This document shows, one piece after another, positions 1 to 64,000 of a stretch of DNA of 64,000 bases. The stretch covers positions 434,001 to 498,000 of the forward strand of contig NZ_CP059399.1 in NCBI RefSeq assembly GCF_013744875.1. The letters are read 5' to 3'. The notes beneath the pieces are model-generated. The model did no database searches. It was given only the letters and a program-made list of their open reading frames with translations, and had not been told where the DNA came from. Origin of the DNA: Nocardia huaxiensis (GTDB lineage: Bacteria > Actinomycetota > Actinomycetes > Mycobacteriales > Mycobacteriaceae). Within the stretch, counting starts at the first letter, position 1; each line of letters starts with the position of its first letter. Made by a program: the position numbers and the translations under genes.

Positions 1-756
1 GACCTGGAATTGAACGGCATCGTCCCGGATGCCGACAATGCCGGCTACGACATGCACGAGATCCTCATCCGCATCTTCGACGACGGCGACTTCCACGAGT
101 TCGGTGAGTCCGCGGGCAAGAACGTCATCTGCGGTTTCGCCCGCGTGGACGGCCGCAGCGTGGGCGTGGTCGCCAATCAGCCCATGGTCTACGCGGGTGC
201 CCTGGATGCCCGCGCCTCCGACAAGGCCGCGCATTTCGTCCGCATCTGCGACGCCTTCGAAATCCCCCTGGTCTTCGTGGTCGACACCCCCGGCTTCCTA
301 CCCGGTGTGGAGCAGGAGAAGATCGGCGTCATCAAGCGTGGCGGCCGTTTCATCTTCTCCTTCGTGGAGGCCACGGTCCCCAAGGTCACGGTGGTGATCC
401 GCAAGTCCTACGGCGGCGGCTACGCGGTGATGGGTTCCAAACAGCTGGGCGCGGACGTCAACCTGGCTTGGCCGACGGCCCGCATCGCCGTCATGGGCGC
501 GGAGAGCGCCGTAAGCCTCATCGGCGCAAAGTCTTTGGAGGCCGCCCCGGAGGATCAGCGCGCCGCCATGCGCCAGCAGATGATCGACTTCTACAACGCG
601 ACGGTGGCAACCCCCTGGGTGGCGGCCGAGCGCGGCTACATCGACGCGGTCATCGAACCGGCCACCACCCGCCTGGAGATCCGCCGCGCCCTCCATCTCC
701 TGCGCGACAAGAAGCAAGCCCGCAATCCTCGCAAACACCACCTGCTACCCCTGTAA
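1..756 (+). CDS. accD4: Acyl-CoA carboxylase carboxyltransferase (beta) subunit, AccD4-like, 3' part
   Basis: The reading frame is open from the first base, so the 5' part lies outside the window; 251 codons of the C-terminal half remain. The carboxyltransferase crotonase fold is visible through [10 protein letters not shown], the [11 protein letters not shown] oxyanion-loop segment and [17 protein letters not shown]. The enzyme moves carboxylate from biotin to acyl-CoA. In mycobacteria AccD4 carboxylates the long acyl chain used by Pks13 for mycolic acids and sits near the emb locus, which is the case here too. The AccD4 assignment rests mainly on that synteny. A general propionyl-CoA carboxylase beta chain is the alternative. 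Confidence 0.85.
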
Positions 757-817
757 TCGACGCGCCGATTGGCTGGAATCAGGTGGGCGTGCACCCCGGA
801 TATGAGAGCCTTCAGCT

Positions 818-1015
818 ATGAGTAGCTCACCGAAGGCTTTGCTCGAAGGTGGACCGGATGGTCTGCCCACCCGTATCGTCCCCATCACGCCACCCGGCAT
901 CGAACTGCGGGTGGCGCACAACGGCGGCTACGAGCGCTTCAAGGTGACGCCGCGCTGGCAGGAAACCCCCGAGGGCAGCCTCCCCGTCTACGAGTGGGTA
1001 GCCCACATCGACTGA
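818..1015 (+). CDS. Small hypothetical protein, DUF5988-like
   Basis: This 65-residue protein starts at ATG 818, 62 bases after accD4 and on the same strand. It has a GGPDGLPTR N-terminus, a central AHNGGYERF segment and a C-terminal VYEWVAHID strand. That pattern recalls the short actinobacterial DUF5988 family as I remember it, but no function is known. There is no signal peptide or membrane segment. It could be cotranscribed with accD4. Confidence 0.6.
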   Translation: MSSSPKALLEGGPDGLPTRIVPITPPGIELRVAHNGGYERFKVTPRWQETPEGSLPVYEWVAHID

Positions 1016-1024
1016 ATAACCGTC

Positions 1025-1786
1025 CTACGCCCGCCGGATCGGCTGCCGCGTAGGAACCGGATCATTCAGCAGGAAGTCGGCGATCAGCGGATAAACCCGC
1101 TCCGGCTTCTCCATGACCAACAGATGTGAGGTCCCGGGGACAACGGCCAACTCCGAATCCGGAATCCCGCGATAAAGCTCCAGCGTGTGCTCCAGCGCAA
1201 TCGCGTCATCGTCCCCGGAAACCACCAGCGTGCGCGCCCGCACCCCGGCCAGATCCGCGCTGGTGAGTGTCGGCTGCGTCCGCCCCATCTCGATAATCTT
1301 CGCGACCACCACCGGATAGTGGTCCTCCCCATCGGGTGACACCTCCCCGTACCGGCTCCCCAGAAATTCAATGGTCTCCGGACTGTCGAACCCGTCGAGC
1401 ACCCCCGGCAGCATCCCCTCATGGTGGAAGTTCCCGCTGATCAACACCAGCTTCCGCACCAGATCAGGCCGCTTCAACGCCACCATCAGCGCCACATTCG
1501 CCCCATCACTGTGCCCAACAAGATGCGCAGCCTCCCCAACCACCTTCTCGAGGAACGCGATCATGTCATCAGCCATGCCGTCATAAGTCATAGGCCCATC
1601 GACATCCGGCGTATGCCCATGCCCCCGCCGATCCACCCGATATGCGTGAAACCGATCCACCAACATCGGCAGCGCCGGCTGGAACATCCGAGAATCCACA
1701 AACCCCCCGTGCAACAGCACCAGCGGCTCCCCATCCCCGTGGACGTTGTACCAAGTCGCCACATCACCGAGTTGCACGTTCACCAT
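1025..1786 (-). CDS. Alpha/beta hydrolase
   Basis: The 253-residue protein has a standard alpha/beta-hydrolase order: an oxyanion-hole segment LLHGGF at about residues 24-29, RRGHGHTPD after strand 4, the nucleophile elbow GHSDGAN with Ser93, an acid residue near VVSGDDD, and a C-terminal GTSHLLVMEKP carrying the catalytic His. No signal peptide is present, so it is cytoplasmic. The substrate cannot be read from the sequence; small-ester, epoxide or lactone hydrolysis are all possible. It converges with the DUF5988-like gene, ending 9 bases from it. Confidence 0.85.
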   Translation of the reverse strand: MVNVQLGDVATWYNVHGDGEPLVLLHGGFVDSRMFQPALPMLVDRFHAYRVDRRGHGHTPDVDGPMTYDGMADDMIAFLEKVVGEAAHLVGHSDGANVALMVALKRPDLVRKLVLISGNFHHEGMLPGVLDGFDSPETIEFLGSRYGEVSPDGEDHYPVVVAKIIEMGRTQPTLTSADLAGVRARTLVVSGDDDAIALEHTLELYRGIPDSELAVVPGTSHLLVMEKPERVYPLIADFLLNDPVPTRQPIRRA

Positions 1787-1855
1787 GAGCTTCAGTGTGG
1801 CGCGTGCCCTACGTCACCCTCACATCGGGCGGCGCGATCCGGTGAGCCGAGGCTG

Positions 1856-2365
1856 TCAGCCTTCGTATCCGAGAAGATCCTTCAAGTGGCGGGCGCGCTC
1901 CAGTTCTCCGAAGTCACGTAGCGCGCAGATGAATTTGAACCCGAGATCGTCACCGTCCGGGTCGTCGAGGCAGTTGTAGATCCAGTTCAGCGTGAACTGG
2001 ACGACCCCGGCATCATCGACTGCGCGCACATCATCCAGACGCATTCCCTCACCATCGATGACGCAACGGACACCAGGGCAAGTTCGGGCCAATAGTTCAG
2101 CCAGGTAAACCGAGTACCCCAGCAGTTTGACCGCGCGCAGGGAAGGCGCTTCTTCGGTGTCTTCGGCCATCGATTCGACGACCCCCTGAACAAACAGGAC
2201 ACTCAGATCGGACCCATCGAGGCGTGCACCTTCCGCCCTGGCCCAATCAAGGAATCGATGCGCTTCAGCCAGAAGTTGATCACTCACGCCGGCATCGTAT
2301 GCGCCGCGTCCGACGAACCCGTTCGTAGTGAGCGACAGTTGTTGCAACTCAGTAGATTTCGGCAC
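1856..2365 (-). CDS. Hypothetical protein, 169 residues
   Basis: Not recognised. It is an acidic, soluble protein with predicted mixed alpha/beta content. A central part reads LLGYSVYLAELLARTCPG, and the second half has a DDVRAVDDAGVVQFTLNW strand region. The C-terminal DFGELERARHL helix resembles those of small immunity or SMI1-like proteins, but that is only an impression. There is no signal peptide. It is the first of several short unrecognised genes in the 1.8-7 kb accessory stretch. Confidence 0.6.
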   Translation of the reverse strand: MPKSTELQQLSLTTNGFVGRGAYDAGVSDQLLAEAHRFLDWARAEGARLDGSDLSVLFVQGVVESMAEDTEEAPSLRAVKLLGYSVYLAELLARTCPGVRCVIDGEGMRLDDVRAVDDAGVVQFTLNWIYNCLDDPDGDDLGFKFICALRDFGELERARHLKDLLGYEG

Positions 2366-2611
2366 ATACAGCCGTTGACTCTAGGCATGATTCATGTGAT
2401 AGCGTTCCGGCGGCAGCGGGGTCCACCCGCTCGGGGAGGAATTCAGAGCGCGCGACCGACAGTTCCAGCGATTCACCCATTCTGTCGGCAGCTTCCACAT
2501 GCCATGCGGGTCATGGCTATTCACAAATACGGCGGCCGCCGCACCGGCTCACGGAACGGCGGTTCCGCTCTGGTCCACTCGGAACATCGAATACAGCAAA
2601 GGGCAAATGCA

Positions 2612-3229
2612 GTGAAGCTCAACCGACTTGCCGTCACAGCATTGATCGCGGCGGCGAGCACGGCGATCGTGGCAGGTGTTGCCAATGGCGCACCGGCGGA
2701 ACCGACGCACGGAACCGACTCCGGAGTCGACTACGTGGTGTCGAGCCCCGCAGCGGGAGAGTCCTCGATCCGAGTGGCGGTAACCGGCGGGCACTTCGCC
2801 ATGAATGGTGACTCCCTGGATATCAGCAACAATTCTGGTCAGCTGATCGGCCAGGTCCCGTTGACTTTCCGCATGGCCGATCGGGTCGTCTCGTTCACGG
2901 CGCAGCTCACGGATTCGGATCAAGCTGTCACGATTGCCTCAGCCGGGTCAACCGAAACAGCCGCTGACATCGCGCAGGAGCCCCTGACCTCCGAACAGCG
3001 AATGTACTGCTGGAACGCCACTCTCGGCACCACGGTCGGCGTGATAATCGGAATACTGATCGGCGCTCCGTTCCTGGTGCTCCCTGGAATGCTGGCCGGA
3101 ATCATCATCGGAGGCCTCGTAGGCATGGGTATCGCGATGAGCGCCCCCATGCCCGGAATGCCGTCCGACGCAGATCTGATCTCCAAGTACTTCCGGTGCC
3201 AACAGGGGATGAGCCCCTTCGGCGGATAA
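2612..3229 (+). CDS. Secreted protein with glycine-rich hydrophobic C-terminal segment
   Basis: The frame is open from 2258, but the GTG at 2612 gives a clean signal peptide: KLNR, a hydrophobic run through about residue 24, then ANGAPAEP with a signal peptidase site after ANGA. The mature part has a beta-rich domain (about residues 50-110; core PLTFRMADRVVSF), then two cysteines and a glycine-rich membrane-like stretch (about 135-185; IIIGGLVGMGIAM), ending in SKYFRCQQG. The upstream AAAGGG is a weak ribosome site. The same architecture and recognisable core recur in the gene at 43061-43792, so the two appear paralogous. Function unknown; an envelope location is inferred. Confidence 0.65.
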   Translation: MKLNRLAVTALIAAASTAIVAGVANGAPAEPTHGTDSGVDYVVSSPAAGESSIRVAVTGGHFAMNGDSLDISNNSGQLIGQVPLTFRMADRVVSFTAQLTDSDQAVTIASAGSTETAADIAQEPLTSEQRMYCWNATLGTTVGVIIGILIGAPFLVLPGMLAGIIIGGLVGMGIAMSAPMPGMPSDADLISKYFRCQQGMSPFGG

Positions 3230-3258
3230 ACCACACACCCCGAGTTGGGTTGTGTGGT
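3230..3258 (+). terminator. Hairpin terminator after the secreted-protein gene
   Basis: Directly after the stop codon, ACCACACA (3230-3237) pairs with TGTGTGGT (3251-3258). Internal CCC/GGG bases extend the stem. A G/T-rich tract follows instead of a pure T run. Confidence 0.5.
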
Positions 3259-3329
3259 GGGGTTGTTGGGGTGGAGACCCGAGATGTCACATAGCGCGGC
3301 TGTGCCCGAATGAATGCGAGGAAGGCGTT

Positions 3330-3773
3330 ATGGATCGCGAGACTTTTTTGACCCGAATCTCCATGGGGATCCTCGCGATCGTGCTGGGTGTGCTGGGCAT
3401 CGTTGTCGCTGTCTTCTGGGGATTGTCGATCCAAGGCAAGACCATGTGCGGGTTCGACGAGATGCGATCGGGCGACAAATGCATCGTTACCCGAGGCGGC
3501 GAATCGGAGACCCGGAGCTATGACGAACAGAAGGCGACAGGACCTGCGGAGCCGGTCTTGATCGGGGCCATAGCCGGATTCGTGGTCTTCGGCGGAGCAA
3601 TCTGGATCCTGACGACCATACGAGGGAAGAACCCCCAGCCCAGCGCCGCGAACGTGACGCCAACCCCTTTGGACTACTACAACATGCAACGGTATGGCAT
3701 AGCTCTGCCACACCAGCCGGCTCCGCCTGCAGAAACACCGCCGCCCGGTCAGTGGCGTGCCGAGCAGCGGTGA
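3330..3773 (+). CDS. Hypothetical two-TM membrane protein
   Basis: The ATG at 3330 is preceded by GAGGAAGG and gives 147 residues. A first membrane helix spans about residues 11-33 and a second about 73-95. They flank a short extracytoplasmic loop with two cysteines (MCGF and KCIV) that could form a disulfide. The C-terminal tail is proline-rich and probably cytoplasmic. No family was recognised. It follows the secreted glycine-rich protein in the same direction, 100 bases downstream and after a hairpin, so it probably has its own promoter. Confidence 0.6.
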   Translation: MDRETFLTRISMGILAIVLGVLGIVVAVFWGLSIQGKTMCGFDEMRSGDKCIVTRGGESETRSYDEQKATGPAEPVLIGAIAGFVVFGGAIWILTTIRGKNPQPSAANVTPTPLDYYNMQRYGIALPHQPAPPAETPPPGQWRAEQR

Positions 3774-3873
3774 ACGGGTCGAACAGCGACGACTCCACTC
3801 GGGCCAGTTCGGTTCGCGCGGGCGTAGGTGATCATGTAGTTGCGAAGTTCGGGTCCAATGACCTGGCGCAGAC

Positions 3874-4419
3874 ATGAGCCGGCAGGTGGGGAAGGCTGGA
3901 TTGGCGCAAGTGGTTCACGCCTTGACCGATCCCCGGTTCGGTGTCTGTTTCGACAACGTGGAATGGATGGAGCTCGCCAAACCTGTTGTGGCGCTGGGAG
4001 GTGACTGGCCTGCCGCGCTCGCGTTGGCCGCTATGACGTCGATCCGGCGCCCGAGTGTGGATCAAGCTGTGCGGCACCTGCGGGTGCAGTCCGGACAGGA
4101 TATGGGCGCACTGCCGGCTCCGGGATTCTGGGATGCAGTCTGCGGGTTGGTCGGACGTTCGTGGCGGCTCGGGATTCTCGACGAGTTCACCGCAACGGTG
4201 CGGCTGGACCGCGTGTGGTGGCACATCCGCGATCATGAACCTCAGGATCGAGCTGAGGAGCTGATCTGGGAAGGCATGGCCTGTTTCGAACTCGACCACT
4301 TCGTCGACATGGACATGACAAATCGGGCGCTGGCTCTACTGGTTGAGGCAGACCAGCTAATCCCCGACAACGCAGTCGACACCGCCTTCTGCGAAACCGT
4401 TCTGGAGACCTTCCTTTAG
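3874..4419 (+). CDS. Hypothetical protein, 181 residues
   Basis: Not recognised. It is a soluble, largely helical protein rich in Trp and acidic residues, with segments such as PGFWDAVCGL and RVWWHIRDHEP and an acidic C-terminus. No signal peptide or membrane segment is visible. The isolated accessory position and a composition like the 1856-2365 and 4826-5308 proteins suggest a group of small intracellular proteins of unknown role. Confidence 0.5.
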   Translation: MSRQVGKAGLAQVVHALTDPRFGVCFDNVEWMELAKPVVALGGDWPAALALAAMTSIRRPSVDQAVRHLRVQSGQDMGALPAPGFWDAVCGLVGRSWRLGILDEFTATVRLDRVWWHIRDHEPQDRAEELIWEGMACFELDHFVDMDMTNRALALLVEADQLIPDNAVDTAFCETVLETFL

Positions 4420-4825
4420 GGCACACGCTCGAAATCGAGTACCGGATGGTGCCCTTTCGCCAGTAGACCCGCCGAGACTCCCTCCAAGCCCCCGCGTTGC
4501 GGCAGTGCAGGATGCTCGCAGGAGGGGTGGAGGGGGTGGGATCGAGCGTCTACTCCGCTCCCTGAGGCGTACCAGAGGGACCGTCCAGCCACCCCCCTTT
4601 GCCCCAGGCCGCCCAAGGCAGACACTGCGGGCCGGAACCCGAGCGGGCGCCGCCTACCCTAACCCGCCCGCCGACAAGGCTGCGGTGCACCTTCTCGATC
4701 CGTTGCAGCGGCTGGAAGATCAAATACAGTCGGCCCCAGCGATCTTCGACGCCGATCGTATGGCTGCATCGCTCAGCGCGGGAAGCGGCATGACAGTGTG
4801 CAGTCCGGACGCCCAACCGCAAACG
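4420..4825. other. 406-bp region with one doubtful minus-strand ORF
   Basis: No convincing gene was found. The only readable minus-strand frame is 4550-4822 (90 residues). It contains VEDRWGRLYLIFQPLQRIEK, which looks protein-like, followed by a low-complexity Gly/Arg tail. It has no obvious ribosome site and may be a remnant. The remainder looks non-coding. Confidence 0.3.
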
Positions 4826-5308
4826 TCAGGGCAGCGGCGCACCCGTCCGATGAACATAGATCTTCGCTTCGGCGGTCGCGGCCAGTTTGAGCAGACGATC
4901 GAGCTTGTCTACCCCGATGAAGCCCAGGGTGAACCCGTCCCCGTCGACATAGACGCCGACGACAGCGACACCGAGCGTTAGACAGCGGTCGGCCAAGGGC
5001 CACAGGAACTTCCGGAGATCGTCGGGATCCCAACGGCCCTGGTCATTCCAGTCGTACCACTCCCACGTCAGTTCTGGCGGGCAGAGCGGCAACCGCTCCA
5101 GATAGCTCCGGATCTCCGGCGGATCCGACTTCCAATCGCAGTAGGTCAAGCAGTATCCACGCAGGGAGTCGACGAGCACGCCCTCCGGACCTTGATCATC
5201 GTCGTCGTCCAGCACAGCCGCCAAGTCCGAACGCGATTCATCTACAAACGGGGACCACAGTTCGACGATCTCGAACAGGGCCGCCCGTTGCAGTTCTCCA
5301 ATAGCCAT
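4826..5308 (-). CDS. Hypothetical acidic protein, 160 residues
   Basis: Not recognised. It begins MAIGELQRAALFEIVELW and has an Asp-rich DDDDDQG patch near residue 35. A Trp-rich centre (LTWEWYDWNDQGRWDPDDL) precedes a C-terminal strand region, VAVVGVYVDGDGFTLGFIG. The size and acidity suggest a small cytoplasmic protein. It is transcribed toward the 3874-4419 gene. The codon pattern is ordinary for the genome. Function unknown. Confidence 0.5.
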   Translation of the reverse strand: MAIGELQRAALFEIVELWSPFVDESRSDLAAVLDDDDDQGPEGVLVDSLRGYCLTYCDWKSDPPEIRSYLERLPLCPPELTWEWYDWNDQGRWDPDDLRKFLWPLADRCLTLGVAVVGVYVDGDGFTLGFIGVDKLDRLLKLAATAEAKIYVHRTGAPLP

Positions 5309-5442
5309 GACCGGAATCTATCGATATGTACCGACACATAACCATGCCTCCATCGTGGCCATGGTTTGTTCAGCAGCCCGTCGCCTCAGCCGTCCGGCCG
5401 TGCCGAACGCACTCAACTCGGCAGAATAGTATGTTCCGAGAT

Positions 5443-5840
5443 CTACGCGGGGAGGTCGACGAACGGGAAGATATCTCGGAACTGGTGCAGGACATCGGGT
5501 CTGCGGCGCAGGGTTTCGAGGGCCGAGCCTCGGCTGACCGGTGGGTCGTAGACCTTGAGGCCGCGGTGGAAGGCTATGCCGTAGAGCGCAGCATCTTCCT
5601 GCGGTGAGAGTTCATACGGCGGTCTGAATCCGAGGGGACACCGGATACCTTCGAGATGTCGTCGACGCTGGCCAGGTCGAAGATGTATTGCGGGATGTCT
5701 TCCATCGCATTGGTAATGATGACGTGCTCACACCATGTCCGCAGTTCGGCCATGTCGATTACCTGATCGAACAGACAGCTGAGAACGAAACCGATTGTTC
5801 CGCAGTCCTCGTGCGTCAGGCCGGTCACTGTTGTAGCCAC
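5443..5840 (-). pseudogene. Frameshifted conserved hypothetical gene
   Basis: A GTG start at 5840 has a good upstream CAGGTGA. It opens MATTVTGLTHEDCGTIGF and runs in frame through the ASVDDISKV segment. After about 5652 the first frame degenerates and stops at 5574. The +1-shifted frame continues coherently from CPLGFRPPYELSPQE through YGIAFHRGLKVYDPPVS to DIFPFVDLPA and a TAG at 5443. The span is 398 bases, one short of a multiple of three, so a single missing base near 5650-5655 would restore a protein of about 132 residues. Either the gene is mutated or the base call is wrong. Function unknown. Confidence 0.55.
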
Positions 5841-6098
5841 GAATCACCTGTCTCATTGATCCAGCAAGATCACCTTACGAGGTAGCGCCTGTAGCTGGAA
5901 CTCGGTAGTAGCCGCCGCCGCGGTTCCGACGACTGGGCGCGGATGTTTCGCCGGATGTCGTACCGGCCTGTTGACGTCCGGCGGCGTCGAGATCCCGGGC
6001 GTCGGTGCGTTGGTCTACGACAGCAGACGATTGCTATGTCGAAATCGCAACCGAGGAGGTGGTTTTCGACCATATCGAACTTGGTGGCGAGCCAGCCA
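5841..6098. other. Gap with coding-like remnants only
   Basis: No intact gene. On the minus strand the bases near 6000-6100 read LATKFDMVENHLLGCDFDIA in one frame, then lose coherence. This suggests decayed coding sequence rather than a control region. Confidence 0.25.
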
Positions 6099-6308
6099 TC
6101 ATGGTGGAACGAGTGCTCGGGTGGTGACGGGTATGTGTGCGAGGGCCATTTCACCGACGTGGCGGCCTTCGACGACGATCGGCTCGCCGGTGTCTGTATG
6201 TCCGCAGACACGTGCCGTGAACTGCGTGGAGGAGTTGCCCTTCTCCTCACCATCTCTGTCGCAGCGGTAGCACGCGGCCGGGGGGCCGCCGATCGGCTGG
6301 AAACTCGA
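6099..6308 (-). pseudogene. Decayed small cysteine-containing ORF without a start codon
   Basis: The minus frame is open for 70 codons, ending at 6099, and reads like a protein: PAACYRCDRDGEEKGNSS, then TARVCGHTDTGEPIV, then EGRHVGEMALAHIPV. There is a CxxC pair and a third Cys. No ATG, GTG or TTG lies near the beginning. A GTG in the neighbouring frame just upstream suggests one inserted base in a TTTCC run near 6300. Best read as a frameshifted or truncated gene. Confidence 0.35.
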
Positions 6309-6357
6309 TCACTTCCGCTGTCTCGGATGGTGCATCCGGTCCGGGTAATGGGAATAT

Positions 6358-6540
6358 TCAACCATTCTGGTGGCGGATTTCGAGGAGATAGGTTCGGCGG
6401 CTGCAGGATTCGGCGGTGTCGCCGTTGCCCGCGACGCAGTTGCGGTGGCTCCACAGCATGCTGCGGATGGTTCCGGCGTACTCCATCGCCTGATGGAACT
6501 GGCCGCGTTCGTGTTTCAACACCGAGCGTTCGTAGGTCAT
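6358..6540 (-). CDS. Small hypothetical protein, 60 residues
   Basis: The frame opens MTYERSVLKHERGQFHQ and continues with an amphipathic helix before a Cys/Arg-rich end. It starts 6 bases after the stop of the 6547-6744 gene, so the two could be cotranscribed. No family was recognised. It lies among decayed fragments, so a truncated product is possible. Confidence 0.4.
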   Translation of the reverse strand: MTYERSVLKHERGQFHQAMEYAGTIRSMLWSHRNCVAGNGDTAESCSRRTYLLEIRHQNG

Positions 6541-6546
6541 CGCTGG

Positions 6547-6744
6547 TCACGCTGCCCGGTGTTGGCCTCGGTGCCACCGGCCTGCTCCGCCGGAGGCGGG
6601 GACTTCGAGGTATCGCGAGCCGTCGAGGTAGGCGAGTCGGAGAAATCGGGCGTTGCTCGCCCGATCACCTCCGAGGAACCCCCAGACGGCCACTGTTGCG
6701 CACAATACGGTGAGCGCCACGAGCACCCAAGTCTCCCAAGACAT
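6547..6744 (-). CDS. Small membrane protein, 65 residues
   Basis: The ATG at 6744 follows a GAGGAG ribosome site. The protein has one membrane helix (about residues 3-24; WVLVALTVLCATVAVWGF), then a basic cytoplasmic tail with RFLRLAYLDGSRYLEV. Not recognised. It is divergent from the HTH regulator at 6902, and the two promoters share about 157 bases. Confidence 0.45.
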   Translation of the reverse strand: MSWETWVLVALTVLCATVAVWGFLGGDRASNARFLRLAYLDGSRYLEVPASGGAGRWHRGQHRAA

Positions 6745-6901
6745 TTCGCACTCCTCGCAATGCATGCTCGATAGCTGTATTTCGATGCACATCCAGGATG
6801 ATGTGAGAAAGACGTCCCTGGCGGACAACACGTCAAATACGATGGATGTCCTATGCGGACATGTCCGCAGCAATCGTCGCCCGGATAGCGAGGCTAACGA
6901 A

Positions 6902-7804
6902 ATGGCCGGTTTGACGGTCTCTCGCATGGATTTTGGCAATTTCATGAAAGGGCTGCGCGAGAAAGCGCCGCACCCTGCACAGGGCGCGGCGGCGCTGCAT
7001 CTGGAGATCTCCAGGCAGGTGATAATTCGACTGGAGGAGGGGACACCCACGAAGCTCGGCACGATCCACATCAGGAGCCTGCTGGACTTCTACGAGGCCA
7101 CGCCGGACGAACGGACCGCCGCGCTTGCGCTTTGGCAAGAGGTGCGAGATCAGGATAAAACCGCTAAGGCGCAAGGGAATTCGAAAGGTTTCTGGAAGGC
7201 GTACTCGGACCAGGTCGCCCCGAACTTCCCGAAGTTCCTTCGGCTGGAGGGTGCGGCCGACAGGATATTTTCACATCAGTTGGTGATCGTTCCGGGCATG
7301 CTTCAAACTCCGGATTACCGCCGCGCAATCATACGAATGACCGAGCCGGGATTGTCGGCGGTCGATGTCGAACGCCGCGTCGAACTCACCGCGCGTCGCC
7401 AAACACGTTTGGATGAACGCGATTTCAGCCTGAATGTCGTTCTATCCGAGGCGGTGCTGCGTCATCAGCCCGGCGTTCCGTCGGTGATGGCGGCACAACT
7501 TCGATCGATGATCGAGGTCGGCGAGCGCGACAATGTCAGCATCCGTGTCGTTCCGTATTCGGTGGGCCCGCATGCGGGTTTGGCGATTCTCGCGTTCACC
7601 CTGCTCGGGTTTCCGAAGGGAGCCAGTGGGCTGTCGCTTCCGCCGGTTGTCTTTGTCGAGGGGGCGATCGGCAGCATGTTTCATGAGCATGCCGACGAGG
7701 TGGGCCAATATCAGCAGGCCATCGATGGCCTGCGGGCTGTAGCGTTGACAGAGCAGGGTACGAGAGAGCTCCTGCTTCAAGTTGCGAAGGAGTACGCGGC
7801 GTGA
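6902..7804 (+). CDS. HTH regulator with DUF5753 domain (Scr1-type antitoxin-like)
   Basis: The ATG at 6902 was chosen because it begins just before the HTH; the frame itself is open further upstream. An N-terminal XRE-like helix-turn-helix (about residues 8-70) is followed by the long DUF5753 domain, recognisable by LVIVPGMLQTPDYRRAII, VELTARRQTRL, a VLSEAVLRHQPG segment and the YQQAIDGLRAVAL end. Such proteins are paired with a downstream DUF397 protein in Streptomyces and Nocardia and control that partner, or act with it as a toxin-antitoxin-like switch. Here the DUF397 gene overlaps the stop by 4 bases, which supports that pairing. Confidence 0.85.
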   Translation: MAGLTVSRMDFGNFMKGLREKAPHPAQGAAALHLEISRQVIIRLEEGTPTKLGTIHIRSLLDFYEATPDERTAALALWQEVRDQDKTAKAQGNSKGFWKAYSDQVAPNFPKFLRLEGAADRIFSHQLVIVPGMLQTPDYRRAIIRMTEPGLSAVDVERRVELTARRQTRLDERDFSLNVVLSEAVLRHQPGVPSVMAAQLRSMIEVGERDNVSIRVVPYSVGPHAGLAILAFTLLGFPKGASGLSLPPVVFVEGAIGSMFHEHADEVGQYQQAIDGLRAVALTEQGTRELLLQVAKEYAA

Positions 7805-7989
7805 AGAAGTCTGTCCGGGGCGAGTGGTACAAATCGAGCAGGTCGGAGGGGGCCAAACAATGCGTGGAGGTCTACCACGCTGACGATGCGGTCGGAGTCC
7901 GCGACTCGAAGAACCCCGGAGGCCCAGAGCTTTTCTTCACCGGCGAGCAGTGGGACCGGTTCATCGCCGGACGGATCTGGGAACACTGA
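7801..7989 (+). CDS. DUF397 domain protein
   Basis: This 62-residue protein uses a GTG start overlapping the upstream stop. It has the DUF397 signature: WYKSSRS near the start, CVEVYHADDAVGVRDSKNP in the middle, and a final WDRFIAGR. DUF397 proteins are the small partners of DUF5753 regulators (BldB/AbaA-like and Scr2-type); their exact biochemical role is unsettled. A perfect hairpin terminator follows 12 bases after the stop. Confidence 0.88.
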   Translation: MKKSVRGEWYKSSRSEGAKQCVEVYHADDAVGVRDSKNPGGPELFFTGEQWDRFIAGRIWEH

Positions 7990-8001
7990 CCCGAACAGCA
8001 C

Positions 8002-8030
8002 AACGCCCCCGAGTGGAGCTCGGGGGCGTT
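8002..8030 (+). terminator. Perfect 12-bp hairpin terminator
   Basis: AACGCCCCCGAG (8002-8013) pairs exactly with CTCGGGGGCGTT (8019-8030) around a 5-base loop, followed by GTTTGTTCTT. It ends the HTH/DUF397 operon. A near-identical hairpin ends embB at 9992-10020. Confidence 0.85.
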
Positions 8031-8077
8031 GTTTGTTCTTCGGTCAGAAGACTCGCCTCTTGTCCGGTGACCACCAC
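8002..8077 (-). repeat. Displaced copy of the embB 3' end plus terminator (left repeat)
   Basis: These 76 bases match 9992-10067 with about nine differences, three of them in the hairpin loop. Read on the minus strand, the copy encodes VWWSPDKRRVF and a stop, against GWWSPGKMRVF and a stop at the true embB end. The match stops within a few bases of the stop codon of the nucleotidyltransferase gene at 8083. The two copies therefore bracket the AbiE-like cassette as direct repeats. Confidence 0.8.
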
Positions 8078-8082
8078 ACTTC

Positions 8083-8889
8083 TCAGAGTCCCGCGTGTGC
8101 ACGGATGAGGGAGGCGAGCCGGGCGGTGGAAGCCTTGCCTGTAAGGGCTTCACGCCAGCGGCCCTGGTCGAGGTTTTGGACCAGTAGGCGCAAGGCCACG
8201 ATGGTCTCACCGCGGGTGCTCCGGGCGGTGGGCTCGAGTTTCCAGGTACGCAGTGCAGGGCGGTGCTGGTGGGTGATCTCGAACAAGGTGGCCAGGTCTG
8301 CGACGTCTTTGCCTTCCATGCGGGACTTCCAGGTCAACGCCTTGAGAATGACGGCTGCCTCGACATCAGGTATCGGTACCCGAAACTGGATCTGCTCAGT
8401 CGATTTCAGATCGACAGTGGCGTTGATCAGCAGCGCATCCGCTTCGATGGCGAGGTGCAGGCCGGGGGCCGAGTCCATGGTCCTGTTTCCGATCTCGACA
8501 CTGCGATCGGTCATGGTGCGACCAGGTCGGCCGTAGGCGACAAGGATGTCCACATCGAGCTGTCCGGTGCCGCTGGCGCGGCTGTAGCGGTTACCCGATT
8601 GCAGCGTGTATCCCAGCCGCAGGAGATGTTCATCGAGGTGCGCCTGAGTGGCAACCAGAGTTTGATTGTCGATTCCGGCGTCGGCATCGGCGGTGCCTCG
8701 TAACTGCCAGTCCTGCAAGGGATATGCGTGCTGGAGCATTTGGACCATGTGACCGCCGATGATCCGGTAGGTACTGGCATCCAGGTGTGCGGTCGCGGAG
8801 TGGAGATCGGCTAGGGCGAGGAATCCTCGATCGGAGGCGTTGCTGGTGGATCGGATATGGATATCGACGTTGCGCAGGTCAGGCACCAA
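8083..8889 (-). CDS. AbiEii-like nucleotidyltransferase (toxin candidate)
   Basis: The 268-residue protein has the minimal-nucleotidyltransferase pattern of the AbiEii/DUF1814 family: IIGGHMVQML (Gly45-Gly46), the acidic pair in GTADADAGI (Asp68, Asp70), a third Asp in LDVDILV (Asp112-Asp114), and the family's C-terminal EGKDVADLATL segment (Lys194, Asp195, Asp198). AbiEii proteins act as growth-arresting toxins of type IV toxin-antitoxin/abortive-infection systems, several by nucleotide transfer to tRNA. The gene overlaps the upstream wHTH gene by 11 bases, the usual antitoxin-first order. The whole pair lies between duplicated embB ends. Confidence 0.75.
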   Translation of the reverse strand: MVPDLRNVDIHIRSTSNASDRGFLALADLHSATAHLDASTYRIIGGHMVQMLQHAYPLQDWQLRGTADADAGIDNQTLVATQAHLDEHLLRLGYTLQSGNRYSRASGTGQLDVDILVAYGRPGRTMTDRSVEIGNRTMDSAPGLHLAIEADALLINATVDLKSTEQIQFRVPIPDVEAAVILKALTWKSRMEGKDVADLATLFEITHQHRPALRTWKLEPTARSTRGETIVALRLLVQNLDQGRWREALTGKASTARLASLIRAHAGL

Positions 8890-9871
8890 AGGCTCCGGTT
8901 GCGATTTCGGTCTTCAGCCGGTCGGCAGCTTCGCGGGCGGTGGTGGATCGACTGGTGTGTAACAGGTCCCACCAGGTGATGGCCGCGTCCGCCAGGTGAT
9001 GGCGGTCGGTGCGGGGATTCGCGGAAAGCATTGCAGCGGTGTGCATCACGGTGGGATCTTCGGGTACAGCGACTGACATTGTGGCGTTTTCGGGGTCTGC
9101 GGGGGAGAACCCGATTGGTGTGAAGTCGATGATTTCGGGCACGTACAGCCGGACACTGGTCGGCAATTGCCACGGTGCGTAGGTGTCCGCCGCGATGTCC
9201 CCGGAGACCACCGAGGGAAGTTCGAGCTCGTCGAGCAGCTGGTGTGCTTTGGTCACCTGTGTCGAGGGGTCGTCGAGCCCGTACCAATGGCTGACGGTCC
9301 CGCCAGGTCCAGGGTAGTCGTGGCCCCACATGTCGAGCGCGCCGTCAGCGGCGAGCGTGCCGTTCCGCGTCTGGGTGACGCCTGGCATTTTGCGTAGTGC
9401 GTGCGACACGGCTTGTTGACTGATGCCGATGATGGTCGACAGCTCGTTTTGCCGTAGCGGGCGGGTGGAGAGGGCCAGGACTCGCAGAATCGCCCACTGC
9501 CCCCACGCTGGGCGTCTGTCCGAGGACCACGACTGAGGTTCAGGTGCTTCAGTGAGCACCTGGCCTGCGATGACGACGCGCGGCGGATCTGTAGTGACCA
9601 GATCGAACGCACCGGCTGCGGCTGCCGCAACCGATTCGTCGCTCGCGGAACTTGCGATGTAGAGCAGGCGAACCTGAGAAGGATGCGACTGCTGGGCAGC
9701 CATTGCAGGCGCTATCGTGGCCAAGGTCAAGCGCCGCTGAGTTGCTTTGATCTGGACTGCGACAACGCGGTCGTCAGGTGTTTTGAGCAAGAGTTCTTCG
9801 TGAGTTCCCGCAGCGACGTGGACGCCGGCATGCCGCAGCAGGGACAGTAGATCACTGCGCACATCGACCAC
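8879..9871 (-). CDS. AbiEi-like winged-helix protein (antitoxin candidate) with nuclease-like N-terminus
   Basis: In this 330-residue protein, residues 123-165 form a winged helix-turn-helix (LRQNELSTIIGISQQAVSHA). The C-terminal half has a LYVPEIIDFTPIGF segment and a final helical region. Its position directly before, and overlapping, the AbiEii-like gene matches antitoxin-first AbiE operons, whose AbiEi proteins repress their own promoter. The first 110 residues resemble a restriction-endonuclease-like fold: ELLLK, then Asp33-Asp34, then VAVQIKAT with Gln40-x-Lys42 where an active enzyme would have Asp or Glu. That part is inferred from pattern only. Confidence 0.55.
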   Translation of the reverse strand: MVDVRSDLLSLLRHAGVHVAAGTHEELLLKTPDDRVVAVQIKATQRRLTLATIAPAMAAQQSHPSQVRLLYIASSASDESVAAAAAGAFDLVTTDPPRVVIAGQVLTEAPEPQSWSSDRRPAWGQWAILRVLALSTRPLRQNELSTIIGISQQAVSHALRKMPGVTQTRNGTLAADGALDMWGHDYPGPGGTVSHWYGLDDPSTQVTKAHQLLDELELPSVVSGDIAADTYAPWQLPTSVRLYVPEIIDFTPIGFSPADPENATMSVAVPEDPTVMHTAAMLSANPRTDRHHLADAAITWWDLLHTSRSTTAREAADRLKTEIATGAFGA

Positions 9872-9991
9872 GGATGAACCCCTAGCTCAGATCCATAAAG
9901 GTGTCAAACAAGCCTATCAGCCAAAAGGGCCTTGGCGTTTGTTTGACCATTCCATCTTAGCAAGGTATAAGCCTATCCCGGCAAGCGCGAA

Positions 9992-10020
9992 AACGCCCCC
10001 GAGTTGGACTCGGGGGCGTT
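9992..10020 (-). terminator. embB terminator hairpin
   Basis: A perfect 12-bp stem (9992-10003 with 10009-10020) and 5-base loop lies 13 bases after the embB stop. On the minus strand it is followed by TTTCGC. Confidence 0.75.
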
Positions 10021-10067
10021 GTTCGTTCTCCGGTCAGAAGACTCGCATCTTGCCGGGGGACCACCAG
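9992..10067 (-). repeat. embB 3' end plus terminator (right repeat)
   Basis: This is the second copy of the 76-bp sequence at 8002-8077. It contains the last embB codons and stop (10034-10067) and the hairpin AACGCCCCCGAG (9992-10003) with CTCGGGGGCGTT (10009-10020). The gap between the cassette's first gene (9871) and this repeat is AT-richer than its surroundings and probably holds the cassette promoter. Confidence 0.8.
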
Positions 10068-13000
10068 CCGGAGCGGGTTTCAGTGCTGGTTTGGAGTTCG
10101 GCGGGTTTCGCGTCGGAGTAGTACTGGGTGTACTTCTCCAAAGAGCCCCAGTCCCTCGCCCAGTCGTCCTTCAGGTAGGTGGGGATGGTTTGGGAGGAGG
10201 CCAGCATCTCCGAGAAGCCCAGGGGGCCACCGAATTCCTCGGCCTGCCAGGTGTTGGTGGAGGTGATGGCGAGGGGGCGGTCGGGGAGGATGCGGTAGTT
10301 GGGGACGGTGGCCACGCCGTTGAGGTGGTTGAACGGTTGCTGGCAGGGGAATTGGAGGCCGACTGCCCAGTCCAGGAGGACGGGTTGGTCGTGGCCGATC
10401 ACGCTGTCGAGGGTTTGCATCTTCGGCATGCGGGGCGGGGTGAAGGCGAGCCACTGGTCGCCGATGAGGATGGGGTCGCGGGCGAAGATGCGGACCACGT
10501 CGGCGTTGGCGGGGATTTGGTCCATGGGGACGCGGGCGTTATGCGGGGCGGGGTGAAGGCGAGCCACTGGTCGCCGATGAGGATGGGGTCGCGGGCGAAG
10601 ATGCGGACCACGTCGGCGTTGGCGGGGATTTGGTCCATGGGGACGCGGGCGTTGCGCCAGGAGGGGGCGGGGCCTACGTCGAGGGGACGGTATTTGCCGA
10701 GGTAGTCGACGGTGCCGTCCGGGTTGCGCCTGCCGTATTCGAGGAAGAGTTCCTGACCGTAGGTCATATTGCCGACCTGGTCGAAGGACATGACTCGACC
10801 CGCGATGGAGAAGACGATCAAAGGCTTGTCGGCTGCGCGGGCGGGCAACTCGTACCAGCTGGAGGTGAGGACCGCGGGCTGCTGCACGCCGTCCTGCCAG
10901 GAGCCCATGACGGGAGTGGTCGCCGGGTCGAGGCCGAAGGGGAGTTTCACGGTGGAGCCGTTGACGCCTTCGGCGCCCTTGCCGCCGCCGGTGCCGGCGT
11001 TCTGGCCCTCTTCGAAGGCGGGGCCGACGGTTTGCGTGGCGGTGTTGCCGGTGCCGGGCTTCACTTCGACATTGTCGGCGTCGAGTTTCTCGGGAACTCC
11101 GTTGGGGGAGAAGCCGACCGGGCTCACGCCGGCGAGCGGATCGCCGTCCTTGGGCGGGTTGGCGGGGTCGATGATCGGGGTCAGGTTGTAGCCGTTGACA
11201 TCCGATTCCACGAGCACGTCATTGGCGAGACCGCAGGCTTTGCCGCCGAGGGCGTCGAAGTTGCTGCGGGCCAGCGAGTACGCGGGGTACTGGGATATCG
11301 CGCCCTTCGCCATGGACAGCACCTCGATGGCCACCATGAGGGCGGCGATCACGGTCAGCGGCACAGCGGCGAGGGCAGTGAGGCCCTTGCCGTTGTTGCG
11401 CAACAGGATCCACACGACCACCGAGGCGATGGCGCCGAGTGCGACCAGGATGAGCGCCTTCTTCGACGAACCGTCGTTCATCACCGTCCGCAGGGCGAGC
11501 GCTGAAGCTGCGAGCACGGGCAGCACGATGGCCGCCCAGCCGAGGATCAACCGGCTCGTCGCCATCCACTTCGGTGTCGGCCCGTCCTTCACATACCCTT
11601 CGCGCAGCGCATGCCAGGCGACCAGCGCCAAGGCCAGCCCGAACAGGATGAGCATGATCGTATTCGACTGGTGCCCTTGAAAACTGATGCGCTTGTCGTA
11701 CCACGGCACGCCGTAGCTGGACACGTACCAGTAGCCGTTGATGCCCGAGAACGCCAGCGCCAGCGTGAACAGCAGCCCGGCGAGGAACACCGACCGGTTC
11801 TTGGGTGACCGCAGCGCAGTGGTCGACACCGCGACCGCCGTCACCGCCGCCAGCGAACCCGCGATGCCCGCGTACGCGCCGAAGTGGTGCGTCCACTTGG
11901 TCGGGTTGAACATCATGAAGAAGATGGTTCCGAAGACCACGCCCATGAGCCGCCACGTCGGCGCGCTCGCGACGCCCGCCACCTGCCGCCGGCGCAGCAG
12001 CACCAGCATGGTGGTGACCAGGCACAGGATCATGACCAGGAAGGCGAAGCGGCGCGCCAGCGACCCGTCGACGGTCTCGACGAACAGGTAGTAGTAGCGC
12101 AGATAGTCCTTGTACCACTCCAGGTTCGGGCCGGTGGCCTGGCGAACCCGGTTGGCCTCCATGATCCCGGAGAAGGTCTGGTCACCGAAGACGACCACCA
12201 GCACCAGGACTCCGGCGGCACCGATCGGTGCGAGCAGAGCGGTGGTGCCGAACTGCCGATGCCGTTTCACCACGATGCGCACGAGCGGCCGGATTCCGGC
12301 GAGCAAGGCCGCCACACACATCAGACCGGTCGGTGCGGCAGCCAGCGTGAACGCCGCGATCAAAACGGCCACAGCGGCGGGCAGCAAACGCGAAGTGGCA
12401 ATGGCCCGTTCGATGGAAACCCAGGTCAGCAGCGCACCCAGCGCCACGATCGGCTCCGAGCGCAGCCCGTTGTCGTAGGGCAGCCAGAAGGCCAGGAACA
12501 CCAGCCCACCCGTCCACAGCGCCACCTTGGAGCGAGCGACCGCGTTCCCCAGCCGCGGCACCACCTCGCGGCTGATCACCAGCCAGCACAGAATTCCGCA
12601 GAGCAGCGCGGGAATTCGCACCCACGGGCTGGCCGTGGAGATCTCGGCGAACGCCTGAATGACGTAGTAGTACCAGCCGAACGGCGCTTCCGGCACACCG
12701 AACCAGCGGAAGTAGTTGGCCATGTATCCGGCGTCCGGCGCCACCCGGACCATGGTCAGGATGTAGCCGTCGTCAGAGGTGTTCGCGCCGATGAAATGCC
12801 ACAGCAGCAGTGTGCCGATGACACCGCCGTCCGCCCAGGTGGGCTTCAGCCAGTGCGCCGGCAGAATGCGCCGATGCCCGCGCCCGTCACTGGTGTCGAG
12901 CACGCCGAGCGCGCCCATGGCCAGCAGCGTCAGCAGCACCGCCGCGATAATGGCGACCAGTTTGATCACGGTCGGCGTCGAGGAGAATCGCGAATCCACC

Positions 13001-13644
13001 GTCATGTGGAACGAAAGCCCCTGCGGCACATCGCCCTTCATATCGGTGAACACGCCGACCACCTGCGGCCGTAGATCCCCGAGCAGCTGACCGCCCAGCG
13101 GTTCGGTGACCAGTTCGCGCCCGCCGTCCGCGGTGGGCCGCTCGACGGTGCGGGTCAGCCCCTCGAACGTCGCGGCGGTCCGCGTGCTGTCCGAGGCGAT
13201 GACGATCTGCGAGCACCCGGCCATATCGGCGCGCGGCGCGGTCGCCACCACCGCATTGCGATCGAGGACGTCCACGCTCTCGCCCGACACGCGCACGAAC
13301 ATGGCCTCGAGGTCCGCGCCCTTGCCCTGCGGCGGCGCGGTTGCCAGCAGAATGCCGCCGCGCGGATCGAGTTGCTCGACCGCGGAACAGGGGATGGTGA
13401 CGCTCAGGTCGAGCGGCACCTGCGACATGAGCGGCGCCTGCACATTGCCGAGCGTCCCGTGCTGCGGCCAGTCGAGCACCGCGGTGGTCTGCTTCACCGG
13501 CAGGAACGGGGTCGCTAGTGCGAACAGCGCACCCAATAGACCAGCGACGATGGCGATCGTCTTCGCGACGCGGAAGTCGCGCTGGGTCACTCGGGGCTCG
13601 GCCGGGATATCCGGCTTCGTCAGAACAGCAGAGGCGTCGGGCAC
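10034..13644 (-). pseudogene. embB: EmbB-like arabinosyltransferase, frameshifted by an internal duplication
   Basis: This is a GT-C membrane arabinofuranosyltransferase that extends cell-wall arabinan from decaprenyl-phosphoryl-arabinose. EmbB affinity shows in TAPPQGKGADLEAMF, VDVLDRN, SPVGFSPNG and the SGWWSPGKMRVF end. Catalytic Asp291-Asp292 lie in GANTSDDGYI. The GTG start at 13644 precedes a first membrane helix at residues 27-50; many helices and a soluble carbohydrate-binding end follow. A perfect 113-bp tandem duplication (10428-10653) shifts the frame, so translation leaves the true frame after LAFTPPR near residue 1034 and stops at 10399. About 131 native C-terminal residues are replaced by 47 unrelated ones. 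Removing one copy restores a protein of 1165 residues. Confidence 0.85.
10428..10653. repeat. Perfect 113-bp tandem duplication inside embB
   Basis: Bases 10428-10540 are repeated exactly at 10541-10653. Both copies begin ATGCGGGGCGGGG and end CGCGGGCGTT. Because 113 is not a multiple of three, the second copy changes the frame of embB. The complete identity of the copies points to a recent event or an assembly error. Confidence 0.95.
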
Positions 13645-13741
13645 GGTTGCTGATGGTATCTGTCGGAGCTTCCAGTGGCGCGGTTCACTCTCGCGGCGCG
13701 ACAGGCATTGTTTTGCACCTCACCTTCGGCGCAAGTCCCTT

Positions 13742-13832
13742 CGTCATCCCGGCGCGTTTTTGGCCGGGATCCACACGGGGGACGGAGATCGTCGAAGGTG
13801 TGGATCCCGGCCAAAAGCATGCCGGGATGACG
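13742..13832. repeat. Palindromic interspersed repeat, copy 1
   Basis: A 91-bp element lies in the 226-bp embB-embC gap. Arm CGTCATCCCGGC...GGCCGGGATCCACAC pairs with GTGTGGATCCCGGCC...GCCGGGATGACG with about three mismatches over 35 bases. A further half arm, CCCGGGATGACG, follows at 13842. Related copies are at 51588-51678 and 59756-59845. The rest of the gap shows nothing else. Confidence 0.85.
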
Positions 13833-13870
13833 GGCTGGGGTCCCGGGATGACGGGGTGGGGGCCGTCCCT

Positions 13871-16800
13871 CTACCGCGCCTTGATCGGGGCGTCCTTGGC
13901 GAGCCCGGAGACGGTTTCGACGGTCACCTTCAGCTCCGGACGAGGGCTGGCGTCGGGTACGTACGGCGTGAACTTCTCCAGCGAACCCCAGTCCCTATGC
14001 CAGTCGTCATCGAGGTACGACGGAATGGTCTGGGCCTTCAGCAGCAGGCCGGTCCAGCCGAGCGGTCCGCCGCCGATATCGTCCTGCCAGGCATTGGAGG
14101 CGTCCGAACCCACCCGGTCGGGCAGAATGCGCCATTCCGGCACCTCGGCCACCCCGTCGTGATGGTCGAACGGCCGCTGGCAGGGGAACGCCAGGCCGAC
14201 ATGCCAGTCCTCCAGCACCGGAGCCGTCTCGCCCACAACGGAATTCAGGGTGGCGAGCTTGGGCAGCCGCGGCGGCGTGATCGCCACCCACTGGCGCGGG
14301 GTGATGTCCCGGTCGTCCACGATCACGCGAACGGCATTGGCCTGCACCGGAATCTGATCGATGGGCACGCGCAGGTTCCGCCAGGACGGGTTCGGCCCGA
14401 TGTCGATGGGCCGCAGTTTGGCGAGCTCGGTGAAGTTCCCGGCGTCGTCGCGATTGCCGAACTGCACCCACAGATCCTGTCCGTAGGTTTCGACCCCGTC
14501 CTTGTCGATGGACTTGATGCGTCCGGCGGCGGTCACCACCAGCACCCTGTAGGCCGGATCATCCCGCATGCTCTGGCTCAGATCGAGCCGGTACCACTGC
14601 GTGGTGAGGTGCGAAACCTGCTGCTCGTCTTCGCTGTAACTGCCGAGCACCGGCGTGCGGTCGGCCTGCAACCCGAACGGCAGGGAGACCGTGCTGCCAT
14701 TGATCCCGGCCTGCTCGCTGGTCCCGCCGCCGGTCCCGGCCCCGGTGGTGTTGGTGGTCTTGTTGTCGGAGTCCTTGCCGACCGAGTTGGCCCCACCCAT
14801 GACGGTTTCCTCGGCGTCGGCGGTGAGGTCGCTCGCCACGCCGTCGGGCGTGAATCCGGTGTTCTCCGCGGCCAATCCGTCGGCGGCCGCACCGGTCCAC
14901 GGCTGCAGCAGCGAGTCCGCGGTATTCGTCTCCACCAGCACGTCGTCGGCGAGCGCGCACCGATTCCCGGTCAGCGCTTCGATATTGCCCTTGGCCACCG
15001 AGTACGCCGGGTACTGCGTGACCGCGCCCTTGGCCATGGACGCCACCTCGAACAGCACCAGCACGGCCGCCGCGATGGTGAGCGGCATGCTCGCGAACTT
15101 GTCGAACCCGCGCACCGGCTTCGGCTGCGTGTACGGCTCCCGATAGTGCTGGTAGGCGGCGATGAGCAGGCACAGCACCGCCAATCCCAGGAAGCCCGTG
15201 GAGAATCCCTTGCCGGCGATGACCGGCGCCTTGTCGAACCACGGCACCCCGTAGCTGGACACGTACCACCAGCCGTTCGGCCCGGTGAACGTGATGGCCA
15301 GCAGGAAGAACACCGCCGCCGCGAACAGCGTCCGATTGCGCGGCGACCGAATCCCGTTGACCCCCACCGCGACCGCGGCCAGCGCCGCCACCGATCCCGC
15401 GAGCCCCGCGTACACGCCGAAGTGGTGCGTCCACTTGGTGGGCGTGAACATCATGAGGAACAGCGACATGAAGATGATGCCCAGAATCCGCGTCGACGGC
15501 CCGCGCGAAGTCCCCGGAATCCGCCCGTTCTTGCGCAGCATGACGGCCACGCACACGATCAGGCACAGCAGCATGGCCAGAATCCCGAACCGGCGTGCGA
15601 GGGACCCGTCGGGGGAGAGCATGAGCAGCGAATCCCAGCGCGTGCGCTCGTCGAACCAGGCCACATTCGGCCCGACCAGGGTGCGCACCCGGGTGGCCTC
15701 CATGACCGTCGCAATGGTCTGATCCGCGAAAACGACGACCAGCACCAGGGTTCCGGCCGCCACGCCCGGCGCGAACAGCGCCCCGAACCGCAGCAGCGCC
15801 GACCCCTGTCCCTGGGCGCGCTTGATGATCACCTGCAGCACCGGCCGCGACCCCGCGACCAGCGCCGCGATGCAGATGAGCCCGGTCGGCCCGGCCGCCA
15901 GCGAGAACGCCGCGATCAGCACCGCCAGCGCGGCGGGCAGCAGACGTCCGGTGGCAATGGCCCGTTCGATGGAGCACCAGGTGAGCAGCGCGCCCGCCGC
16001 GATCAGCGGTTCCGGCCGCAGGCCGTTGTCGTAGGGCAGCCACGCGGCCAGGAACACCAGCCCGGCCGTCCAGACCGCCACATTGTCGCGCCGCACGCGA
16101 GAACCCAGCCGCGGCAGCACTTCCCGGCTGATCACCAGCCAGCAGGTGATGCCGGCCAGCAGTGCGGGCAACCGCATCCACGGGCTGGCGTCACTGATCC
16201 GCGTCATCCACGCGAGCACCTCGTACGGCCACCCGAACGGCGCTTCGGCGACGCCGAACCACCGGTAGTAGTTGGCCATGTACCCCGAATCCTTCGAGGC
16301 CCGAGCCATATTCAGGATGTAGCCGTCATCGGAGGTGTTCGCGCCGATGACATGCCAGACCAGCAGCGTGCCCACCACCACGACGTCGGCGAGCCGGATG
16401 CGCCACCAGTGCGCGGGCAGGAATCGGCGCGGCTTGCGACCGTCGGAGGTGTCGAGCATGTGCAGGGCCAGCAGCGCGATCACCGTGAACAGCACCGCGC
16501 CGATAATGGCGAGCCGCTTGATCAGGCTGGGGCTGGAGCTGAATCGGGCGTCGATGTGAACTTCGGCGTGCGCGGTGCGAATCTGCTCGGTGGACAGGTC
16601 GGTGAACATCCCGACCACCTGCGGCCGACTGTCCCCGTCGACGCCGCCCTTGATCGCATCGGCTTCCCCGGCGGCCCCGACGACCTCGACCCGCGTCGCG
16701 GTCGCATCGGAGTGGATGAGGATCGTCGAGAAATCGACCAGCTTCGATTCCGGGACCGACACCAGCGGGATGTTGCGCACCAGCACCTCGACCAGACGGC

Positions 16801-17128
16801 CCTGCTCGGGGTCGTCCGCCAGCCGCACCACCAGGCCCTTGTCCACGGCCTTGCCGGACGCGGCCGGCACAGTGGAGAACACCGTCGTCCCGCTCGGCAG
16901 GCCCGCGCCGAACCACATGCTGCTCGGCAACTGCACCGACATGTCCAGCGGCACATAGGAAACCAGCGGCGCCTCCACGCTGGCGGTGGTGCCCTGCGGC
17001 CACACCAGTGTCGGCCGATCCTGTTTCACGGGCAGGATCGGCGTGATCACCGCCAGCAGAAATCCGAGTAACCCGGAGATCAGGGCGATGAGGCGGATGC
17101 GGTGGAACGCTCGGGTGTCTGCGCGCAC
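13871..17128 (-). CDS. embC: EmbC-like arabinosyltransferase
   Basis: The 1085-residue protein from the GTG at 17128 is an intact GT-C arabinosyltransferase. Membrane helix 1 covers about residues 11-34. An extracytoplasmic domain has the EmbC-like TASVEAPLVSYVPLDMSV and VRNIPLVSVPESK. Catalytic Asp267-Asp268 lie in GANTSDDGY, and about a dozen further helices lead to a C-terminal sugar-binding domain with FPCQRPFDHHDG. It extends arabinan (arabinogalactan or lipoarabinomannan-like) from decaprenyl-phosphoryl-arabinose outside the membrane. It sits upstream of embB on the same strand, 226 bases apart with a palindromic repeat between. The EmbC rather than EmbA label rests on N-terminal similarity recalled from M. 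tuberculosis. Confidence 0.85.
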   Translation of the reverse strand: MRADTRAFHRIRLIALISGLLGFLLAVITPILPVKQDRPTLVWPQGTTASVEAPLVSYVPLDMSVQLPSSMWFGAGLPSGTTVFSTVPAASGKAVDKGLVVRLADDPEQGRLVEVLVRNIPLVSVPESKLVDFSTILIHSDATATRVEVVGAAGEADAIKGGVDGDSRPQVVGMFTDLSTEQIRTAHAEVHIDARFSSSPSLIKRLAIIGAVLFTVIALLALHMLDTSDGRKPRRFLPAHWWRIRLADVVVVGTLLVWHVIGANTSDDGYILNMARASKDSGYMANYYRWFGVAEAPFGWPYEVLAWMTRISDASPWMRLPALLAGITCWLVISREVLPRLGSRVRRDNVAVWTAGLVFLAAWLPYDNGLRPEPLIAAGALLTWCSIERAIATGRLLPAALAVLIAAFSLAAGPTGLICIAALVAGSRPVLQVIIKRAQGQGSALLRFGALFAPGVAAGTLVLVVVFADQTIATVMEATRVRTLVGPNVAWFDERTRWDSLLMLSPDGSLARRFGILAMLLCLIVCVAVMLRKNGRIPGTSRGPSTRILGIIFMSLFLMMFTPTKWTHHFGVYAGLAGSVAALAAVAVGVNGIRSPRNRTLFAAAVFFLLAITFTGPNGWWYVSSYGVPWFDKAPVIAGKGFSTGFLGLAVLCLLIAAYQHYREPYTQPKPVRGFDKFASMPLTIAAAVLVLFEVASMAKGAVTQYPAYSVAKGNIEALTGNRCALADDVLVETNTADSLLQPWTGAAADGLAAENTGFTPDGVASDLTADAEETVMGGANSVGKDSDNKTTNTTGAGTGGGTSEQAGINGSTVSLPFGLQADRTPVLGSYSEDEQQVSHLTTQWYRLDLSQSMRDDPAYRVLVVTAAGRIKSIDKDGVETYGQDLWVQFGNRDDAGNFTELAKLRPIDIGPNPSWRNLRVPIDQIPVQANAVRVIVDDRDITPRQWVAITPPRLPKLATLNSVVGETAPVLEDWHVGLAFPCQRPFDHHDGVAEVPEWRILPDRVGSDASNAWQDDIGGGPLGWTGLLLKAQTIPSYLDDDWHRDWGSLEKFTPYVPDASPRPELKVTVETVSGLAKDAPIKAR

Positions 17129-17322
17129 GGTCCCCGACTCTATTCCGCCGCCACGCGAGTTTTGCGCGCGGCCGAGTGCGACACCGATTCCGGCCGAACC
17201 CGGTGCGTCACCCGGATCTCGCGAGATCGCTGTTCCGAGAGTTGGCCGGATTCACGGATCTACGTCAGGATGGTGTCATCCGAACTGGGCGAGGGGCCGG
17301 GCCGGAGGAACACGAGGATCCA

Positions 17323-19374
17323 ATGAGCGAATTGCGGCCGGGCGAGGTGATCGCCGGGTATGTGATCGCGCGTCGAATCGGTGCCGGCGGCGCGGGCGTG
17401 GTGTACGCGGCCCGCCATCCCCGCCTGCCGAGAGTGACCGCCTTCAAGGTCTTGAAGCGCGACGACTACACGGTCGACGACGACGCCTGGCGGCGCTTCG
17501 AACGCGAAGCCGATATCGCCGCACACTTCGACCACCCGAATATCGTGCAGGTGTACGACCGCGGCCTGGACGCGGACCGCCTGTGGATCTCCATGCAGTA
17601 CATCGACGGCACGGACGCCTCCGAGCTGAAAGGTCTTGCCCCCGAACGCGCCCTGCGCATCGGCGCGGAGATCGCCGCCGCCCTCGACTACGCACACGGC
17701 AAGGGCGTCCTGCACCGCGATGTGAAACCCTCCAACATCCTGCTGGCCGCCCCCGACAACGGCCGCCCGGAACGCGCCCTGCTCACCGACTTCGGCATCG
17801 CCCGCCTGCACGACGAGACCACCGCCCTCACCCGCACCGGAAACATCTCCGCCACTTTCGCTTTCGCGTCCCCGGAGCAGGTCTCGGATCAGCCCCTCGG
17901 CCCGCAATCCGACCAATACTCGTTGGCCTGCACCCTTTTCGTGCTCCTCACCGACCAGCGCCCCTTCAGTGCGAACAACCCCCTCGGCTGGGTGCACGCC
18001 CACACCATGAAGCCGCCCCTGCGCATTTCCCACGTGCGCCCCGACCTTCCGGCCGCGCTCGACCCGATCCTGGATCGAGCCCTGGCCAAGGAACCACAGC
18101 ACCGCTACGCCACCTGCGTGGAGTTCCTGCAGGCGGCCGTGAACGCCTACTACGGCGACTCCGCCGTCACACCCACTGCACAGTCCGTGATCCCGGCCGA
18201 TTGGCAGGCGACTACACAGGTGACTGCGCCCCTAGGGGTTTCGCGGCAATCCGACCCCTCACAGCCATCCACGCCCGCGGTGTCGTGGCCGGGGAACTCG
18301 ATATCCGGGGCGACGCCTCCTGCGAGCGGGCCGACGACCTCGATGCCCGGTTCGCCGATACCGGCCGCCGCCGGGCCCCCTCCGGTGCATCCCGATGGTG
18401 GTCGGCGAAATCCCGCACAGCCCAGCCGCTTCCGCACGCGCGTCCTGGTCCTCGTGGCGGTCGCCGCGTTGGCCGTCGCCGGGGGTGTGGGGGCCGCATT
18501 CCTGTTGCGCGACAAGGGGTCAGCCGCCCCGCAGGCCGTGCCGGACAAGTTCCTCGGCACCTGGCTGGCCACCGAAGGCAAGACGAGTTATCGGCTGGTG
18601 GTGCAGCAGGGCAAGCCCGGCGACACCGTGCTGGCCAGCACCGTTGACGGGGTGCTGGGCAATGGGGCCGGTTTCCACTGTGAGTTCTCCGCGCCGTTCA
18701 CCGAGGCTCCCGCCGGGGGTGAACGCCTGCTGGTCGGCCAGTCGGAGATCATCACCAGCACGCCCTCGAACGCGTGCAAGGCGAATGCGCCCACCACGCT
18801 GAACCTGCTCGAAGACGGCCGCCTCAGCCGCAAAACCGATGTGAGCGGGCTGATCACGTACAGCCGGGCCGCAGACCTGGCGCAGTCGTGGGGCGAGCAT
18901 TCCGCCATCGCGCAGGCGTTCCCGAGCCTGGTGGGCAAGCTCGCCGCGTCCGGCCGCTCGGTGGGCTGGCAGGGGGCGTCCTGCCTGAAACGGGATCCGA
19001 GCCCTACCGATGCCGCGACCGCGCAGGGTGCGCGCCGCATTCTCTGCAATCCGAGCGACGATTCCGGCCAGGTGCGGTTCGACTTCTTCGATTTCGGCGC
19101 ACGGCCGGCCCAATCCGCCGCAGCCATGTTCTTCGACGGCACGGCGAGCACCACGACCGTCACCCACCCCGATGTGGCCGGTGAGCTCACCATCCTCACC
19201 GAGCCCGGCGTGAATCGGGCGACGCAGGCCGACAGCGACGCGAACCGCATCCTGATCGCAATCACCTTCCCCGACAGTGATTTCCGATCACGATTCGTCC
19301 TCGTCGTGCGCTGGCCGGGTCACACCGTCGACGACGTATTGAACACCTGGCTGGCGGGTGCGCCGCTGAAATAG
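17323..19374 (+). CDS. Membrane serine/threonine protein kinase
   Basis: The ATG at 17323 is preceded by GAGGAT, giving 683 residues. The kinase domain spans about residues 12-270, with glycine loop IGAGGAG (19-25), Lys42 in TAFK, catalytic HRDVKPSN (131-138), DFGIA (156-160) and the FASPEQ segment. A Pro/Ser/Thr-rich juxtamembrane linker (about 285-365) leads to one membrane helix (about 370-392) and an extracytoplasmic domain of about 290 residues with paired cysteines. This is the PknB/PknD-type layout for sensing an external signal. It is divergent from embC, with about 195 bases between. A role in wall control is suggested only by position. Confidence 0.9.
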   Translation: MSELRPGEVIAGYVIARRIGAGGAGVVYAARHPRLPRVTAFKVLKRDDYTVDDDAWRRFEREADIAAHFDHPNIVQVYDRGLDADRLWISMQYIDGTDASELKGLAPERALRIGAEIAAALDYAHGKGVLHRDVKPSNILLAAPDNGRPERALLTDFGIARLHDETTALTRTGNISATFAFASPEQVSDQPLGPQSDQYSLACTLFVLLTDQRPFSANNPLGWVHAHTMKPPLRISHVRPDLPAALDPILDRALAKEPQHRYATCVEFLQAAVNAYYGDSAVTPTAQSVIPADWQATTQVTAPLGVSRQSDPSQPSTPAVSWPGNSISGATPPASGPTTSMPGSPIPAAAGPPPVHPDGGRRNPAQPSRFRTRVLVLVAVAALAVAGGVGAAFLLRDKGSAAPQAVPDKFLGTWLATEGKTSYRLVVQQGKPGDTVLASTVDGVLGNGAGFHCEFSAPFTEAPAGGERLLVGQSEIITSTPSNACKANAPTTLNLLEDGRLSRKTDVSGLITYSRAADLAQSWGEHSAIAQAFPSLVGKLAASGRSVGWQGASCLKRDPSPTDAATAQGARRILCNPSDDSGQVRFDFFDFGARPAQSAAAMFFDGTASTTTVTHPDVAGELTILTEPGVNRATQADSDANRILIAITFPDSDFRSRFVLVVRWPGHTVDDVLNTWLAGAPLK

Positions 19375-19401
19375 GTTCCGGCCCTGCGGTTTCGGCGGCG
19401 T

Positions 19402-19953
19402 TCAGCCCCGGTAGCGCATGAGCACCACCCCGGACCGGAAGGCCCGCGCCTCGGCGAGCCGCAGCCGCGGCAGCATCACCCCGTCCGGAAACAGCCGCGC
19501 CCCCTGCCCGAGCACCACCGGATGCTGGAACAGCCGGAACTCGTCCACCAGTCCGGCCGCCACCAGCGAATGCACCAGCGTGATGCTGCCCGTGCACACG
19601 ATGTCCTCGCCCGGCATGGATTTCAGCAGCCGGATCTCGTCGACCAGCGGCCCGCGCAGCACGGTGGTGTTCTCCCACTGCGGATCCCCCATGGTGTGCG
19701 AGGTGACGTACTTGTCCACCTTGTTCAGATAGTCGGCCACCCCGGTGGTGTCCCCGGTCTGCACGGGCCAGTACCCCCGCATCTCCTCGAAGGTGACCCG
19801 CCCGAACAGCACGGCGTCGGCCGCTTCGAACTGTTCCCGCACGGCCTCCACCTGGTCGCTCTCGTCGGGCCCCTCGGCGACGGCGAACCAGCCGCCGGTC
19901 GCGTCGATGACCCCGTCGAGGGTGATGTTCTCGGTGACGATCAGATCTCGCAT
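19402..19953 (-). CDS. Dihydrofolate reductase/RibD C-terminal family protein
   Basis: The 183-residue protein starts MRDLIVTENITLDGVID, the usual opening of the RibD C-terminal (dihydrofolate-reductase-like) family. It continues with AVLFGRVTFEEMRGYWP, KYVTSHTMGDP and a nucleotide-site segment GEDIVCTGSITLVHSLV. Members are NADPH-dependent reductases of unknown substrate, not the essential folate enzyme. It converges with the kinase gene, 27 bases away. Confidence 0.85.
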   Translation of the reverse strand: MRDLIVTENITLDGVIDATGGWFAVAEGPDESDQVEAVREQFEAADAVLFGRVTFEEMRGYWPVQTGDTTGVADYLNKVDKYVTSHTMGDPQWENTTVLRGPLVDEIRLLKSMPGEDIVCTGSITLVHSLVAAGLVDEFRLFQHPVVLGQGARLFPDGVMLPRLRLAEARAFRSGVVLMRYRG

Positions 19954-20049
19954 GGTTCGAGCCTCCGAATCACATAGTCGGTCATGGACTAGGACGGGGC
20001 CCGCGATCCGAACTCATCGTTCGCGCCGAAGGAATTCTGTTGTGCCAGT

Positions 20050-21861
20050 TCAGGCGAGTCCGCGGACGTCCCACAGCCACACGCCGTCGACATACCGCGC
20101 GGGGATGCCGAGCAGTTCGTCCACGGTTCGCCGCAGTACGTCGGCATGGTCGGTGGGCGGCAGCACCACCACATCGGCCCGCCAGAACCGCAGATCGTCC
20201 AGCGCCTGCCGCTGTTCGGCCGCGGTGATCACCGGCACCTGATCCGCCTGCTGCGCCTTGGTGAGCAATGCGGCGGTGGGCCGCGCGTCCGGCCCGTAAC
20301 TGCCCTTCTTGTCGTTTCCGGTCGGCCCCACGAAATAGCCTCCGGCGAGCGGGAATTCGAAACCGGAATCGACCTGCCAGCGCAGCGCGCGAGCATCCGG
20401 CGGCGAGGGTGGCGGCGCGATCACCACCGAGCCACCCGAAACATACTGCCGCACAGTCCCATCGGTGAAGAACGCCGGTGTCGGCGCACGCTGCACCACC
20501 GGCAGGATGGTCGGCGTGAGCGGCAGCAGCGCCAGGAACAGCGCCGCGAACCAGCCCAGCGGCCGCCAATCCGTCGCGGATTCCCGCCAGTAATCCACGG
20601 CCCGCTGGGTGGCGACCGCGAGTATCAGCGCGATGGCCGGTATGGCCGCCATGGTGAGCCGCGACTCCAGCACCGTATTCAGCAGCGGCACATGCTCCAT
20701 CCACGACCACGGCAGCGTGATCCCGGTGTCGTCCTTGCCGATCACCAGCGTCGATCCCAGCGAGAGCAGCGTGAACACCGCGATCACGGCTGCCGCGGCC
20801 CGCACGATGCGCTCCCGCCACAGAAAGGCCACGGTCACCGCGACGAGCAGCAGCAGCGGCCACCCGAAATACGAGTTCTCCTCGGTCGGATTGATGGCCA
20901 CGTTCTGGCCGTGCAGGAGCAGGCCGCCCAGTGATTCCGAAGGGAACTGGAACAGCGCTTTGAGATCGTTGCCCATCGGCCCGTGATCGATGGAGCGATA
21001 CGACTGCGGGCCGAAGAACTGCCACCACAGCGCAATCGCGGTGCACGCCAGCGTGATCAGTCCCGCCCACAGCACAGTCGGCGTGACAGCTCGCACGGCC
21101 CGCATTCCCGTGCGCGGCGAATGCAGGTAATACACAACCGTGAACAGCCCGAAGGCCAGCGCGAAGATCAGCAGTGGTTCTTCCCCGAGCGCGATCTGCA
21201 CCGCCACAAGCAGACCGAGCACGACAGCATTCCGCACCCGCCGCGCTTTCCGCTCCGTGCCCGTCCGTTTCACCATCCGGATGAGCTGCAATGCGATCAC
21301 CGGAAGCAGCGCCAGCACAACGAAATTCGGATGAGCGTTGGCGTGCGAGATCATGGCCGGCGCGAACCCGCAGACCAAACCTCCCACGGCCGCAGCGAAT
21401 TTCGACGACACGACCTCGCTGGAGAACAGTCGGTACCAGGCGAACGCCGATCCGAACAGCCCGAGCGTGAGCACGAGCACGAAAGTGACAGTGGGACCGA
21501 ACAACAGCGTTACCGGCGTGAGCGGCACACTGACCCCGAACATGGCCGTATTGGCCATCATGTTCACGCCGTCCGGAAAGTTCTGCAGATTCGTCCCCAG
21601 CGGATTCTCCAGATGCGCCACGCTGTGCGCGGTGACCGCGAAGAACCACTCCCACATGGTCTGGTCCTGACCGCTCTTGATCAGGTAGCCACTGCCCGGA
21701 TGCCGCCACTGTCCCGACAGCACGAGTATCGCGAGCGTGAGGTAGACGGCGGCGACGGCGACATCGGCTCGCGCATATCGCAGCCGTCCGGTGAATCGCT
21801 GTAGCCGAGTGGATTCAGCGGGTGTGATGGTCCGATTGGACCGATCGAGTACTTCAACCAT
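20050..21861 (-). CDS. Large multi-pass membrane protein, GT-C-like
   Basis: The 603-residue protein has about 11-12 hydrophobic segments. A first external loop (SGQDQTMWEWF, then HLENPLGTNLQNFPDGVNM) carries acidic and His residues where GT-C glycosyltransferases keep their catalytic Asp. A soluble C-terminal domain of about 120 residues ends in RYVDGVWLWDVRGLA. It sits in the aftA-embC gap, where M. tuberculosis has no gene, and reads in the same direction as both. A polyprenyl-phosphate-sugar transferase of the envelope is the best guess. A specific reaction cannot be assigned. Confidence 0.6.
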   Translation of the reverse strand: MVEVLDRSNRTITPAESTRLQRFTGRLRYARADVAVAAVYLTLAILVLSGQWRHPGSGYLIKSGQDQTMWEWFFAVTAHSVAHLENPLGTNLQNFPDGVNMMANTAMFGVSVPLTPVTLLFGPTVTFVLVLTLGLFGSAFAWYRLFSSEVVSSKFAAAVGGLVCGFAPAMISHANAHPNFVVLALLPVIALQLIRMVKRTGTERKARRVRNAVVLGLLVAVQIALGEEPLLIFALAFGLFTVVYYLHSPRTGMRAVRAVTPTVLWAGLITLACTAIALWWQFFGPQSYRSIDHGPMGNDLKALFQFPSESLGGLLLHGQNVAINPTEENSYFGWPLLLLVAVTVAFLWRERIVRAAAAVIAVFTLLSLGSTLVIGKDDTGITLPWSWMEHVPLLNTVLESRLTMAAIPAIALILAVATQRAVDYWRESATDWRPLGWFAALFLALLPLTPTILPVVQRAPTPAFFTDGTVRQYVSGGSVVIAPPPSPPDARALRWQVDSGFEFPLAGGYFVGPTGNDKKGSYGPDARPTAALLTKAQQADQVPVITAAEQRQALDDLRFWRADVVVLPPTDHADVLRRTVDELLGIPARYVDGVWLWDVRGLA

Positions 21862-21913
21862 CGCCCGGCCACGCTAGTGCGTGTGGCTGAGCGTCCCCTG
21901 GCAAGTCGCTGAG

Positions 21914-21967
21914 TTATCCACAGAAACGGGCCTCAATCCACAGATTCAGACCCGTTTCTGTGTATAA
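21914..21967. promoter_or_regulatory. Inverted repeat carrying two DnaA-box consensus sites
   Basis: TTATCCACAGAAACGGG (21914-21930) and CCCGTTTCTGTGTATAA (21951-21967) form a 17-bp inverted repeat with a single mismatch and a 20-base spacer. Each arm begins with a match to the DnaA box TTATNCACA, in opposite orientation. It lies between aftA and the next minus-strand gene, so it could also be a terminator or operator. Confidence 0.5.
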
Positions 21968-22022
21968 GTGACCCTTGTCTCGTTGTCTGATATAGACATT
22001 CGTGACCTGAGTCACAGCTTCG

Positions 22023-24092
22023 TTAGCGTCGCACCACGAGCGTGAACGGCCCGATATCGGTCACCTGGAAGCGCGCATCCTCGAACAGCGCCTTCGGGAA
22101 CGCCACCGTGAACCGCTTCACGTTCGGATCGTTCGGATACACGTCCTCCGACAACCGCAGCGTGTACTGATCCCCGGCATTCCGGAACAGGAAGGCGTCC
22201 GGCGCCCGCCACGGGCACCGCTGCAACGCCTGGATCAACTCCTCCGGCGTCTTCAACCCCGCCCACCGCTTGATCTCCGCGGTACGCCCGGGGAAGTCCG
22301 CGAGGGGATTCGCGTAATGCGAAGTGAGCGCCTGGAATCCGTAGTACGGGTAGATCGCCAGGAAGCTGGTGTCCGCGGTCAGCACCACACTCGCGTCCCG
22401 TGGCCGCCCGGTCTGATCCCGCAGCGCCGCATCGATTTTCGCGTAGTGCGACACAGCGGAAGGCGGCCGCTTGTCCGCCCGCACCCCATTCCCATCGGTA
22501 TCGGTGTATGCCGTCGTGATTTCCGCATCCAGCACATGCGGAATCTCCTGACTGAACGCCACCGCCCCCAGCACCGCCACCGCGGCCACCACCGGCCGCA
22601 TCCTCTCCGGCTCGTTCAGCACCTGATAGACGGCCCGCGCCCCCTCCACGAACCCGAATGCCCCGGCAGCCGCCAGCAGCGAATACAGGATCGGCTCCAA
22701 CCGGAACGACAGCAGCGTGGTCCCCGCCGCCGTCGCCGTCATCGACAGCAGGCTCCAGAGATAAACCGCCACAACCCCGATCGCCAGCGCCTGCGCCCGC
22801 CGCGAACTCCCCACCCGCAACACCAGCCAGATGGTCCCGATCAAACAGAACGCCCCCACCAGACTGAACTGGAACATCGGCAGCGCCAGCTCCGACCCGG
22901 TCTCCGGCAGGTAGTGGAACGCCGACCCACCCGCGAACGACGCCTCCCCGCGCAGGAACTTCACCAGGAACGGCATCCACACCGTCAACGCCAGTACGCC
23001 CGCGACGGCCCCGATCGTGATGAGCCGGACCAGGATCGGCCACAACTCCGCCCACGCGCCCGGCACCACCGCACTCGGCGTCGCCGCATCTCCGGTCTGC
23101 CCGCCCGCCGTGCTCCTGGCCGCCGCGTCCCGATGCCGCTGTGTCCGCAATGCCCGCCGCCGCTCCCGCAGCATGAGCGCGGCCGCGATCAACGCCATCA
23201 GGCACACCGAGAACACGGCCACCACGAAGTACAGCGTGTAGAACGCCGCGGACAGCCCGAGGAAGAGCCCGACGCCGATGACGGCCCCCCAGCCGCCCGC
23301 CGTCCGTGTCTCGGAATCCTCGTGGGTCTCACCGGCTCCCGCGAGTACCGTGCGTGCCGTCAGCGCTGCGGGCCGATGCAGCGCGCCCCACGCCAGCACC
23401 AGCGCGGGCGCGAACAGGAGCACCAGCACCGCGCCATAGGCTTCGGGCGCGCCGTAGGCCAGGGTCACCGCGGTGGTCGCGGCCGCCACCGCGACCGCCC
23501 AGTCGGCGCGAATCAGGTTGGACCACAACACGTATGCCACAACCGCCGCCACCGCCAGCGCAATGATCGCGTACGGCTTGAACGCCTCCCACCCGGCCAT
23601 CCCGGTCAGGTTCGCGAACCGCCCCCCGAACCAGAACCACCCGGCCGGATAGAACGGCGGCAAATCGATGTAGTTCATATCGTGCAGCGCCGCACTGTCG
23701 GTCAGCCGCGTCAAATACTGAGTCCGGAACTCCTGATCCACGGACATCCCGAACAGATACAGCTTGGTGGCCGCCAACGGCATCCCCAGCGTCACCGTCA
23801 CAAACCCTGAAAGCCCGCCCCAAGCCAGCACTTTCGCCACCCAGGGCCACTTCTTCACCCGAATCAGCCAGATGGCCGCGACCAGCATCCCCAACGCGAC
23901 AACCTGCCCCACAGTCGTCAACGCTCGCAACACATTCGACGCATTGAACGCAGGCCACTCGACAGTCGAGAACGCCACCAGCCCCACCCCGGCCACAACA
24001 GCAGCGACAACCGCCCCGAGCACAGCCTCCCCAGCCGCACTCCCCGCCTGCCGCAGCAACGGCGTCATCCGGCTGCCACCCTGTCCACTCAT
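22023..24092 (-). CDS. aftA: Galactan 5-O-arabinofuranosyltransferase AftA
   Basis: AftA adds the first arabinose to galactan from decaprenyl-phosphoryl-arabinose. This 689-residue protein (a GTG six bases earlier is an alternative start) keeps the AftA landmarks: ALTTVGQV after helix 1, VTLGMPLAATKLYLFG, SVDQEFRTQYLTRLTD, DLPPFYPAGWFWFGG, then many membrane helices. A soluble C-terminal domain has TAYTDTDGNG, SFLAIYPYYGFQALT and ANPLADFPGR. The similarity to M. tuberculosis AftA is extensive as recalled. It lies in the emb locus as expected, though separated from embC by a membrane-protein gene. Confidence 0.92.
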   Translation of the reverse strand: MSGQGGSRMTPLLRQAGSAAGEAVLGAVVAAVVAGVGLVAFSTVEWPAFNASNVLRALTTVGQVVALGMLVAAIWLIRVKKWPWVAKVLAWGGLSGFVTVTLGMPLAATKLYLFGMSVDQEFRTQYLTRLTDSAALHDMNYIDLPPFYPAGWFWFGGRFANLTGMAGWEAFKPYAIIALAVAAVVAYVLWSNLIRADWAVAVAAATTAVTLAYGAPEAYGAVLVLLFAPALVLAWGALHRPAALTARTVLAGAGETHEDSETRTAGGWGAVIGVGLFLGLSAAFYTLYFVVAVFSVCLMALIAAALMLRERRRALRTQRHRDAAARSTAGGQTGDAATPSAVVPGAWAELWPILVRLITIGAVAGVLALTVWMPFLVKFLRGEASFAGGSAFHYLPETGSELALPMFQFSLVGAFCLIGTIWLVLRVGSSRRAQALAIGVVAVYLWSLLSMTATAAGTTLLSFRLEPILYSLLAAAGAFGFVEGARAVYQVLNEPERMRPVVAAVAVLGAVAFSQEIPHVLDAEITTAYTDTDGNGVRADKRPPSAVSHYAKIDAALRDQTGRPRDASVVLTADTSFLAIYPYYGFQALTSHYANPLADFPGRTAEIKRWAGLKTPEELIQALQRCPWRAPDAFLFRNAGDQYTLRLSEDVYPNDPNVKRFTVAFPKALFEDARFQVTDIGPFTLVVRR

Positions 24093-24227
24093 TCGCACTC
24101 CGCCTCCGGGTTCGTGACCAAGGACCGCCGGTCAGCCTAGTCAGTCCGCCGATCCCCGCATCACCACCCGCGCCGCCGGGCCGCGGACGTATCTTGGCCA
24201 TGCCGCACGCCAACCGCCGACGTCAGG

Positions 24228-24413
24228 ATGACAGGAATGTCCGAGCACCAGGTTGATCGCGAAATGTGGGAGCAGTCGAAGGCTGTCGACGCCATGCTCG
24301 GGATCACCGAGGAGTGGATGTACAACGAGATTTGCTTGCGCGACGCGATTCGTGCGGAGTTCGCACTGAAGGGCCGTATCGACGATACGATCACGGGTAG
24401 TATTCACCCATGA
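24228..24413 (+). CDS. Small hypothetical protein heading a MazEF-like operon
   Basis: This 61-residue helical, charged protein (ATG 24228; an in-frame ATG at 24237 is equally possible) contains DREMWEQSKAVDAML and EEWMYNEICLRDAIRAEF. Its stop overlaps the next start as ATGA. Not recognised. Its tight coupling to the antitoxin-toxin pair suggests a third component or a short regulator. It is divergent from aftA. Confidence 0.5.
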   Translation: MTGMSEHQVDREMWEQSKAVDAMLGITEEWMYNEICLRDAIRAEFALKGRIDDTITGSIHP

Positions 24414-24628
24414 GGACCACGGAAAAACTCACGGTCACCGTGGCAAAACCGGTGGCTGGGGCCGCACGGGCCGAAGCCGAGCGAAGCGGTGAAACCTTGT
24501 CCGCGTTGACGAATGCCGCACTGCGTGAATATCTGATTCGGCGCGCCGTCGCCGACGAGCCCGAGACCGATCGCGAGTGGCTAGAGGCCGCCGCCAGGAC
24601 GATTGTTGAGGACGAGGCTGCCCGGTGA
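24410..24628 (+). CDS. MazE/ParD-like antitoxin
   Basis: The 72-residue protein has a beta strand EKLTVTVAKPV followed by ERSGETLSALTNAALREYL, the ribbon-helix-helix pattern of type II antitoxins. An acidic tail (DEPETDREWLEAAART) follows, of the kind used to wrap the toxin. It overlaps both neighbours by 4 bases. It probably neutralises the MazF-like protein downstream and represses the operon. Confidence 0.7.
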   Translation: MRTTEKLTVTVAKPVAGAARAEAERSGETLSALTNAALREYLIRRAVADEPETDREWLEAAARTIVEDEAAR

Positions 24629-24924
24629 GGCGCGGGCAGGTTTGGCGCGTGCTCATACTCGGCCGTGTCGAACGCATCGTTCTGGTGGTCGGACACGACA
24701 CTGTCTCTGAATCACGCAATGACGTCCTCTGCGTTCAAGTACAGCAAGCCGCAGGAAAGGAATCGCTGCTCGCGGTGCACGTGAGCAGTCCGGTCGAGGG
24801 ATTCGCGCGCGCGGTGACAGTGGCCCCGATACCGAAGACGAGTTTTGTCGAGCAGCTCGGCCAGCTCGATGCGATGGTCATGGAGCAGGTCGACACTGCC
24901 CTGCGCGCGACACTAGATCTTTGA
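24625..24924 (+). CDS. MazF/PemK-like endoribonuclease toxin
   Basis: The 99-residue protein begins MRRGQVWRVLI, the characteristic start of the MazF/PemK fold. It continues with VERIVLVVGHDTVSE, a DVLCVQV strand and VTVAPIPKTSFVEQLGQL, where MazF has its Thr/Ser active-site turn and C-terminal helix. MazF enzymes cleave mRNA or tRNA at short motifs. The GTG start overlaps the antitoxin stop by 4 bases. The match is weaker than for classical MazF. Confidence 0.65.
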   Translation: MRRGQVWRVLILGRVERIVLVVGHDTVSESRNDVLCVQVQQAAGKESLLAVHVSSPVEGFARAVTVAPIPKTSFVEQLGQLDAMVMEQVDTALRATLDL

Positions 24925-24978
24925 CGTGATCGATCAGCGCGGTTCATACGTCATACCGCGGCGGTAGTCATCTACGCG

Positions 24979-25009
24979 AAGAAGGGTGGCCGGATGGGCC
25001 ACCCTTCTT
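24979..25009. terminator. Bidirectional terminator between mazF-like gene and dprE2
   Basis: AAGAAGGGTGGCC (24979-24991) pairs perfectly with GGCCACCCTTCTT (24997-25009) around a 5-base loop. It sits between two convergent genes and can serve both. Confidence 0.85.
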
Positions 25010-25025
25010 GTCGATTGCGTTGTTC

Positions 25026-25787
25026 CTAGACCGGCAGGCGGCGGAAGATCACGCGGGGGATGTGGCGCAGGATCGCCATCACGATGCGGATCTGGCCGGG
25101 GGCCCAGACGATTTCCTTGCCCTTGGCGGAAGCCGAGACGGCAAGGGCCGCAACGTCTTCCTTATTGATGGTGAGGCCGTTCTCCTTGGCGTGCGCGGAG
25201 AGCTTGGTGCGCACCATGCCGGGGCGGATGACCGTCACGCGGGGGCCGAAGGGGGCGAGGGCTTCGCCGAGGCCGAGGTAGAAGCCGTCCAGGCCGGCCT
25301 TGGTGGAGCCGTAGACGAAGTTGAAGCGGCGCACGCGCTCACCGGCCACCGAGGACATGGCCAGGATGCGGCCGAAGCCCTGCGCCTTCATCTTCTCGCC
25401 GAGCAGCACACCGACGGAAACCGCTGCGGTGTAGTTGATCTCGGCCATCATGACGGCCTTGCGCTGGTCCTGCCAGAAGATCTCGCCGTCGCCGTCGATG
25501 CCGAAGGCCACGATGGCGATGTCCACGTCGCCGTGCGCGAACGCGGCGTCGATCACCTTGGGGTGGCTGTCGGTGTCGAGCGCGTCGAAGTCGATGACCT
25601 CGACCTCGGAAGCGCCGGCGGCCTTGGCGGTGGCCACGGCCTCGTCGCGCAGCGGGTCACCCGGGAGGGCGGCCAGCACGACGCGCGCCGGGCCCTTCTT
25701 CAGGTACTCGGCCACGATCGCCAGGCCGATCTCCGAGGTGCCGCCCAGCAGCAGAATGGATTGCGGGTTTCCTACCGCATTGATCAC
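25026..25787 (-). CDS. dprE2: Decaprenylphosphoryl-2-keto-ribose reductase DprE2
   Basis: The 253-residue SDR protein starts at a GTG overlapping the dprE1 stop by 4 bases (GTGA). It has [14 protein letters not shown] as the NAD-binding glycine motif, [13 protein letters not shown], Ser in [10 protein letters not shown], and catalytic YGSTK. DprE2 reduces the keto intermediate made by DprE1 to decaprenyl-phosphoryl-arabinose, the sole arabinose donor for AftA and the Emb enzymes. The length equals that of mycobacterial DprE2, and the coupling to dprE1 is strong support. Confidence 0.95.
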
Positions 25788-27262
25788 TGGAGCTCCAGCC
25801 TTCTCGCCATATCGGACATGAAAACGCCTGTGGGATCGACATTCCGGCGGATCTTGATCCACTCGTCGATCCGGGGGTACATCTTGTGGAAGGTCGCCGC
25901 GTCGGTGCGCGAGTCCTTCGCGGTGTACAGCCGCCCACCGAATTCCAGTACCCGCCGATCCAGGTCCCGAACCAATTCGTTCAGGCCGGGGCGGACCGGG
26001 AAGTCGACGCAGATGTTCCAGCCCTCCATGGGGAAGCTCAGCGGCGCCTGGTTTCCGGGGCCGAAGAATTTCAGCACATTGAGCGCGGAGTAGTGCCCGG
26101 ACTTCTGGATATCGATGATGATCTTGGTGAATTCGTCCAGCGCCTCGGGCGGCAGCACGAACTGGTACTGCACGAAACCCGCAGGTCCGTACGCCCGATT
26201 CCACTCCGACACCACATCCAGCATGTGGTAGAACTGCGTCAGGTTCATGACCTTGCCGGTGTAATTGCCACCGAGCGCGTAGTACGCCTCCCCGACCATG
26301 CCGAGGGTGTACTTGTTCGCCGAGATGCTCGGGAAGATCGGCGGCACCGTCAGCAGATTCGGGGCGTCGAACTTGAGCGGGTTCTTGCGCAGCTTCTTCG
26401 GCAGCTCGTCCAGCTTCGCCAGCCGGCCGCGAGACACATTGGCGCGCCCCAGCTTCGGCGGACCGGAGATCACGTCGAACCAGGTCGAGGAGTACGTGTA
26501 GTTCTCCTCCGAGCCGTCCTTGTGCACGGCGATGGTCTCGTCCAGCGTGCGCGTCTTGATGCCGTCGGAGATGAAGTACGCCGTCTCGGTGGGCGTCATC
26601 TCGATGGTGGCGCGCAGGATGATGCCGGTCAGGCCATTGCCGCCGACCGTCGCCCAGAACAGCTTGGCGTTCTTCTTCGGCGTGATGTGCTGCACCTGGC
26701 CGTCGGCGGTGAGCAGGTCGATGGACCGCACGTGATTGCCGAACGACCCCGCGCTGTGGTGGTTCTTGCCGTGGATGTCGGAGCCGATGGCCCCGCCCAC
26801 GGTCACCTGCCGGGTGCCCGGCAGCACCGGCACCCACAGCCCGAACGGTAGCGCCGCCTTCATCAGCTGGTCGAGGCTCACGCCCGCGTCCACGTCGACC
26901 AGGCGGGAGTCGCGGTCGATGCGGTGGATGCGGTTCAGCGGCGTCATGTCGACGACCAGGCCGCCGGCGTTCTGCGCGTGGTCGCCGTAGGAGCGGCCGA
27001 GGCCGCGCGCGATCACACCGCGCCGCAGGTGCGCGGGCTTCGAGTCATTGTCCTCGGCGACCATGGCGACCGCCTTGGCGATCAGCTCGGGGTCACTGGT
27101 GGAGAGAACTTCGGAAGTGGTGGCTGCGGTACGACCCCATCCGGTGAGGCGGCGGGTCTGCGTCGGCAGCTCGTACGAGCCGCTCGACGCTGTGTCCGCG
27201 CCCTCGCCCGCCGGTTTCTGCTCGGCGGCGGCCGTGGTGGTGGTCTGAGCTTTCGTGGACAT
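25784..27262 (-). CDS. dprE1: Decaprenylphosphoryl-beta-D-ribose oxidase DprE1
   Basis: This FAD-dependent oxidase oxidises decaprenyl-phosphoryl-ribose at C2 in the periplasmic arabinose-donor pathway. The FAD domain shows [14 protein letters not shown] and [16 protein letters not shown]. The substrate domain keeps [13 protein letters not shown], whose Cys is the residue bound covalently by benzothiazinones in M. tuberculosis (Cys387). The C-terminus [18 protein letters not shown] is typical. ATG 27262 gives 492 residues, about 30 longer than the mycobacterial enzyme because of a low-complexity Ala/Thr-rich N-terminus. In-frame starts exist further upstream. Confidence 0.95.
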
Positions 27263-27354
27263 CGGGATAGAGGCTACAGGCATAACCGGCTCGCGGCTTG
27301 TGTCCTCAGTCCCTGGCACCACGCCACACCGGTGTGGCATTACTCTCGTGCGTT

Positions 27355-27822
27355 GTGACCGCAGCGGAACCCCATCTGCCCCTCCCGCCCGAGCTGCCCC
27401 TGGTCGACGAGCCGGGCGGCACGGATGTGGACCTCAAGACGCAGATGATCCGCTTCATCCTCACCGGTGGGTTCTCCGCGATTGTGGACCTGGGGCTCTA
27501 CACCCTGCTGTTCAAGGTGTTCGGGGTGCCGCTGCCGGTGGCCAAGTCGATCAGCTTCATCGCGGGGACGACCACGGCGTATCTGATCAACCGGCGCTGG
27601 ACCTTCAAGGCCGAGCCGAGCCGCAAGCGGTTCATCGCGGTTATCGCGCTGTACGCGGTCACCTTCGCGCTGCAGGTCGGCATCAACCAGATCTGCTACT
27701 ACGCCATCCCGTCGAGCTGGGCGGAGTCGGTGCGTCTGGTGTTCGCCTTCTGCGTGGCCCAGGGCACCGCCACCGTGATCAACTTCATCGTGCAGCGCGC
27801 GGTGATCTTCAAGATCCACTGA
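27355..27822 (+). CDS. gtrA: GtrA-family membrane protein
   Basis: The GTG at 27355 gives 155 residues: a proline-rich cytoplasmic N-terminus, then four membrane helices with [33 protein letters not shown] and a final [11 protein letters not shown]. This is the GtrA/DPMS-flippase family. Its mycobacterial neighbour (Rv3789) is next to dprE1 and was proposed to act in arabinogalactan assembly or decaprenyl-phosphoryl-arabinose handling. Here it is divergent from dprE1, with 92 bases between. Confidence 0.88.
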
Positions 27823-27847
27823 CTCCTGCGCTGAGTCCGGTACTCAC

Positions 27848-28468
27848 TCAGTACTCGACGAGGGCGCGGGCCTCTTCCTTCGCACGGAAGTAGTCGCCGC
27901 CCTTGGCGCGGACATTGTCCGTACCCCACTGGCGGGCTTCGCGGACCGCGGGGACCAGGTGCGGAATGTGCTTGCGGCAGTGGATGTAGGCCTCTTCGAT
28001 GTCGACCACCACCCAGCGTTCCGGCTGGCGGCCGCGTTCGTGCTGGGTGGGTAGATCGGGGACGCAGCGGCGCATGAGGGTGTCGTCGACGATGCGGGCG
28101 GTGCCGTTGATGTGCAGGCCGATGAGATCACGCACGAAATCGATCATGAGAATGCCGATGTGCGGGTTCTCCAGCATGTTTCCGAGACTGGCCATGACGC
28201 CGTTGCCGCGGTACTCGGGATAGGCGACGGTGCGGTCGTCCACCACGTGCAGGAATCCGGGGGTGCCGGCGCGGAAGCTGGAATCGCATTCTCCGTGTTT
28301 GTCGGAGGTTGCAATGAAGGCCATATCCATCCGGCGAATGAAATCGATCATGTGCTCGTTGAGTCGATTCCGGACTTGATCCTCGTAGAAGCGGTCCGCC
28401 CGTTCTTCGGTGCCGTACCGCTGCTGGAGTTCCCGTTCGCCGTCGCTGCCGTTTCTGATACCGGGCAT
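27848..28468 (-). CDS. Pyridoxamine 5'-phosphate oxidase family protein
   Basis: The 206-residue flavin-binding split-barrel protein contains FIATSDKHGECDSSFR, VAYPEYRGNGVMASLGNM, PHIGILMIDF and GTARIVDD, the usual order of PNPOx-like proteins that bind FMN or F420. It is a probable cytoplasmic flavin/deazaflavin reductase or stress protein of unknown substrate. It converges with gtrA, 25 bases away. Confidence 0.85.
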   Translation of the reverse strand: MPGIRNGSDGERELQQRYGTEERADRFYEDQVRNRLNEHMIDFIRRMDMAFIATSDKHGECDSSFRAGTPGFLHVVDDRTVAYPEYRGNGVMASLGNMLENPHIGILMIDFVRDLIGLHINGTARIVDDTLMRRCVPDLPTQHERGRQPERWVVVDIEEAYIHCRKHIPHLVPAVREARQWGTDNVRAKGGDYFRAKEEARALVEY

Positions 28469-28851
28469 CGTGCGCCCCCTTTGGTAGCTGAATACCGGAT
28501 GGAAGAGGCTCGGCCACGAACATCGGCCATCCGAAATCCTATACGGTTTAACTATTTTGGTGTGGCGAATGCGTGAACCGGCCTAATTGCCCTGGTAGGG
28601 CGATGTCGACTGGTGCCGGACAAACCTTCCCGACGGAGGATCCTCCCGGATGAAATCTTCCACAAGGGACTTTCGTCGTTTAGCTAGGGAAATGCTGATC
28701 TTGATTAGGGTTGCTAACGGGGGAGAAGTGGGCGAGTTCCCTAGTGGGAGTGCTGTTTTCGCACTCCTGAAAAGTCCCTTTTGCATAGTTTGACCGGGTT
28801 GTTGCCGGCCGTCATCCCCCTAGCGGCAACCGATCATGAGGCCGCCCGCGG
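28469..28851. other. 383-bp intergenic region with a strong hairpin
   Basis: No gene is supported. GGGAGTGC (28746-28753) pairs with GCACTCCT (28761-28768) around TGTTTTC, and AAAAGTCCCTTTT follows on the plus strand. The region is clearly lower in GC than the surroundings. It separates the Crp-type gene from the PNPOx gene and should hold the latter's promoter. A small RNA is possible but not shown. Confidence 0.45.
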
Positions 28852-29532
28852 CTATCGCGCGCGCCGCTCCAGCCGTGCGCGATCCAGCACCGTCACCGAT
28901 CCGCGGCTCAACCGGACCACACCCTGCTCCTCCAGTTCGCGCAGCACCTTGTTGGCGGTGGCGCGGGTGGTGCCCGCCATGGACGCCAAATCCTCCTGGG
29001 TGAGCCGGATTTGGGCGGGTCGCCCGTTCTCGTCCCCGTACACCCGCGCCAGATGCGACAGCCGCCGCAGCACCCGCGTCTCCACCGGCAGGTACAGCGC
29101 CTCCAGCACCGAGGCCGACAGCCGCCGCACCTGCGCCGCGAGCGAATTGGTCAGAAACCGTTCCACCTGAGGATGTTCCGCGCGCAACCGTTCCAACTGC
29201 ACGCGATTGAGGGTGAGCGTGGCGGCGTCGGTGACCGCCACGATGGTCGCGGTCCGGCGCGCGTCCGGGCTCAGAAGTGCCTGCTCGCCGAACATTTCGC
29301 CGGGACCGAGGATGGTCAGGGTGGCGGTGTGCCCGAGGGGCGTGGTCACCCGCACAATCAACCGACCGGTCGTGATGAGATGCAGGCAGTCGCCGGGATC
29401 GCCCTCATGACAGACGATATCGCGCCGCCGGAACCGGCGCGGCGTGCACGCGGCGATGAACTCCCGCTGTTCGTTCGGCGAAAGCGCGTCCAGCAGTTCG
29501 AATTGCGTCACCCGGGAACCTCTCCGACTCAT
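28852..29532 (-). CDS. Crp/Fnr-family transcriptional regulator
   Basis: The 226-residue regulator has an N-terminal cyclic-nucleotide-binding domain (GDPGDCLHLITTGRLIVRV, then LGPGEMFGEQALLSPDARRTATIVA) and a C-terminal winged helix with LTQEDLASMAGTTRATANKV. The GE-A-L...RTAT pattern fits cAMP-type phosphate binding. It follows the cyclase gene by 3 bases, so the likely ligand is the product of its operon partner. Confidence 0.92.
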   Translation of the reverse strand: MSRRGSRVTQFELLDALSPNEQREFIAACTPRRFRRRDIVCHEGDPGDCLHLITTGRLIVRVTTPLGHTATLTILGPGEMFGEQALLSPDARRTATIVAVTDAATLTLNRVQLERLRAEHPQVERFLTNSLAAQVRRLSASVLEALYLPVETRVLRRLSHLARVYGDENGRPAQIRLTQEDLASMAGTTRATANKVLRELEEQGVVRLSRGSVTVLDRARLERRAR

Positions 29533-29535
29533 GCC

Positions 29536-31926
29536 TCAGCGCAACGCGACCAGTCGGTACACCGTCACCGGAAGGCTCTTGCCCTTGATATCGAAATCCC
29601 CCAGGCATTCCGTATCCGCCCGCGCCCCCAGCCGCTCCCGCGTCACCGGACCCACCACCACCGTCCCCGGCTCCGCCAAACCCTCCAGCCGCGCAGCCAG
29701 ATTCGTCGTATCCCCGATGGCCGTGAAATTCCGCATCTCCCGCGCCCCCACATTCCCCACGATCGCGGGCCCGGTATTCACCCCCACCCGGAACATCGGC
29801 CACTCCACCCCGTGCGCCCCCGCCCGCTCCCGCACCGCCGCCGTGGCCCGCTGCAACGCCAGCCCCGCCCGCGCCGCCCGCACCGCGTGATCCCGTTGCC
29901 GCACAGGCGCATTGAAGATCGCCATCACCGCATCACCCACGAACTGCACCACGGTCCCGCCCTCCGCCAGAATCTCCGGCACGATCGCCCCGTAGTACGT
30001 GTTCAACATCCGCATCACCTGCACCGGCCCCGCCTTCTCCGCGAACGGCGTATACCCCCGCAGATCCGCCATGAGCACACTCACCTCGTGCACCTCCCCA
30101 CCCAACCCCGCCTGCGACGGATCGGCCAGCAGCGCGGTAGCCACCGCGGGCGACATGTACGACCGGAACAACCCGTCCAATTGCTGGCAGAGCCGGGCGT
30201 TCTCGAGCACCACCGAGGTCTGCGCCGCGAACGACCGCGCCACCGCCTGCTCGGCCGGCCCGAGCCCGGCAGCGCCATACTCGTGATAGACAGCCAACAC
30301 CGACGCACCGCCCTCCGGCCCCGCGGGTGGACGCTCGGTGTGGAAGCCGCTCCCACCCTCCTCCGCGGAAGTGGCGGGCCGCCACCCGAATCCACGTCGC
30401 GCCCGCCCGCCCCCGGGACCGGGCACGGGGCGCGCGGTTCCGAGACCAGGCGAGTTCCCGGGACCGGGCGCGACTCCGGGAGCGGGCACCGTGCGCGCGG
30501 GTGCGGTCGGCAGCGCCGGACCTTCGCGCGGTCCGTCCACGCCGAGCGAACGATGCGCCGCTGTAACCGGTCCCGGTGGGTTGGCGCTGCCGGCCGGTGG
30601 GTGCGGCACCGCGGTGGCGCCCACCGAAGTCGTGGTTCCGGTAGTGCCGCTCCCAGCCGTGCCGCTCCCGTTCGCACGGGTCAATTCCAGCACGCCGGTG
30701 TGAATTCCCTTGACTGTCAAGGGGAATGCGAAGGCTGCCGGGTTGGGGTGGCCGCCATCTTCGAAGATCAGTCGTCCGCCGGACAGCATGCCGATGCGGA
30801 CGGTGTCATGTTCGAAGGCGTACCCCGCGAGGCGCTGGATCTCGGTGACGAGCTGGCGTTCACCGCGAATCACGCTGGCGCGCTCGCCGACTGCGACCAG
30901 CGCGCCGAGGCGGCGGACCTGTTCGCGCTCGTTGCCGAGTGCGCGAGCGCTCTGCTGGAGCACCGCCAGCTGCCGTTCGGTGAGACCGAAGCGGCGCGAA
31001 AGACGCTGGCCCACCGCGCCGAGCGGTTCGTCGGCGGGGACGCCACCGGCGGCGCGCTGGGAGAGGGCGGTCATCATCTCCTCGAGAGCGCTGGCGTAGT
31101 CCCGTTCCATGGCGGCGACGGTGCTGCGCAGGGTGACGCTGTCGAAGAGGCCGCGCACCGAGCCCTCCTTACGGAAGGTGCGGTGCGCGCTGACCGCGAT
31201 GAGCGCGAAGGCCAGACCCAGCAGCACATGCCACTCCCACCAGCTGACCCGCCAGCTGCGGCCGAAGCCGACTGCGAACAGGGCCTCGGCGAGCAGCAGG
31301 AACGCGGTCAGCACGCTCAGCACGACCGTGCCGCGATTACGCAGGTACAGGTAGGCGTAGCGGATCGCGGCGGCGACGTAGCAGGCCGCCCCGAGGAAGG
31401 CCGCCGCCTCCAGCGGGCCCTGCACCTCCGACGGGTCCGGGACCGCGTCGAACGGCGGCACCCGGGTCAAGGACAGCAGCGCCCACGCCGACATGACCGT
31501 GATCGGCAGGGCGGCAAGCACTCCCGTGTACTTGTGGATGCGCGCGGTGGGACCGTACTCGACCGCCGAAGCCAGCGCCGCGAAGCCGCCCAGCACCATG
31601 CCCACCGGGACGGCCGTCGTGAACCCCACATTGGCCGAGGGCAGGATGACGCCGGGCGTCGCCAGCGCGTGCAGCGCCAGGAAGCCGGCGTTCAGCTGGA
31701 AAACCAGTGACACCAGGATCAATCGCATATCCCGGTGTGTGCGGGCGGCCCGCAGCAGCAGCACTCCCAGTGCGAGCGAGAGCAGCGCCGCGCCGAGGAT
31801 CAGCCAGAAATGCACGCCCTGGTGCATGTATTCGTGGTCCAGGTGCGGATTCGCGACCAGCACCCACAGCCCGATCGCGGGCAGCGCGACATGCACCGCC
31901 CACACCAGTATTCGAATAGCCGACAT
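29536..31926 (-). CDS. Membrane adenylate/guanylate cyclase (class III) with GAF-like linker
   Basis: The ATG at 31926 has a GAAGG site and gives 796 residues. Seven or so N-terminal membrane helices (about residues 1-240) lead to a coiled linker and a GAF-like region split by a Pro/Gly/Thr-rich insert (about 440-545). The class III cyclase domain (about 600-795) has metal-binding Asp in LMADLRGYTPF and GDAVMAIF, and the transition-state region REMRNFTAIGDTTNLAARLEG. It would make cAMP (less likely cGMP). It lies 13 bases after the molybdoenzyme and 3 bases before the Crp gene, as one operon. Confidence 0.88.
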   Translation of the reverse strand: MSAIRILVWAVHVALPAIGLWVLVANPHLDHEYMHQGVHFWLILGAALLSLALGVLLLRAARTHRDMRLILVSLVFQLNAGFLALHALATPGVILPSANVGFTTAVPVGMVLGGFAALASAVEYGPTARIHKYTGVLAALPITVMSAWALLSLTRVPPFDAVPDPSEVQGPLEAAAFLGAACYVAAAIRYAYLYLRNRGTVVLSVLTAFLLLAEALFAVGFGRSWRVSWWEWHVLLGLAFALIAVSAHRTFRKEGSVRGLFDSVTLRSTVAAMERDYASALEEMMTALSQRAAGGVPADEPLGAVGQRLSRRFGLTERQLAVLQQSARALGNEREQVRRLGALVAVGERASVIRGERQLVTEIQRLAGYAFEHDTVRIGMLSGGRLIFEDGGHPNPAAFAFPLTVKGIHTGVLELTRANGSGTAGSGTTGTTTSVGATAVPHPPAGSANPPGPVTAAHRSLGVDGPREGPALPTAPARTVPAPGVAPGPGNSPGLGTARPVPGPGGGRARRGFGWRPATSAEEGGSGFHTERPPAGPEGGASVLAVYHEYGAAGLGPAEQAVARSFAAQTSVVLENARLCQQLDGLFRSYMSPAVATALLADPSQAGLGGEVHEVSVLMADLRGYTPFAEKAGPVQVMRMLNTYYGAIVPEILAEGGTVVQFVGDAVMAIFNAPVRQRDHAVRAARAGLALQRATAAVRERAGAHGVEWPMFRVGVNTGPAIVGNVGAREMRNFTAIGDTTNLAARLEGLAEPGTVVVGPVTRERLGARADTECLGDFDIKGKSLPVTVYRLVALR

Positions 31927-31939
31927 ACCTTCACCAGGT

Positions 31940-34123
31940 TCAAGCGGGCGTGAGCGTGACGGGCACACCGTTGAACACGGCATTGCCCGAAGGCGCGTCC
32001 ACGAGCGAATCATCGGTCAGCACATTGGCGTTCACGCCCGCGTGCTCGCGCGCCACCGCCTGCGCACTGTCGGAGTGCCCCCAGCCGTGCGGCAGGCTCA
32101 CCACGCCCGGCATGATGTCCTCGGTCGCCTCCACCGGCACGGTCAGCGTCCCGGCGGCGGACTTCACCACCACCTGCCCGTCGATGCCGAACCGCGCCAC
32201 ATCATCCGGATGCATGTGCAGCGTGCAGCGGTTCGATCCGCCCACCAGCGGCGCCACATTGTGCAGCCAGCTGTTGTTGGATCGCAGCTGCCGCCGCCCC
32301 ACCAGCACCATCTCCGGCGCGGCAGCGCGCAACCGAGCCCGCAGCCGCGCGACATCATCCAGCAGTTGGCGGGGTGCGAGCTCGACCTTCCTGCCAGCGG
32401 TCCGCAATACCCCGGGCAGCCGCGGCTGCAATGGCCCCAGATCGATACCGTGCGGATTGTCCAGCAGCACTTGCAGATTCAGCGTGCCACCAGCCCACTC
32501 ACCGTAGGGGCCGAGCTTCAGCATCATGTCGATGCGCTGTTCGGTGGTGTTCTCGCCGAGCAGCTCCGTGCGGCGATCCGCCATCCCGGCCTTGTGCAGC
32601 GTTCCCGCGATGACGATCTCATCGACGACGGTCAGCGGGTCCAGGCCGGGCGTGGGTTCCTGGCCGCTCACCGCGAGCGCGAGCCGTGCGATGACCTCCG
32701 CCTCGGAGAGGTTGTCACCCAGCGGCACCAGCGGTCGCGAGTAGCGGGCGTAGTTGTGCACCGCGAACTGGAGCAGCGCGAAATCGTAGTGCGGCGCCTG
32801 CACGATGCGCGGCGGCGGCAGGATCACGTCGGCGTGGCGGGTGGTCTCGTTGAGATAGCGATCGACGCTGACCATGAACTCCAGATCGGCGAACGCGGCA
32901 TCGAGGCGCGAGCTGCCGGGTGCGGACAGCACCGGGTTCCCGGCGACGGTCACCATGGCGCGGATCTGGCCGTCACCGGGCGTGCTGATCTCGTCGGCGA
33001 GCGTCGCGACCGGGAATTCGCCCATGGCCTCGGGCAATCCGCGCACCCGGCTGGCCCAGCGGCCGGTGCGGAAGGGCCGGCTGCGCACGATCCCCAGCGC
33101 CGCGCCGGTGGGGAACATGGCTCCGCCGGGCGAGTCGAGATTGCCGGTGAGCACATTGATCACATCCACCAGCCACTGCGTGAGCGTGCCGAATTCGGCT
33201 GTGCACGTGCCGATTCGCGCGTAGACCGCGGCGGTGGGCGCGGCCGCGAGTTCGCGGGCCAGCCGCATCACGGTCTCCGCCGGGACCCCCGTCCGCGCGG
33301 CCACCGTCTCGGGCGTGAATTCGGCTGCGGCGGCGCGCACTTCGTCGAGACCCTCGACCTCGACGCGCACATCGGTGAGGTTCTCCGCGAACAGCGTGTG
33401 CACGATCCCGAACAGCAGGTACGCGTCGCTGCCCGGCCGGACGAACAGATGCTCGTCCGCGAGCTTCGCCGTGCGCGTGCGCCGCGGATCCACCACCACG
33501 AACCGCCCGCCGCGCTGCTTCAACGCCTTCAACCGTCCCGGGAAATCCGGTGCGGTGCACAGCGATCCATTGGATTCGAGCGGGTTCGCGCCCAGCATGA
33601 GCAGGTAGTCGGTGCGATCCAGATCCGGCACCGCCACGGTGAGCGGATCGCCGAACATGAGCCCGCTCGACACCTGCTTGGGCATCTGATCCGCCGTGCT
33701 CGCCGAATACAGGTTCCGCGTGGCCAGCGCGCGGATCAGCAGCGGCACATACAGCGCCCCGGCCACCGTGTGCGCGTTCGGATTTCCCAGATACAACCCC
33801 ACGGCCTGATTCCCGTGCGCGCGGGTGATCTCCGGCAGCCGCTCCCGAATGATCCCGAACGCCTCGTCCCAGCTCACGGCCCGCCAGGAATCGGTGGCCC
33901 GATCCCGCACCATGGGCGCGGTCAGCCGGTCCGGATCCTCGTCGAGATGCCCGAGCGTCGCCCCCTTCGGGCAGAGGAATCCGCGACTGAACGGATCGGC
34001 CTGATCACCACGTATGGCGGTGATGTGATCGGCACTGTCCAGGGTGACTTCGAGTCCGCAGACCGCCTCGCAGAGCGGGCAGGTGCGCAGCAGGGTCCGG
34101 CTGCTATCCGTGACGGGGGTCAT
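31940..34123 (-). CDS. Molybdopterin oxidoreductase (formate dehydrogenase/nitrate reductase-like)
   Basis: The ATG at 34123 gives 727 residues. An N-terminal [4Fe-4S] motif has Cys15, Cys18, Cys22 and Cys51 (CPLCEAVC ... GFLCPKG). Next come the molybdopterin domains with RAVSWDEAFGIIRERL, GANPLESNGS and VVVDPRRTRTAKLADEH, and a C-terminal dinucleotide-binding domain with LHMHPDDVARFGIDG and SLPHGWGH. No twin-arginine signal is seen, so it is cytoplasmic. The substrate is uncertain; formate dehydrogenase H-like or assimilatory nitrate reductase-like are the closest types. It is the first gene of the operon with the cyclase and Crp regulator. Confidence 0.85.
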   Translation of the reverse strand: MTPVTDSSRTLLRTCPLCEAVCGLEVTLDSADHITAIRGDQADPFSRGFLCPKGATLGHLDEDPDRLTAPMVRDRATDSWRAVSWDEAFGIIRERLPEITRAHGNQAVGLYLGNPNAHTVAGALYVPLLIRALATRNLYSASTADQMPKQVSSGLMFGDPLTVAVPDLDRTDYLLMLGANPLESNGSLCTAPDFPGRLKALKQRGGRFVVVDPRRTRTAKLADEHLFVRPGSDAYLLFGIVHTLFAENLTDVRVEVEGLDEVRAAAAEFTPETVAARTGVPAETVMRLARELAAAPTAAVYARIGTCTAEFGTLTQWLVDVINVLTGNLDSPGGAMFPTGAALGIVRSRPFRTGRWASRVRGLPEAMGEFPVATLADEISTPGDGQIRAMVTVAGNPVLSAPGSSRLDAAFADLEFMVSVDRYLNETTRHADVILPPPRIVQAPHYDFALLQFAVHNYARYSRPLVPLGDNLSEAEVIARLALAVSGQEPTPGLDPLTVVDEIVIAGTLHKAGMADRRTELLGENTTEQRIDMMLKLGPYGEWAGGTLNLQVLLDNPHGIDLGPLQPRLPGVLRTAGRKVELAPRQLLDDVARLRARLRAAAPEMVLVGRRQLRSNNSWLHNVAPLVGGSNRCTLHMHPDDVARFGIDGQVVVKSAAGTLTVPVEATEDIMPGVVSLPHGWGHSDSAQAVAREHAGVNANVLTDDSLVDAPSGNAVFNGVPVTLTPA

Positions 34124-34273
34124 ACCCCATAATCGCCCGCCGCCTCGAAAGGCGAAACAGGAAGCCATCATCGGCCCGTCACGTGCCGCGTTAACCGTCT
34201 GTGTCGGCAAGCCGACACACCCCGCGTTCCCGTGCGGACAGACCTCGAACCGATTCCCGAGCAGGCTTGCGAC

Positions 34274-34765
34274 ATGCGGTTTCTGGATCGAACACAAGCC
34301 CTCGACGCACTGCGCGAAGCCTGGGAGGACGTAGCCGCCGGCACCGGCTCGGTGGTCGCCCTGACCATCGCCGGCGAACCCGGCCTGTTCGTCCGCGTCG
34401 CCGACACACCCCCACCGGCTCCGGTCGCCAACCCCCACCACCTCACCACCCGCCAACAGGACGTCCTGGATCTGGTCTGCGCCGGCCTCACCAACGCGGA
34501 AATAGCGGATTACCTGGTGGTTTCGGTCCGCACAGTGGACCACCACGTCTCCGCCATCCTCCGCAAACTCGGGGTAGCCAATCGTCGCGCCGCCCGCGCT
34601 CTCATCCTCGACACCCACCCGATCCCACTCCGCCCCTCCGGCAATCCCACCCGCCCCAGAGTCCCCGCCACACACCACAATTCACGCCCCCTCCGAGTCC
34701 TCCGCAACACCGAGGAACTCTCCCGCCGCATAGCTGCCCTCACCGAGCGCAACGGCGCAGCCTGA
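34274..34765 (+). CDS. Internally deleted LuxR-type (LAL) regulator
   Basis: This 163-residue ORF joins the first ~35 residues of an ATP-binding LuxR regulator (FLDRTQALDALREAWEDV ... VALTIAGEPG, the beginning of a P-loop whose GKT is missing) to a C-terminal LuxR helix-turn-helix (LTTRQQDVLDLVCAGLTNAE, then VSVRTVDHHVSAILRKLGV). Full-length LAL proteins have about 900 residues, so the ATPase and sensor core appear to have been lost in frame. The product could still bind DNA. The Pro/Arg-rich tail is unusual. A start at 34232 is also possible. Confidence 0.6.
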   Translation: MRFLDRTQALDALREAWEDVAAGTGSVVALTIAGEPGLFVRVADTPPPAPVANPHHLTTRQQDVLDLVCAGLTNAEIADYLVVSVRTVDHHVSAILRKLGVANRRAARALILDTHPIPLRPSGNPTRPRVPATHHNSRPLRVLRNTEELSRRIAALTERNGAA

Positions 34766-34775
34766 CAGCAAAAAA

Positions 34776-34810
34776 CTGAGCGGCGGGACGAAATACGTCC
34801 CGCCGCTCAG
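34776..34810. terminator. Perfect 15-bp hairpin terminator
   Basis: CTGAGCGGCGGGACG (34776-34790) pairs with CGTCCCGCCGCTCAG (34796-34810). The A run at 34769-34775 makes it a T-run terminator for minus-strand transcripts and a stem terminator for the LuxR-type gene. Confidence 0.8.
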
Positions 34811-34943
34811 GCGCGTCCAGGCAGTGTGAGCCCGCCCTCCGCGGCGCTCGGCGGCAGAGCCTCCGAGGCTCGGGGAATGAGGCGCCCGCCCCGACATCAC
34901 CCGCCTGTGGACAATCGTCGCCGTCGGCGGTCGCGCGCTTGCT

Positions 34944-35083
34944 CGGGGGTTCGGGGGCGGAGCCCCTGAGGGCGTCGGGGAGTGAGGTCGCGCGTTTGAT
35001 CGGGGGTTCGGGGGCGGAGCCCCTGAGGGTCTCGGGAGTGAGTCTCCCTCTGCCCCTGGGGGTTCGGGGGCGAAGCCCCTGAG
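34944..35083. repeat. Three tandem copies of a G-rich hairpin sequence
   Basis: CGGGGGTTCGGGGGCGGAGC (followed by CCCTGAGG) occurs at 34944, 35001 and, with two changes, at 35057, about 57 bases apart. Each contains the small hairpin GGGGCGGAGCCCC. They lie between two convergent genes (34766-35207) where no gene is visible. Similar G-rich hairpins are common after genes in actinomycetes. Confidence 0.75.
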
Positions 35084-35150
35084 GATTCCTGGAGTGGGCT
35101 GGCGTTATGTCCAGTGCCGATTATTTTGCAACGTTTTCACCCAGATACGG

Positions 35151-35187
35151 CGAAACCGCGGGTGCCGGGGAAGCACCCGCGGTTTCG
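35151..35187 (-). terminator. Perfect 15-bp hairpin after the 35208 gene
   Basis: CGAAACCGCGGGTGC (35151-35165) pairs with GCACCCGCGGTTTCG (35173-35187) around a 7-base loop, 20 bases after the stop of the minus-strand gene. No T run follows, as is common in actinomycetes. Confidence 0.75.
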
Positions 35188-35207
35188 CGGTCTCAGGACT
35201 CGAGCAG

Positions 35208-35693
35208 TCAGGAAGCCATGCGCGCCTTCACCGGCACGCCCTTGGCGGCGGCGCGGACAGCGGCGGAGATCGCCACCACCGGCGGCACCCAGCGGGCTTC
35301 GTGCGGCGCGACGGCCCAGGAGGCGTGACCCTCGGGCCCGGTGGCGACGCGGCTCGGCGGCAGCGGGATGCCGGCGCCGTCGGCGTGCACGATCACGCCG
35401 GAGGCGCGCAGCGCCTCGATCGCCATGGCGGCCTTGCGGACGCCGGTGACCAGGTGGATCTCGCGGCGCTCGGCGCCCGGGATCTCGATGACGGGCCCGG
35501 TGAGGTCGTTGGCCCGCAGGAAGCGGCGCACGAAGGCGGCGGTGTCGCCGGTGACCTCGATGCCCGCGATGTCCCCATCGGTGATCAGGCAGATCCCGTT
35601 GGCCGTTTCGGCGACCGTCCATCCGCGCTGCATGTACTCCTGCGCAGCCGCGCTGACGGAAGACGAAAACGTCGTACGCACTGGTTTCTCCAT
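35208..35693 (-). CDS. Hypothetical protein, 161 residues
   Basis: Not recognised. It begins MEKPVRTTFSSSVSAAAQEY and contains WTVAETANGICLITDGD, then IHLVTGVRKAAMAIEALR, which gives an alternating strand/helix pattern. The C-terminal third includes WAVAPHEARWVPPV and a basic tail. The WTV...DG..AIEAL layout recalls small actinobacterial proteins related to primase/polymerase N-terminal domains, but this is only a resemblance. No signal peptide. Confidence 0.55.
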   Translation of the reverse strand: MEKPVRTTFSSSVSAAAQEYMQRGWTVAETANGICLITDGDIAGIEVTGDTAAFVRRFLRANDLTGPVIEIPGAERREIHLVTGVRKAAMAIEALRASGVIVHADGAGIPLPPSRVATGPEGHASWAVAPHEARWVPPVVAISAAVRAAAKGVPVKARMAS

Positions 35694-35935
35694 TCCCCGG
35701 TAGATCTAGATCCTGCTCTGTGCGGGGTATCGGAACCTGACGTCCGATCCGTTACAGGTTCTTTTTCCCGTGTCAGCTGTTTGTGCCCACAAAAGAGACC
35801 GTTCGTCGTTGTAGCTGACCCAGCAGTGCCGGCGGCGCATCTGTGACACTCGCGCGCCGGCCGTTCTGCCTGCGACGACGCCGTCAAGCTGGGTATCGCG
35901 CGGGATGCGGTGGTTCGTAACGCGTCAGCGGGGAA

Positions 35936-35949
35936 GTGTTCTAGAACAC
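35936..35949. promoter_or_regulatory. Perfect 14-bp palindrome in a 339-bp promoter region
   Basis: GTGTTCTAGAACAC lies 84 bases before the ATG of the DUF4282-like gene and within the divergent gap 35694-36032, which holds no gene. Its length and symmetry fit a dimeric repressor site; the regulator is unknown. Confidence 0.5.
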
Positions 35950-36032
35950 ACCCCGGTCCCCTGTGCCCACGGGTGCGGCACCGGTGACACTTCGCATGCC
36001 GAAAAGGTCTGCGGGGAGAGGAGATCGTCGCC

Positions 36033-36614
36033 ATGTCCGATCAATCGGGCAGCAGTGCACCCGAACTCGAGGAGTTCGAGGAGCTCGAGACCGAAGGCCG
36101 CTGGGCCGCTTTCAAAGACGCCGCCACGCGGCGCATGTCGAGACGGGTTGCCGAGGAGGCTGCGGAACCCGAGCCACCGGTCGAACCCTTCGCCAGCCCA
36201 AGCGCTTTCGGCTCCTGGGCGGCCGACGCGGCCCGTGCGCTGCTGGATGTGCAGTTCCAGCGCGCCGCCACCCGCACGCTGCTGCCGCTGACCTACATCC
36301 TGGGCCTGGTAGCCGCTTTCGCGGTGCCGATCTCGGCGACGGTGCTGCTGTGGCGGATTTCGGGCGTGCTGGCGGTGCTGTTCGCCGTACTGCTGGCCGT
36401 TCCACTGGGTTTGACGATCGCGGCCACGGTGCGCCTGCTGCTGGAGTTCGTGCTCAACGCGTCCCGGCTGGCCACCCGTGTGGAACATATTTCGGAAATG
36501 GGTGACGACCTTTTCCAGGCCCTCTCGGATGTGGCCGAACCGGTGAGCCAGCTCTCGGAAGATGTTCGCTCCGTGCAGTTCTGGCGCTATCGCAGGCGTC
36601 CGGCACGGAAATAA
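36033..36614 (+). CDS. DUF4282 membrane protein
   Basis: The 193-residue protein has an acidic N-terminus (ELEEFEELETEGRW), then two membrane helices at about residues 92-115 and 118-142 (LPLTYILGLVAAFAVPI; VLAVLFAVLLAVPLGLTI) with a short WRISG turn between. A cytoplasmic C-terminus ends SVQFWRYRRRPARK. The helix pair with the RLLLEFVLNA exit is the DUF4282 pattern. Function unknown. The upstream GGGGAGAGGAG supports the ATG at 36033. Confidence 0.7.
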   Translation: MSDQSGSSAPELEEFEELETEGRWAAFKDAATRRMSRRVAEEAAEPEPPVEPFASPSAFGSWAADAARALLDVQFQRAATRTLLPLTYILGLVAAFAVPISATVLLWRISGVLAVLFAVLLAVPLGLTIAATVRLLLEFVLNASRLATRVEHISEMGDDLFQALSDVAEPVSQLSEDVRSVQFWRYRRRPARK

Positions 36615-36717
36615 GGGCCGGCAAAGGAAAGATCATATCCGGCGCACCCCGACGCGTGTCCATGGAATCACGAGACCGCCTGTGCAACAATGCGATCGCA
36701 CACACAAGGGGGATTGA

Positions 36718-37590
36718 ATGGCTTTACCGCAGGGGATTACCGGTTCCACCATGCCGCGCCGACAACTCGGCCGTCACCTGCGCGATCTGCGTAATCGCGC
36801 CCGGATGACGACCCGGGTGGCCGCACAACGGCTGGAATGGTCCGAGGCCAAGATCTGGCGCATCGAGACCGGCCAGACCTCGCTGCGCAGCCTGGATGTC
36901 GAAGCCATGTGCCGGATCTACGGGGCTCCCGAGGACGCCATCGAACCGCTCACCGCCCTGGCCCGGGAAACCAAGGCGCGCGGCTGGTGGACCGAGTACA
37001 GCGACGTCATCGACGAGGGCTACGAGGTCTATATCGGCCTGGAGGAGGCCGCGGCCAAGCTCACCAGTTACGAGAACGAGCTGATACCAGGGCTTTTGCA
37101 GACCGAGGCGTACATGCGCGCGGTGCTCGCGGTCGCCTACCCGGGCATCTCGCCGGAGCAGATGGACCGCCGGGTGCGCGTCCGCACGGCCCGGCAGGAG
37201 CTGATCACGCGCGCCGAGAACCCGCTGCAATTGGATCTGGTGATCTCCGAAGCCGTGCTGTGGCATCGCATCGGCGGCGAGGAGGTGACGGCCGGCCAGC
37301 TGGACCGGTTGCGCAAACTCGCGGAACTGCCGAATGTGCGGCTGCGCGTGGTGCCCGCCGAGTGCGGCTACCACCACGCCATGGATGCCGGGCGCTTCGT
37401 GCTGCTCGAATTCCCGTCCGCGGCAGGCGATCCGACCGAGCCTCCGGTCGTGTACGTGGAATCCCTCACCGGCGCGGCCTATCTCGACAAGGAGCACGAC
37501 GTGGAGCGCTACCGGGAGGCGTTCGCGGCCACGGCCAAGCTCGCGGTGGACGCGCTGCCCACCATCGAGACCATCCGCGACTCGATCTGA
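36718..37590 (+). CDS. HTH XRE-family regulator with DUF5753 domain
   Basis: The 290-residue protein has an XRE helix-turn-helix (about residues 12-70; TTRVAAQRLEWSEAKIWRIE) and a DUF5753 domain with ENELIPGLLQTEAYMRAV, RVRTARQELI and LVISEAVLWHRIGGEEV. It is the same family as the 6902 gene, but no DUF397 gene follows: a terminator lies right behind. It is probably an orphan regulator with distant targets or partner. Confidence 0.88.
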   Translation: MALPQGITGSTMPRRQLGRHLRDLRNRARMTTRVAAQRLEWSEAKIWRIETGQTSLRSLDVEAMCRIYGAPEDAIEPLTALARETKARGWWTEYSDVIDEGYEVYIGLEEAAAKLTSYENELIPGLLQTEAYMRAVLAVAYPGISPEQMDRRVRVRTARQELITRAENPLQLDLVISEAVLWHRIGGEEVTAGQLDRLRKLAELPNVRLRVVPAECGYHHAMDAGRFVLLEFPSAAGDPTEPPVVYVESLTGAAYLDKEHDVERYREAFAATAKLAVDALPTIETIRDSI

Positions 37591-37603
37591 GCGTTGAAAT
37601 CAC

Positions 37604-37634
37604 TGTGCCCCGGTGCGAACAGCGCTGGGGCACA
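37604..37634. terminator. Bidirectional hairpin between convergent genes
   Basis: TGTGCCCC (37604-37611) pairs with GGGGCACA (37627-37634) between the XRE gene and the MarR gene. Confidence 0.65.
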
Positions 37635-37641
37635 GGTCGTT

Positions 37642-38055
37642 TCAGCCGAGTGACTGCTCCAGCACCGCGCGGTGCGTCGGCGCGGCCTGCTCGTACACTT
37701 CGCGCCCCTTGTCGGTGAGGCAGACGAAGATCGCGCGCCGGTCCTCGGTGCAGAGTGTCCGGCTGACCAGTCCGTCGCGTTCCAGTCTGGCGACCGCGCG
37801 GGAGAGCGCGCTCTGACTGAGGTAGATGTCGTTGGCCAGATCGCTCATCTTGTAGCTCTCGCAGCCCGCGTCGATGAGGCGGTCGAGAGTTTCGAATTCG
37901 CTGAGCCCGATGTGGTGGCGGCCTTGCAGTTCCTTCTCGAGGGCGCAGGAGGTCGTCGCGTGCCGGGCCAGCAGATCGCGCCATTCGGCGACCAGTCCGG
38001 GGGCTCCCGTGCGGGGATCCGTCGGCTGCTCGACAGACGTTGTCGGCTTCGGCAT
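37642..38055 (-). CDS. MarR-family regulator
   Basis: The 137-residue protein has the MarR winged helix: a helical N-terminal dimer part, GLSEFETLDRL, recognition helix YLSQSALSRAVARLERDGLV, and the wing DRRAIFVCLTDKG. It is divergent from an MFS transporter, with 86 bases between that contain an array of ATGC/GCAT inverted repeats, so it probably represses that transporter and responds to one of its substrates. Confidence 0.9.
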   Translation of the reverse strand: MPKPTTSVEQPTDPRTGAPGLVAEWRDLLARHATTSCALEKELQGRHHIGLSEFETLDRLIDAGCESYKMSDLANDIYLSQSALSRAVARLERDGLVSRTLCTEDRRAIFVCLTDKGREVYEQAAPTHRAVLEQSLG

Positions 38056-38084
38056 GACCAGATCCTAGTCGGTGCCGTCAAACT

Positions 38085-38126
38085 ATGCAAACGCATTTAA
38101 TGCTTGTGCATTTGATGCGTGTGCAT
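38085..38126. promoter_or_regulatory. Array of GCAT/ATGC palindromes between marR and the MFS gene
   Basis: ATGCAAACGCAT (38085-38096), GCATTTAATGC (38093-38103), GCATTTGATGC (38108-38118) and a further GTGCAT at 38121-38126 overlap or abut in the divergent gap. The spacing and symmetry fit the MarR operator controlling both genes. Confidence 0.65.
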
Positions 38127-38141
38127 GTACTGTCCGATCTC

Positions 38142-39617
38142 GTGACTTCCACCGAGACCCTCCGCTCCTCACTGGGTTCCGCCGCGGCTGATTCCTCGCA
38201 GTGGCCGATCCGGTTGTGGGGCATGCTCATCACGCTCTGCATCGTGCTCTTCCTCGACGGCCTCGACGTCTCGATGATCGGCGTGGCGCTGCCGTCCATC
38301 GGTTCCGAACTCAACCTGGAGACCTCCACCCTGCAGTGGCTGGTCAGCGGATACGTCCTCGGCTACGGCGGCCTGCTGCTGCTGGGCGGACGCACCGCCG
38401 ACCTGCTCGGACGCCGCAAGGTCTTCCTCATCGCCCTCGCGGTCTTCGCCCTCGCCTCGCTGGCGGGCGCGCTGGTCAGCTCCGGGCCGCTGCTCATCCT
38501 GACCCGCTTCATCAAGGGCCTGGCCGCCGCCTTCACCGCGCCGACCGGCCTGTCCATCATCACCACCAACTTCGCCGAGGGACCGGCGCGCAACAAGGCG
38601 CTGTCCATCTACACCGTGTTCGGCGCCGGTGGTTACTCCATGGGCCTGCTCTTCGGCGGCCTCATGACCGGTCTCGGCTGGCGCTGGACCTTCCTGCTCC
38701 CGGTCCCGATCGCGCTGGCCGCCCTGGTCGCCGCCTTCTACCTGGTGCCCAAGGACAAGCCGGCCGAGGAGGGCGGCCACGACCTGTTCGGCGCGCTGCT
38801 GTCCACCGCGGGCATGCTGCTGCTGGTCTACACCGTGGTCACCGCACCCGAGGTGGGCTGGACCTCGGCCCGCACCCTGGGTTCGTTCGTGGCGGTCGTC
38901 GCCCTGTTCGCGGCCTTCGTCGCGGTCGAGAAGCGCGTGCGCTACCCGCTCATCCGGCTCGGAATCCTGAAGAAGGGCACGCTGGTTCGCGCCAGCCTGG
39001 CCATCATCGCGGTCGGCGGCTCGTACTTCAGCTGGCAGTTCATCACCACGCTGTACCTGCAGGACACCCTGGGTTGGTCGCCGCTGAAGCTGGCCCTGGC
39101 CCTGCTGCCGGTGGGTCTGCTGGTGGTCGCCTCCGCCTTCGTCTCCGACAAGCTGGTCGACCGCTTCGGCACCGGGCCGATCATCGCGATCACCATGGTG
39201 ATCATGGGCATCGGCTACCTGCTGTACCTGCGCATCGACACCGCACCGGACTACCTGACCGTGCTGCTGCCCGCCGTGCTGCTGGTCGGCATCGGCTGGG
39301 TCGGCTTCCCGGCCATCAATATTCAGGCCACCAGCGGTATCGACGACGACGAGCAGGGTCTGGCGGCCGGCGTGCTGCAGACCGCCATGCAGGTCGGCGC
39401 GGCCATCGTGCTCGCGGTGACCACCGCCATCGTCACCTCCGGCGTGCACACCGACGCGAGCCCGCAGGCCATGCTGGACACCTACCGTCCGGGCCTGGAG
39501 TTCGCTGCCGGAGTCGCCATCGTCGGCGCGCTGGTCGCCCTGAGTGTGTTCCTGCCCAAGCGCACCCGTCGCGCCGCGGCCGAGAAGCGTGAGCTGGAGG
39601 TCGAACTGGTCGGTTAG
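38142..39617 (+). CDS. MFS drug-efflux transporter (DHA2-type, 14 helices)
   Basis: The GTG at 38142 gives 491 residues. The frame extends upstream into the operator, which argues against earlier starts. About 14 hydrophobic segments are visible. Motif A appears as LLGGRTADLLGRRKVF, and the first helix holds LFLDGLDVSMIGVALP, the DHA2 signature. A final cytoplasmic tail is basic then acidic. It is probably a proton-driven exporter of drugs or metabolites, controlled by the divergent MarR protein. Confidence 0.9.
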   Translation: MTSTETLRSSLGSAAADSSQWPIRLWGMLITLCIVLFLDGLDVSMIGVALPSIGSELNLETSTLQWLVSGYVLGYGGLLLLGGRTADLLGRRKVFLIALAVFALASLAGALVSSGPLLILTRFIKGLAAAFTAPTGLSIITTNFAEGPARNKALSIYTVFGAGGYSMGLLFGGLMTGLGWRWTFLLPVPIALAALVAAFYLVPKDKPAEEGGHDLFGALLSTAGMLLLVYTVVTAPEVGWTSARTLGSFVAVVALFAAFVAVEKRVRYPLIRLGILKKGTLVRASLAIIAVGGSYFSWQFITTLYLQDTLGWSPLKLALALLPVGLLVVASAFVSDKLVDRFGTGPIIAITMVIMGIGYLLYLRIDTAPDYLTVLLPAVLLVGIGWVGFPAINIQATSGIDDDEQGLAAGVLQTAMQVGAAIVLAVTTAIVTSGVHTDASPQAMLDTYRPGLEFAAGVAIVGALVALSVFLPKRTRRAAAEKRELEVELVG

Positions 39618-39681
39618 CACCACGACCGTCCGCGCCGGGCCTGCTCCCTCATCCTGGCCCGGCGCGACGGTTTCTCCGAAA

Positions 39682-39722
39682 AGCCCTGGGGCGCACCGAG
39701 TCGGTCGGTGCGCCCCAGGGCT
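39682..39722. terminator. Perfect 18-bp bidirectional terminator
   Basis: Bases 39682-39699 (AGCCCTGGGG...CACCGA) pair perfectly with 39705-39722 (TCGGTG...CCCAGGGCT), followed by TTTGTC. A second GC-rich hairpin precedes it just after the MFS stop (about 39623-39672). Confidence 0.85.
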
Positions 39723-39725
39723 TTG

Positions 39726-40199
39726 TCATAACCTGACGTAGATCGAATCGCTCGAATCGGCCAGTGCCGGCACGGCCGGACCCATTCCGAACAGGACGAA
39801 CACCGCTGGTTCGGTGGCTTCGGGCAGTGCCCCGTCGTAGTGCGGAGTTCCGGCGCGGCGCACCGAGAACTCGCCCGCCCGCATCGGAATGGTCTGTGCG
39901 AGATCGATTTCCGCGCCCGCGCCGACCGTCCACACGCCGGACGACACCACCGCGAATCGATCCACCTCGTAGGTGTGCGGCGCACTCATCCAGCCCGGAT
40001 ACCAGCGCGCGTAGCAGGCGTAGAACTCCGGCCGCAGGTACGAGCCGATCAGCGGAGCCATCTCGAACGACCGCTCCGGCGCGCCGGGCGCGGGCCGCCA
40101 CTCCGCCTCGTCCGGTCCGACGACGGTGGTGCCCAGCCCGGGAATCCGGCCGGTGATGTCGATGCCGAGCGCATCCGGTGGGCGAACTCGTTTGGCCAT
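39726..40199 (-). CDS. Cupin-like protein
   Basis: The ATG at 40199 gives 157 residues. A single beta-barrel pattern shows GWMSAPHTYEVDRFAVVSSG and IPMRAGEFSVRRAGTPHYDG, where cupins keep their metal-binding His and Glu positions. The C-terminus holds ATEPAVFVLFGMGP. No signal peptide. A sugar- or ester-modifying role would fit the neighbouring rml genes, but nothing in the sequence fixes the substrate. Confidence 0.65.
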   Translation of the reverse strand: MAKRVRPPDALGIDITGRIPGLGTTVVGPDEAEWRPAPGAPERSFEMAPLIGSYLRPEFYACYARWYPGWMSAPHTYEVDRFAVVSSGVWTVGAGAEIDLAQTIPMRAGEFSVRRAGTPHYDGALPEATEPAVFVLFGMGPAVPALADSSDSIYVRL

Positions 40200-40239
40200 A
40201 CAGCCAGTATGCGAGCCGCGCCCCCGCGGGCCGGAGAAG

Positions 40240-40794
40240 CTAGAGGTCGGCCAAGCGCGGCGCGGCGGCGTCCTTGGCGGACCGGATGAAGGTGAGCGGT
40301 TCGCCGTTGCGGCCCACCGTCGGCCATTCGATGCCCAGTTCCGGGTCGAAAGCGTCCAGATCCCGGTCGAATTCGGGGGAGTACTCGAGCGAGCACAGGT
40401 AGTTGACGGTGGAGTTGTCCTCCAGCGACAGCAGCGCGTGCCCGAGCCCCTCGGACAGGAACACCGAGCGGCGCTCCACATCGTCGATGACCACGGCGTC
40501 CCACCGCCCGAAGGTGGGGGAGTCCCGGCGCAGGTCCACGACCACGTCGAGGAAGGCGCCGCGCACGCAGGTCACGTATTTGGCTTGGCCGGGCGGGGTT
40601 TCGGTGTAGTGGATGCCGCGCAGCACACCCGCCGCCGAGGTGGAGATGTTCACCTGGAGCAGGTCGAAGGGGCGGCCCACGGCCTTCTCGAATTCCGAGG
40701 CCTTGAAGGACTCGAAGAAGATGCCGCGGTCGTCGCCGTGCAGGCGCGGGGTGAATTCCCAGGCCCCGGGTACGGCCAGTTCACGAATCTGCAT
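40240..40794 (-). CDS. rmlC: dTDP-4-dehydrorhamnose 3,5-epimerase RmlC
   Basis: The 184-residue cupin epimerase has FFESFKASEFEKAVG, the catalytic His62 in VLRGIHYTETPPGQAKYV, VVVDLRRDSPTFG with the catalytic-pair Asp region, and the EGLGHALLSLEDNSTVNYL segment with a conserved Tyr. It converts dTDP-4-keto-6-deoxyglucose to the rhamno isomer on the way to dTDP-rhamnose, needed for the linker between peptidoglycan and galactan. It lies 4 bases after rmlA in the same operon. Confidence 0.93.
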   Translation of the reverse strand: MQIRELAVPGAWEFTPRLHGDDRGIFFESFKASEFEKAVGRPFDLLQVNISTSAAGVLRGIHYTETPPGQAKYVTCVRGAFLDVVVDLRRDSPTFGRWDAVVIDDVERRSVFLSEGLGHALLSLEDNSTVNYLCSLEYSPEFDRDLDAFDPELGIEWPTVGRNGEPLTFIRSAKDAAAPRLADL

Positions 40795-40798
40795 GCGT

Positions 40799-41674
40799 CT
40801 ACTCCCAGGTTCGCCCGTGCTCGAGCAAACCGAGCAGGTAGGTGCCGTAGCCCGAGCGGACCAGCGGTTCGGCCAGTTCGCGCAGCTGGTCGTCGTCGAT
40901 GAAACCCATCCGCCAGGCCACCTCCTCGGGTACCCCGATCTTGAGGCCCTGACGCTGTTCGATGGTGCGCACGTAGTTGGCGGCGTCCAGCAGCGAGTCG
41001 AAGGTGCCGGTGTCCAGCCAGGCGGTGCCGCGGGCCAGCACCTCGACGCTCAACCGGTTCTGTTCCAGGTAGGCGCGATTGATGTCGGTGATCTCGTATT
41101 CGCCGCGCGCGGAGGGCTTCAGCTCGCGGGCGATCTCGACGACGTCGTTGTCGTAGAAGTACAGCCCCGGGATGGCGTAGTTGGAGCGCGGGGCCTTCGG
41201 CTTCTCCTCGATGGAAATGGCCTTGCCGTCGGCGAATTCGACCACGCCGTACGCGGTGGGGTCGGAGACCCGGTAGGCGAAGACCGCGCCGCCGTCCAGG
41301 TTCTCGTAGCGGTGCAGGTTCTGGCCCAGGCCGGGGCCGTGGAAGATGTTGTCGCCCAGCACGAGTGCCGCGCTGTCGGTGCCGATGTGGTCCGCGCCGA
41401 GCACGAACGCGCGCGCCAGGCCGTCGGGTTCGGGCTGCACGATGTAGCTCAGGTTCAGGCCGAGCCGGGAGCCGTCGCCGAGCAGTCGCCGGAACGCGTC
41501 GGAATCCTCGGGCGTGGTGATGACCAGGATGTCGCGGATGCCCGCCAGCATGAGGGTGGACAGCGGGTAGTACACCATCGGCTTGTCGTAGACCGGGACC
41601 AGCTGTTTGCTCACCCCGCGCGTGATCGGGTGCAGACGCGACCCGGTGCCCCCGGCCAGGATGATTCCACGCAT
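40799..41674 (-). CDS. rmlA: Glucose-1-phosphate thymidylyltransferase RmlA
   Basis: The 291-residue nucleotidyltransferase starts [18 protein letters not shown], with the pyrophosphorylase loop at residues 8-14, then [27 protein letters not shown] with the metal-binding Asp, and the product-site [10 protein letters not shown]. It makes dTDP-glucose from dTTP and glucose-1-phosphate, the first step of dTDP-rhamnose synthesis. rmlC follows 4 bases downstream. rmlB is separate at 44213, and rmlD is not in the window. Confidence 0.95.
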
Positions 41675-41915
41675 GTCACAGCAGTCTGCCAGTTCGGTCG
41701 CGCACGGGCGCGGCCAGGTGCCGACTCGACGGCGAATCGATTACGGCTGTTTCACTATCGGAGCCACGGGGCAGAAAGTGTTGCGTAGGTCACGTTCTCA
41801 TGGTGTTCTGAAACGACACTATGTGAGATGTCAGCGCCGACTCTCGCGCGCCGGGTAGCGAGCCAGCTCGTCCCGGACGAACGGCTCGGTGCGCCAACAA
41901 CGAAGTAGGTGCGCG

Positions 41916-42986
41916 ATGGTGGTCCACGGCAACGGAATTCCGGTCAGCTCCAGGGTGGTTCAGGCCGCCGGCAGCGCCTCACCCAGCGCGTACGCCCTCG
42001 CGGCGCGCATCCCCGACGACCACCCGGTCGAGAACCCCCAGGGCATCAGCGCCTACGCCCGCGCGCTGGCCATGGCCTGCCGCACCATGATTCGGCCCAT
42101 GGGCGAACTCGTCCCCGTCAACGCCATCTCCATGGCCATCGCCGGACCCGTCATCAACAACCTGGCCAAACTGCGGCCCGCGCCCAGCGGGGTGGAACGG
42201 GAACAGGTGCAGCTCAACGGCTTCCGCATGGAGATCGTGCGCCCCGCCGGAGCCCGCAGCTCGCTGAACGACGGCGCGGTCATGTACATGCACGGCGGCG
42301 GCTTCTTCCTCTGCGGGCTGGACACGCACCGGCCGGTGGTGGCCGCCATCGCCCGGCGCACCGGACTGCCGGTGGTCAGCGTCGAATACCGGCAGCTGCC
42401 GCAGACCGATATCGCCGGCGGCGTGGACGACTGCCTCACCGCCTATCGCTGGCTGCTACAGCACGGCGTACCCGCCTCCCGCATCGTCTTCGCGGGCGAT
42501 TCCGCCGGCGGCTACATGACTTTCGCGACCGCCCTGCGCGCCCGCGACGCCGGACTGCCGGTGCCCGCCGGACTGGTCGGCCTGTGCCCGGCACTGGATC
42601 TGGACTGCACCGAGAAGCGCGCCCACCCGAACTACCACCGCGACGCGCTGATCCCCCTGTCCGCCTTGGAATCGGTGGTGAAGCTCGGCGCCGCGCGCAA
42701 TGGTCGGCTGGAGCCGGAGATGTCGCCGGTGAACGCCGCCCTGGCCGGGCTGCCGCCGACGCTGCTCATCATCGCCGAGGACGAGGTGCTGCGCCGCGAC
42801 AGCGAGATCATGGCGCAGCGGCTGGCCGCCTCGGGAGTGCCTGCGACGCTGGAGATCTGGCGCGGTCAGGTGCACGCGTTCATGGCCATCTTCCCGGGCA
42901 TGCCGGAGAGCCGGGCCGCGCTCGCGCACGTGGCGCAGTTCGTGCGGGGCTGTATGGATATCGCGCAGGAGGCGCGCACCGCGTAA
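41916..42986 (+). CDS. HSL-family esterase/lipase (alpha/beta-hydrolase fold-3)
   Basis: The ATG at 41916 gives 356 residues. The hormone-sensitive-lipase family is shown by the oxyanion motif HGGG (126-129), the nucleophile elbow GDSAGG with Ser196, an acid in the LLIIAEDEVLRRDSE region, and His in GQVHAFMAIFPG. An N-terminal cap region precedes the fold. No signal peptide is clear. It is a likely short- to medium-chain esterase. A strong terminator follows. Confidence 0.88.
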   Translation: MVVHGNGIPVSSRVVQAAGSASPSAYALAARIPDDHPVENPQGISAYARALAMACRTMIRPMGELVPVNAISMAIAGPVINNLAKLRPAPSGVEREQVQLNGFRMEIVRPAGARSSLNDGAVMYMHGGGFFLCGLDTHRPVVAAIARRTGLPVVSVEYRQLPQTDIAGGVDDCLTAYRWLLQHGVPASRIVFAGDSAGGYMTFATALRARDAGLPVPAGLVGLCPALDLDCTEKRAHPNYHRDALIPLSALESVVKLGAARNGRLEPEMSPVNAALAGLPPTLLIIAEDEVLRRDSEIMAQRLAASGVPATLEIWRGQVHAFMAIFPGMPESRAALAHVAQFVRGCMDIAQEARTA

Positions 42987-43005
42987 AGCCCTGTGCCGAA
43001 ACGGC

Positions 43006-43040
43006 AGAACCCCCGCCCGGGTGGTCCGGGCGGGGGTTCT
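43006..43040. terminator. Perfect 15-bp bidirectional terminator
   Basis: AGAACCCCCGCCCGG (43006-43020) pairs with CCGGGCGGGGGTTCT (43026-43040) between the esterase gene and the convergent secreted-protein gene. Confidence 0.85.
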
Positions 43041-43060
43041 GCGTGCTTTCGCGGCCGGAA

Positions 43061-43792
43061 TTACTTCTTGCCGGGGGTCATACCGGAGTTGACCGTGGTG
43101 AAGTACTGCACGGCGGCCAGGATGGCGACCGGAGCGGTGATGAACAGCTGACCGGCCAGGGTGCCCAGGAAGCCGACCGCGCCCATGCCGGCGATGCAGC
43201 CGACGACCGCGGCGGGAACGAAGGGGCCGAACAGGCCGACGATGGTGGCCGAGGCGATGGTGGCGCCGGCGATGCCGCCGAGCACGCAACCCAGGGCCGC
43301 GCCGCCGATGCCGCCGACCAGGGTGCCGATGGTGGCGCCCATGCCGATGGTGTCCTTCAGGCGGTTGAAGGCGGCCTGCTCACGCTCGTAGTCGTTCTTC
43401 CAGGGGGCCTGGTCCTCGTAGGGCAGCGCGACCGGCTTGTAGACCGCGTGCTCGACGTTGAACTCGGGGGTCAGCGTGGCGGTGTTGCCCGCAATGTCCG
43501 CGGCGATCGGGAATTCGAAGTCGTCCACGCGGAACTTGAGCTCCGTGCCAGCGACCGTGGTGCCATTGGCAGCCTTGATCTTGAAGACGCCGTCCTCGAC
43601 GACCATGGAACCGGCATCGGTGCGGATGACGGTGTTGGTCTCGGTGGTGGTGGCGGAGTAGTTGATCGCGTCGTTGGCGGCGGGCTCGGCAGCCGGGGCC
43701 GCGTTGACGGTGCCGGCGGTGATGCCCATGGCAGCGATCACGAGCGCCGAGGTGGCGGCGAATTTCCTCATCAGCATTTGGTGAAACCTCAT
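43061..43792 (-). CDS. Secreted protein with glycine-zipper membrane segment
   Basis: The 243-residue protein has a signal peptide (MRFHQMLMRKFAATSALV, cleavage after about VNAAPA). A beta-rich domain with core GTELKFRVDDFEFPIAADI follows, then an amphipathic stretch, then about 100 residues of glycine-zipper hydrophobic sequence (GATIGTLVGGIGGAALG; VVGCIAGMGAVGFLG). The order and the core match the shorter gene at 2612-3229, so both belong to one unrecognised family. An envelope-inserted or pore-like role is a speculation from the zipper alone. The promoter region 43793-44212 is shared with divergent rmlB. Confidence 0.75.
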   Translation of the reverse strand: MRFHQMLMRKFAATSALVIAAMGITAGTVNAAPAAEPAANDAINYSATTTETNTVIRTDAGSMVVEDGVFKIKAANGTTVAGTELKFRVDDFEFPIAADIAGNTATLTPEFNVEHAVYKPVALPYEDQAPWKNDYEREQAAFNRLKDTIGMGATIGTLVGGIGGAALGCVLGGIAGATIASATIVGLFGPFVPAAVVGCIAGMGAVGFLGTLAGQLFITAPVAILAAVQYFTTVNSGMTPGKK

Positions 43793-46257
<2,465 letters not shown>

Positions 46258-46268
46258 GCCGCATGGTA

Positions 46269-46303
46269 ACCCTTCGTCATCCCGCGCCGGGCTGACGAAG
46301 GGT
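46269..46303 (-). terminator. Hairpin terminator after the DUF2142 gene
   Basis: ACCCTTCGTCA (46269-46279) pairs with TGACGAAGGGT (46293-46303). It starts 3 bases after the stop of the minus-strand gene. The CGTCATCCCG core resembles the end of the dispersed palindromic repeat. Confidence 0.7.
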
Positions 46304-46305
46304 CG

Positions 46306-47967
46306 TCAGCCCCAGACGATGGTGGCGTACTTGATGACCGCCGCCAGCAGTGCGATCGACGTCGCTGCGATGACCGTCAGCGCCGGGCCGCGCGAGGGCG
46401 TGCGGCCGCGGGCGTCGGTGAGCCGCAAGGGCATCCAGCGCAGGATCACCGTCAGCGCCAGCAGCGCCAGCGGCACGAAGTACCGGCCCTGCACCCCGTC
46501 GATGATGTAGTAGCCGACCGGTGTGAAGGACATGTACAGCGTCACGTAGATCATGGCCACGCTGGCCGCGATGGTCAGCGCCACCAGTGCCGTGCGGACA
46601 TTCGTCGCGCCGCGCGCACCGGTCAGCCGGTCCGCGATGCCGAGGCTCACCGCGAAGGCCAGCAGGCTCGCCAGGATCGTGATGGCCGGGACGTCCACGT
46701 ACGCGAAGCCGAGCTCCCCGAAGAACTGGGTGAACCAGCGCTGATCCCGGCGCGCGATGCTGTCGCCGAACGTGCTCAGGAACTGGATCGGATCCGACAG
46801 GATCTCCTTCAGTTGCTCGCCGGGTTTGACCGTGCCCCACTGCTTCTGCGGCCGCATCAGGCTCATGCCGTCACCGGTCGGGGCGGCGATGCGCATCCAC
46901 AGCGCGAAGGACACGCCGCCGATCACCGCGCACAGCCACGGCAGCGCCCGCTGCCAGGCCGCCGGTCGCTCCGCATTGCCGAAGCCGAAGCGCCGCGCCG
47001 GAATCAGCACGGTGAGCATGGCCAGCAGCACATAGGTCGGCTTGCACACCGGCAGCAGAATCGTGGCCGCAAGCGCCGCAACGGTTTCCGGTTTGGACAG
47101 CCGGTCACCGAGGAACAGCGCCTTCACGATGACCGCCGAAACCAGCAGCGCCAGTGCGTTGGTCACGGTATCCGCGGTCACGGTCCCGGCCTGGAACACC
47201 GCGATCGGCAGCACCGCGACGGTCAGCGCCAGCCACTGGATCCGATGCCCGCGCAGCATCCGCACCGCGAACCCGACAATGGCCAGGTAGGCGAGCAGTC
47301 CGGCCCAGCGGGTGGCGAGCACCGTGCCGCCGACACTCAGGTCGAGGGCCTCGGCGATCCGGATGCCCGCGGCCTGCGGCAGATACGGGACGGGGGAGTA
47401 GGCGGCGGTATTGGTGAACCAGACCTTCTTCTCCGGACCGCCCACCGCGGCGGCGCCGAGCCGGTCGTAGGCGCCGCGATCGGCCACCATCGGATCGGGT
47501 TCGTCGGTGTTGTTGTTGTAGTCCTCGAACGCGTGCGTCATGAGCGCGTCGATGCTGGCGGGCAGGTAGCCGCCCCACGCCGGTCCGCGATCGTCCGGAA
47601 TCTTCTCCGGCGTGAAGCCGCCGTGCGCGACCTGGTAGGCCCGCCCGAACTGAGTGATCTCGTCGTGGCCCCAGAACGGCGGCGTCACCACCGAGAAGAT
47701 CGCGCCGAACACGCCGGCGAGCAGCACGAAAACCAGCGCCGCCGACCCGAATCGGCGCTCCAGCCGGATCACCGCGCCGCGCAGTCCGCCGGGCTCGGCC
47801 TTGGTGTCCGGTTGTGCGGCCGCGATCTTCTTCGGCTGCGCGACAGTCGTCTCGACCGAACCGTTCGCGGTGGCGGCCGCGTCCGGCTGCGTTTCGGTGC
47901 TGTCGTTCTCGCTCGCTTCGGTGACCACGATGTCCGATTCTGCTGGACGCTCGCTCCGAACCGTCAT
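46306..47967 (-). CDS. DUF2142 multi-pass membrane protein
   Basis: The ATG at 47967 gives 553 residues. A cytoplasmic Ala/Thr-rich N-terminus (about 70 residues) precedes about 12 membrane helices. The DUF2142 marks are VVTPPFWGHDEITQFGRAYQ after helix 1, a long external loop with AYSPVPYLPQAAGIRIA, and VTADTVTNALALL. The GT-C-like layout with an acidic first external loop suggests a polyprenyl-linked sugar transferase. Its start overlaps the stop of the GT2 gene by 4 bases, so the pair may transfer the sugar that GT2 loads on the lipid carrier. Confidence 0.78.
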   Translation of the reverse strand: MTVRSERPAESDIVVTEASENDSTETQPDAAATANGSVETTVAQPKKIAAAQPDTKAEPGGLRGAVIRLERRFGSAALVFVLLAGVFGAIFSVVTPPFWGHDEITQFGRAYQVAHGGFTPEKIPDDRGPAWGGYLPASIDALMTHAFEDYNNNTDEPDPMVADRGAYDRLGAAAVGGPEKKVWFTNTAAYSPVPYLPQAAGIRIAEALDLSVGGTVLATRWAGLLAYLAIVGFAVRMLRGHRIQWLALTVAVLPIAVFQAGTVTADTVTNALALLVSAVIVKALFLGDRLSKPETVAALAATILLPVCKPTYVLLAMLTVLIPARRFGFGNAERPAAWQRALPWLCAVIGGVSFALWMRIAAPTGDGMSLMRPQKQWGTVKPGEQLKEILSDPIQFLSTFGDSIARRDQRWFTQFFGELGFAYVDVPAITILASLLAFAVSLGIADRLTGARGATNVRTALVALTIAASVAMIYVTLYMSFTPVGYYIIDGVQGRYFVPLALLALTVILRWMPLRLTDARGRTPSRGPALTVIAATSIALLAAVIKYATIVWG

Positions 47968-48938
47968 CGACGCGACCCGTTCGCCGCTTCGTGTGCGGAT
48001 TCCTCCGCGCCGACGGCGGAGTAGCGCAGGTAGATCAGTCGCGCGGCCTCGTGCCGGGAGCGGCGGATGCCGTCCAGGATGAGCCCGGCGGTCCAGGCGA
48101 GGCTGCCCAGCAGCATGAGCGTGAACCCGAGGAATAACGTCGGGAAGCGCGGCACCTCGTGAATTCGGTAGAACTCGACCACGATCGGCGTGATGAGGAT
48201 GATCGAGATCAGCCACAGCAGCGTGCCGAACAGCCCGTAGAAGGCGACCGGCCGCTCGTGCCGGGCCAGTCCGACGATCAGGTTCAGGATCTTGAAGCCG
48301 TCGTGATAGGTGCGCAGCTTGGATTCGCTGCCCTCCGGCCGATCCCGGAAACCGACCGGCACGGCCGTCTGCGGCACCCGCAGATGCTGCGAATGCACGG
48401 TCAGCTCGGTCTCGATCTCGAATTCGCGTGACACCGCCGGGAAGCTCTTCACGAACCGGCGCGAGAACACCCGGTAGCCGGACAGCATGTCCTCGACGTT
48501 CTCGCCGAACACCTTGCCCACCACGCCGTTCAGCACCTTGTTGCCGGTCTCGTGCCCGGCCCGGTACGCGGATTCGCCCTCGATCTCGCGGCGCACGCCC
48601 AGCACGTGGTCGTACGGGCCCGCGAGCAGCGTGTCGATCATCTGCGGCGCGGCCGACGCGTCGTAGGTGTCGTCGCCGTCGATCATCAGATAGATATCGG
48701 CCTCGATATCGGCGAACGCGCGCCGCACCACATTGCCCTTGCCCTTGCGGTATTCGGTGCGCACGATCGCCCCGGCTGCCCGCGCTCGCTCGGCGGTGGC
48801 GTCGGTGCTCCGGTTGTCGTAGACGTATACGACGATTCCGGGTACGGCGGCCTTGAGGTCGGTGACAACCTTCGCCACCGCGGCCTCTTCGTTGTGGCAC
48901 GGCACAATGGCGGCAATGCGAAGCTCGGTGGAGTCCAC
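47964..48938 (-). CDS. GT2 polyprenyl-phosphate glycosyltransferase with C-terminal membrane pair
   Basis: The 324-residue protein has a GT2 domain: IVPCHNEEAAVAKVV, VYVYDNRSTDATAERA, GKGNVVRRAF and the metal site MIDGDDTYD. Later come EIETELTVHSQ and RTYHDGFKILN. Two membrane helices follow at about residues 228-250 and 262-285. This is the layout of dolichol/polyprenyl-phosphate sugar synthases. The donor sugar is unknown. It is coupled to the DUF2142 gene downstream and divergent from a GtrA gene, a common set for lipid-linked sugar synthesis and flipping. Confidence 0.88.
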   Translation of the reverse strand: MDSTELRIAAIVPCHNEEAAVAKVVTDLKAAVPGIVVYVYDNRSTDATAERARAAGAIVRTEYRKGKGNVVRRAFADIEADIYLMIDGDDTYDASAAPQMIDTLLAGPYDHVLGVRREIEGESAYRAGHETGNKVLNGVVGKVFGENVEDMLSGYRVFSRRFVKSFPAVSREFEIETELTVHSQHLRVPQTAVPVGFRDRPEGSESKLRTYHDGFKILNLIVGLARHERPVAFYGLFGTLLWLISIILITPIVVEFYRIHEVPRFPTLFLGFTLMLLGSLAWTAGLILDGIRRSRHEAARLIYLRYSAVGAEESAHEAANGSRR

Positions 48939-49033
48939 CCGGTCAATCCTCTGATCGGAAGGCGAATACGAACACGGGGAGGGTACCCGTTCCCCGGCCG
49001 TTGTCGCTCACGGACTCCGGTACCGTCGGGCGA

Positions 49034-49522
49034 GTGTCTGCGAGTGAGTCCGCTGTGACCGAGCCGGGAACATCCCTGATCGACAAGGTCCGCGCCCTGT
49101 TGCGCAAGGGTGGCGCGTTCCTCGTGGTGGGGCTCGTCGGGCTGGCCGTCGACATGGGCGCCTACAACGCGCTGGTGTTCTGGGGCGGTCACGGACCGCT
49201 CGGCGACCACCCGGTTCCGGCCAAGGCCATTTCCATCGCGGCCGCCACCGTGGTCACCTATTTCGGCAACAAGTGGTGGACCTACAACGATCATGAGGAC
49301 TCCGGCGACGGCCGCGGAATTCTGGTCTACGCGGTGATCAATCTGATGGCCATCGGCCTGCAATTGAGCTGTCTCGGATTCTCCCGCTACGTGCTCGGAC
49401 TCGACAGTCCGTTGGCGGACAACATCTCCGGCGTGTTCGTGGGCCAAGCGGTCGCAATGGTGTTCCGATTCTGGGCCTATGGCAAATTCGTGTTCACCGG
49501 CACGCGCGAACAACAGGGGTAG
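49034..49522 (+). CDS. GtrA-family membrane protein
   Basis: The GTG at 49034 gives 162 residues: a short cytoplasmic start (LIDKVRALLRKGG), then four membrane helices with FLVVGLVGLAVDMGAY, AATVVTYFGNKWWTYND and FVGQAVAMVFRFWAYGKFVF. It is a second GtrA member in the window. It probably helps move the lipid-linked sugar made by the divergent GT2 across the membrane. It lies 126 bases before glfT2 on the same strand. Confidence 0.88.
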   Translation: MSASESAVTEPGTSLIDKVRALLRKGGAFLVVGLVGLAVDMGAYNALVFWGGHGPLGDHPVPAKAISIAAATVVTYFGNKWWTYNDHEDSGDGRGILVYAVINLMAIGLQLSCLGFSRYVLGLDSPLADNISGVFVGQAVAMVFRFWAYGKFVFTGTREQQG

Positions 49523-49648
49523 TCCGGGTTAACTCTGCCGCGAACCGAGCAGATTGATATCCTCGCCCCGGCCGAGCGAGAGTGTGGGTGTGCGTCCACA
49601 TCGGGTGTGCCGGTATCTGTTCTTGTATCGAAGGATGTCGAGGGATTC

Positions 49649-51550
49649 ATGGATGCGTCGGCTGGACAAGCCGTGACCGAAATCAATGACCGGCAGTCCG
49701 CCGGAGCCCCCGCGACGCTGCGCGCGGACCACGCCGCGCCCGAGCGGCTGGTGCTGGCCCGCGGAGTGTTCACCGGTCCCGCACCGCGGATCAGCCCGGA
49801 GCTGTACGCGGTGGTCAAGGGCAAGTCCCACCGGGAACGCATGTCGCTGCGGCTGGAGAAGGGCTCCTCCGCGCACACCAACACCTACTTCGGGCGGTTC
49901 GCGGCCAGCTACTGGCAGCGCTGGACCCATGTCACCGAGGTCGAGGTCGCCATGACCCTGGAGACCACGGGCAAGGTGAAGGTGCGCCTGGCGGCCTCCG
50001 ACATCGCCGGGCACCGGCGGGTTTCCGATACCGCCCAGGTCCGCGAGACCGGGCGCGTGGTGCTCAAGGCCAAGCTCGACATGTTCATCGACGGCGGCGC
50101 GCTGTGGCTCGAATTCGACGCCGTCGGTGGCGATGTCACCATCAGCGACCTGGAATGGTCGGCCGCCGCACCCGATCACGTGCGACCGGTGGCCATTGCC
50201 ATCTGCACGTTCAACCGGGCCGAGGACTGCGCGAACACGGTGGCGGCGCTGGCCTCCGATCCGACCGTGCTCGGGCTCATCGACGCCGTGTACGTGGTCG
50301 ACCAGGGCACCGACCTGGTGCAGGACCGGCCGCTGTTCACCGAGACCGCGCCGAAGTTCGGTGACAAGCTGCGCTACATCCGGCAGCCGAATCTCGGTGG
50401 CGCGGGCGGCTTCACGCGCGGCCTGTACGAGGTGTCGGCCGCCAACGAGCACGCCGACGTCATCCTCATGGACGACGACATCCTGTGCGAGCCGGAGACC
50501 GTGCTGCGGTTGAACGCCTTCGCGAACCTCACCGTCGAACCGACGCTGGTCGGTGCGCAGATGCTGTTCCTTTTCAACCCCGACTATCTGAATGTCGGTG
50601 CGGAGGAAACGGATCTGGCCAAACTGCGGCACGGCCAGAAGGTGCCGAAGGCGCTGCGCAACACCAGCATGCTGAAGAAGAACCAGGAACGGCGCGTCGA
50701 CGCCGGTTACAACGCCTGGTGGACCTGCCTCATCCCCGCCGAAGTGGTGAAGAAGATCGGGCTGCCGGTGCCCATCTTCTTCCAGTGGGACGATGTCGAA
50801 TACGGGCTGCGTGCTCGCGAAAACGGTTTCGTCACAGTCACTCTGCCGAATGCGGCGGTGTGGCACGCGGACTTCTACTGGAAGGATTTCGACGACTGGG
50901 CGCGCTACTTCTCCTCGCGCAACTCGCTCATCGTCTCCTCCCTGCACGCCGATCTCGATCCGAAAGCCATTACCCGCCAGCTCTTCCGGGAAATCGCGGA
51001 ATACCTCGTGGGCATGCAGTACGGTCTCGCGCACACCACCCTGCAGGGCATCGAGGACTACCTGCGCGGCCCGGAAGCCCTGCGCGACGGCGGTATCGAA
51101 GCGCTCGCCAAGGCCCGCACCTCGCGCTCGGACTACCCGGAGACCGTCAAGCATCCGGCGGCCACCGCCCCGGTCGTGAACGCGCACGTGCATCTGCGTC
51201 GCGCCGGCGGTGAACCCAGCCGCCCGCTGCTCATCCTGCTCAAGCGCGCCCTCACCCAGTGGACCGGCCGCACCATTCCGGGCGTCGTCGGCATCACCCG
51301 CGAGGACGCGCACTGGTGGCACATCGCGCTGTTCGACCACGTCGTGGTGACCGATGCCTCCCAGTCCGGCGTGCGAATCCGCAAGCGGGACAAGGAAACC
51401 GCCCGCCGCCTGCTCCGCCGCGCCTACAAGGTGCTCAAGCAGCTCCGCAAGGAACTGCCCACTCTGCAACAGCGCTGGCGCGCCGCCGCCCCCGAACTCA
51501 CCAGCCGCGAGAACTGGGAACGCCTCTACGGCATCGACCCCCGCGACTGA
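49649..51550 (+). CDS. glfT2: Galactofuranosyltransferase GlfT2
   Basis: The ATG at 49649 with GAGGG upstream gives 633 residues, close to the 637 of M. tuberculosis GlfT2; an earlier GTG at 49607 is less likely. A beta-sandwich N-terminal domain precedes the GT-A fold. Metal-binding Asp275-Asp276-Asp277 lie in LMDDDI, catalytic Asp381-Asp382 in FFQWDDVEYGLR and His406 in VWHADFYWKD. A helical C-terminal domain mediates tetramers in the homologue. It polymerises alternating beta-1,5 and beta-1,6 galactofuranose onto the lipid-linked galactan. The mutase gene glf is not next to it here. Confidence 0.95.
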   Translation: MDASAGQAVTEINDRQSAGAPATLRADHAAPERLVLARGVFTGPAPRISPELYAVVKGKSHRERMSLRLEKGSSAHTNTYFGRFAASYWQRWTHVTEVEVAMTLETTGKVKVRLAASDIAGHRRVSDTAQVRETGRVVLKAKLDMFIDGGALWLEFDAVGGDVTISDLEWSAAAPDHVRPVAIAICTFNRAEDCANTVAALASDPTVLGLIDAVYVVDQGTDLVQDRPLFTETAPKFGDKLRYIRQPNLGGAGGFTRGLYEVSAANEHADVILMDDDILCEPETVLRLNAFANLTVEPTLVGAQMLFLFNPDYLNVGAEETDLAKLRHGQKVPKALRNTSMLKKNQERRVDAGYNAWWTCLIPAEVVKKIGLPVPIFFQWDDVEYGLRARENGFVTVTLPNAAVWHADFYWKDFDDWARYFSSRNSLIVSSLHADLDPKAITRQLFREIAEYLVGMQYGLAHTTLQGIEDYLRGPEALRDGGIEALAKARTSRSDYPETVKHPAATAPVVNAHVHLRRAGGEPSRPLLILLKRALTQWTGRTIPGVVGITREDAHWWHIALFDHVVVTDASQSGVRIRKRDKETARRLLRRAYKVLKQLRKELPTLQQRWRAAAPELTSRENWERLYGIDPRD

Positions 51551-51587
51551 CGCCGGTCTCTCCGAATACCGCTGCGCACCCGTCCCT

Positions 51588-51678
51588 CGTCATCCCGGCA
51601 TGCTTTTGGCCGGGATCCACACTGGAATATGCGCGCCCCGCTGTGTGGATCCCGGCCAAGAAGCGCGCCGGGATGACC
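51588..51678. repeat. Palindromic interspersed repeat, copy 2
   Basis: A 91-bp element begins 38 bases after the glfT2 stop. CGTCATCCCGGCATGC opens it, GGCCGGGATCCACAC ends the left arm, and GTGTGGATCCCGGCC...GCCGGGATGAC forms the right arm. It is nearly identical in its arms to the copies at 13742 and 59756, with a different loop. Confidence 0.88.
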
Positions 51679-51701
51679 GGGGACTTGTTTTCGATCGATG
51701 C

Positions 51702-52298
51702 TCACGGCGCTAGTGGGGATGCCAGCAGGGCGCGTGTGGCGGCAACCAGGTCCGCGTCCAGCCATTCGGGGAGCTCCCCGGTGTGGGCGTGGCGGCGCAG
51801 CGTCGCATAGGGCAGATCCACGACGGCGCGGGCGACCGCCTCCATCTCCCGTGCGCCGGCGCTGCCGTACGCCGCCCGCGCCACCCGCTGCACCTGTTCG
51901 ATCAGCGGCGCGTTCATGTGGTTGAGGCGTTCCCGGAACTCGGTGTCGGGTCCGCCGTCGAGCAGATCGTTGGGGCGCAGGTTCAGCAGGAGTTTCGCGT
52001 CGTCCGGGAAGTCCCGGCCGAAGGTGAGCGAGGCCGCGCTCATGCCCACGGCCGCCTCGATCGGGTCCTCCGTCTCCGCCGCGCTCAGGACCAGGGCTTG
52101 GAATCGTTCCAGTGCGCGTACCCATGCCGCCGACAGCACGCCGTTGCGGTTGCCGAAGCGGTGGTAAAGCGTGCCCACGGGTGCCCCGCTGGCCGCGGCG
52201 ATGGCGGCGACGCTGGCCGCCCTGGGGCCTTCGGTGAGGACCAGGGTCCGCGCTGCGTCGAGGATCACGTCGGTGTCGTGCTTCCGGGGAGGTGCCAT
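51702..52298 (-). CDS. TetR-family regulator
   Basis: The 198-residue protein has an N-terminal TetR helix-turn-helix (about residues 8-55): ILDAARTLVLTEGPRAASVA, then APVGTLYHRFGNRNGVL. A helical ligand-binding domain ends in LDADLVAATRALL. It is divergent from a small SRPBCC-like operon with only 21 bases between, containing GAACTAGTAC, so it very likely represses that pair. Confidence 0.9.
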   Translation of the reverse strand: MAPPRKHDTDVILDAARTLVLTEGPRAASVAAIAAASGAPVGTLYHRFGNRNGVLSAAWVRALERFQALVLSAAETEDPIEAAVGMSAASLTFGRDFPDDAKLLLNLRPNDLLDGGPDTEFRERLNHMNAPLIEQVQRVARAAYGSAGAREMEAVARAVVDLPYATLRRHAHTGELPEWLDADLVAATRALLASPLAP

Positions 52299-52319
52299 GA
52301 ACTAGTACAGTCCTTCTAT

Positions 52320-52718
52320 ATGGAGCGTTTGCCCTATATCGATCAGCATTCCAGATTAGTAGCCGCCGACCGTGCGCACACATGGACCGCCCTGCTGCGC
52401 ACAACCTGCAAGAACCCGGATGATCTCAACACACTCCCGCACGGATTCAGTCTCGACGAGGCCGACCCGCCGAAACGACTGGCCGCCGAGGGGCAGCACC
52501 GGTTCTCCCGGTACGCCCTCACCTTCACCCTCGAGGAAGTCGACTCCGGGCACACCCGCTTGGTCGCCGACAGCTATGGAGCCTTCCCCGGACTCGGTGG
52601 CCGCATCTACCGCGCCCTGGTGGTCGGCAGCGGTGGCCACGCCCTCATCGTCCGGGACATGGTGCGCCGCATAGGCGTTGCCGCCGAGAAGCTCGCCCGA
52701 ACGGAGCGGCGCTCATGA
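52320..52718 (+). CDS. SRPBCC/START-like protein
   Basis: The ATG at 52320 gives 132 residues with a beta-rich middle (FSRYALTFTLEEVDSGHTRL) and a final helix region (GRIYRALVVGSGGHALI), as in helix-grip proteins that bind hydrophobic ligands. Cytoplasmic. It is coupled by a 4-base overlap to a second SRPBCC-like gene and divergent from a TetR regulator. Ligand unknown. Confidence 0.6.
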   Translation: MERLPYIDQHSRLVAADRAHTWTALLRTTCKNPDDLNTLPHGFSLDEADPPKRLAAEGQHRFSRYALTFTLEEVDSGHTRLVADSYGAFPGLGGRIYRALVVGSGGHALIVRDMVRRIGVAAEKLARTERRS

Positions 52719-53236
52719 TTCCCGGACAGGTCTGGGGCGCTCGCCCCGACGAACTGCTCGCCGAACTGCCCTGCGACAGTGAGCTTTCCGGCAGTGTCCT
52801 GGTCTGCGACCGGGCGATCTCGGTCGATGCCCCGGCGGAAACCGTCTTCGACTGGTGCTGTCAGCTGCGGGTGGCTTCCTACAGTTACGAACTGCTCGAC
52901 GTGACCTGGCTGCTCGGTGCACCCCTGCGCCGTAGGCCCCGTACCCGTAGCCCCGAGCTGACCGATCTCGCTGTGGGACAACGTTTCATGGGCGTGTTCG
53001 ACCTGGTGAACTTCACGCCCGGCGTACAGATCACGCTGCGCGCGGACACGGTCGCGGTCACCTACTCGGTGCGTCCGTATGTCGTCGGCCCAGGTTCCCG
53101 GCTGCATGTCCGCGTGTGTTTCTCGGGTCCTGGCCTGATTGCCGCGCCACTGGCCTTCGGTGACTTCTTCATGATGCGCAAGCAGTTGCTCACCCTGAAG
53201 GAACTCGCTGAGCGCGAAGCGCTTTCGGTGCGCTGA
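52715..53236 (+). CDS. SRPBCC family protein
   Basis: The 173-residue protein has CDRAISVDAPAETVFDWCC, the usual start of a polyketide-cyclase/START-like fold, then SPELTDLAVGQRFMG and a strand-rich second half ending in the FFMMRKQLLTLKELAE helix. It overlaps the upstream gene (ATGA). The pair is probably controlled by the TetR protein and may bind or convert a hydrophobic small molecule. Confidence 0.7.
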   Translation: MIPGQVWGARPDELLAELPCDSELSGSVLVCDRAISVDAPAETVFDWCCQLRVASYSYELLDVTWLLGAPLRRRPRTRSPELTDLAVGQRFMGVFDLVNFTPGVQITLRADTVAVTYSVRPYVVGPGSRLHVRVCFSGPGLIAAPLAFGDFFMMRKQLLTLKELAEREALSVR

Positions 53237-53264
53237 CGGAACTTCCACCCGGCGGCGGTATCCG

Positions 53265-53732
53265 TCACGGGCCGCCGAGATTGCTCTCGACGCGCGCGAG
53301 CAGTCTTGCCAGCTCACGTCTTTCCCGCTCGGACAGTCCCGCCACGGTGCGCTTCTCGAGCCGCCCCCACATGTCACCAACCTTGTCCCGCAGCGCGTTT
53401 CCCGCATCCGAGGACTCCACCAGCACCGCGCGCCGATCCTCCGGATGCGGCCGCCGCGTGACGAAGCCGGCTTGTTCCAGCCGCTGCACCATGCGGGTGA
53501 CGGTGGACGGATCCAGCCCGAGCAGCTGGATCAGCTCGGTCTGCCGCTGCGGCCCGGCCTCCCACAGCCGCATGAGCAGCAACTCCTGCCCGGGGTAGAG
53601 CCCCATCTCCCGCAGCAGCTGCCCGGCCGTCCCGCGATGCAGCCGCGCGACGCGTGAGATGGCATGGCTGAGTTCGCCTTCGGCCTGTGGATCGGTGGTC
53701 ACGGCGTCCTCTCTCGATGTGATCGATGCCAT
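53265..53732 (-). CDS. MarR-family regulator of the ene-reductase
   Basis: The 155-residue MarR protein has YPGQELLLMRLWEAG, QTELIQLLGLDPSTVTRMVQ as recognition helix and the wing PEDRRAVLVESSDAG. It is divergent from the ene-reductase gene. The 78-base gap contains two TTGGC(T/C)AGCCAA palindromes, one just before each start, so autoregulation and repression of the ene-reductase are likely. Confidence 0.9.
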   Translation of the reverse strand: MASITSREDAVTTDPQAEGELSHAISRVARLHRGTAGQLLREMGLYPGQELLLMRLWEAGPQRQTELIQLLGLDPSTVTRMVQRLEQAGFVTRRPHPEDRRAVLVESSDAGNALRDKVGDMWGRLEKRTVAGLSERERRELARLLARVESNLGGP

Positions 53733-53736
53733 TTTG

Positions 53737-53791
53737 TTGGCTAGCCAAATAATGTCCTATGGTGGCTGCAGACCATTACTTGGCCAGCCAA
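53737..53791. promoter_or_regulatory. Twin MarR operators TTGGCTAGCCAA / TTGGCCAGCCAA
   Basis: A perfect 12-bp palindrome TTGGCTAGCCAA (53737-53748) lies directly before the MarR start, and TTGGCCAGCCAA (53780-53791; one asymmetric base) lies 19 bases before the ene-reductase ATG. The centres are 43 bases apart, about four helical turns. Confidence 0.75.
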
Positions 53792-53810
53792 CTATAGCTC
53801 GGAGGCGATC

Positions 53811-54875
53811 ATGACCACCGCATTCGACCCCATCACCGTGGGCGGCACCACGCTCGCCAGCCGCATCGCCATGGCCCCGATGACCCGCAGCCGCGCCTAC
53901 GGCGGCCTGGTCTCGGACCTGACCGCGGAATACTACGCACAGCGCGCGACGGCCGGACTCATCGTCACCGAGGGCATCCAGCCCGCACCGGTCGGCCAGG
54001 GCTATCCCTTCACACCCGGCCTGCACAGCCTCGAACAGGTCGCCGCCTGGCGGAAGGTCACCGACGCCGTGCACGAGCGCGGCGGCCGAATCTTCGCCCA
54101 GCTCATGCACACCGGCCGCGTCGGCCACCCGGTGCTGCTGCCCGCGGGCCTGCGCCCCGTCGCACCGTCCCCGGTCGCCGCGCAGGGCCAGGTCTTCACC
54201 CCGGAGGGCATGCAGGAGTTCGTCGTTCCCGACGAGCTGACCGCCGACCAAATCCGCGGCACCATCCAGGATTTCGCGACAGCGGCGCGCAATGCCGTCG
54301 ACGCCGGCTTCGACGGCGTGGAGCTGCACGGCGCCAACGGCTACCTCATCCACCAGTTCCTGGCCCCGAATTCCAATCAGCGCCAGGACGAATGGGGCGG
54401 CGACAGCACCGGCCGCATCCGCTTCGCCACCGCGGTGGTCTCGGCCGTCGCCGCCGAAATCGGCGCGGCCCGAACCGGATTGCGCATCTCGCCCGGAGCC
54501 CCGCTCAACGACATCAGCGAGCCCGCCCCGCGGGCGACCTACGAGGCGCTGGTCGATGCCATCAGCCCGCTCGGCCTGGCCTACCTGCACCTCATGGAGG
54601 CCGGCGACCGGCAGTTGACCGTCGACCTGCGCCACCGCTTCGGCGGCGTCTTCATCCTCAACCCCGCCACCGGCGACCGCCCGACCGGCCCGCAAGACCT
54701 GGCCCTGATCGAGGACGGCACCGCCGACCTGATCGCCTTCGGCCAACTCTTCCTGGCGAATCCGGATCTGCCCGCCCGGCTGCGCGCGGGTGGCCCGTTC
54801 AACACCGCCGACCGGGCCACCTTCTACGGCGGCGACGCCACGGGCTACACCGACTATCCGGCCCTGCCCGCCTGA
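53811..54875 (+). CDS. Old Yellow Enzyme-type alkene reductase
   Basis: The 354-residue FMN TIM-barrel protein has RIAMAPMTRSRA near the start (FMN-contacting Pro-Met-Thr), IFAQLMHTGRVGHP, and FDGVELHGANGYLIHQFLAP. Next come DEWGGDSTGRIRF with Arg, then FGQLFLANPDLPARL. It reduces activated C=C bonds with NAD(P)H, often as a response to electrophiles. The MarR protein upstream is the likely sensor. Confidence 0.93.
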   Translation: MTTAFDPITVGGTTLASRIAMAPMTRSRAYGGLVSDLTAEYYAQRATAGLIVTEGIQPAPVGQGYPFTPGLHSLEQVAAWRKVTDAVHERGGRIFAQLMHTGRVGHPVLLPAGLRPVAPSPVAAQGQVFTPEGMQEFVVPDELTADQIRGTIQDFATAARNAVDAGFDGVELHGANGYLIHQFLAPNSNQRQDEWGGDSTGRIRFATAVVSAVAAEIGAARTGLRISPGAPLNDISEPAPRATYEALVDAISPLGLAYLHLMEAGDRQLTVDLRHRFGGVFILNPATGDRPTGPQDLALIEDGTADLIAFGQLFLANPDLPARLRAGGPFNTADRATFYGGDATGYTDYPALPA

Positions 54876-54876
54876 C

Positions 54877-55725
54877 TCACAGGAACAGGTCGGTGGTGAG
54901 CGGGCCGTCACCCGGGGTGACCCGGTACCGATCGAGATCGGTGATGCCGTGCGCCGCGAGGACTTCGTCGTCGATGAAGAAATTGCCGGAGTTGTCCTTG
55001 GCCGGGGAGGTCAGCACCAGGTACGCGGCATCGGCGTAGATGTCGGGGGTGCGCGAGGTGGAGATCATCTCCTTGCCGCCGAGCAGGTTCTCCACCGCCG
55101 CGGTGGCGATGGTGGTGCGCGGCCACAGCGAGTTCACGCCGATGCCGTACTTGCGCAGTTCCTCCGCCAAACCCAGTGTGGTGAGCGACATTCCGTACTT
55201 GGCGATGGTGTAGCCCAGTGACGCGCCCGCCCATTTCGGGTCCAGGTTCAACGGCGGCGAGAGCGTGAGGATGTGCGGATTGCGCCCCGCCTCCGCCGAC
55301 TCCTTCAGGGCCGGAATGCTCAGCTTCGACAGCAGGAAACTGCCGCGGCAGTTGATGTCCTGCATGAGGTCGTACTTCTTCATCGGCAGCAGTTCGGTGG
55401 GGGACAGGTCGATGGCCGACGCATTGTTGACCACCATGTCGATGCCGCCGAACCGCTCCACCGTCTGGCGCACCGCGTCCGCCACGGCCTCGTCGTCGCG
55501 AATATCGCCGACGATCTTGAGGACCGAGCCGCCGGCCTGCTCAAGTTCCGCCGCGGCGGTGTGGATGGTGCCGGGCAATTTCGGATGCGGCAGATCGGTT
55601 TTCGCGATCAGGGTGATGTTCGCGCCGTCGGCCGCCGCGCGCCGGGCGATCTCCAGCCCGATTCCGCGACTGCCACCCGACATGATCATGGTCCGCCCGG
55701 CCAGTGGCTTCAGTGCTTCCGTCAT
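54877..55725 (-). CDS. Short-chain dehydrogenase/reductase (HSDL2-like)
   Basis: The 282-residue SDR has MSGGSRGIGLEIARRAA as cofactor motif, VVNNASAIDL, LTLSPPLNLDP in place of the usual Ser segment and LGYTIAKYGMS with catalytic Tyr and Lys. The ISTSRTPDIYADAAYLVL C-terminal portion matches the hydroxysteroid-dehydrogenase-like 2 group. It is an oxidoreductase of unknown substrate, cytoplasmic. It converges with the ene-reductase, with one base between the coding regions. Confidence 0.88.
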   Translation of the reverse strand: MTEALKPLAGRTMIMSGGSRGIGLEIARRAAADGANITLIAKTDLPHPKLPGTIHTAAAELEQAGGSVLKIVGDIRDDEAVADAVRQTVERFGGIDMVVNNASAIDLSPTELLPMKKYDLMQDINCRGSFLLSKLSIPALKESAEAGRNPHILTLSPPLNLDPKWAGASLGYTIAKYGMSLTTLGLAEELRKYGIGVNSLWPRTTIATAAVENLLGGKEMISTSRTPDIYADAAYLVLTSPAKDNSGNFFIDDEVLAAHGITDLDRYRVTPGDGPLTTDLFL

Positions 55726-55834
55726 CGGTTCAGCTCCTGTTCTGCTGCTTCCACCCTGATTCCGATCATCCGCGCGGATGCGGATGTGTGGGGTGAAACC
55801 CGCTCAACCGGACATTAGGCCCGTGGCGTTCTAT

Positions 55835-55850
55835 ATGCAACTAGTTTCAT
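55835..55850. promoter_or_regulatory. Imperfect 16-bp palindrome upstream of the SDR gene
   Basis: ATGCAACTAGTTTCAT is symmetric except for one base pair and lies 110 bases before the SDR start in a 275-bp gap (55726-56000) without genes. The AACTAGTT core resembles TetR-type operators. Confidence 0.4.
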
Positions 55851-56000
55851 AGAAAGTCACAGAGGTAGTGCAGGCACTACCTCCGACGTCGGTCGGCCAC
55901 CACCCCGGATTCGGGTGCGCGCGGCATAGGCGGGAAGCCCGCGCGTTCCTAGGCTCGAAAGCGCCGGAAAACCCGGCCTGAACAGGAGGAACGCTCGCAC

Positions 56001-57170
56001 ATGACCGCATTCCGACGCCACCGTGGCCGTACCGTGCTGGCCGCCCTCGGCGTGGCGGCAGCCACCCTTGCCGCAGCGGCCTGCACCGCAGACGACTCCG
56101 AGACCGCCGCGCCGACCACCCTCACCCGAACCATGGACGAGGCCGTGCGCGCCGGATTCCCGGGCATCCAGGTGGTGATCGACGGCCCCAAGGGCCACCG
56201 CACCCTGAGCGCGGGCGTCGGCGACCTCGGCACCGGCGCACCCATCCCCGAGCACTCCCAGGTCCGAATCGGCAGCAATACCAAGACCTTCGTCGCCACC
56301 GTCCTCATGCAGCTGGTCGCCGAAGGCAAGGTGCAGTTGGACGCACCCGTCGAGACATACCTGCCGGGCGTGATCACCGGCAATGGCAACGACGGCAACC
56401 GCATCACCGTGCGGCAGCTGCTCCAGCACACCAGCGGCCTGCCCGAATACCTGATCGTCGGCGATCCCGGCTACGCTCCCGACCCGAATTCACCACGCGT
56501 GGAACCGGGTTCGGAGCAGGCCCGGCTCGTGCACTACACGCCGGCCGAGCTGGTGCGCTCCGCGCTGACCCTGCCCCCGCAGTTCGAGCCCGGCGCGAAG
56601 AGCGTCTACACCAACACCAACTACATCCTGCTCGGCATGCTCATCGAACGCGTCACCGGCCGGACCTACATCGACGAGATCCAGACCCGCATTCTCACCC
56701 CGCTCGGCCTGCGCGACACCTACAGCCCCGGCTCCCGGGAAACCGGCATCCGCGGCCCGCACCCGCGCGGCTATCACGAAATCGACGGCAAGCGAGTCGA
56801 TTACACCGAGATGGACGTCTCCTGGGCCGATGCCGCCGGCGACATGATCGCCACCCCCGCCGACCTCAACACGTTCTTCAAAGCCCTGCTCGACGGCAAA
56901 CTCGTGCCCGCCGCCCAGCTCGCCGAGATGAAGAAGACCGTCCCCTTCGACCGCATGCCCGGCGACGACTACGGTCTGGCCCTCATCCGCCACACCACCT
57001 CGTGCGGCACAGAGGTCTGGGGCCACGGCGGCAGCATCATGGGCTTCGGAACCCGCAACAGCGTCGCCCCCGACGGCACCGCGGTCGTGGTGACCGTCAA
57101 CCAGCTCCAGGGCACCGAGGAGAGCAGCAAGATCGTGCAGCAGGTCCTCGACGCCGCACTGTGTGAGTGA
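56001..57170 (+). CDS. Serine beta-lactamase/D-Ala-D-Ala carboxypeptidase-like lipoprotein
   Basis: The 389-residue protein has a lipoprotein signal (hydrophobic residues 11-27, then AAAC with Cys28) and a penicillin-recognising domain. Ser92-x-x-Lys95 lie in IGSNTKTF, a Tyr-x-Asn lies in VYTNTNYILLG and the third motif is WGHGGSIMG. Class C beta-lactamase-like esterases and DD-peptidases share this order, so the substrate (peptidoglycan or an ester) is open. It is anchored outside the membrane. The next gene follows in the same direction and may be cotranscribed. Confidence 0.88.
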   Translation: MTAFRRHRGRTVLAALGVAAATLAAAACTADDSETAAPTTLTRTMDEAVRAGFPGIQVVIDGPKGHRTLSAGVGDLGTGAPIPEHSQVRIGSNTKTFVATVLMQLVAEGKVQLDAPVETYLPGVITGNGNDGNRITVRQLLQHTSGLPEYLIVGDPGYAPDPNSPRVEPGSEQARLVHYTPAELVRSALTLPPQFEPGAKSVYTNTNYILLGMLIERVTGRTYIDEIQTRILTPLGLRDTYSPGSRETGIRGPHPRGYHEIDGKRVDYTEMDVSWADAAGDMIATPADLNTFFKALLDGKLVPAAQLAEMKKTVPFDRMPGDDYGLALIRHTTSCGTEVWGHGGSIMGFGTRNSVAPDGTAVVVTVNQLQGTEESSKIVQQVLDAALCE

Positions 57171-57269
57171 GCGGCTGCCGTGCCCGACGAACCCGCAGTG
57201 AACGATCGGCCCGTCGGCGACGACCGGGCCGCACCCGATGACCATGCTCCACGAACGAGAGGAACAGCT

Positions 57270-58787
57270 GTGCGCAGCGGAAAAGCGCTGACACTGGGCA
57301 TGATTGCCGTGACCGCCGCTGGACTGGCCGCCGCGACCCTGGCCGCGACGGCCGACGCCGACCGCTCCGCCGGTGACCCGGGCCTGGACCGCTACTACTC
57401 CCAGCAGCTCGACTGGAAGTCCTGCGAGGACCCGAAACTCGACGAGGCGGGCGCGCGGTGCGCCGAAGTCACCGTCCCGCTGGACTATTCCGATCCCGGT
57501 GGCCGCACCATGACCGTGGCCATCTCCCGCTTCGCGTCCCCGGACCCGGCGCAGCGGCGCGGCATCATGCTGTCGAACCCGGGCGGGCCGGGCGGCGCGG
57601 GCCTGGACTTCCCGATCGATTTCGGGGCCGCCATGACACCGGACGTGCGCGCGCAATACGACCTCATCGGCATGGACCCGCGCGGCGTCGGCCGCTCGAC
57701 ACCGGTGAACTGCCACTGGCCGGGCGGATTCGGCCTGCAATCCGCCGGCGTGGATGCCGCGAGCTACGCCGAATCCGTGGCCTACCAGGCGGATCTGGCC
57801 GCCCGCTGCGCCACCGCCGAGGGAGATCGGCTGCGGCACATCACGACTCGCAATACCGCCCGCGACCTGGATGTCATCCGCGGTGCGCTGGGTGAGAACC
57901 GCACCAGCTTCTTCGGCACCTCCTACGGCACCTATCTGGGCGCGGTCTACACGCAGATGTTCCCGGAGCGCAGCGACCGCATCGTGCTGGACAGTTCGGT
58001 CGACCCGGCTCGTTACGGCGCGGTCGACATGGTGCGCGACATGGGCCCGGCGAACGAGGCCGTCTTCGAAACCTGGGCGGAGTGGACCGCCGCGCACGAC
58101 GCCGAGTACCGCTTCGGCAGCACCCGCGACCAGGTGCGCACCAGCATCCTCGAGCTCATTCGCAAGGCCGCCGTGCAGCCCATCCGGATCGAGGGCATGG
58201 AGGTCGACGACCACTGGCTACCCATGATCATGTTCACCGGGCTCGATGACCCGCGCAATTACGCGACCGTGGCCGGCAACATGCGCCAGCTCGCCGACGC
58301 CGCCGAAGGCAAAGCGGTGCAGGTGGATCCGAAGCTGCTCGCGGAGCTGAAGTTCGTGCTGCGGGCCGACCCCGAGGACAACTCGTCGCAGATGGCCATC
58401 ATGTGCGGTGACAAGGCGGTGGAGCGCGACCCCACCTGGTACTGGCGCAATATCGAGGCCGCGCGTGCGACCGAACCGGTCTTCGGGGCCTTCGCCAACA
58501 ACATCACGCCCTGCGCCTTCTGGGCTCCGCCCATCGAAGCCACCACGGTGGTGAACAATGCGGTGCCGGCCCTGATCGTGCAGTCCACCGGCGACACCCG
58601 CACCACCTACTCGAACGCGGTCGGAATGCACAAGGCGCTCACCGCATCCCGCATGGTGACCCTCGAAAACGTGGCCATCCACTACATTTTCGGCCGCTAC
58701 CCGAACACCTGCACCTACGCCGCCGTGAACTCCTACCTGCGCGACGGCGCCCTCCCGGCCACCGACCTCACCTGCCAGGCCGACTGA
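57270..58787 (+). CDS. Secreted alpha/beta-hydrolase peptidase (tripeptidyl aminopeptidase-like)
   Basis: The GTG at 57270, after GAGAGGA, gives 505 residues and a clean signal peptide (residues 1-30); the frame is open upstream without a better start. NPGGPGGAGLD is the oxyanion region, GTSYGTYLG holds Ser218, and the C-terminal TAP-like part has QSTGDTRTTYSNA (Asp) and VAIHYIFGRYPN (His). It resembles Streptomyces secreted tripeptidyl aminopeptidases. It probably trims peptides outside the cell. Confidence 0.88.
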   Translation: MRSGKALTLGMIAVTAAGLAAATLAATADADRSAGDPGLDRYYSQQLDWKSCEDPKLDEAGARCAEVTVPLDYSDPGGRTMTVAISRFASPDPAQRRGIMLSNPGGPGGAGLDFPIDFGAAMTPDVRAQYDLIGMDPRGVGRSTPVNCHWPGGFGLQSAGVDAASYAESVAYQADLAARCATAEGDRLRHITTRNTARDLDVIRGALGENRTSFFGTSYGTYLGAVYTQMFPERSDRIVLDSSVDPARYGAVDMVRDMGPANEAVFETWAEWTAAHDAEYRFGSTRDQVRTSILELIRKAAVQPIRIEGMEVDDHWLPMIMFTGLDDPRNYATVAGNMRQLADAAEGKAVQVDPKLLAELKFVLRADPEDNSSQMAIMCGDKAVERDPTWYWRNIEAARATEPVFGAFANNITPCAFWAPPIEATTVVNNAVPALIVQSTGDTRTTYSNAVGMHKALTASRMVTLENVAIHYIFGRYPNTCTYAAVNSYLRDGALPATDLTCQAD

Positions 58788-59432
58788 TCAGGCATTGAGA
58801 TAGGCCAGCACGGCCAGCACCCGCCGATGCCCCGCATCGTCCGCGTGCAGTCCCAGCTTGGCGAAAATGCTCCGAATGTGTTTCAGCACAGCGCCTTCGG
58901 ACACCACGAGGCGCTCGGCGATGGTCGCATTGCCGAGCCCTTCGGCCATGAGCGCCAGCACCTCCCGCTCCCGCGCGGTCAGCCCGCTGAGCGGATCATC
59001 GGCCTTCCGCCGCACCAGCAACTGCGAGATCACCTCGGGATCCATGGCCGTCCCGCCCGCCGCGACCCGCCGCAGCGAATCCAGGAACCGATCCACCTTC
59101 CCGACCCGCTCCTTCAGCAGATACCCCACCCCGCCCGCCCCGTCCCCGAGCAGCTCCGCCGCATACCGATCCTCCACCCACGACGACAGGATGAGCACCG
59201 GCAGGCCCGGATGAATCTCCCTGGCGCGCACCGCGGCCCGCAATCCGTCATCGGTATTGGTCGGCGGCATCCGCACATCCATCACCACCGCATCGGGCCG
59301 CTCACCCGTCACCACCCGCAGAAAATCATCGGCATTGTCGACCGCCGCCACCACCTCGATCCCCGAGGTTTGCAACAACAGCACCAGCCCCTCCCGCAAA
59401 AGGGCATCATCCTCGGCAATCACGACCCGCAC
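58788..59432 (-). CDS. NarL/LuxR-family response regulator
   Basis: The 214-residue regulator has a receiver domain (Asp8-Asp9 acidic pair in IAEDDA, phosphoacceptor Asp52 in VVMDVRMPP, Lys in YLLKERVG) and a LuxR helix-turn-helix (GLTAREREVLALMAEGLGNA, then VSEGAVLKHIRSIFAKLGL). It overlaps the sensor-kinase gene by 13 bases and is its cognate partner. The sequence gives no clear target. Confidence 0.93.
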   Translation of the reverse strand: MRVVIAEDDALLREGLVLLLQTSGIEVVAAVDNADDFLRVVTGERPDAVVMDVRMPPTNTDDGLRAAVRAREIHPGLPVLILSSWVEDRYAAELLGDGAGGVGYLLKERVGKVDRFLDSLRRVAAGGTAMDPEVISQLLVRRKADDPLSGLTAREREVLALMAEGLGNATIAERLVVSEGAVLKHIRSIFAKLGLHADDAGHRRVLAVLAYLNA

Positions 59433-60838
59433 GGCAACTCCACCCGCACCACAGTAGGACCACCTTCCGGACTGCTGAGCATCATCCGCCCGTCCAACGC
59501 CTCGGCCCGCCTGCGAATCCCCGCGAGCCCACCGCCCTCGACCTCCCGTGCCGCACCGGTACCGTCATCGCGCACCTCCACCGTCAACAGCTCGGCCGCT
59601 CCGCTGATGGCAACCGAAAGGTTCGCCGCCCCAGAGTGTTTGGTGGCATTGGTGATTGCCTCGGCGATCACGAAATACGCCGCCGCCTCCACCGCAGCGG
59701 GCCGCCGCCTGAGCCCAGCCACCATTGGATCGTAAGGTCCGTGTGATCCCGCCCCCGTCATCCCGGCATGCCTTTGGCCGGGATCCACCGTTGAGGTCAT
59801 GCGCTGCCCGTGTGGATCCCGGCCAAGAAGCGCGCCGGGATGACGAGGGTGTGCGTTCATATCCCGCCGGGAGTCCCCAGCGATCTCGCACCCGTCGATT
59901 TCGAGTACGCAGGGGATCGGGGACCGCGCTGCGAGCGCCGAAACCGCACTTGCCAGACCGAGGTCCGCGAGCACCGGGGGATAGACGCTGCGGACCAGGT
60001 CGCGCAGTTCGGCCAGTGCGGTCGTGGCGGTGTCCTGGGCCTTGCGAATCAGATTGTCGGCCGCCTCCGGATCCTGTTGGCGCAGTTGCTCGGCCAGCCC
60101 GAGCTGCATGATGACCGCGGCGATGCGGGCCTGCGCGCCGTCGTGCAGATCCCGTTCGATGCGCCGCAGTTCCGCGCCGTGCGCGTCCAATGCCGCCGCC
60201 CGGGTCGCGGTCAGTTCGGCCACGCGGACCTTCAGCGCTTCCTCGGAGGGGCCGAGAACCGTCTTCGCGGTGTGGGCCTGCCAGCGTGCGACCACCGGCA
60301 GCTGCAGGGTCAGCATGGCGAGTGGAATGCTGATCAGCGCGCTGAGCCGGGCCGTGGCCCACGAGTCGACCGCGAAGCCGTAGTTGTCGATGGTGCCCGA
60401 TGGCAGCAGCTTCCAGTAGAGCGGAACCAGCAGCTGGACGAGCGTGCTGACCGGCAGCGCCACCGCGAAGAGTGCGAGCACCATGCCGAGCAGCCCGTGC
60501 ACATAGATCCAGCCGACGTCCCGCACATTCGCGGGATCCCCGAACGCGGTCGCCAGTCGCTGCCGCAGCCCGCCGGTGAACGGCTGGTACACCGTGTCGA
60601 TCGGCTCGCCGAGCCGGGCCGCGGCGCGCTTGCGCTCCAGGCGCGGAACGAACCGCGTCAGCCGGATCGCCTCGGGAATCGCAGGGATGCCCACCAAACC
60701 CAGGCTGGCCGCCCCCACGAACGTCAGCACGACAGCCGCCACCAGCGCCAGCACCCCGGTCAACCCGCCGACCACCAGATACGCGATGGCCCCGGGCAGC
60801 TCCCGCAGCCGGCCTCCGGCCCACCGCAGCACACTCAT
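59420..60838 (-). CDS. NarL-type sensor histidine kinase carrying an inserted repeat
   Basis: The 472-residue kinase has an N-terminal membrane sensor region with about four helices (residues 15-52 and 115-185), HisKA_3 dimerisation helix with His232 in RRIERDLHDGAQARI, and HATPase with VIAEAITNATKHSG and DDGTGAAREVEGGGLAGIRR. Between them, residues about 331-361 are encoded by a 90-bp palindromic repeat (HPGALLGRDPHG, VDPGQRHAGMTG), which keeps the frame because it is exactly 30 codons. The insertion lies before the ATP domain, where extra loop length may be tolerated. Activity is not certain. Confidence 0.88.
   Translation of the reverse strand: MSVLRWAGGRLRELPGAIAYLVVGGLTGVLALVAAVVLTFVGAASLGLVGIPAIPEAIRLTRFVPRLERKRAAARLGEPIDTVYQPFTGGLRQRLATAFGDPANVRDVGWIYVHGLLGMVLALFAVALPVSTLVQLLVPLYWKLLPSGTIDNYGFAVDSWATARLSALISIPLAMLTLQLPVVARWQAHTAKTVLGPSEEALKVRVAELTATRAAALDAHGAELRRIERDLHDGAQARIAAVIMQLGLAEQLRQQDPEAADNLIRKAQDTATTALAELRDLVRSVYPPVLADLGLASAVSALAARSPIPCVLEIDGCEIAGDSRRDMNAHPRHPGALLGRDPHGQRMTSTVDPGQRHAGMTGAGSHGPYDPMVAGLRRRPAAVEAAAYFVIAEAITNATKHSGAANLSVAISGAAELLTVEVRDDGTGAAREVEGGGLAGIRRRAEALDGRMMLSSPEGGPTVVRVELPCGS
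59756..59845. repeat. Palindromic interspersed repeat, copy 3, inside a coding region
   Basis: A 90-bp copy has CGTCATCCCGGCATGC at its start, GGCCGGGATCCAC ending the left arm, GTGTGGATCCCGGCC, and CGCGCCGGGATGACG at its end. It lies within the sensor-kinase gene without breaking the frame. Confidence 0.9.
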
Positions 60839-61041
60839 GCGGACGATCCACTCTCGGCATCGACCTGCCGAACACTGAACGTCCCCTCGAGGAGCATGGC
60901 CACCGAGGGGAACAGCGCTGGTAGTCCGGTCGCCGGGCCCACCGCCAGACAGGCGATGGACCTGGGCAAGCTCCGCAGCCGCCCTCCGATCCAGCTCGGT
61001 CGGTCAGCCTCGTGCGCTGACCGGTCGGCCTTGCCGATCAC
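60835..61041 (-). pseudogene. Truncated copy of the sensor-kinase N-terminus
   Basis: A 68-codon frame from the GTG at 61041 ends in TGA overlapping the kinase ATG (ATGA). Its middle reads WIGGRLRSLPRSIACLAVG, closely resembling residues 6-24 of the kinase (WAGGRLRELPGAIAYLVVG), and it then runs into an unrelated VRQVDAESGSSA end. It looks like a partial duplication of the kinase start that remains translationally coupled. It may be a relic or a small leader protein. Confidence 0.45.
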
Positions 61042-61109
61042 AGTGCCCTCGAGGTCCGACGGCGACAGATCCCGGTCCGGCGAGTCACGCTCGCCGGACC
61101 GGGACCTGG

Positions 61110-61295
61110 TCAGCGGTTCAGCCGGTTGCACCACACCGACAGTAGTGGCCCGTCGATTCCGGCCGCCGGGCTCATGTCCACGGGTGCGAACACTCGGGCC
61201 ATGACCGTGGACAGCAGGGTGCGGGGGCTCACCCACACCGGTGCCGAGGCGGTCCGTGCGGGTGCCGTGGCGAGGTTCATCGATTCCGTGCTCAT
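61110..61295 (-). CDS. Small protein coupled to rsgA, 61 residues
   Basis: The ATG at 61295 overlaps the rsgA stop (ATGA) and has a strong AGGAGGGAAG upstream. The protein is MSTESMNLATAPARTASAPV at its start, then VSPRTLLSTVMARVFAPVD, and ends LLSVWCNRLNR. No membrane helix or known domain was recognised. The ARVFAP hexapeptide also occurs in the 25-residue ORF before rsgA, with only third-position codon differences. The strong ribosome site and coupling argue that it is translated. Confidence 0.55.
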   Translation of the reverse strand: MSTESMNLATAPARTASAPVWVSPRTLLSTVMARVFAPVDMSPAAGIDGPLLSVWCNRLNR

Positions 61296-62398
61296 CGCCG
61301 CTTCCCTCCTCGTTCCCGGTAGATCTGCCGCTGGAACTTGGTGATGTCCTTGCGTGCCTTCTCCCGCTCCGCGCGCACGCGGTTGTCGGTGCGCGAGGCC
61401 ATCCACTCGTTCTCGCGGTGCAGCTTGCGGTAGCTGTCGAACCGGCGTTGCGGCAGCGCCCCCGACTCGATGGCCTCCCGCACCGCGCAGCCCGGTTCGG
61501 TCTCGTGCGCACAGTCGCCGAAACGGCAGTGCGCGGCAATGGATTCGATATCGCTGAAGGTGCGTTCGATGCCCTCGGACGCATCCCACAGCCCCACCGA
61601 TCGCAGCCCCGGAGTGTCGATGAGCGTGCCGCCGCCCGGCAGCGGGCGCAGTTCCCGGTGCACGGTGGTGTGCCGCCCGCGCTTGTCGCCCACGCGAACC
61701 GCATTGGTGGCGAACACTTCCGAGCCGAGCAGTGCGTTGGCGAGCGTGGATTTGCCCGCACCGGACGGCCCGATCAGTGCGACGGTGCCGTCCAGCAGCG
61801 CTTCCAGCACCTCCATGCCGTATCCGCTGGACGCGCTCACCGCCACGACGGCCGCCCCCGGCGCGACCGCCCGCACGGTGTCGAGCGAAAGATCCGGCGC
61901 CAGATCGGCTTTGGTCAACACCACCACCGGCTGGGCCCCGGATTCCCAGGCGAGGGCGAGCAGCCGCTCGATCCGCCCGAGATCCACATCCCCGTCGCCG
62001 GCCGTGCACACCAGCACGACATCGACATTCGTCGCCAGAACTTGATTGGCGGACTTGGCCTTCGAATCCGAATGCCCCGACACGGCGGCCCGCACGATCG
62101 CGGTCCGGCGCGGGAAGAGCTGCACCACAGTGCGATTGGCGTCGATGGCCACCCAGTCACCCGTGCACAGGCCGCTGATCTCGGAGTCCGAGCGCGGGCA
62201 TTTGGCGCGGATCACCGCCGCCGACAGCCGACTCTGATAGTCGGCTGTCGGCAGTGGTGCGGCGACATCGCATTCGCTGCGATCCATCCGGATCACGCGA
62301 GCAGGAATATGCGAATCACCGAGCAGGGGAAGGTATTCGGCCGCTACGGCGGAGTTCCAGCCGTAGGGAGCGAGCAGGTCGAAATCGACCAGAGACAT
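61292..62398 (-). CDS. rsgA: Ribosome small-subunit-dependent GTPase RsgA
   Basis: The 368-residue circularly permuted GTPase has an OB-like N-terminal domain with SGLCTGDWVAID, G4 motif LTKAD (161-165), P-loop GPSGAGKST (210-218), G3 in LIDTPGLR, and the zinc motif CRFGDCAHETEPGC near the end. RsgA helps late 30S maturation and ribosome quality control. It is placed after a 25-residue ORF with a perfect ribosome site, and is followed by an overlapping 61-residue gene. Confidence 0.93.
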   Translation of the reverse strand: MSLVDFDLLAPYGWNSAVAAEYLPLLGDSHIPARVIRMDRSECDVAAPLPTADYQSRLSAAVIRAKCPRSDSEISGLCTGDWVAIDANRTVVQLFPRRTAIVRAAVSGHSDSKAKSANQVLATNVDVVLVCTAGDGDVDLGRIERLLALAWESGAQPVVVLTKADLAPDLSLDTVRAVAPGAAVVAVSASSGYGMEVLEALLDGTVALIGPSGAGKSTLANALLGSEVFATNAVRVGDKRGRHTTVHRELRPLPGGGTLIDTPGLRSVGLWDASEGIERTFSDIESIAAHCRFGDCAHETEPGCAVREAIESGALPQRRFDSYRKLHRENEWMASRTDNRVRAEREKARKDITKFQRQIYRERGGKRR

Positions 62399-62439
62399 GA
62401 TGGAAGAGTCCTTTGTCGGGCCGAGCCCGTCTCAGGGAC

Positions 62440-62517
62440 TCAGCGCAGGAAGTTCGAGGTGGATGGACGCGGCGCGAAAACTCGCGCGGACACGACAATC
62501 CGCAGGTTCTTCAACAC
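62440..62517 (-). CDS. Putative 25-residue leader ORF before rsgA
   Basis: The GTG at 62517 (or TTG at 62514) lies 7 bases after AGGAGG, the best ribosome site in this area. The peptide reads LKNLRIVVSARVFAPRPST and ends SNFLR. It ends 41 bases before the rsgA start. It may act as a leader peptide or a micro-protein. The shared ARVFAP with the downstream small protein supports real translation. Confidence 0.45.
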   Translation of the reverse strand: MLKNLRIVVSARVFAPRPSTSNFLR

Positions 62518-62574
62518 GTCTCCACCTCCTCATCTCTCCCGGGACCGCCCGAGGGCCGTCGCTCCGAACAACAA

Positions 62575-62605
62575 CGGCACCACCTTCTCAGGGAGGGCGG
62601 TGCCG
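62575..62605 (-). terminator. Hairpin terminator after glfT1
   Basis: CGGCACC (62575-62581) pairs with GGTGCCG (62599-62605). On the minus strand it is followed by TTGTTGTTC. It separates glfT1 from the rsgA transcription unit. Confidence 0.6.
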
Positions 62606-62626
62606 TCGCAACCTATTTAATTCGGC

Positions 62627-63562
62627 CTACTTCTTGGCGGCGTTCGCGTCCGGCTTGCGGAACTGTTCGCGCCGGCCCAGGCGCTGCAGCCGCAGCCATT
62701 CGATGAAGCCGGCCGGGTCCTTCTGCTGTAGTAGGAAGAACCAGCCGAAGCGAGCCAGCTCCTGCGGCAACAGCTTCCGCATACCGGGCTGCGCCATCAG
62801 ATAGCCGCGATTGCGGTAGGTGAAGTACCGCTTCACCGGATCGTCCGGGTACTGGGTGTGCATGCGCCCGCCGAGGATCGGCTTGAACTCCTCCGACCCG
62901 TTCGGGTGCAGGTACGCGGTCTGCAGGCAGGTGCCGAACGGCAGGCCCGAACGCACCAGGCGGCGGTGTACTTCCACCTCGTCGCCGCGCACGAACAGCC
63001 GCAGGTCCGGCACGCCGATCACGTCGACGGCCTCCGCGGACACCAGTGCGCCATTGAACAGCGAGGCGATGCCGGGCAGGAAGTCCTCGTCGCCGAGTTC
63101 CGACCGCAGCCGCCGCCACACCACGCCGCGGCGCAGCGGGAAGGCCAGCCGGTCCGGATCGTCGATGTCGGCGACCACCGGCGACACCTCGACCAGCTGA
63201 TGCCGTTTGGCGCAATCGAACAGCGTGGCAAGCACTTCCGGGCCGTCGGGCCGGCCGTCGTCGTCGGCCAGCCACACCCAGTCCGCGCCCATGGTGAGCG
63301 CGTGCAGCATGCCGAGCGCGAAACCGCCCGCGCCGCCGAGATTGTGCTCGGAGCCGAGATAGGTGGTTTCCATGGGCTGCTGCTTGACCAGCTCGCCCAC
63401 CTCCGGCTCATTGCCGTTGTCCACCACGATGAGATGGTCGATGGGCCGCGTCTGCGAAGCCAGCACCTTCAGCGATTCGGCCAGCAGTTCACGGCGTTTA
63501 TGGGTGACGACGATCGCGACAATGCGCGCGTCGTCGCCGTAGTGCGGAGTGCTCTCGGTCAT
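62627..63562 (-). CDS. glfT1: Galactofuranosyltransferase GlfT1
   Basis: The 311-residue GT2 enzyme has VAIVVTHKRRELLAESL, HLIVVDNGNEPE, SEHNLGGAGGFALGM, metal-binding Asp100-Asp101-Asp102 in WLADDDGRPDG, LFVRGDEVEVHRRL, and YFTYRNRGYLM. It adds the first galactofuranose residues to the rhamnose-containing lipid linker, before GlfT2 elongates the chain. The similarity to M. tuberculosis GlfT1 is extensive as recalled, and the wzt gene overlaps it by 4 bases as in mycobacteria. Confidence 0.95.
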   Translation of the reverse strand: MTESTPHYGDDARIVAIVVTHKRRELLAESLKVLASQTRPIDHLIVVDNGNEPEVGELVKQQPMETTYLGSEHNLGGAGGFALGMLHALTMGADWVWLADDDGRPDGPEVLATLFDCAKRHQLVEVSPVVADIDDPDRLAFPLRRGVVWRRLRSELGDEDFLPGIASLFNGALVSAEAVDVIGVPDLRLFVRGDEVEVHRRLVRSGLPFGTCLQTAYLHPNGSEEFKPILGGRMHTQYPDDPVKRYFTYRNRGYLMAQPGMRKLLPQELARFGWFFLLQQKDPAGFIEWLRLQRLGRREQFRKPDANAAKK

Positions 63563-64000
63563 GCGGGGTTCCGTTCCGGTTCCTTCTCACGTTCCAGATC
63601 CCGCAGCACCTGCGCCACGTGATCACCCGCCTCCGGGCCCTCGTAGGCTCGCACGACCTCCTCGATGCCGCCGTGCATGCGCACCCGGCCGTGGTCGATC
63701 CACAGGGCCGAATCGCACAGCTGCGCGAGGAATTCGTTGGAATGGCTGGCGAACACCAGAATGCCCGATCGAGACACCAATTCCTGCAAACGAATCCGTG
63801 CCTTTTTCATGAATTCCGCGTCGACCGCGCCGATGCCCTCGTCCAGCAGCAGGATCTCGGGGTCGATGGAGGTGACCACACCCATGGCCAGGCGCACCCG
63901 CATACCGGTCGAGTAGGTGCGCAGCGGCATCGCCAAATATTCACCCAGCTCGGTGAATTCGGCGATCTCGTCGATTTTGGCGAGCATCTGCTTGCGGGTC
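63559..64000 (-). CDS. wzt: Galactan ABC exporter ATP-binding protein (Wzt-like), 3' part
   Basis: The frame runs off the window end, so the N-terminal part with the Walker A site is missing. The remaining ~146 residues hold the signature region (YSTGMRVRLAMGVV), Walker B ILLLDEGIGAVD, and the switch His in LVFASHSNEFLAQ. They end HVAQVLRDLEREKEPERNPA. This is the ATPase type that, with a membrane partner, exports lipid-linked galactan (Rv3781-like). It overlaps glfT1 by 4 bases. Confidence 0.9.
   Translation of the reverse strand, partial: TRKQMLAKIDEIAEFTELGEYLAMPLRTYSTGMRVRLAMGVVTSIDPEILLLDEGIGAVDAEFMKKARIRLQELVSRSGILVFASHSNEFLAQLCDSALWIDHGRVRMHGGIEEVVRAYEGPEAGDHVAQVLRDLEREKEPERNPA

Follow-up and report, generated by a model that had tools for sequence, protein, structure and literature searches.

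The 3' ends of tRNA genes and of protein-coding genes are classical attB sites. Islands bounded by the end of a protein-coding gene include PAISt at Streptomyces bacA, which has end copies of 138-141 bp and a tyrosine recombinase (PMC4057263, accessible portion). At the T6SS loci of V. cholerae, the displacement of gene ends, with the old ends left behind, has been attributed to homology-facilitated illegitimate recombination (HFIR) in the accessible portion of PMC5361080. According to the available part of PMC2884548, about 10% of the small variable segments in its sample were flanked by direct repeats, deletion between the repeats being one explanation and an accepted route to empty sites; such repeats may therefore indicate loss as well as gain. 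In the AbiE toxin-antitoxin systems the winged helix of the regulator AbiEi is N-terminal (PMC7319586). Literature searches found nothing joining Nocardia, embB and toxin-antitoxin systems. Judged by title, papers on Nocardia genomic islands and embB held nothing on this locus, those on Uma2 toxin-antitoxin systems nothing on this site, and those on toxin-antitoxin insertion hotspots or convergent core genes dealt with ICEs and mobilomes of other bacteria.

In the window, that is the whole 64-kb stretch of DNA analysed here, the end of embB is present twice around a pair of genes on the minus strand. The direct repeat (8002-8076 and 9992-10066, spacing 1990) comprises 75 nt that are 88% identical with 9 differences, and position 76 (8077 versus 10067) is mismatched too, confirming the 76-bp repeat with about nine differences described in the earlier note. 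Its coding part consists of the final 10 embB codons and the stop, in register in both copies, and is followed by a terminator hairpin, likewise as the note had read it. The right copy (9992..10067, minus strand, stem-loop 9994-10018) ends in WWSPGKMRVF*, the left copy (8002..8077, minus strand) in WWSPDKRRVF*, and embB of N. acididurans (L001), the closest named relative, in WWTPGKMRVF*. Both amino acid changes between the copies are thus located in the left one, and the terminator stem is identical in both copies while the loop differs. Two nucleotide states of the coding end are common to both copies and absent from N. acididurans, so the copies probably split within this lineage after the divergence from N. 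acididurans. Judged by its sequence, the left copy is most readily interpreted as an embB end without a gene that is decaying outside the terminator stem, in line with the earlier proposal that an old end was left behind. The space between the copies is filled by two overlapping minus-strand ORFs (8879-9871 and 8083-8889), no integrase gene was seen there, and the stop of the second ORF lies 5 nt from the left copy, so that the note's picture of a compact unit holding only these two genes held up. Allowing up to 3 mismatches, the window contains two occurrences of the terminator pattern CGCCCCCGAG-N5-CTCGGGGGCG, as against a mean of 0.01 in shuffled sequences. We regard the structure as real and well defined, and the earlier interpretation of it as supported in part.

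The left terminator is also positioned to serve a converging DUF397 gene (7801..7989, plus strand; PF04149, 1.3e-19), which ends at 7989. Upstream of this gene lies a DUF5753-domain ORF (6653..7804, plus strand; PF19054, 1.5e-50), whose real start is probably internal to the ORF.

On the other side, the embB gene end is real as claimed earlier, but the embB frame is broken as assembled. The last part of the main ORF of this embB-type arabinosyltransferase (10399..13644, minus strand, 1081 aa; Pfam Arabinose_trans, Arabino_trans_N and partial Arabino_trans_C) is put out of frame by a perfect tandem duplication of 113 bp (10428-10540 and 10541-10653) found by repeat search about 0.4 kb upstream of the embB end, and the right-hand gene end is borne by a separate C-terminal ORF of 177 aa (10034..10567, minus strand; Arabino_trans_C, 1.1e-79). 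The duplication may be real or an error of sequencing or assembly; if real, it would put the C-terminal part of EmbB and the right repeat in another frame than the rest of the protein. The best relatives of the window embB are from Nocardia. Compared with N. acididurans, its identity in 200-nt bins is 80-94% along the gene and 94% in the final piece, without a jump; the joined right copy therefore looks native and gives no proof of a foreign right end, and the idea that incoming DNA had carried a replacement embB end finds no support here. Between two emb genes (13742-13863) there is also a 35-nt inverted repeat, 91% complementary with its arms 21 nt apart, together with a 21-nt direct repeat (CCGGGATGACGGG...); this stretch resembles a small palindromic repeat element.

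The extent of the additional DNA is less simple than first described. Two genes do lie between the copies, but a whole stretch of 8.2 kb (from about 1848 to 10029), which takes in the DUF397 and DUF5753 genes and both terminators, lacks a counterpart in N. acididurans; in that species homology restarts about 70 nt behind the embB stop, before an alpha/beta hydrolase gene (window 1025-1786, assigned by Pfam). Either the window site gained or N. acididurans lost more than the pair, the additional part being about 6 kb with DUF397, DUF5753 and DUF6630 genes.

The two genes form a bicistronic operon with overlapping genes in which the antitoxin-type gene, here called Ei, comes first. Ei (8879..9871, minus strand, 330 aa) is a putative AbiEi-like antitoxin and autoregulator on the basis of fold matches of middling score, with a predicted nuclease-like fold (residues 1-97), winged helix (121-189) and nucleotidyltransferase-like fold (200-330). 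Searched against PDB sequences, it gave helix-turn-helix matches, the best to a transposase (E-value 1.9e-4) and the others weaker. Eii (8083..8889, minus strand) is a putative nucleotidyltransferase toxin of the AbiEii/MenT type with 268 aa if TTG 8889 is the start; a length of 267 aa, found both for the N. wallacei homologue and in the database entry of the window protein, agrees with GTG 8886. Its fold matches were to MenT and JHP933, and the PADLOC AbiEii profile recognised it at an E-value of 0.005 and 11 of 21 homologues at 0.01 or below. No Pfam family matched Eii at an E-value of 0.001 or below, and its only matches among PDB sequences were KorB (0.62) and AbiGII (0.91). A candidate inverted-repeat operator precedes Ei (9903..9947, minus strand), with arms GTCAAACAA (9947-9939) and TTGTTTGAC (9911-9903) that are 36 nt apart from start to start and, by eye, a TTGACA-like -35 element inside the second arm. 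At least one arm was present in 14 of 23 pairs of this kind, and both arms, 34-36 nt apart, in nine of the 23. The pair accordingly looks like a toxin-antitoxin unit of the AbiE/MenAT type, type IV-like, as far as sequence and predicted folds can tell, which agrees with the earlier reading. In such a unit Ei would repress its own promoter via the predicted paired GTCAAACAA/TTGTTTGAC operator and would counteract Eii, which as a nucleotidyltransferase toxin would probably modify tRNA or a similar target, and the pair would guard against phage or stabilise the DNA carrying it.

At an E-value cut-off of 1e-3, Ei matches were found in 19 of 150 and Eii matches in 19 of 148 Nocardia genomes. Adjacent pairs like that of the window are present in 10 Nocardia genomes, and in G115 and G078 one of the genes is broken or cut. 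The closest Eii homologue in the databases is from N. wallacei (85%). Among 397 sampled genomes of the order, 10 had an Ei match at 1e-20 or below. On plasmids, Eii was found in 26 of 72,556 records, of which 22 are from Rhodococcus and eight are typed as conjugative; none of 50,697 phage records matched Eii. Two of the conjugative Rhodococcus plasmids (L216, L219) carry the pair near a recombinase-family gene, annotated as hypothetical proteins.

The chromosomal sites of the pair vary: it lies behind ychF (L122, L123), behind gatB (L125), behind a deacetylase gene facing leuS (L124), behind another gene (L126), and beside an integrase gene and tRNA-Lys ends (L119); the names ychF, gatB, leuS and polysaccharide deacetylase are those we assume from recognition by eye. 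The similarity of the flanks was scored between the 330 nt before Ei and the 120 nt after Eii for 23 pairs, leaving out, as in the operator count, those that are broken or partial (L120, L127, L128, L129) and those in which no Eii was found (L148, L151). The window scored 57 and L119 scored 37, values reached by none of 5500 random placements, about matched in spacing and drawn anywhere rather than just at gene ends; the score of 19 for L123 was reached by 27 of the 5500, and the remaining 20 pairs scored 12 or less, which is the level of the controls. The pair thus lies between gene-end copies in three of the 23 cases including the window, one of them with weaker statistics. In L119 the terminator and the last 18 nt of what we take by eye to be tRNA-Lys are present on both sides, and the pair is oriented opposite to the tRNA. 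The sole ARAGORN call there is tRNA-Lys at 1706-1781. The island (L119:1706-12536) has this tRNA gene, two tyrosine integrases of which one is partial and one complete, an xis-like HTH_17 gene, a tRNA-like copy uncalled by ARAGORN, and the Ei-Eii pair between the end copies; it looks like stacked integrations. In L123 the last ychF codons and the stop recur 45 nt behind Eii (VVEFRFNV* versus VVEFRIHV*), and L122, judged by eye, shares the start of this junction and not the rest.

Behind ychF, 27 of 30 loci yielded the gene end and none shared downstream DNA with the sequence after the pair in L122 or L123. The region is highly variable and possibly another insertion hotspot. The DNA behind the ychF stop differs among most of the 27 Nocardia loci (within L156-L185), and a GCGTCTGCGAAGAAGTAG-like motif recurs. 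At gatB a converging downstream gene lies within 1.5 kb in 21 of 29 other loci, so relatives do not have the pair at this site, and no gene-end relic was seen in L125. Distant pairs had no flanking repeat beside the pair, and the plasmid pairs in seven of the 26 records had flank scores at control level (8-13).

The embB site itself was compared across 80 other loci, of which 73 are from Nocardia. Neither Ei nor Eii was found in any of them (tblastn, E-value cut-off 1e-3, 6-kb flank, L047 offering only 134 nt), and other cargo was seen, both of which fit entry at the embB end as the earlier note proposed; the empty site with the same terminator that this would lead one to expect was not found among the genomes compared. 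The note's expectation of different cargo at the same point was borne out: embB is followed within 340 bp by a Uma2-family gene (PF05685, E-value 6.8e-19) in 11 of the 80 loci (L005, in two pieces, L007, L008, L022, L030, L031, L032, L037, L038, L042 and L046), and this gene is found farther away in L014 and L016 and in part in L009 and L034. The embB terminator is duplicated beyond Uma2 in five of the 11 (L007, L008, L037, L038, L042); no far-side terminator repeat was scored in the other six. In the underlying search 13 of the 80 loci matched at an E-value of 0.01 or below and eight were kept; the matches of L005, L012, L029, L047 (poly-G contig end) and L067 were judged weak or artefactual. 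The L047 contig ends just after embB in long runs of G, which resembles an assembly artefact. A relative in which the DUF397 gene comes straight after one embB end, an arrangement that the note had also anticipated, was not seen: neither the DUF397 nor the DUF5753 protein matched directly behind embB in the loci compared, and two weak DUF5753 matches lay 1.9-2.7 kb downstream in L019 and L031.

Five of these loci are labelled N. cyriacigeorgica, and this species shows both states, a single terminator without Uma2 and two with it. Uma2 is present in L031, L038 and L042 and absent from L027 and L035; the terminator of L038 occurs twice in its own genome (G047), 679 nt apart and flanking Uma2, and once in the genome of L035 (G045). 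The window's terminator pattern was found in one of 148 Nocardia genomes (G068), at a place without embB, so that in both cases the repeat is not dispersed. L042 retains a relic embB coding end behind the new end and terminator, which runs up to the start of the Uma2 gene and matches the arrangement in L031 over 97 aligned nt. By eye, the L042 terminator loops (+19 to +57 and +770 to +810 behind embB) are mutually reverse complementary, as if the hairpin loop had been flipped. L021 and L004 apparently have just the Uma2 tail between two terminators (by eye), which fits the expectation after deletion, and L009 and L011 have the start of a ribbon-helix-helix-like gene at the site (by eye). Where Uma2 lies between two terminators, these are in several Nocardia alike within a species and unlike between species. 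Uma2 may be ancestral at the embB site with repeated loss, and the data fix no order of gain and loss.

For the arrival of the pair we favour HFIR over integration in trans or a decayed element, and give it close to an even chance. Donor DNA from a close relative would carry the embB 3' end, the terminator and the pair; on one side, homology would let it pair with the resident embB, and on the other it would be joined without homology, about ten codons ahead of the resident embB stop. The joined end would then serve embB, and the old end and terminator would remain as the left repeat and drift. Similar events and later losses would account for the Uma2 cargo and the embB scars in other species. 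HFIR is favoured because the join points vary, no recombinase was found at embB in a crude scan, and relic gene ends recur; against it speak the integrase in L119, the PAISt precedent, the likeness of the relic starts between the window and L042, and the absence of a known donor.

A lesser, though real, possibility is site-specific integration, in which a tyrosine recombinase used the gene 3' end as attB and a larger element, once inserted, decayed to leave the addiction pair between attL and attR (CIME-like), or an integrase acting in trans from another locus moved the small unit. The direct repeats at the gene 3' end that flank the pair fit such an origin, as does L119, where the pair between tRNA-Lys end copies adjoins Phage_integrase (PF00589, E-value 2.6e-6) and HTH_17 genes. 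An AbiE system contributes to the stability of a Streptococcus ICE (PMC11062541, accessible portion), and the PAISt modules, bounded by bacA 3' end copies, are moved by a tyrosine recombinase. However, no integrase gene lies between the repeats, the boundaries vary from case to case, and what directly follows embB in 11 other loci is a Uma2 gene. A regular-expression scan, which is crude and covered tyrosine recombinases and not serine recombinases, picked out segments in six of the 80 embB loci as well as one in the window, none of which matched a Pfam family at an E-value of 0.01 or below; besides L119, Pfam upheld none of 10 integrase candidates from the 80 embB loci, the window, L118 and L120, and further candidates of the expression lay in L124, L128, L150, L151 and L152.

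We consider it unlikely that the embB tail and terminator were duplicated locally in tandem in this lineage, with the pair inserted between them later or otherwise brought in. The two coding-end states that both copies carry and N. acididurans lacks would suit such an event, as would the second, perfect 113-bp duplication 0.4 kb upstream in embB, but it leaves unexplained the gene-end and terminator copies that were met around genes at other sites as well as in other species. That the similarity came about by convergence or gene conversion of strong terminators flanking a gene in a convergent pair, as the species-wise likeness of the Uma2-flanking terminators might suggest, is very improbable and was already disfavoured, since the window repeat extends, in register, over the last 10 codons of embB and the stop, and no control among 5500 reached its score.

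Filled, empty and scarred embB sites within one genus make the mechanism directly testable. The observations suggest that such cassettes come and go at core-gene ends without an enzyme of their own. As a speculative and rather doubtful extension, small defence and toxin-antitoxin genes in Nocardia (AbiE-like pairs, Uma2 genes and perhaps others) could make up a stock of cassettes that have no recombinase and insert time and again behind the ends of core genes, with the gene tail and terminator hairpin as the exchange joint, each entry replacing the host gene end and leaving the old one as a scar. If this is true, the past turnover of cargo can be read from stacked gene ends. Integrases and tRNA sites are the usual starting points when mobile defence genes are sought, and a 2-kb unit behind a core gene that supplies or keeps the end of that gene and leaves a readable scar would escape such searches; a systematic survey could be based on repeated gene ends downstream of core genes.

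Compared with AbiE (AbiEi/AbiEii of S. agalactiae and Serratia), the pair is likewise bicistronic, with a predicted winged-helix regulator first, a predicted nucleotidyltransferase-like second gene and inverted repeats, here a predicted operator, over the promoter; it differs in that Eii has no Pfam match and in that Ei has an extra N-terminal nuclease-like fold (middling score) and its winged helix in mid-protein. The MenT toxins of M. tuberculosis (MenT1 Rv0078a, MenT3 Rv1045, MenT4 Rv2826c) are 9-20% identical to Eii over the aligned parts. With the V. cholerae T6SS loci, as far as the accessible portion of their description goes, the proposed route would share one homologous anchor, the insertion of a new module and the displacement of the old 3' part downstream as a relic; there, however, the anchor is the effector module's own upstream region, whereas here it is a core cell-wall gene with independent cargo. 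PAISt and related islands, also actinobacterial, likewise lie between two copies of the 3' end of a protein-coding gene, so that insertion at such an end is a less unusual niche than the earlier note supposed; in the available account PAISt is 674 kb long, with a tyrosine recombinase of its own and a palindromic core of 8 bp, whereas the unit described here is 2 kb long and no recombinase was seen. The type of toxin-antitoxin system and each of the proposed routes are thus of kinds already known, and what is new is their combination with a repeatedly used core-gene end.
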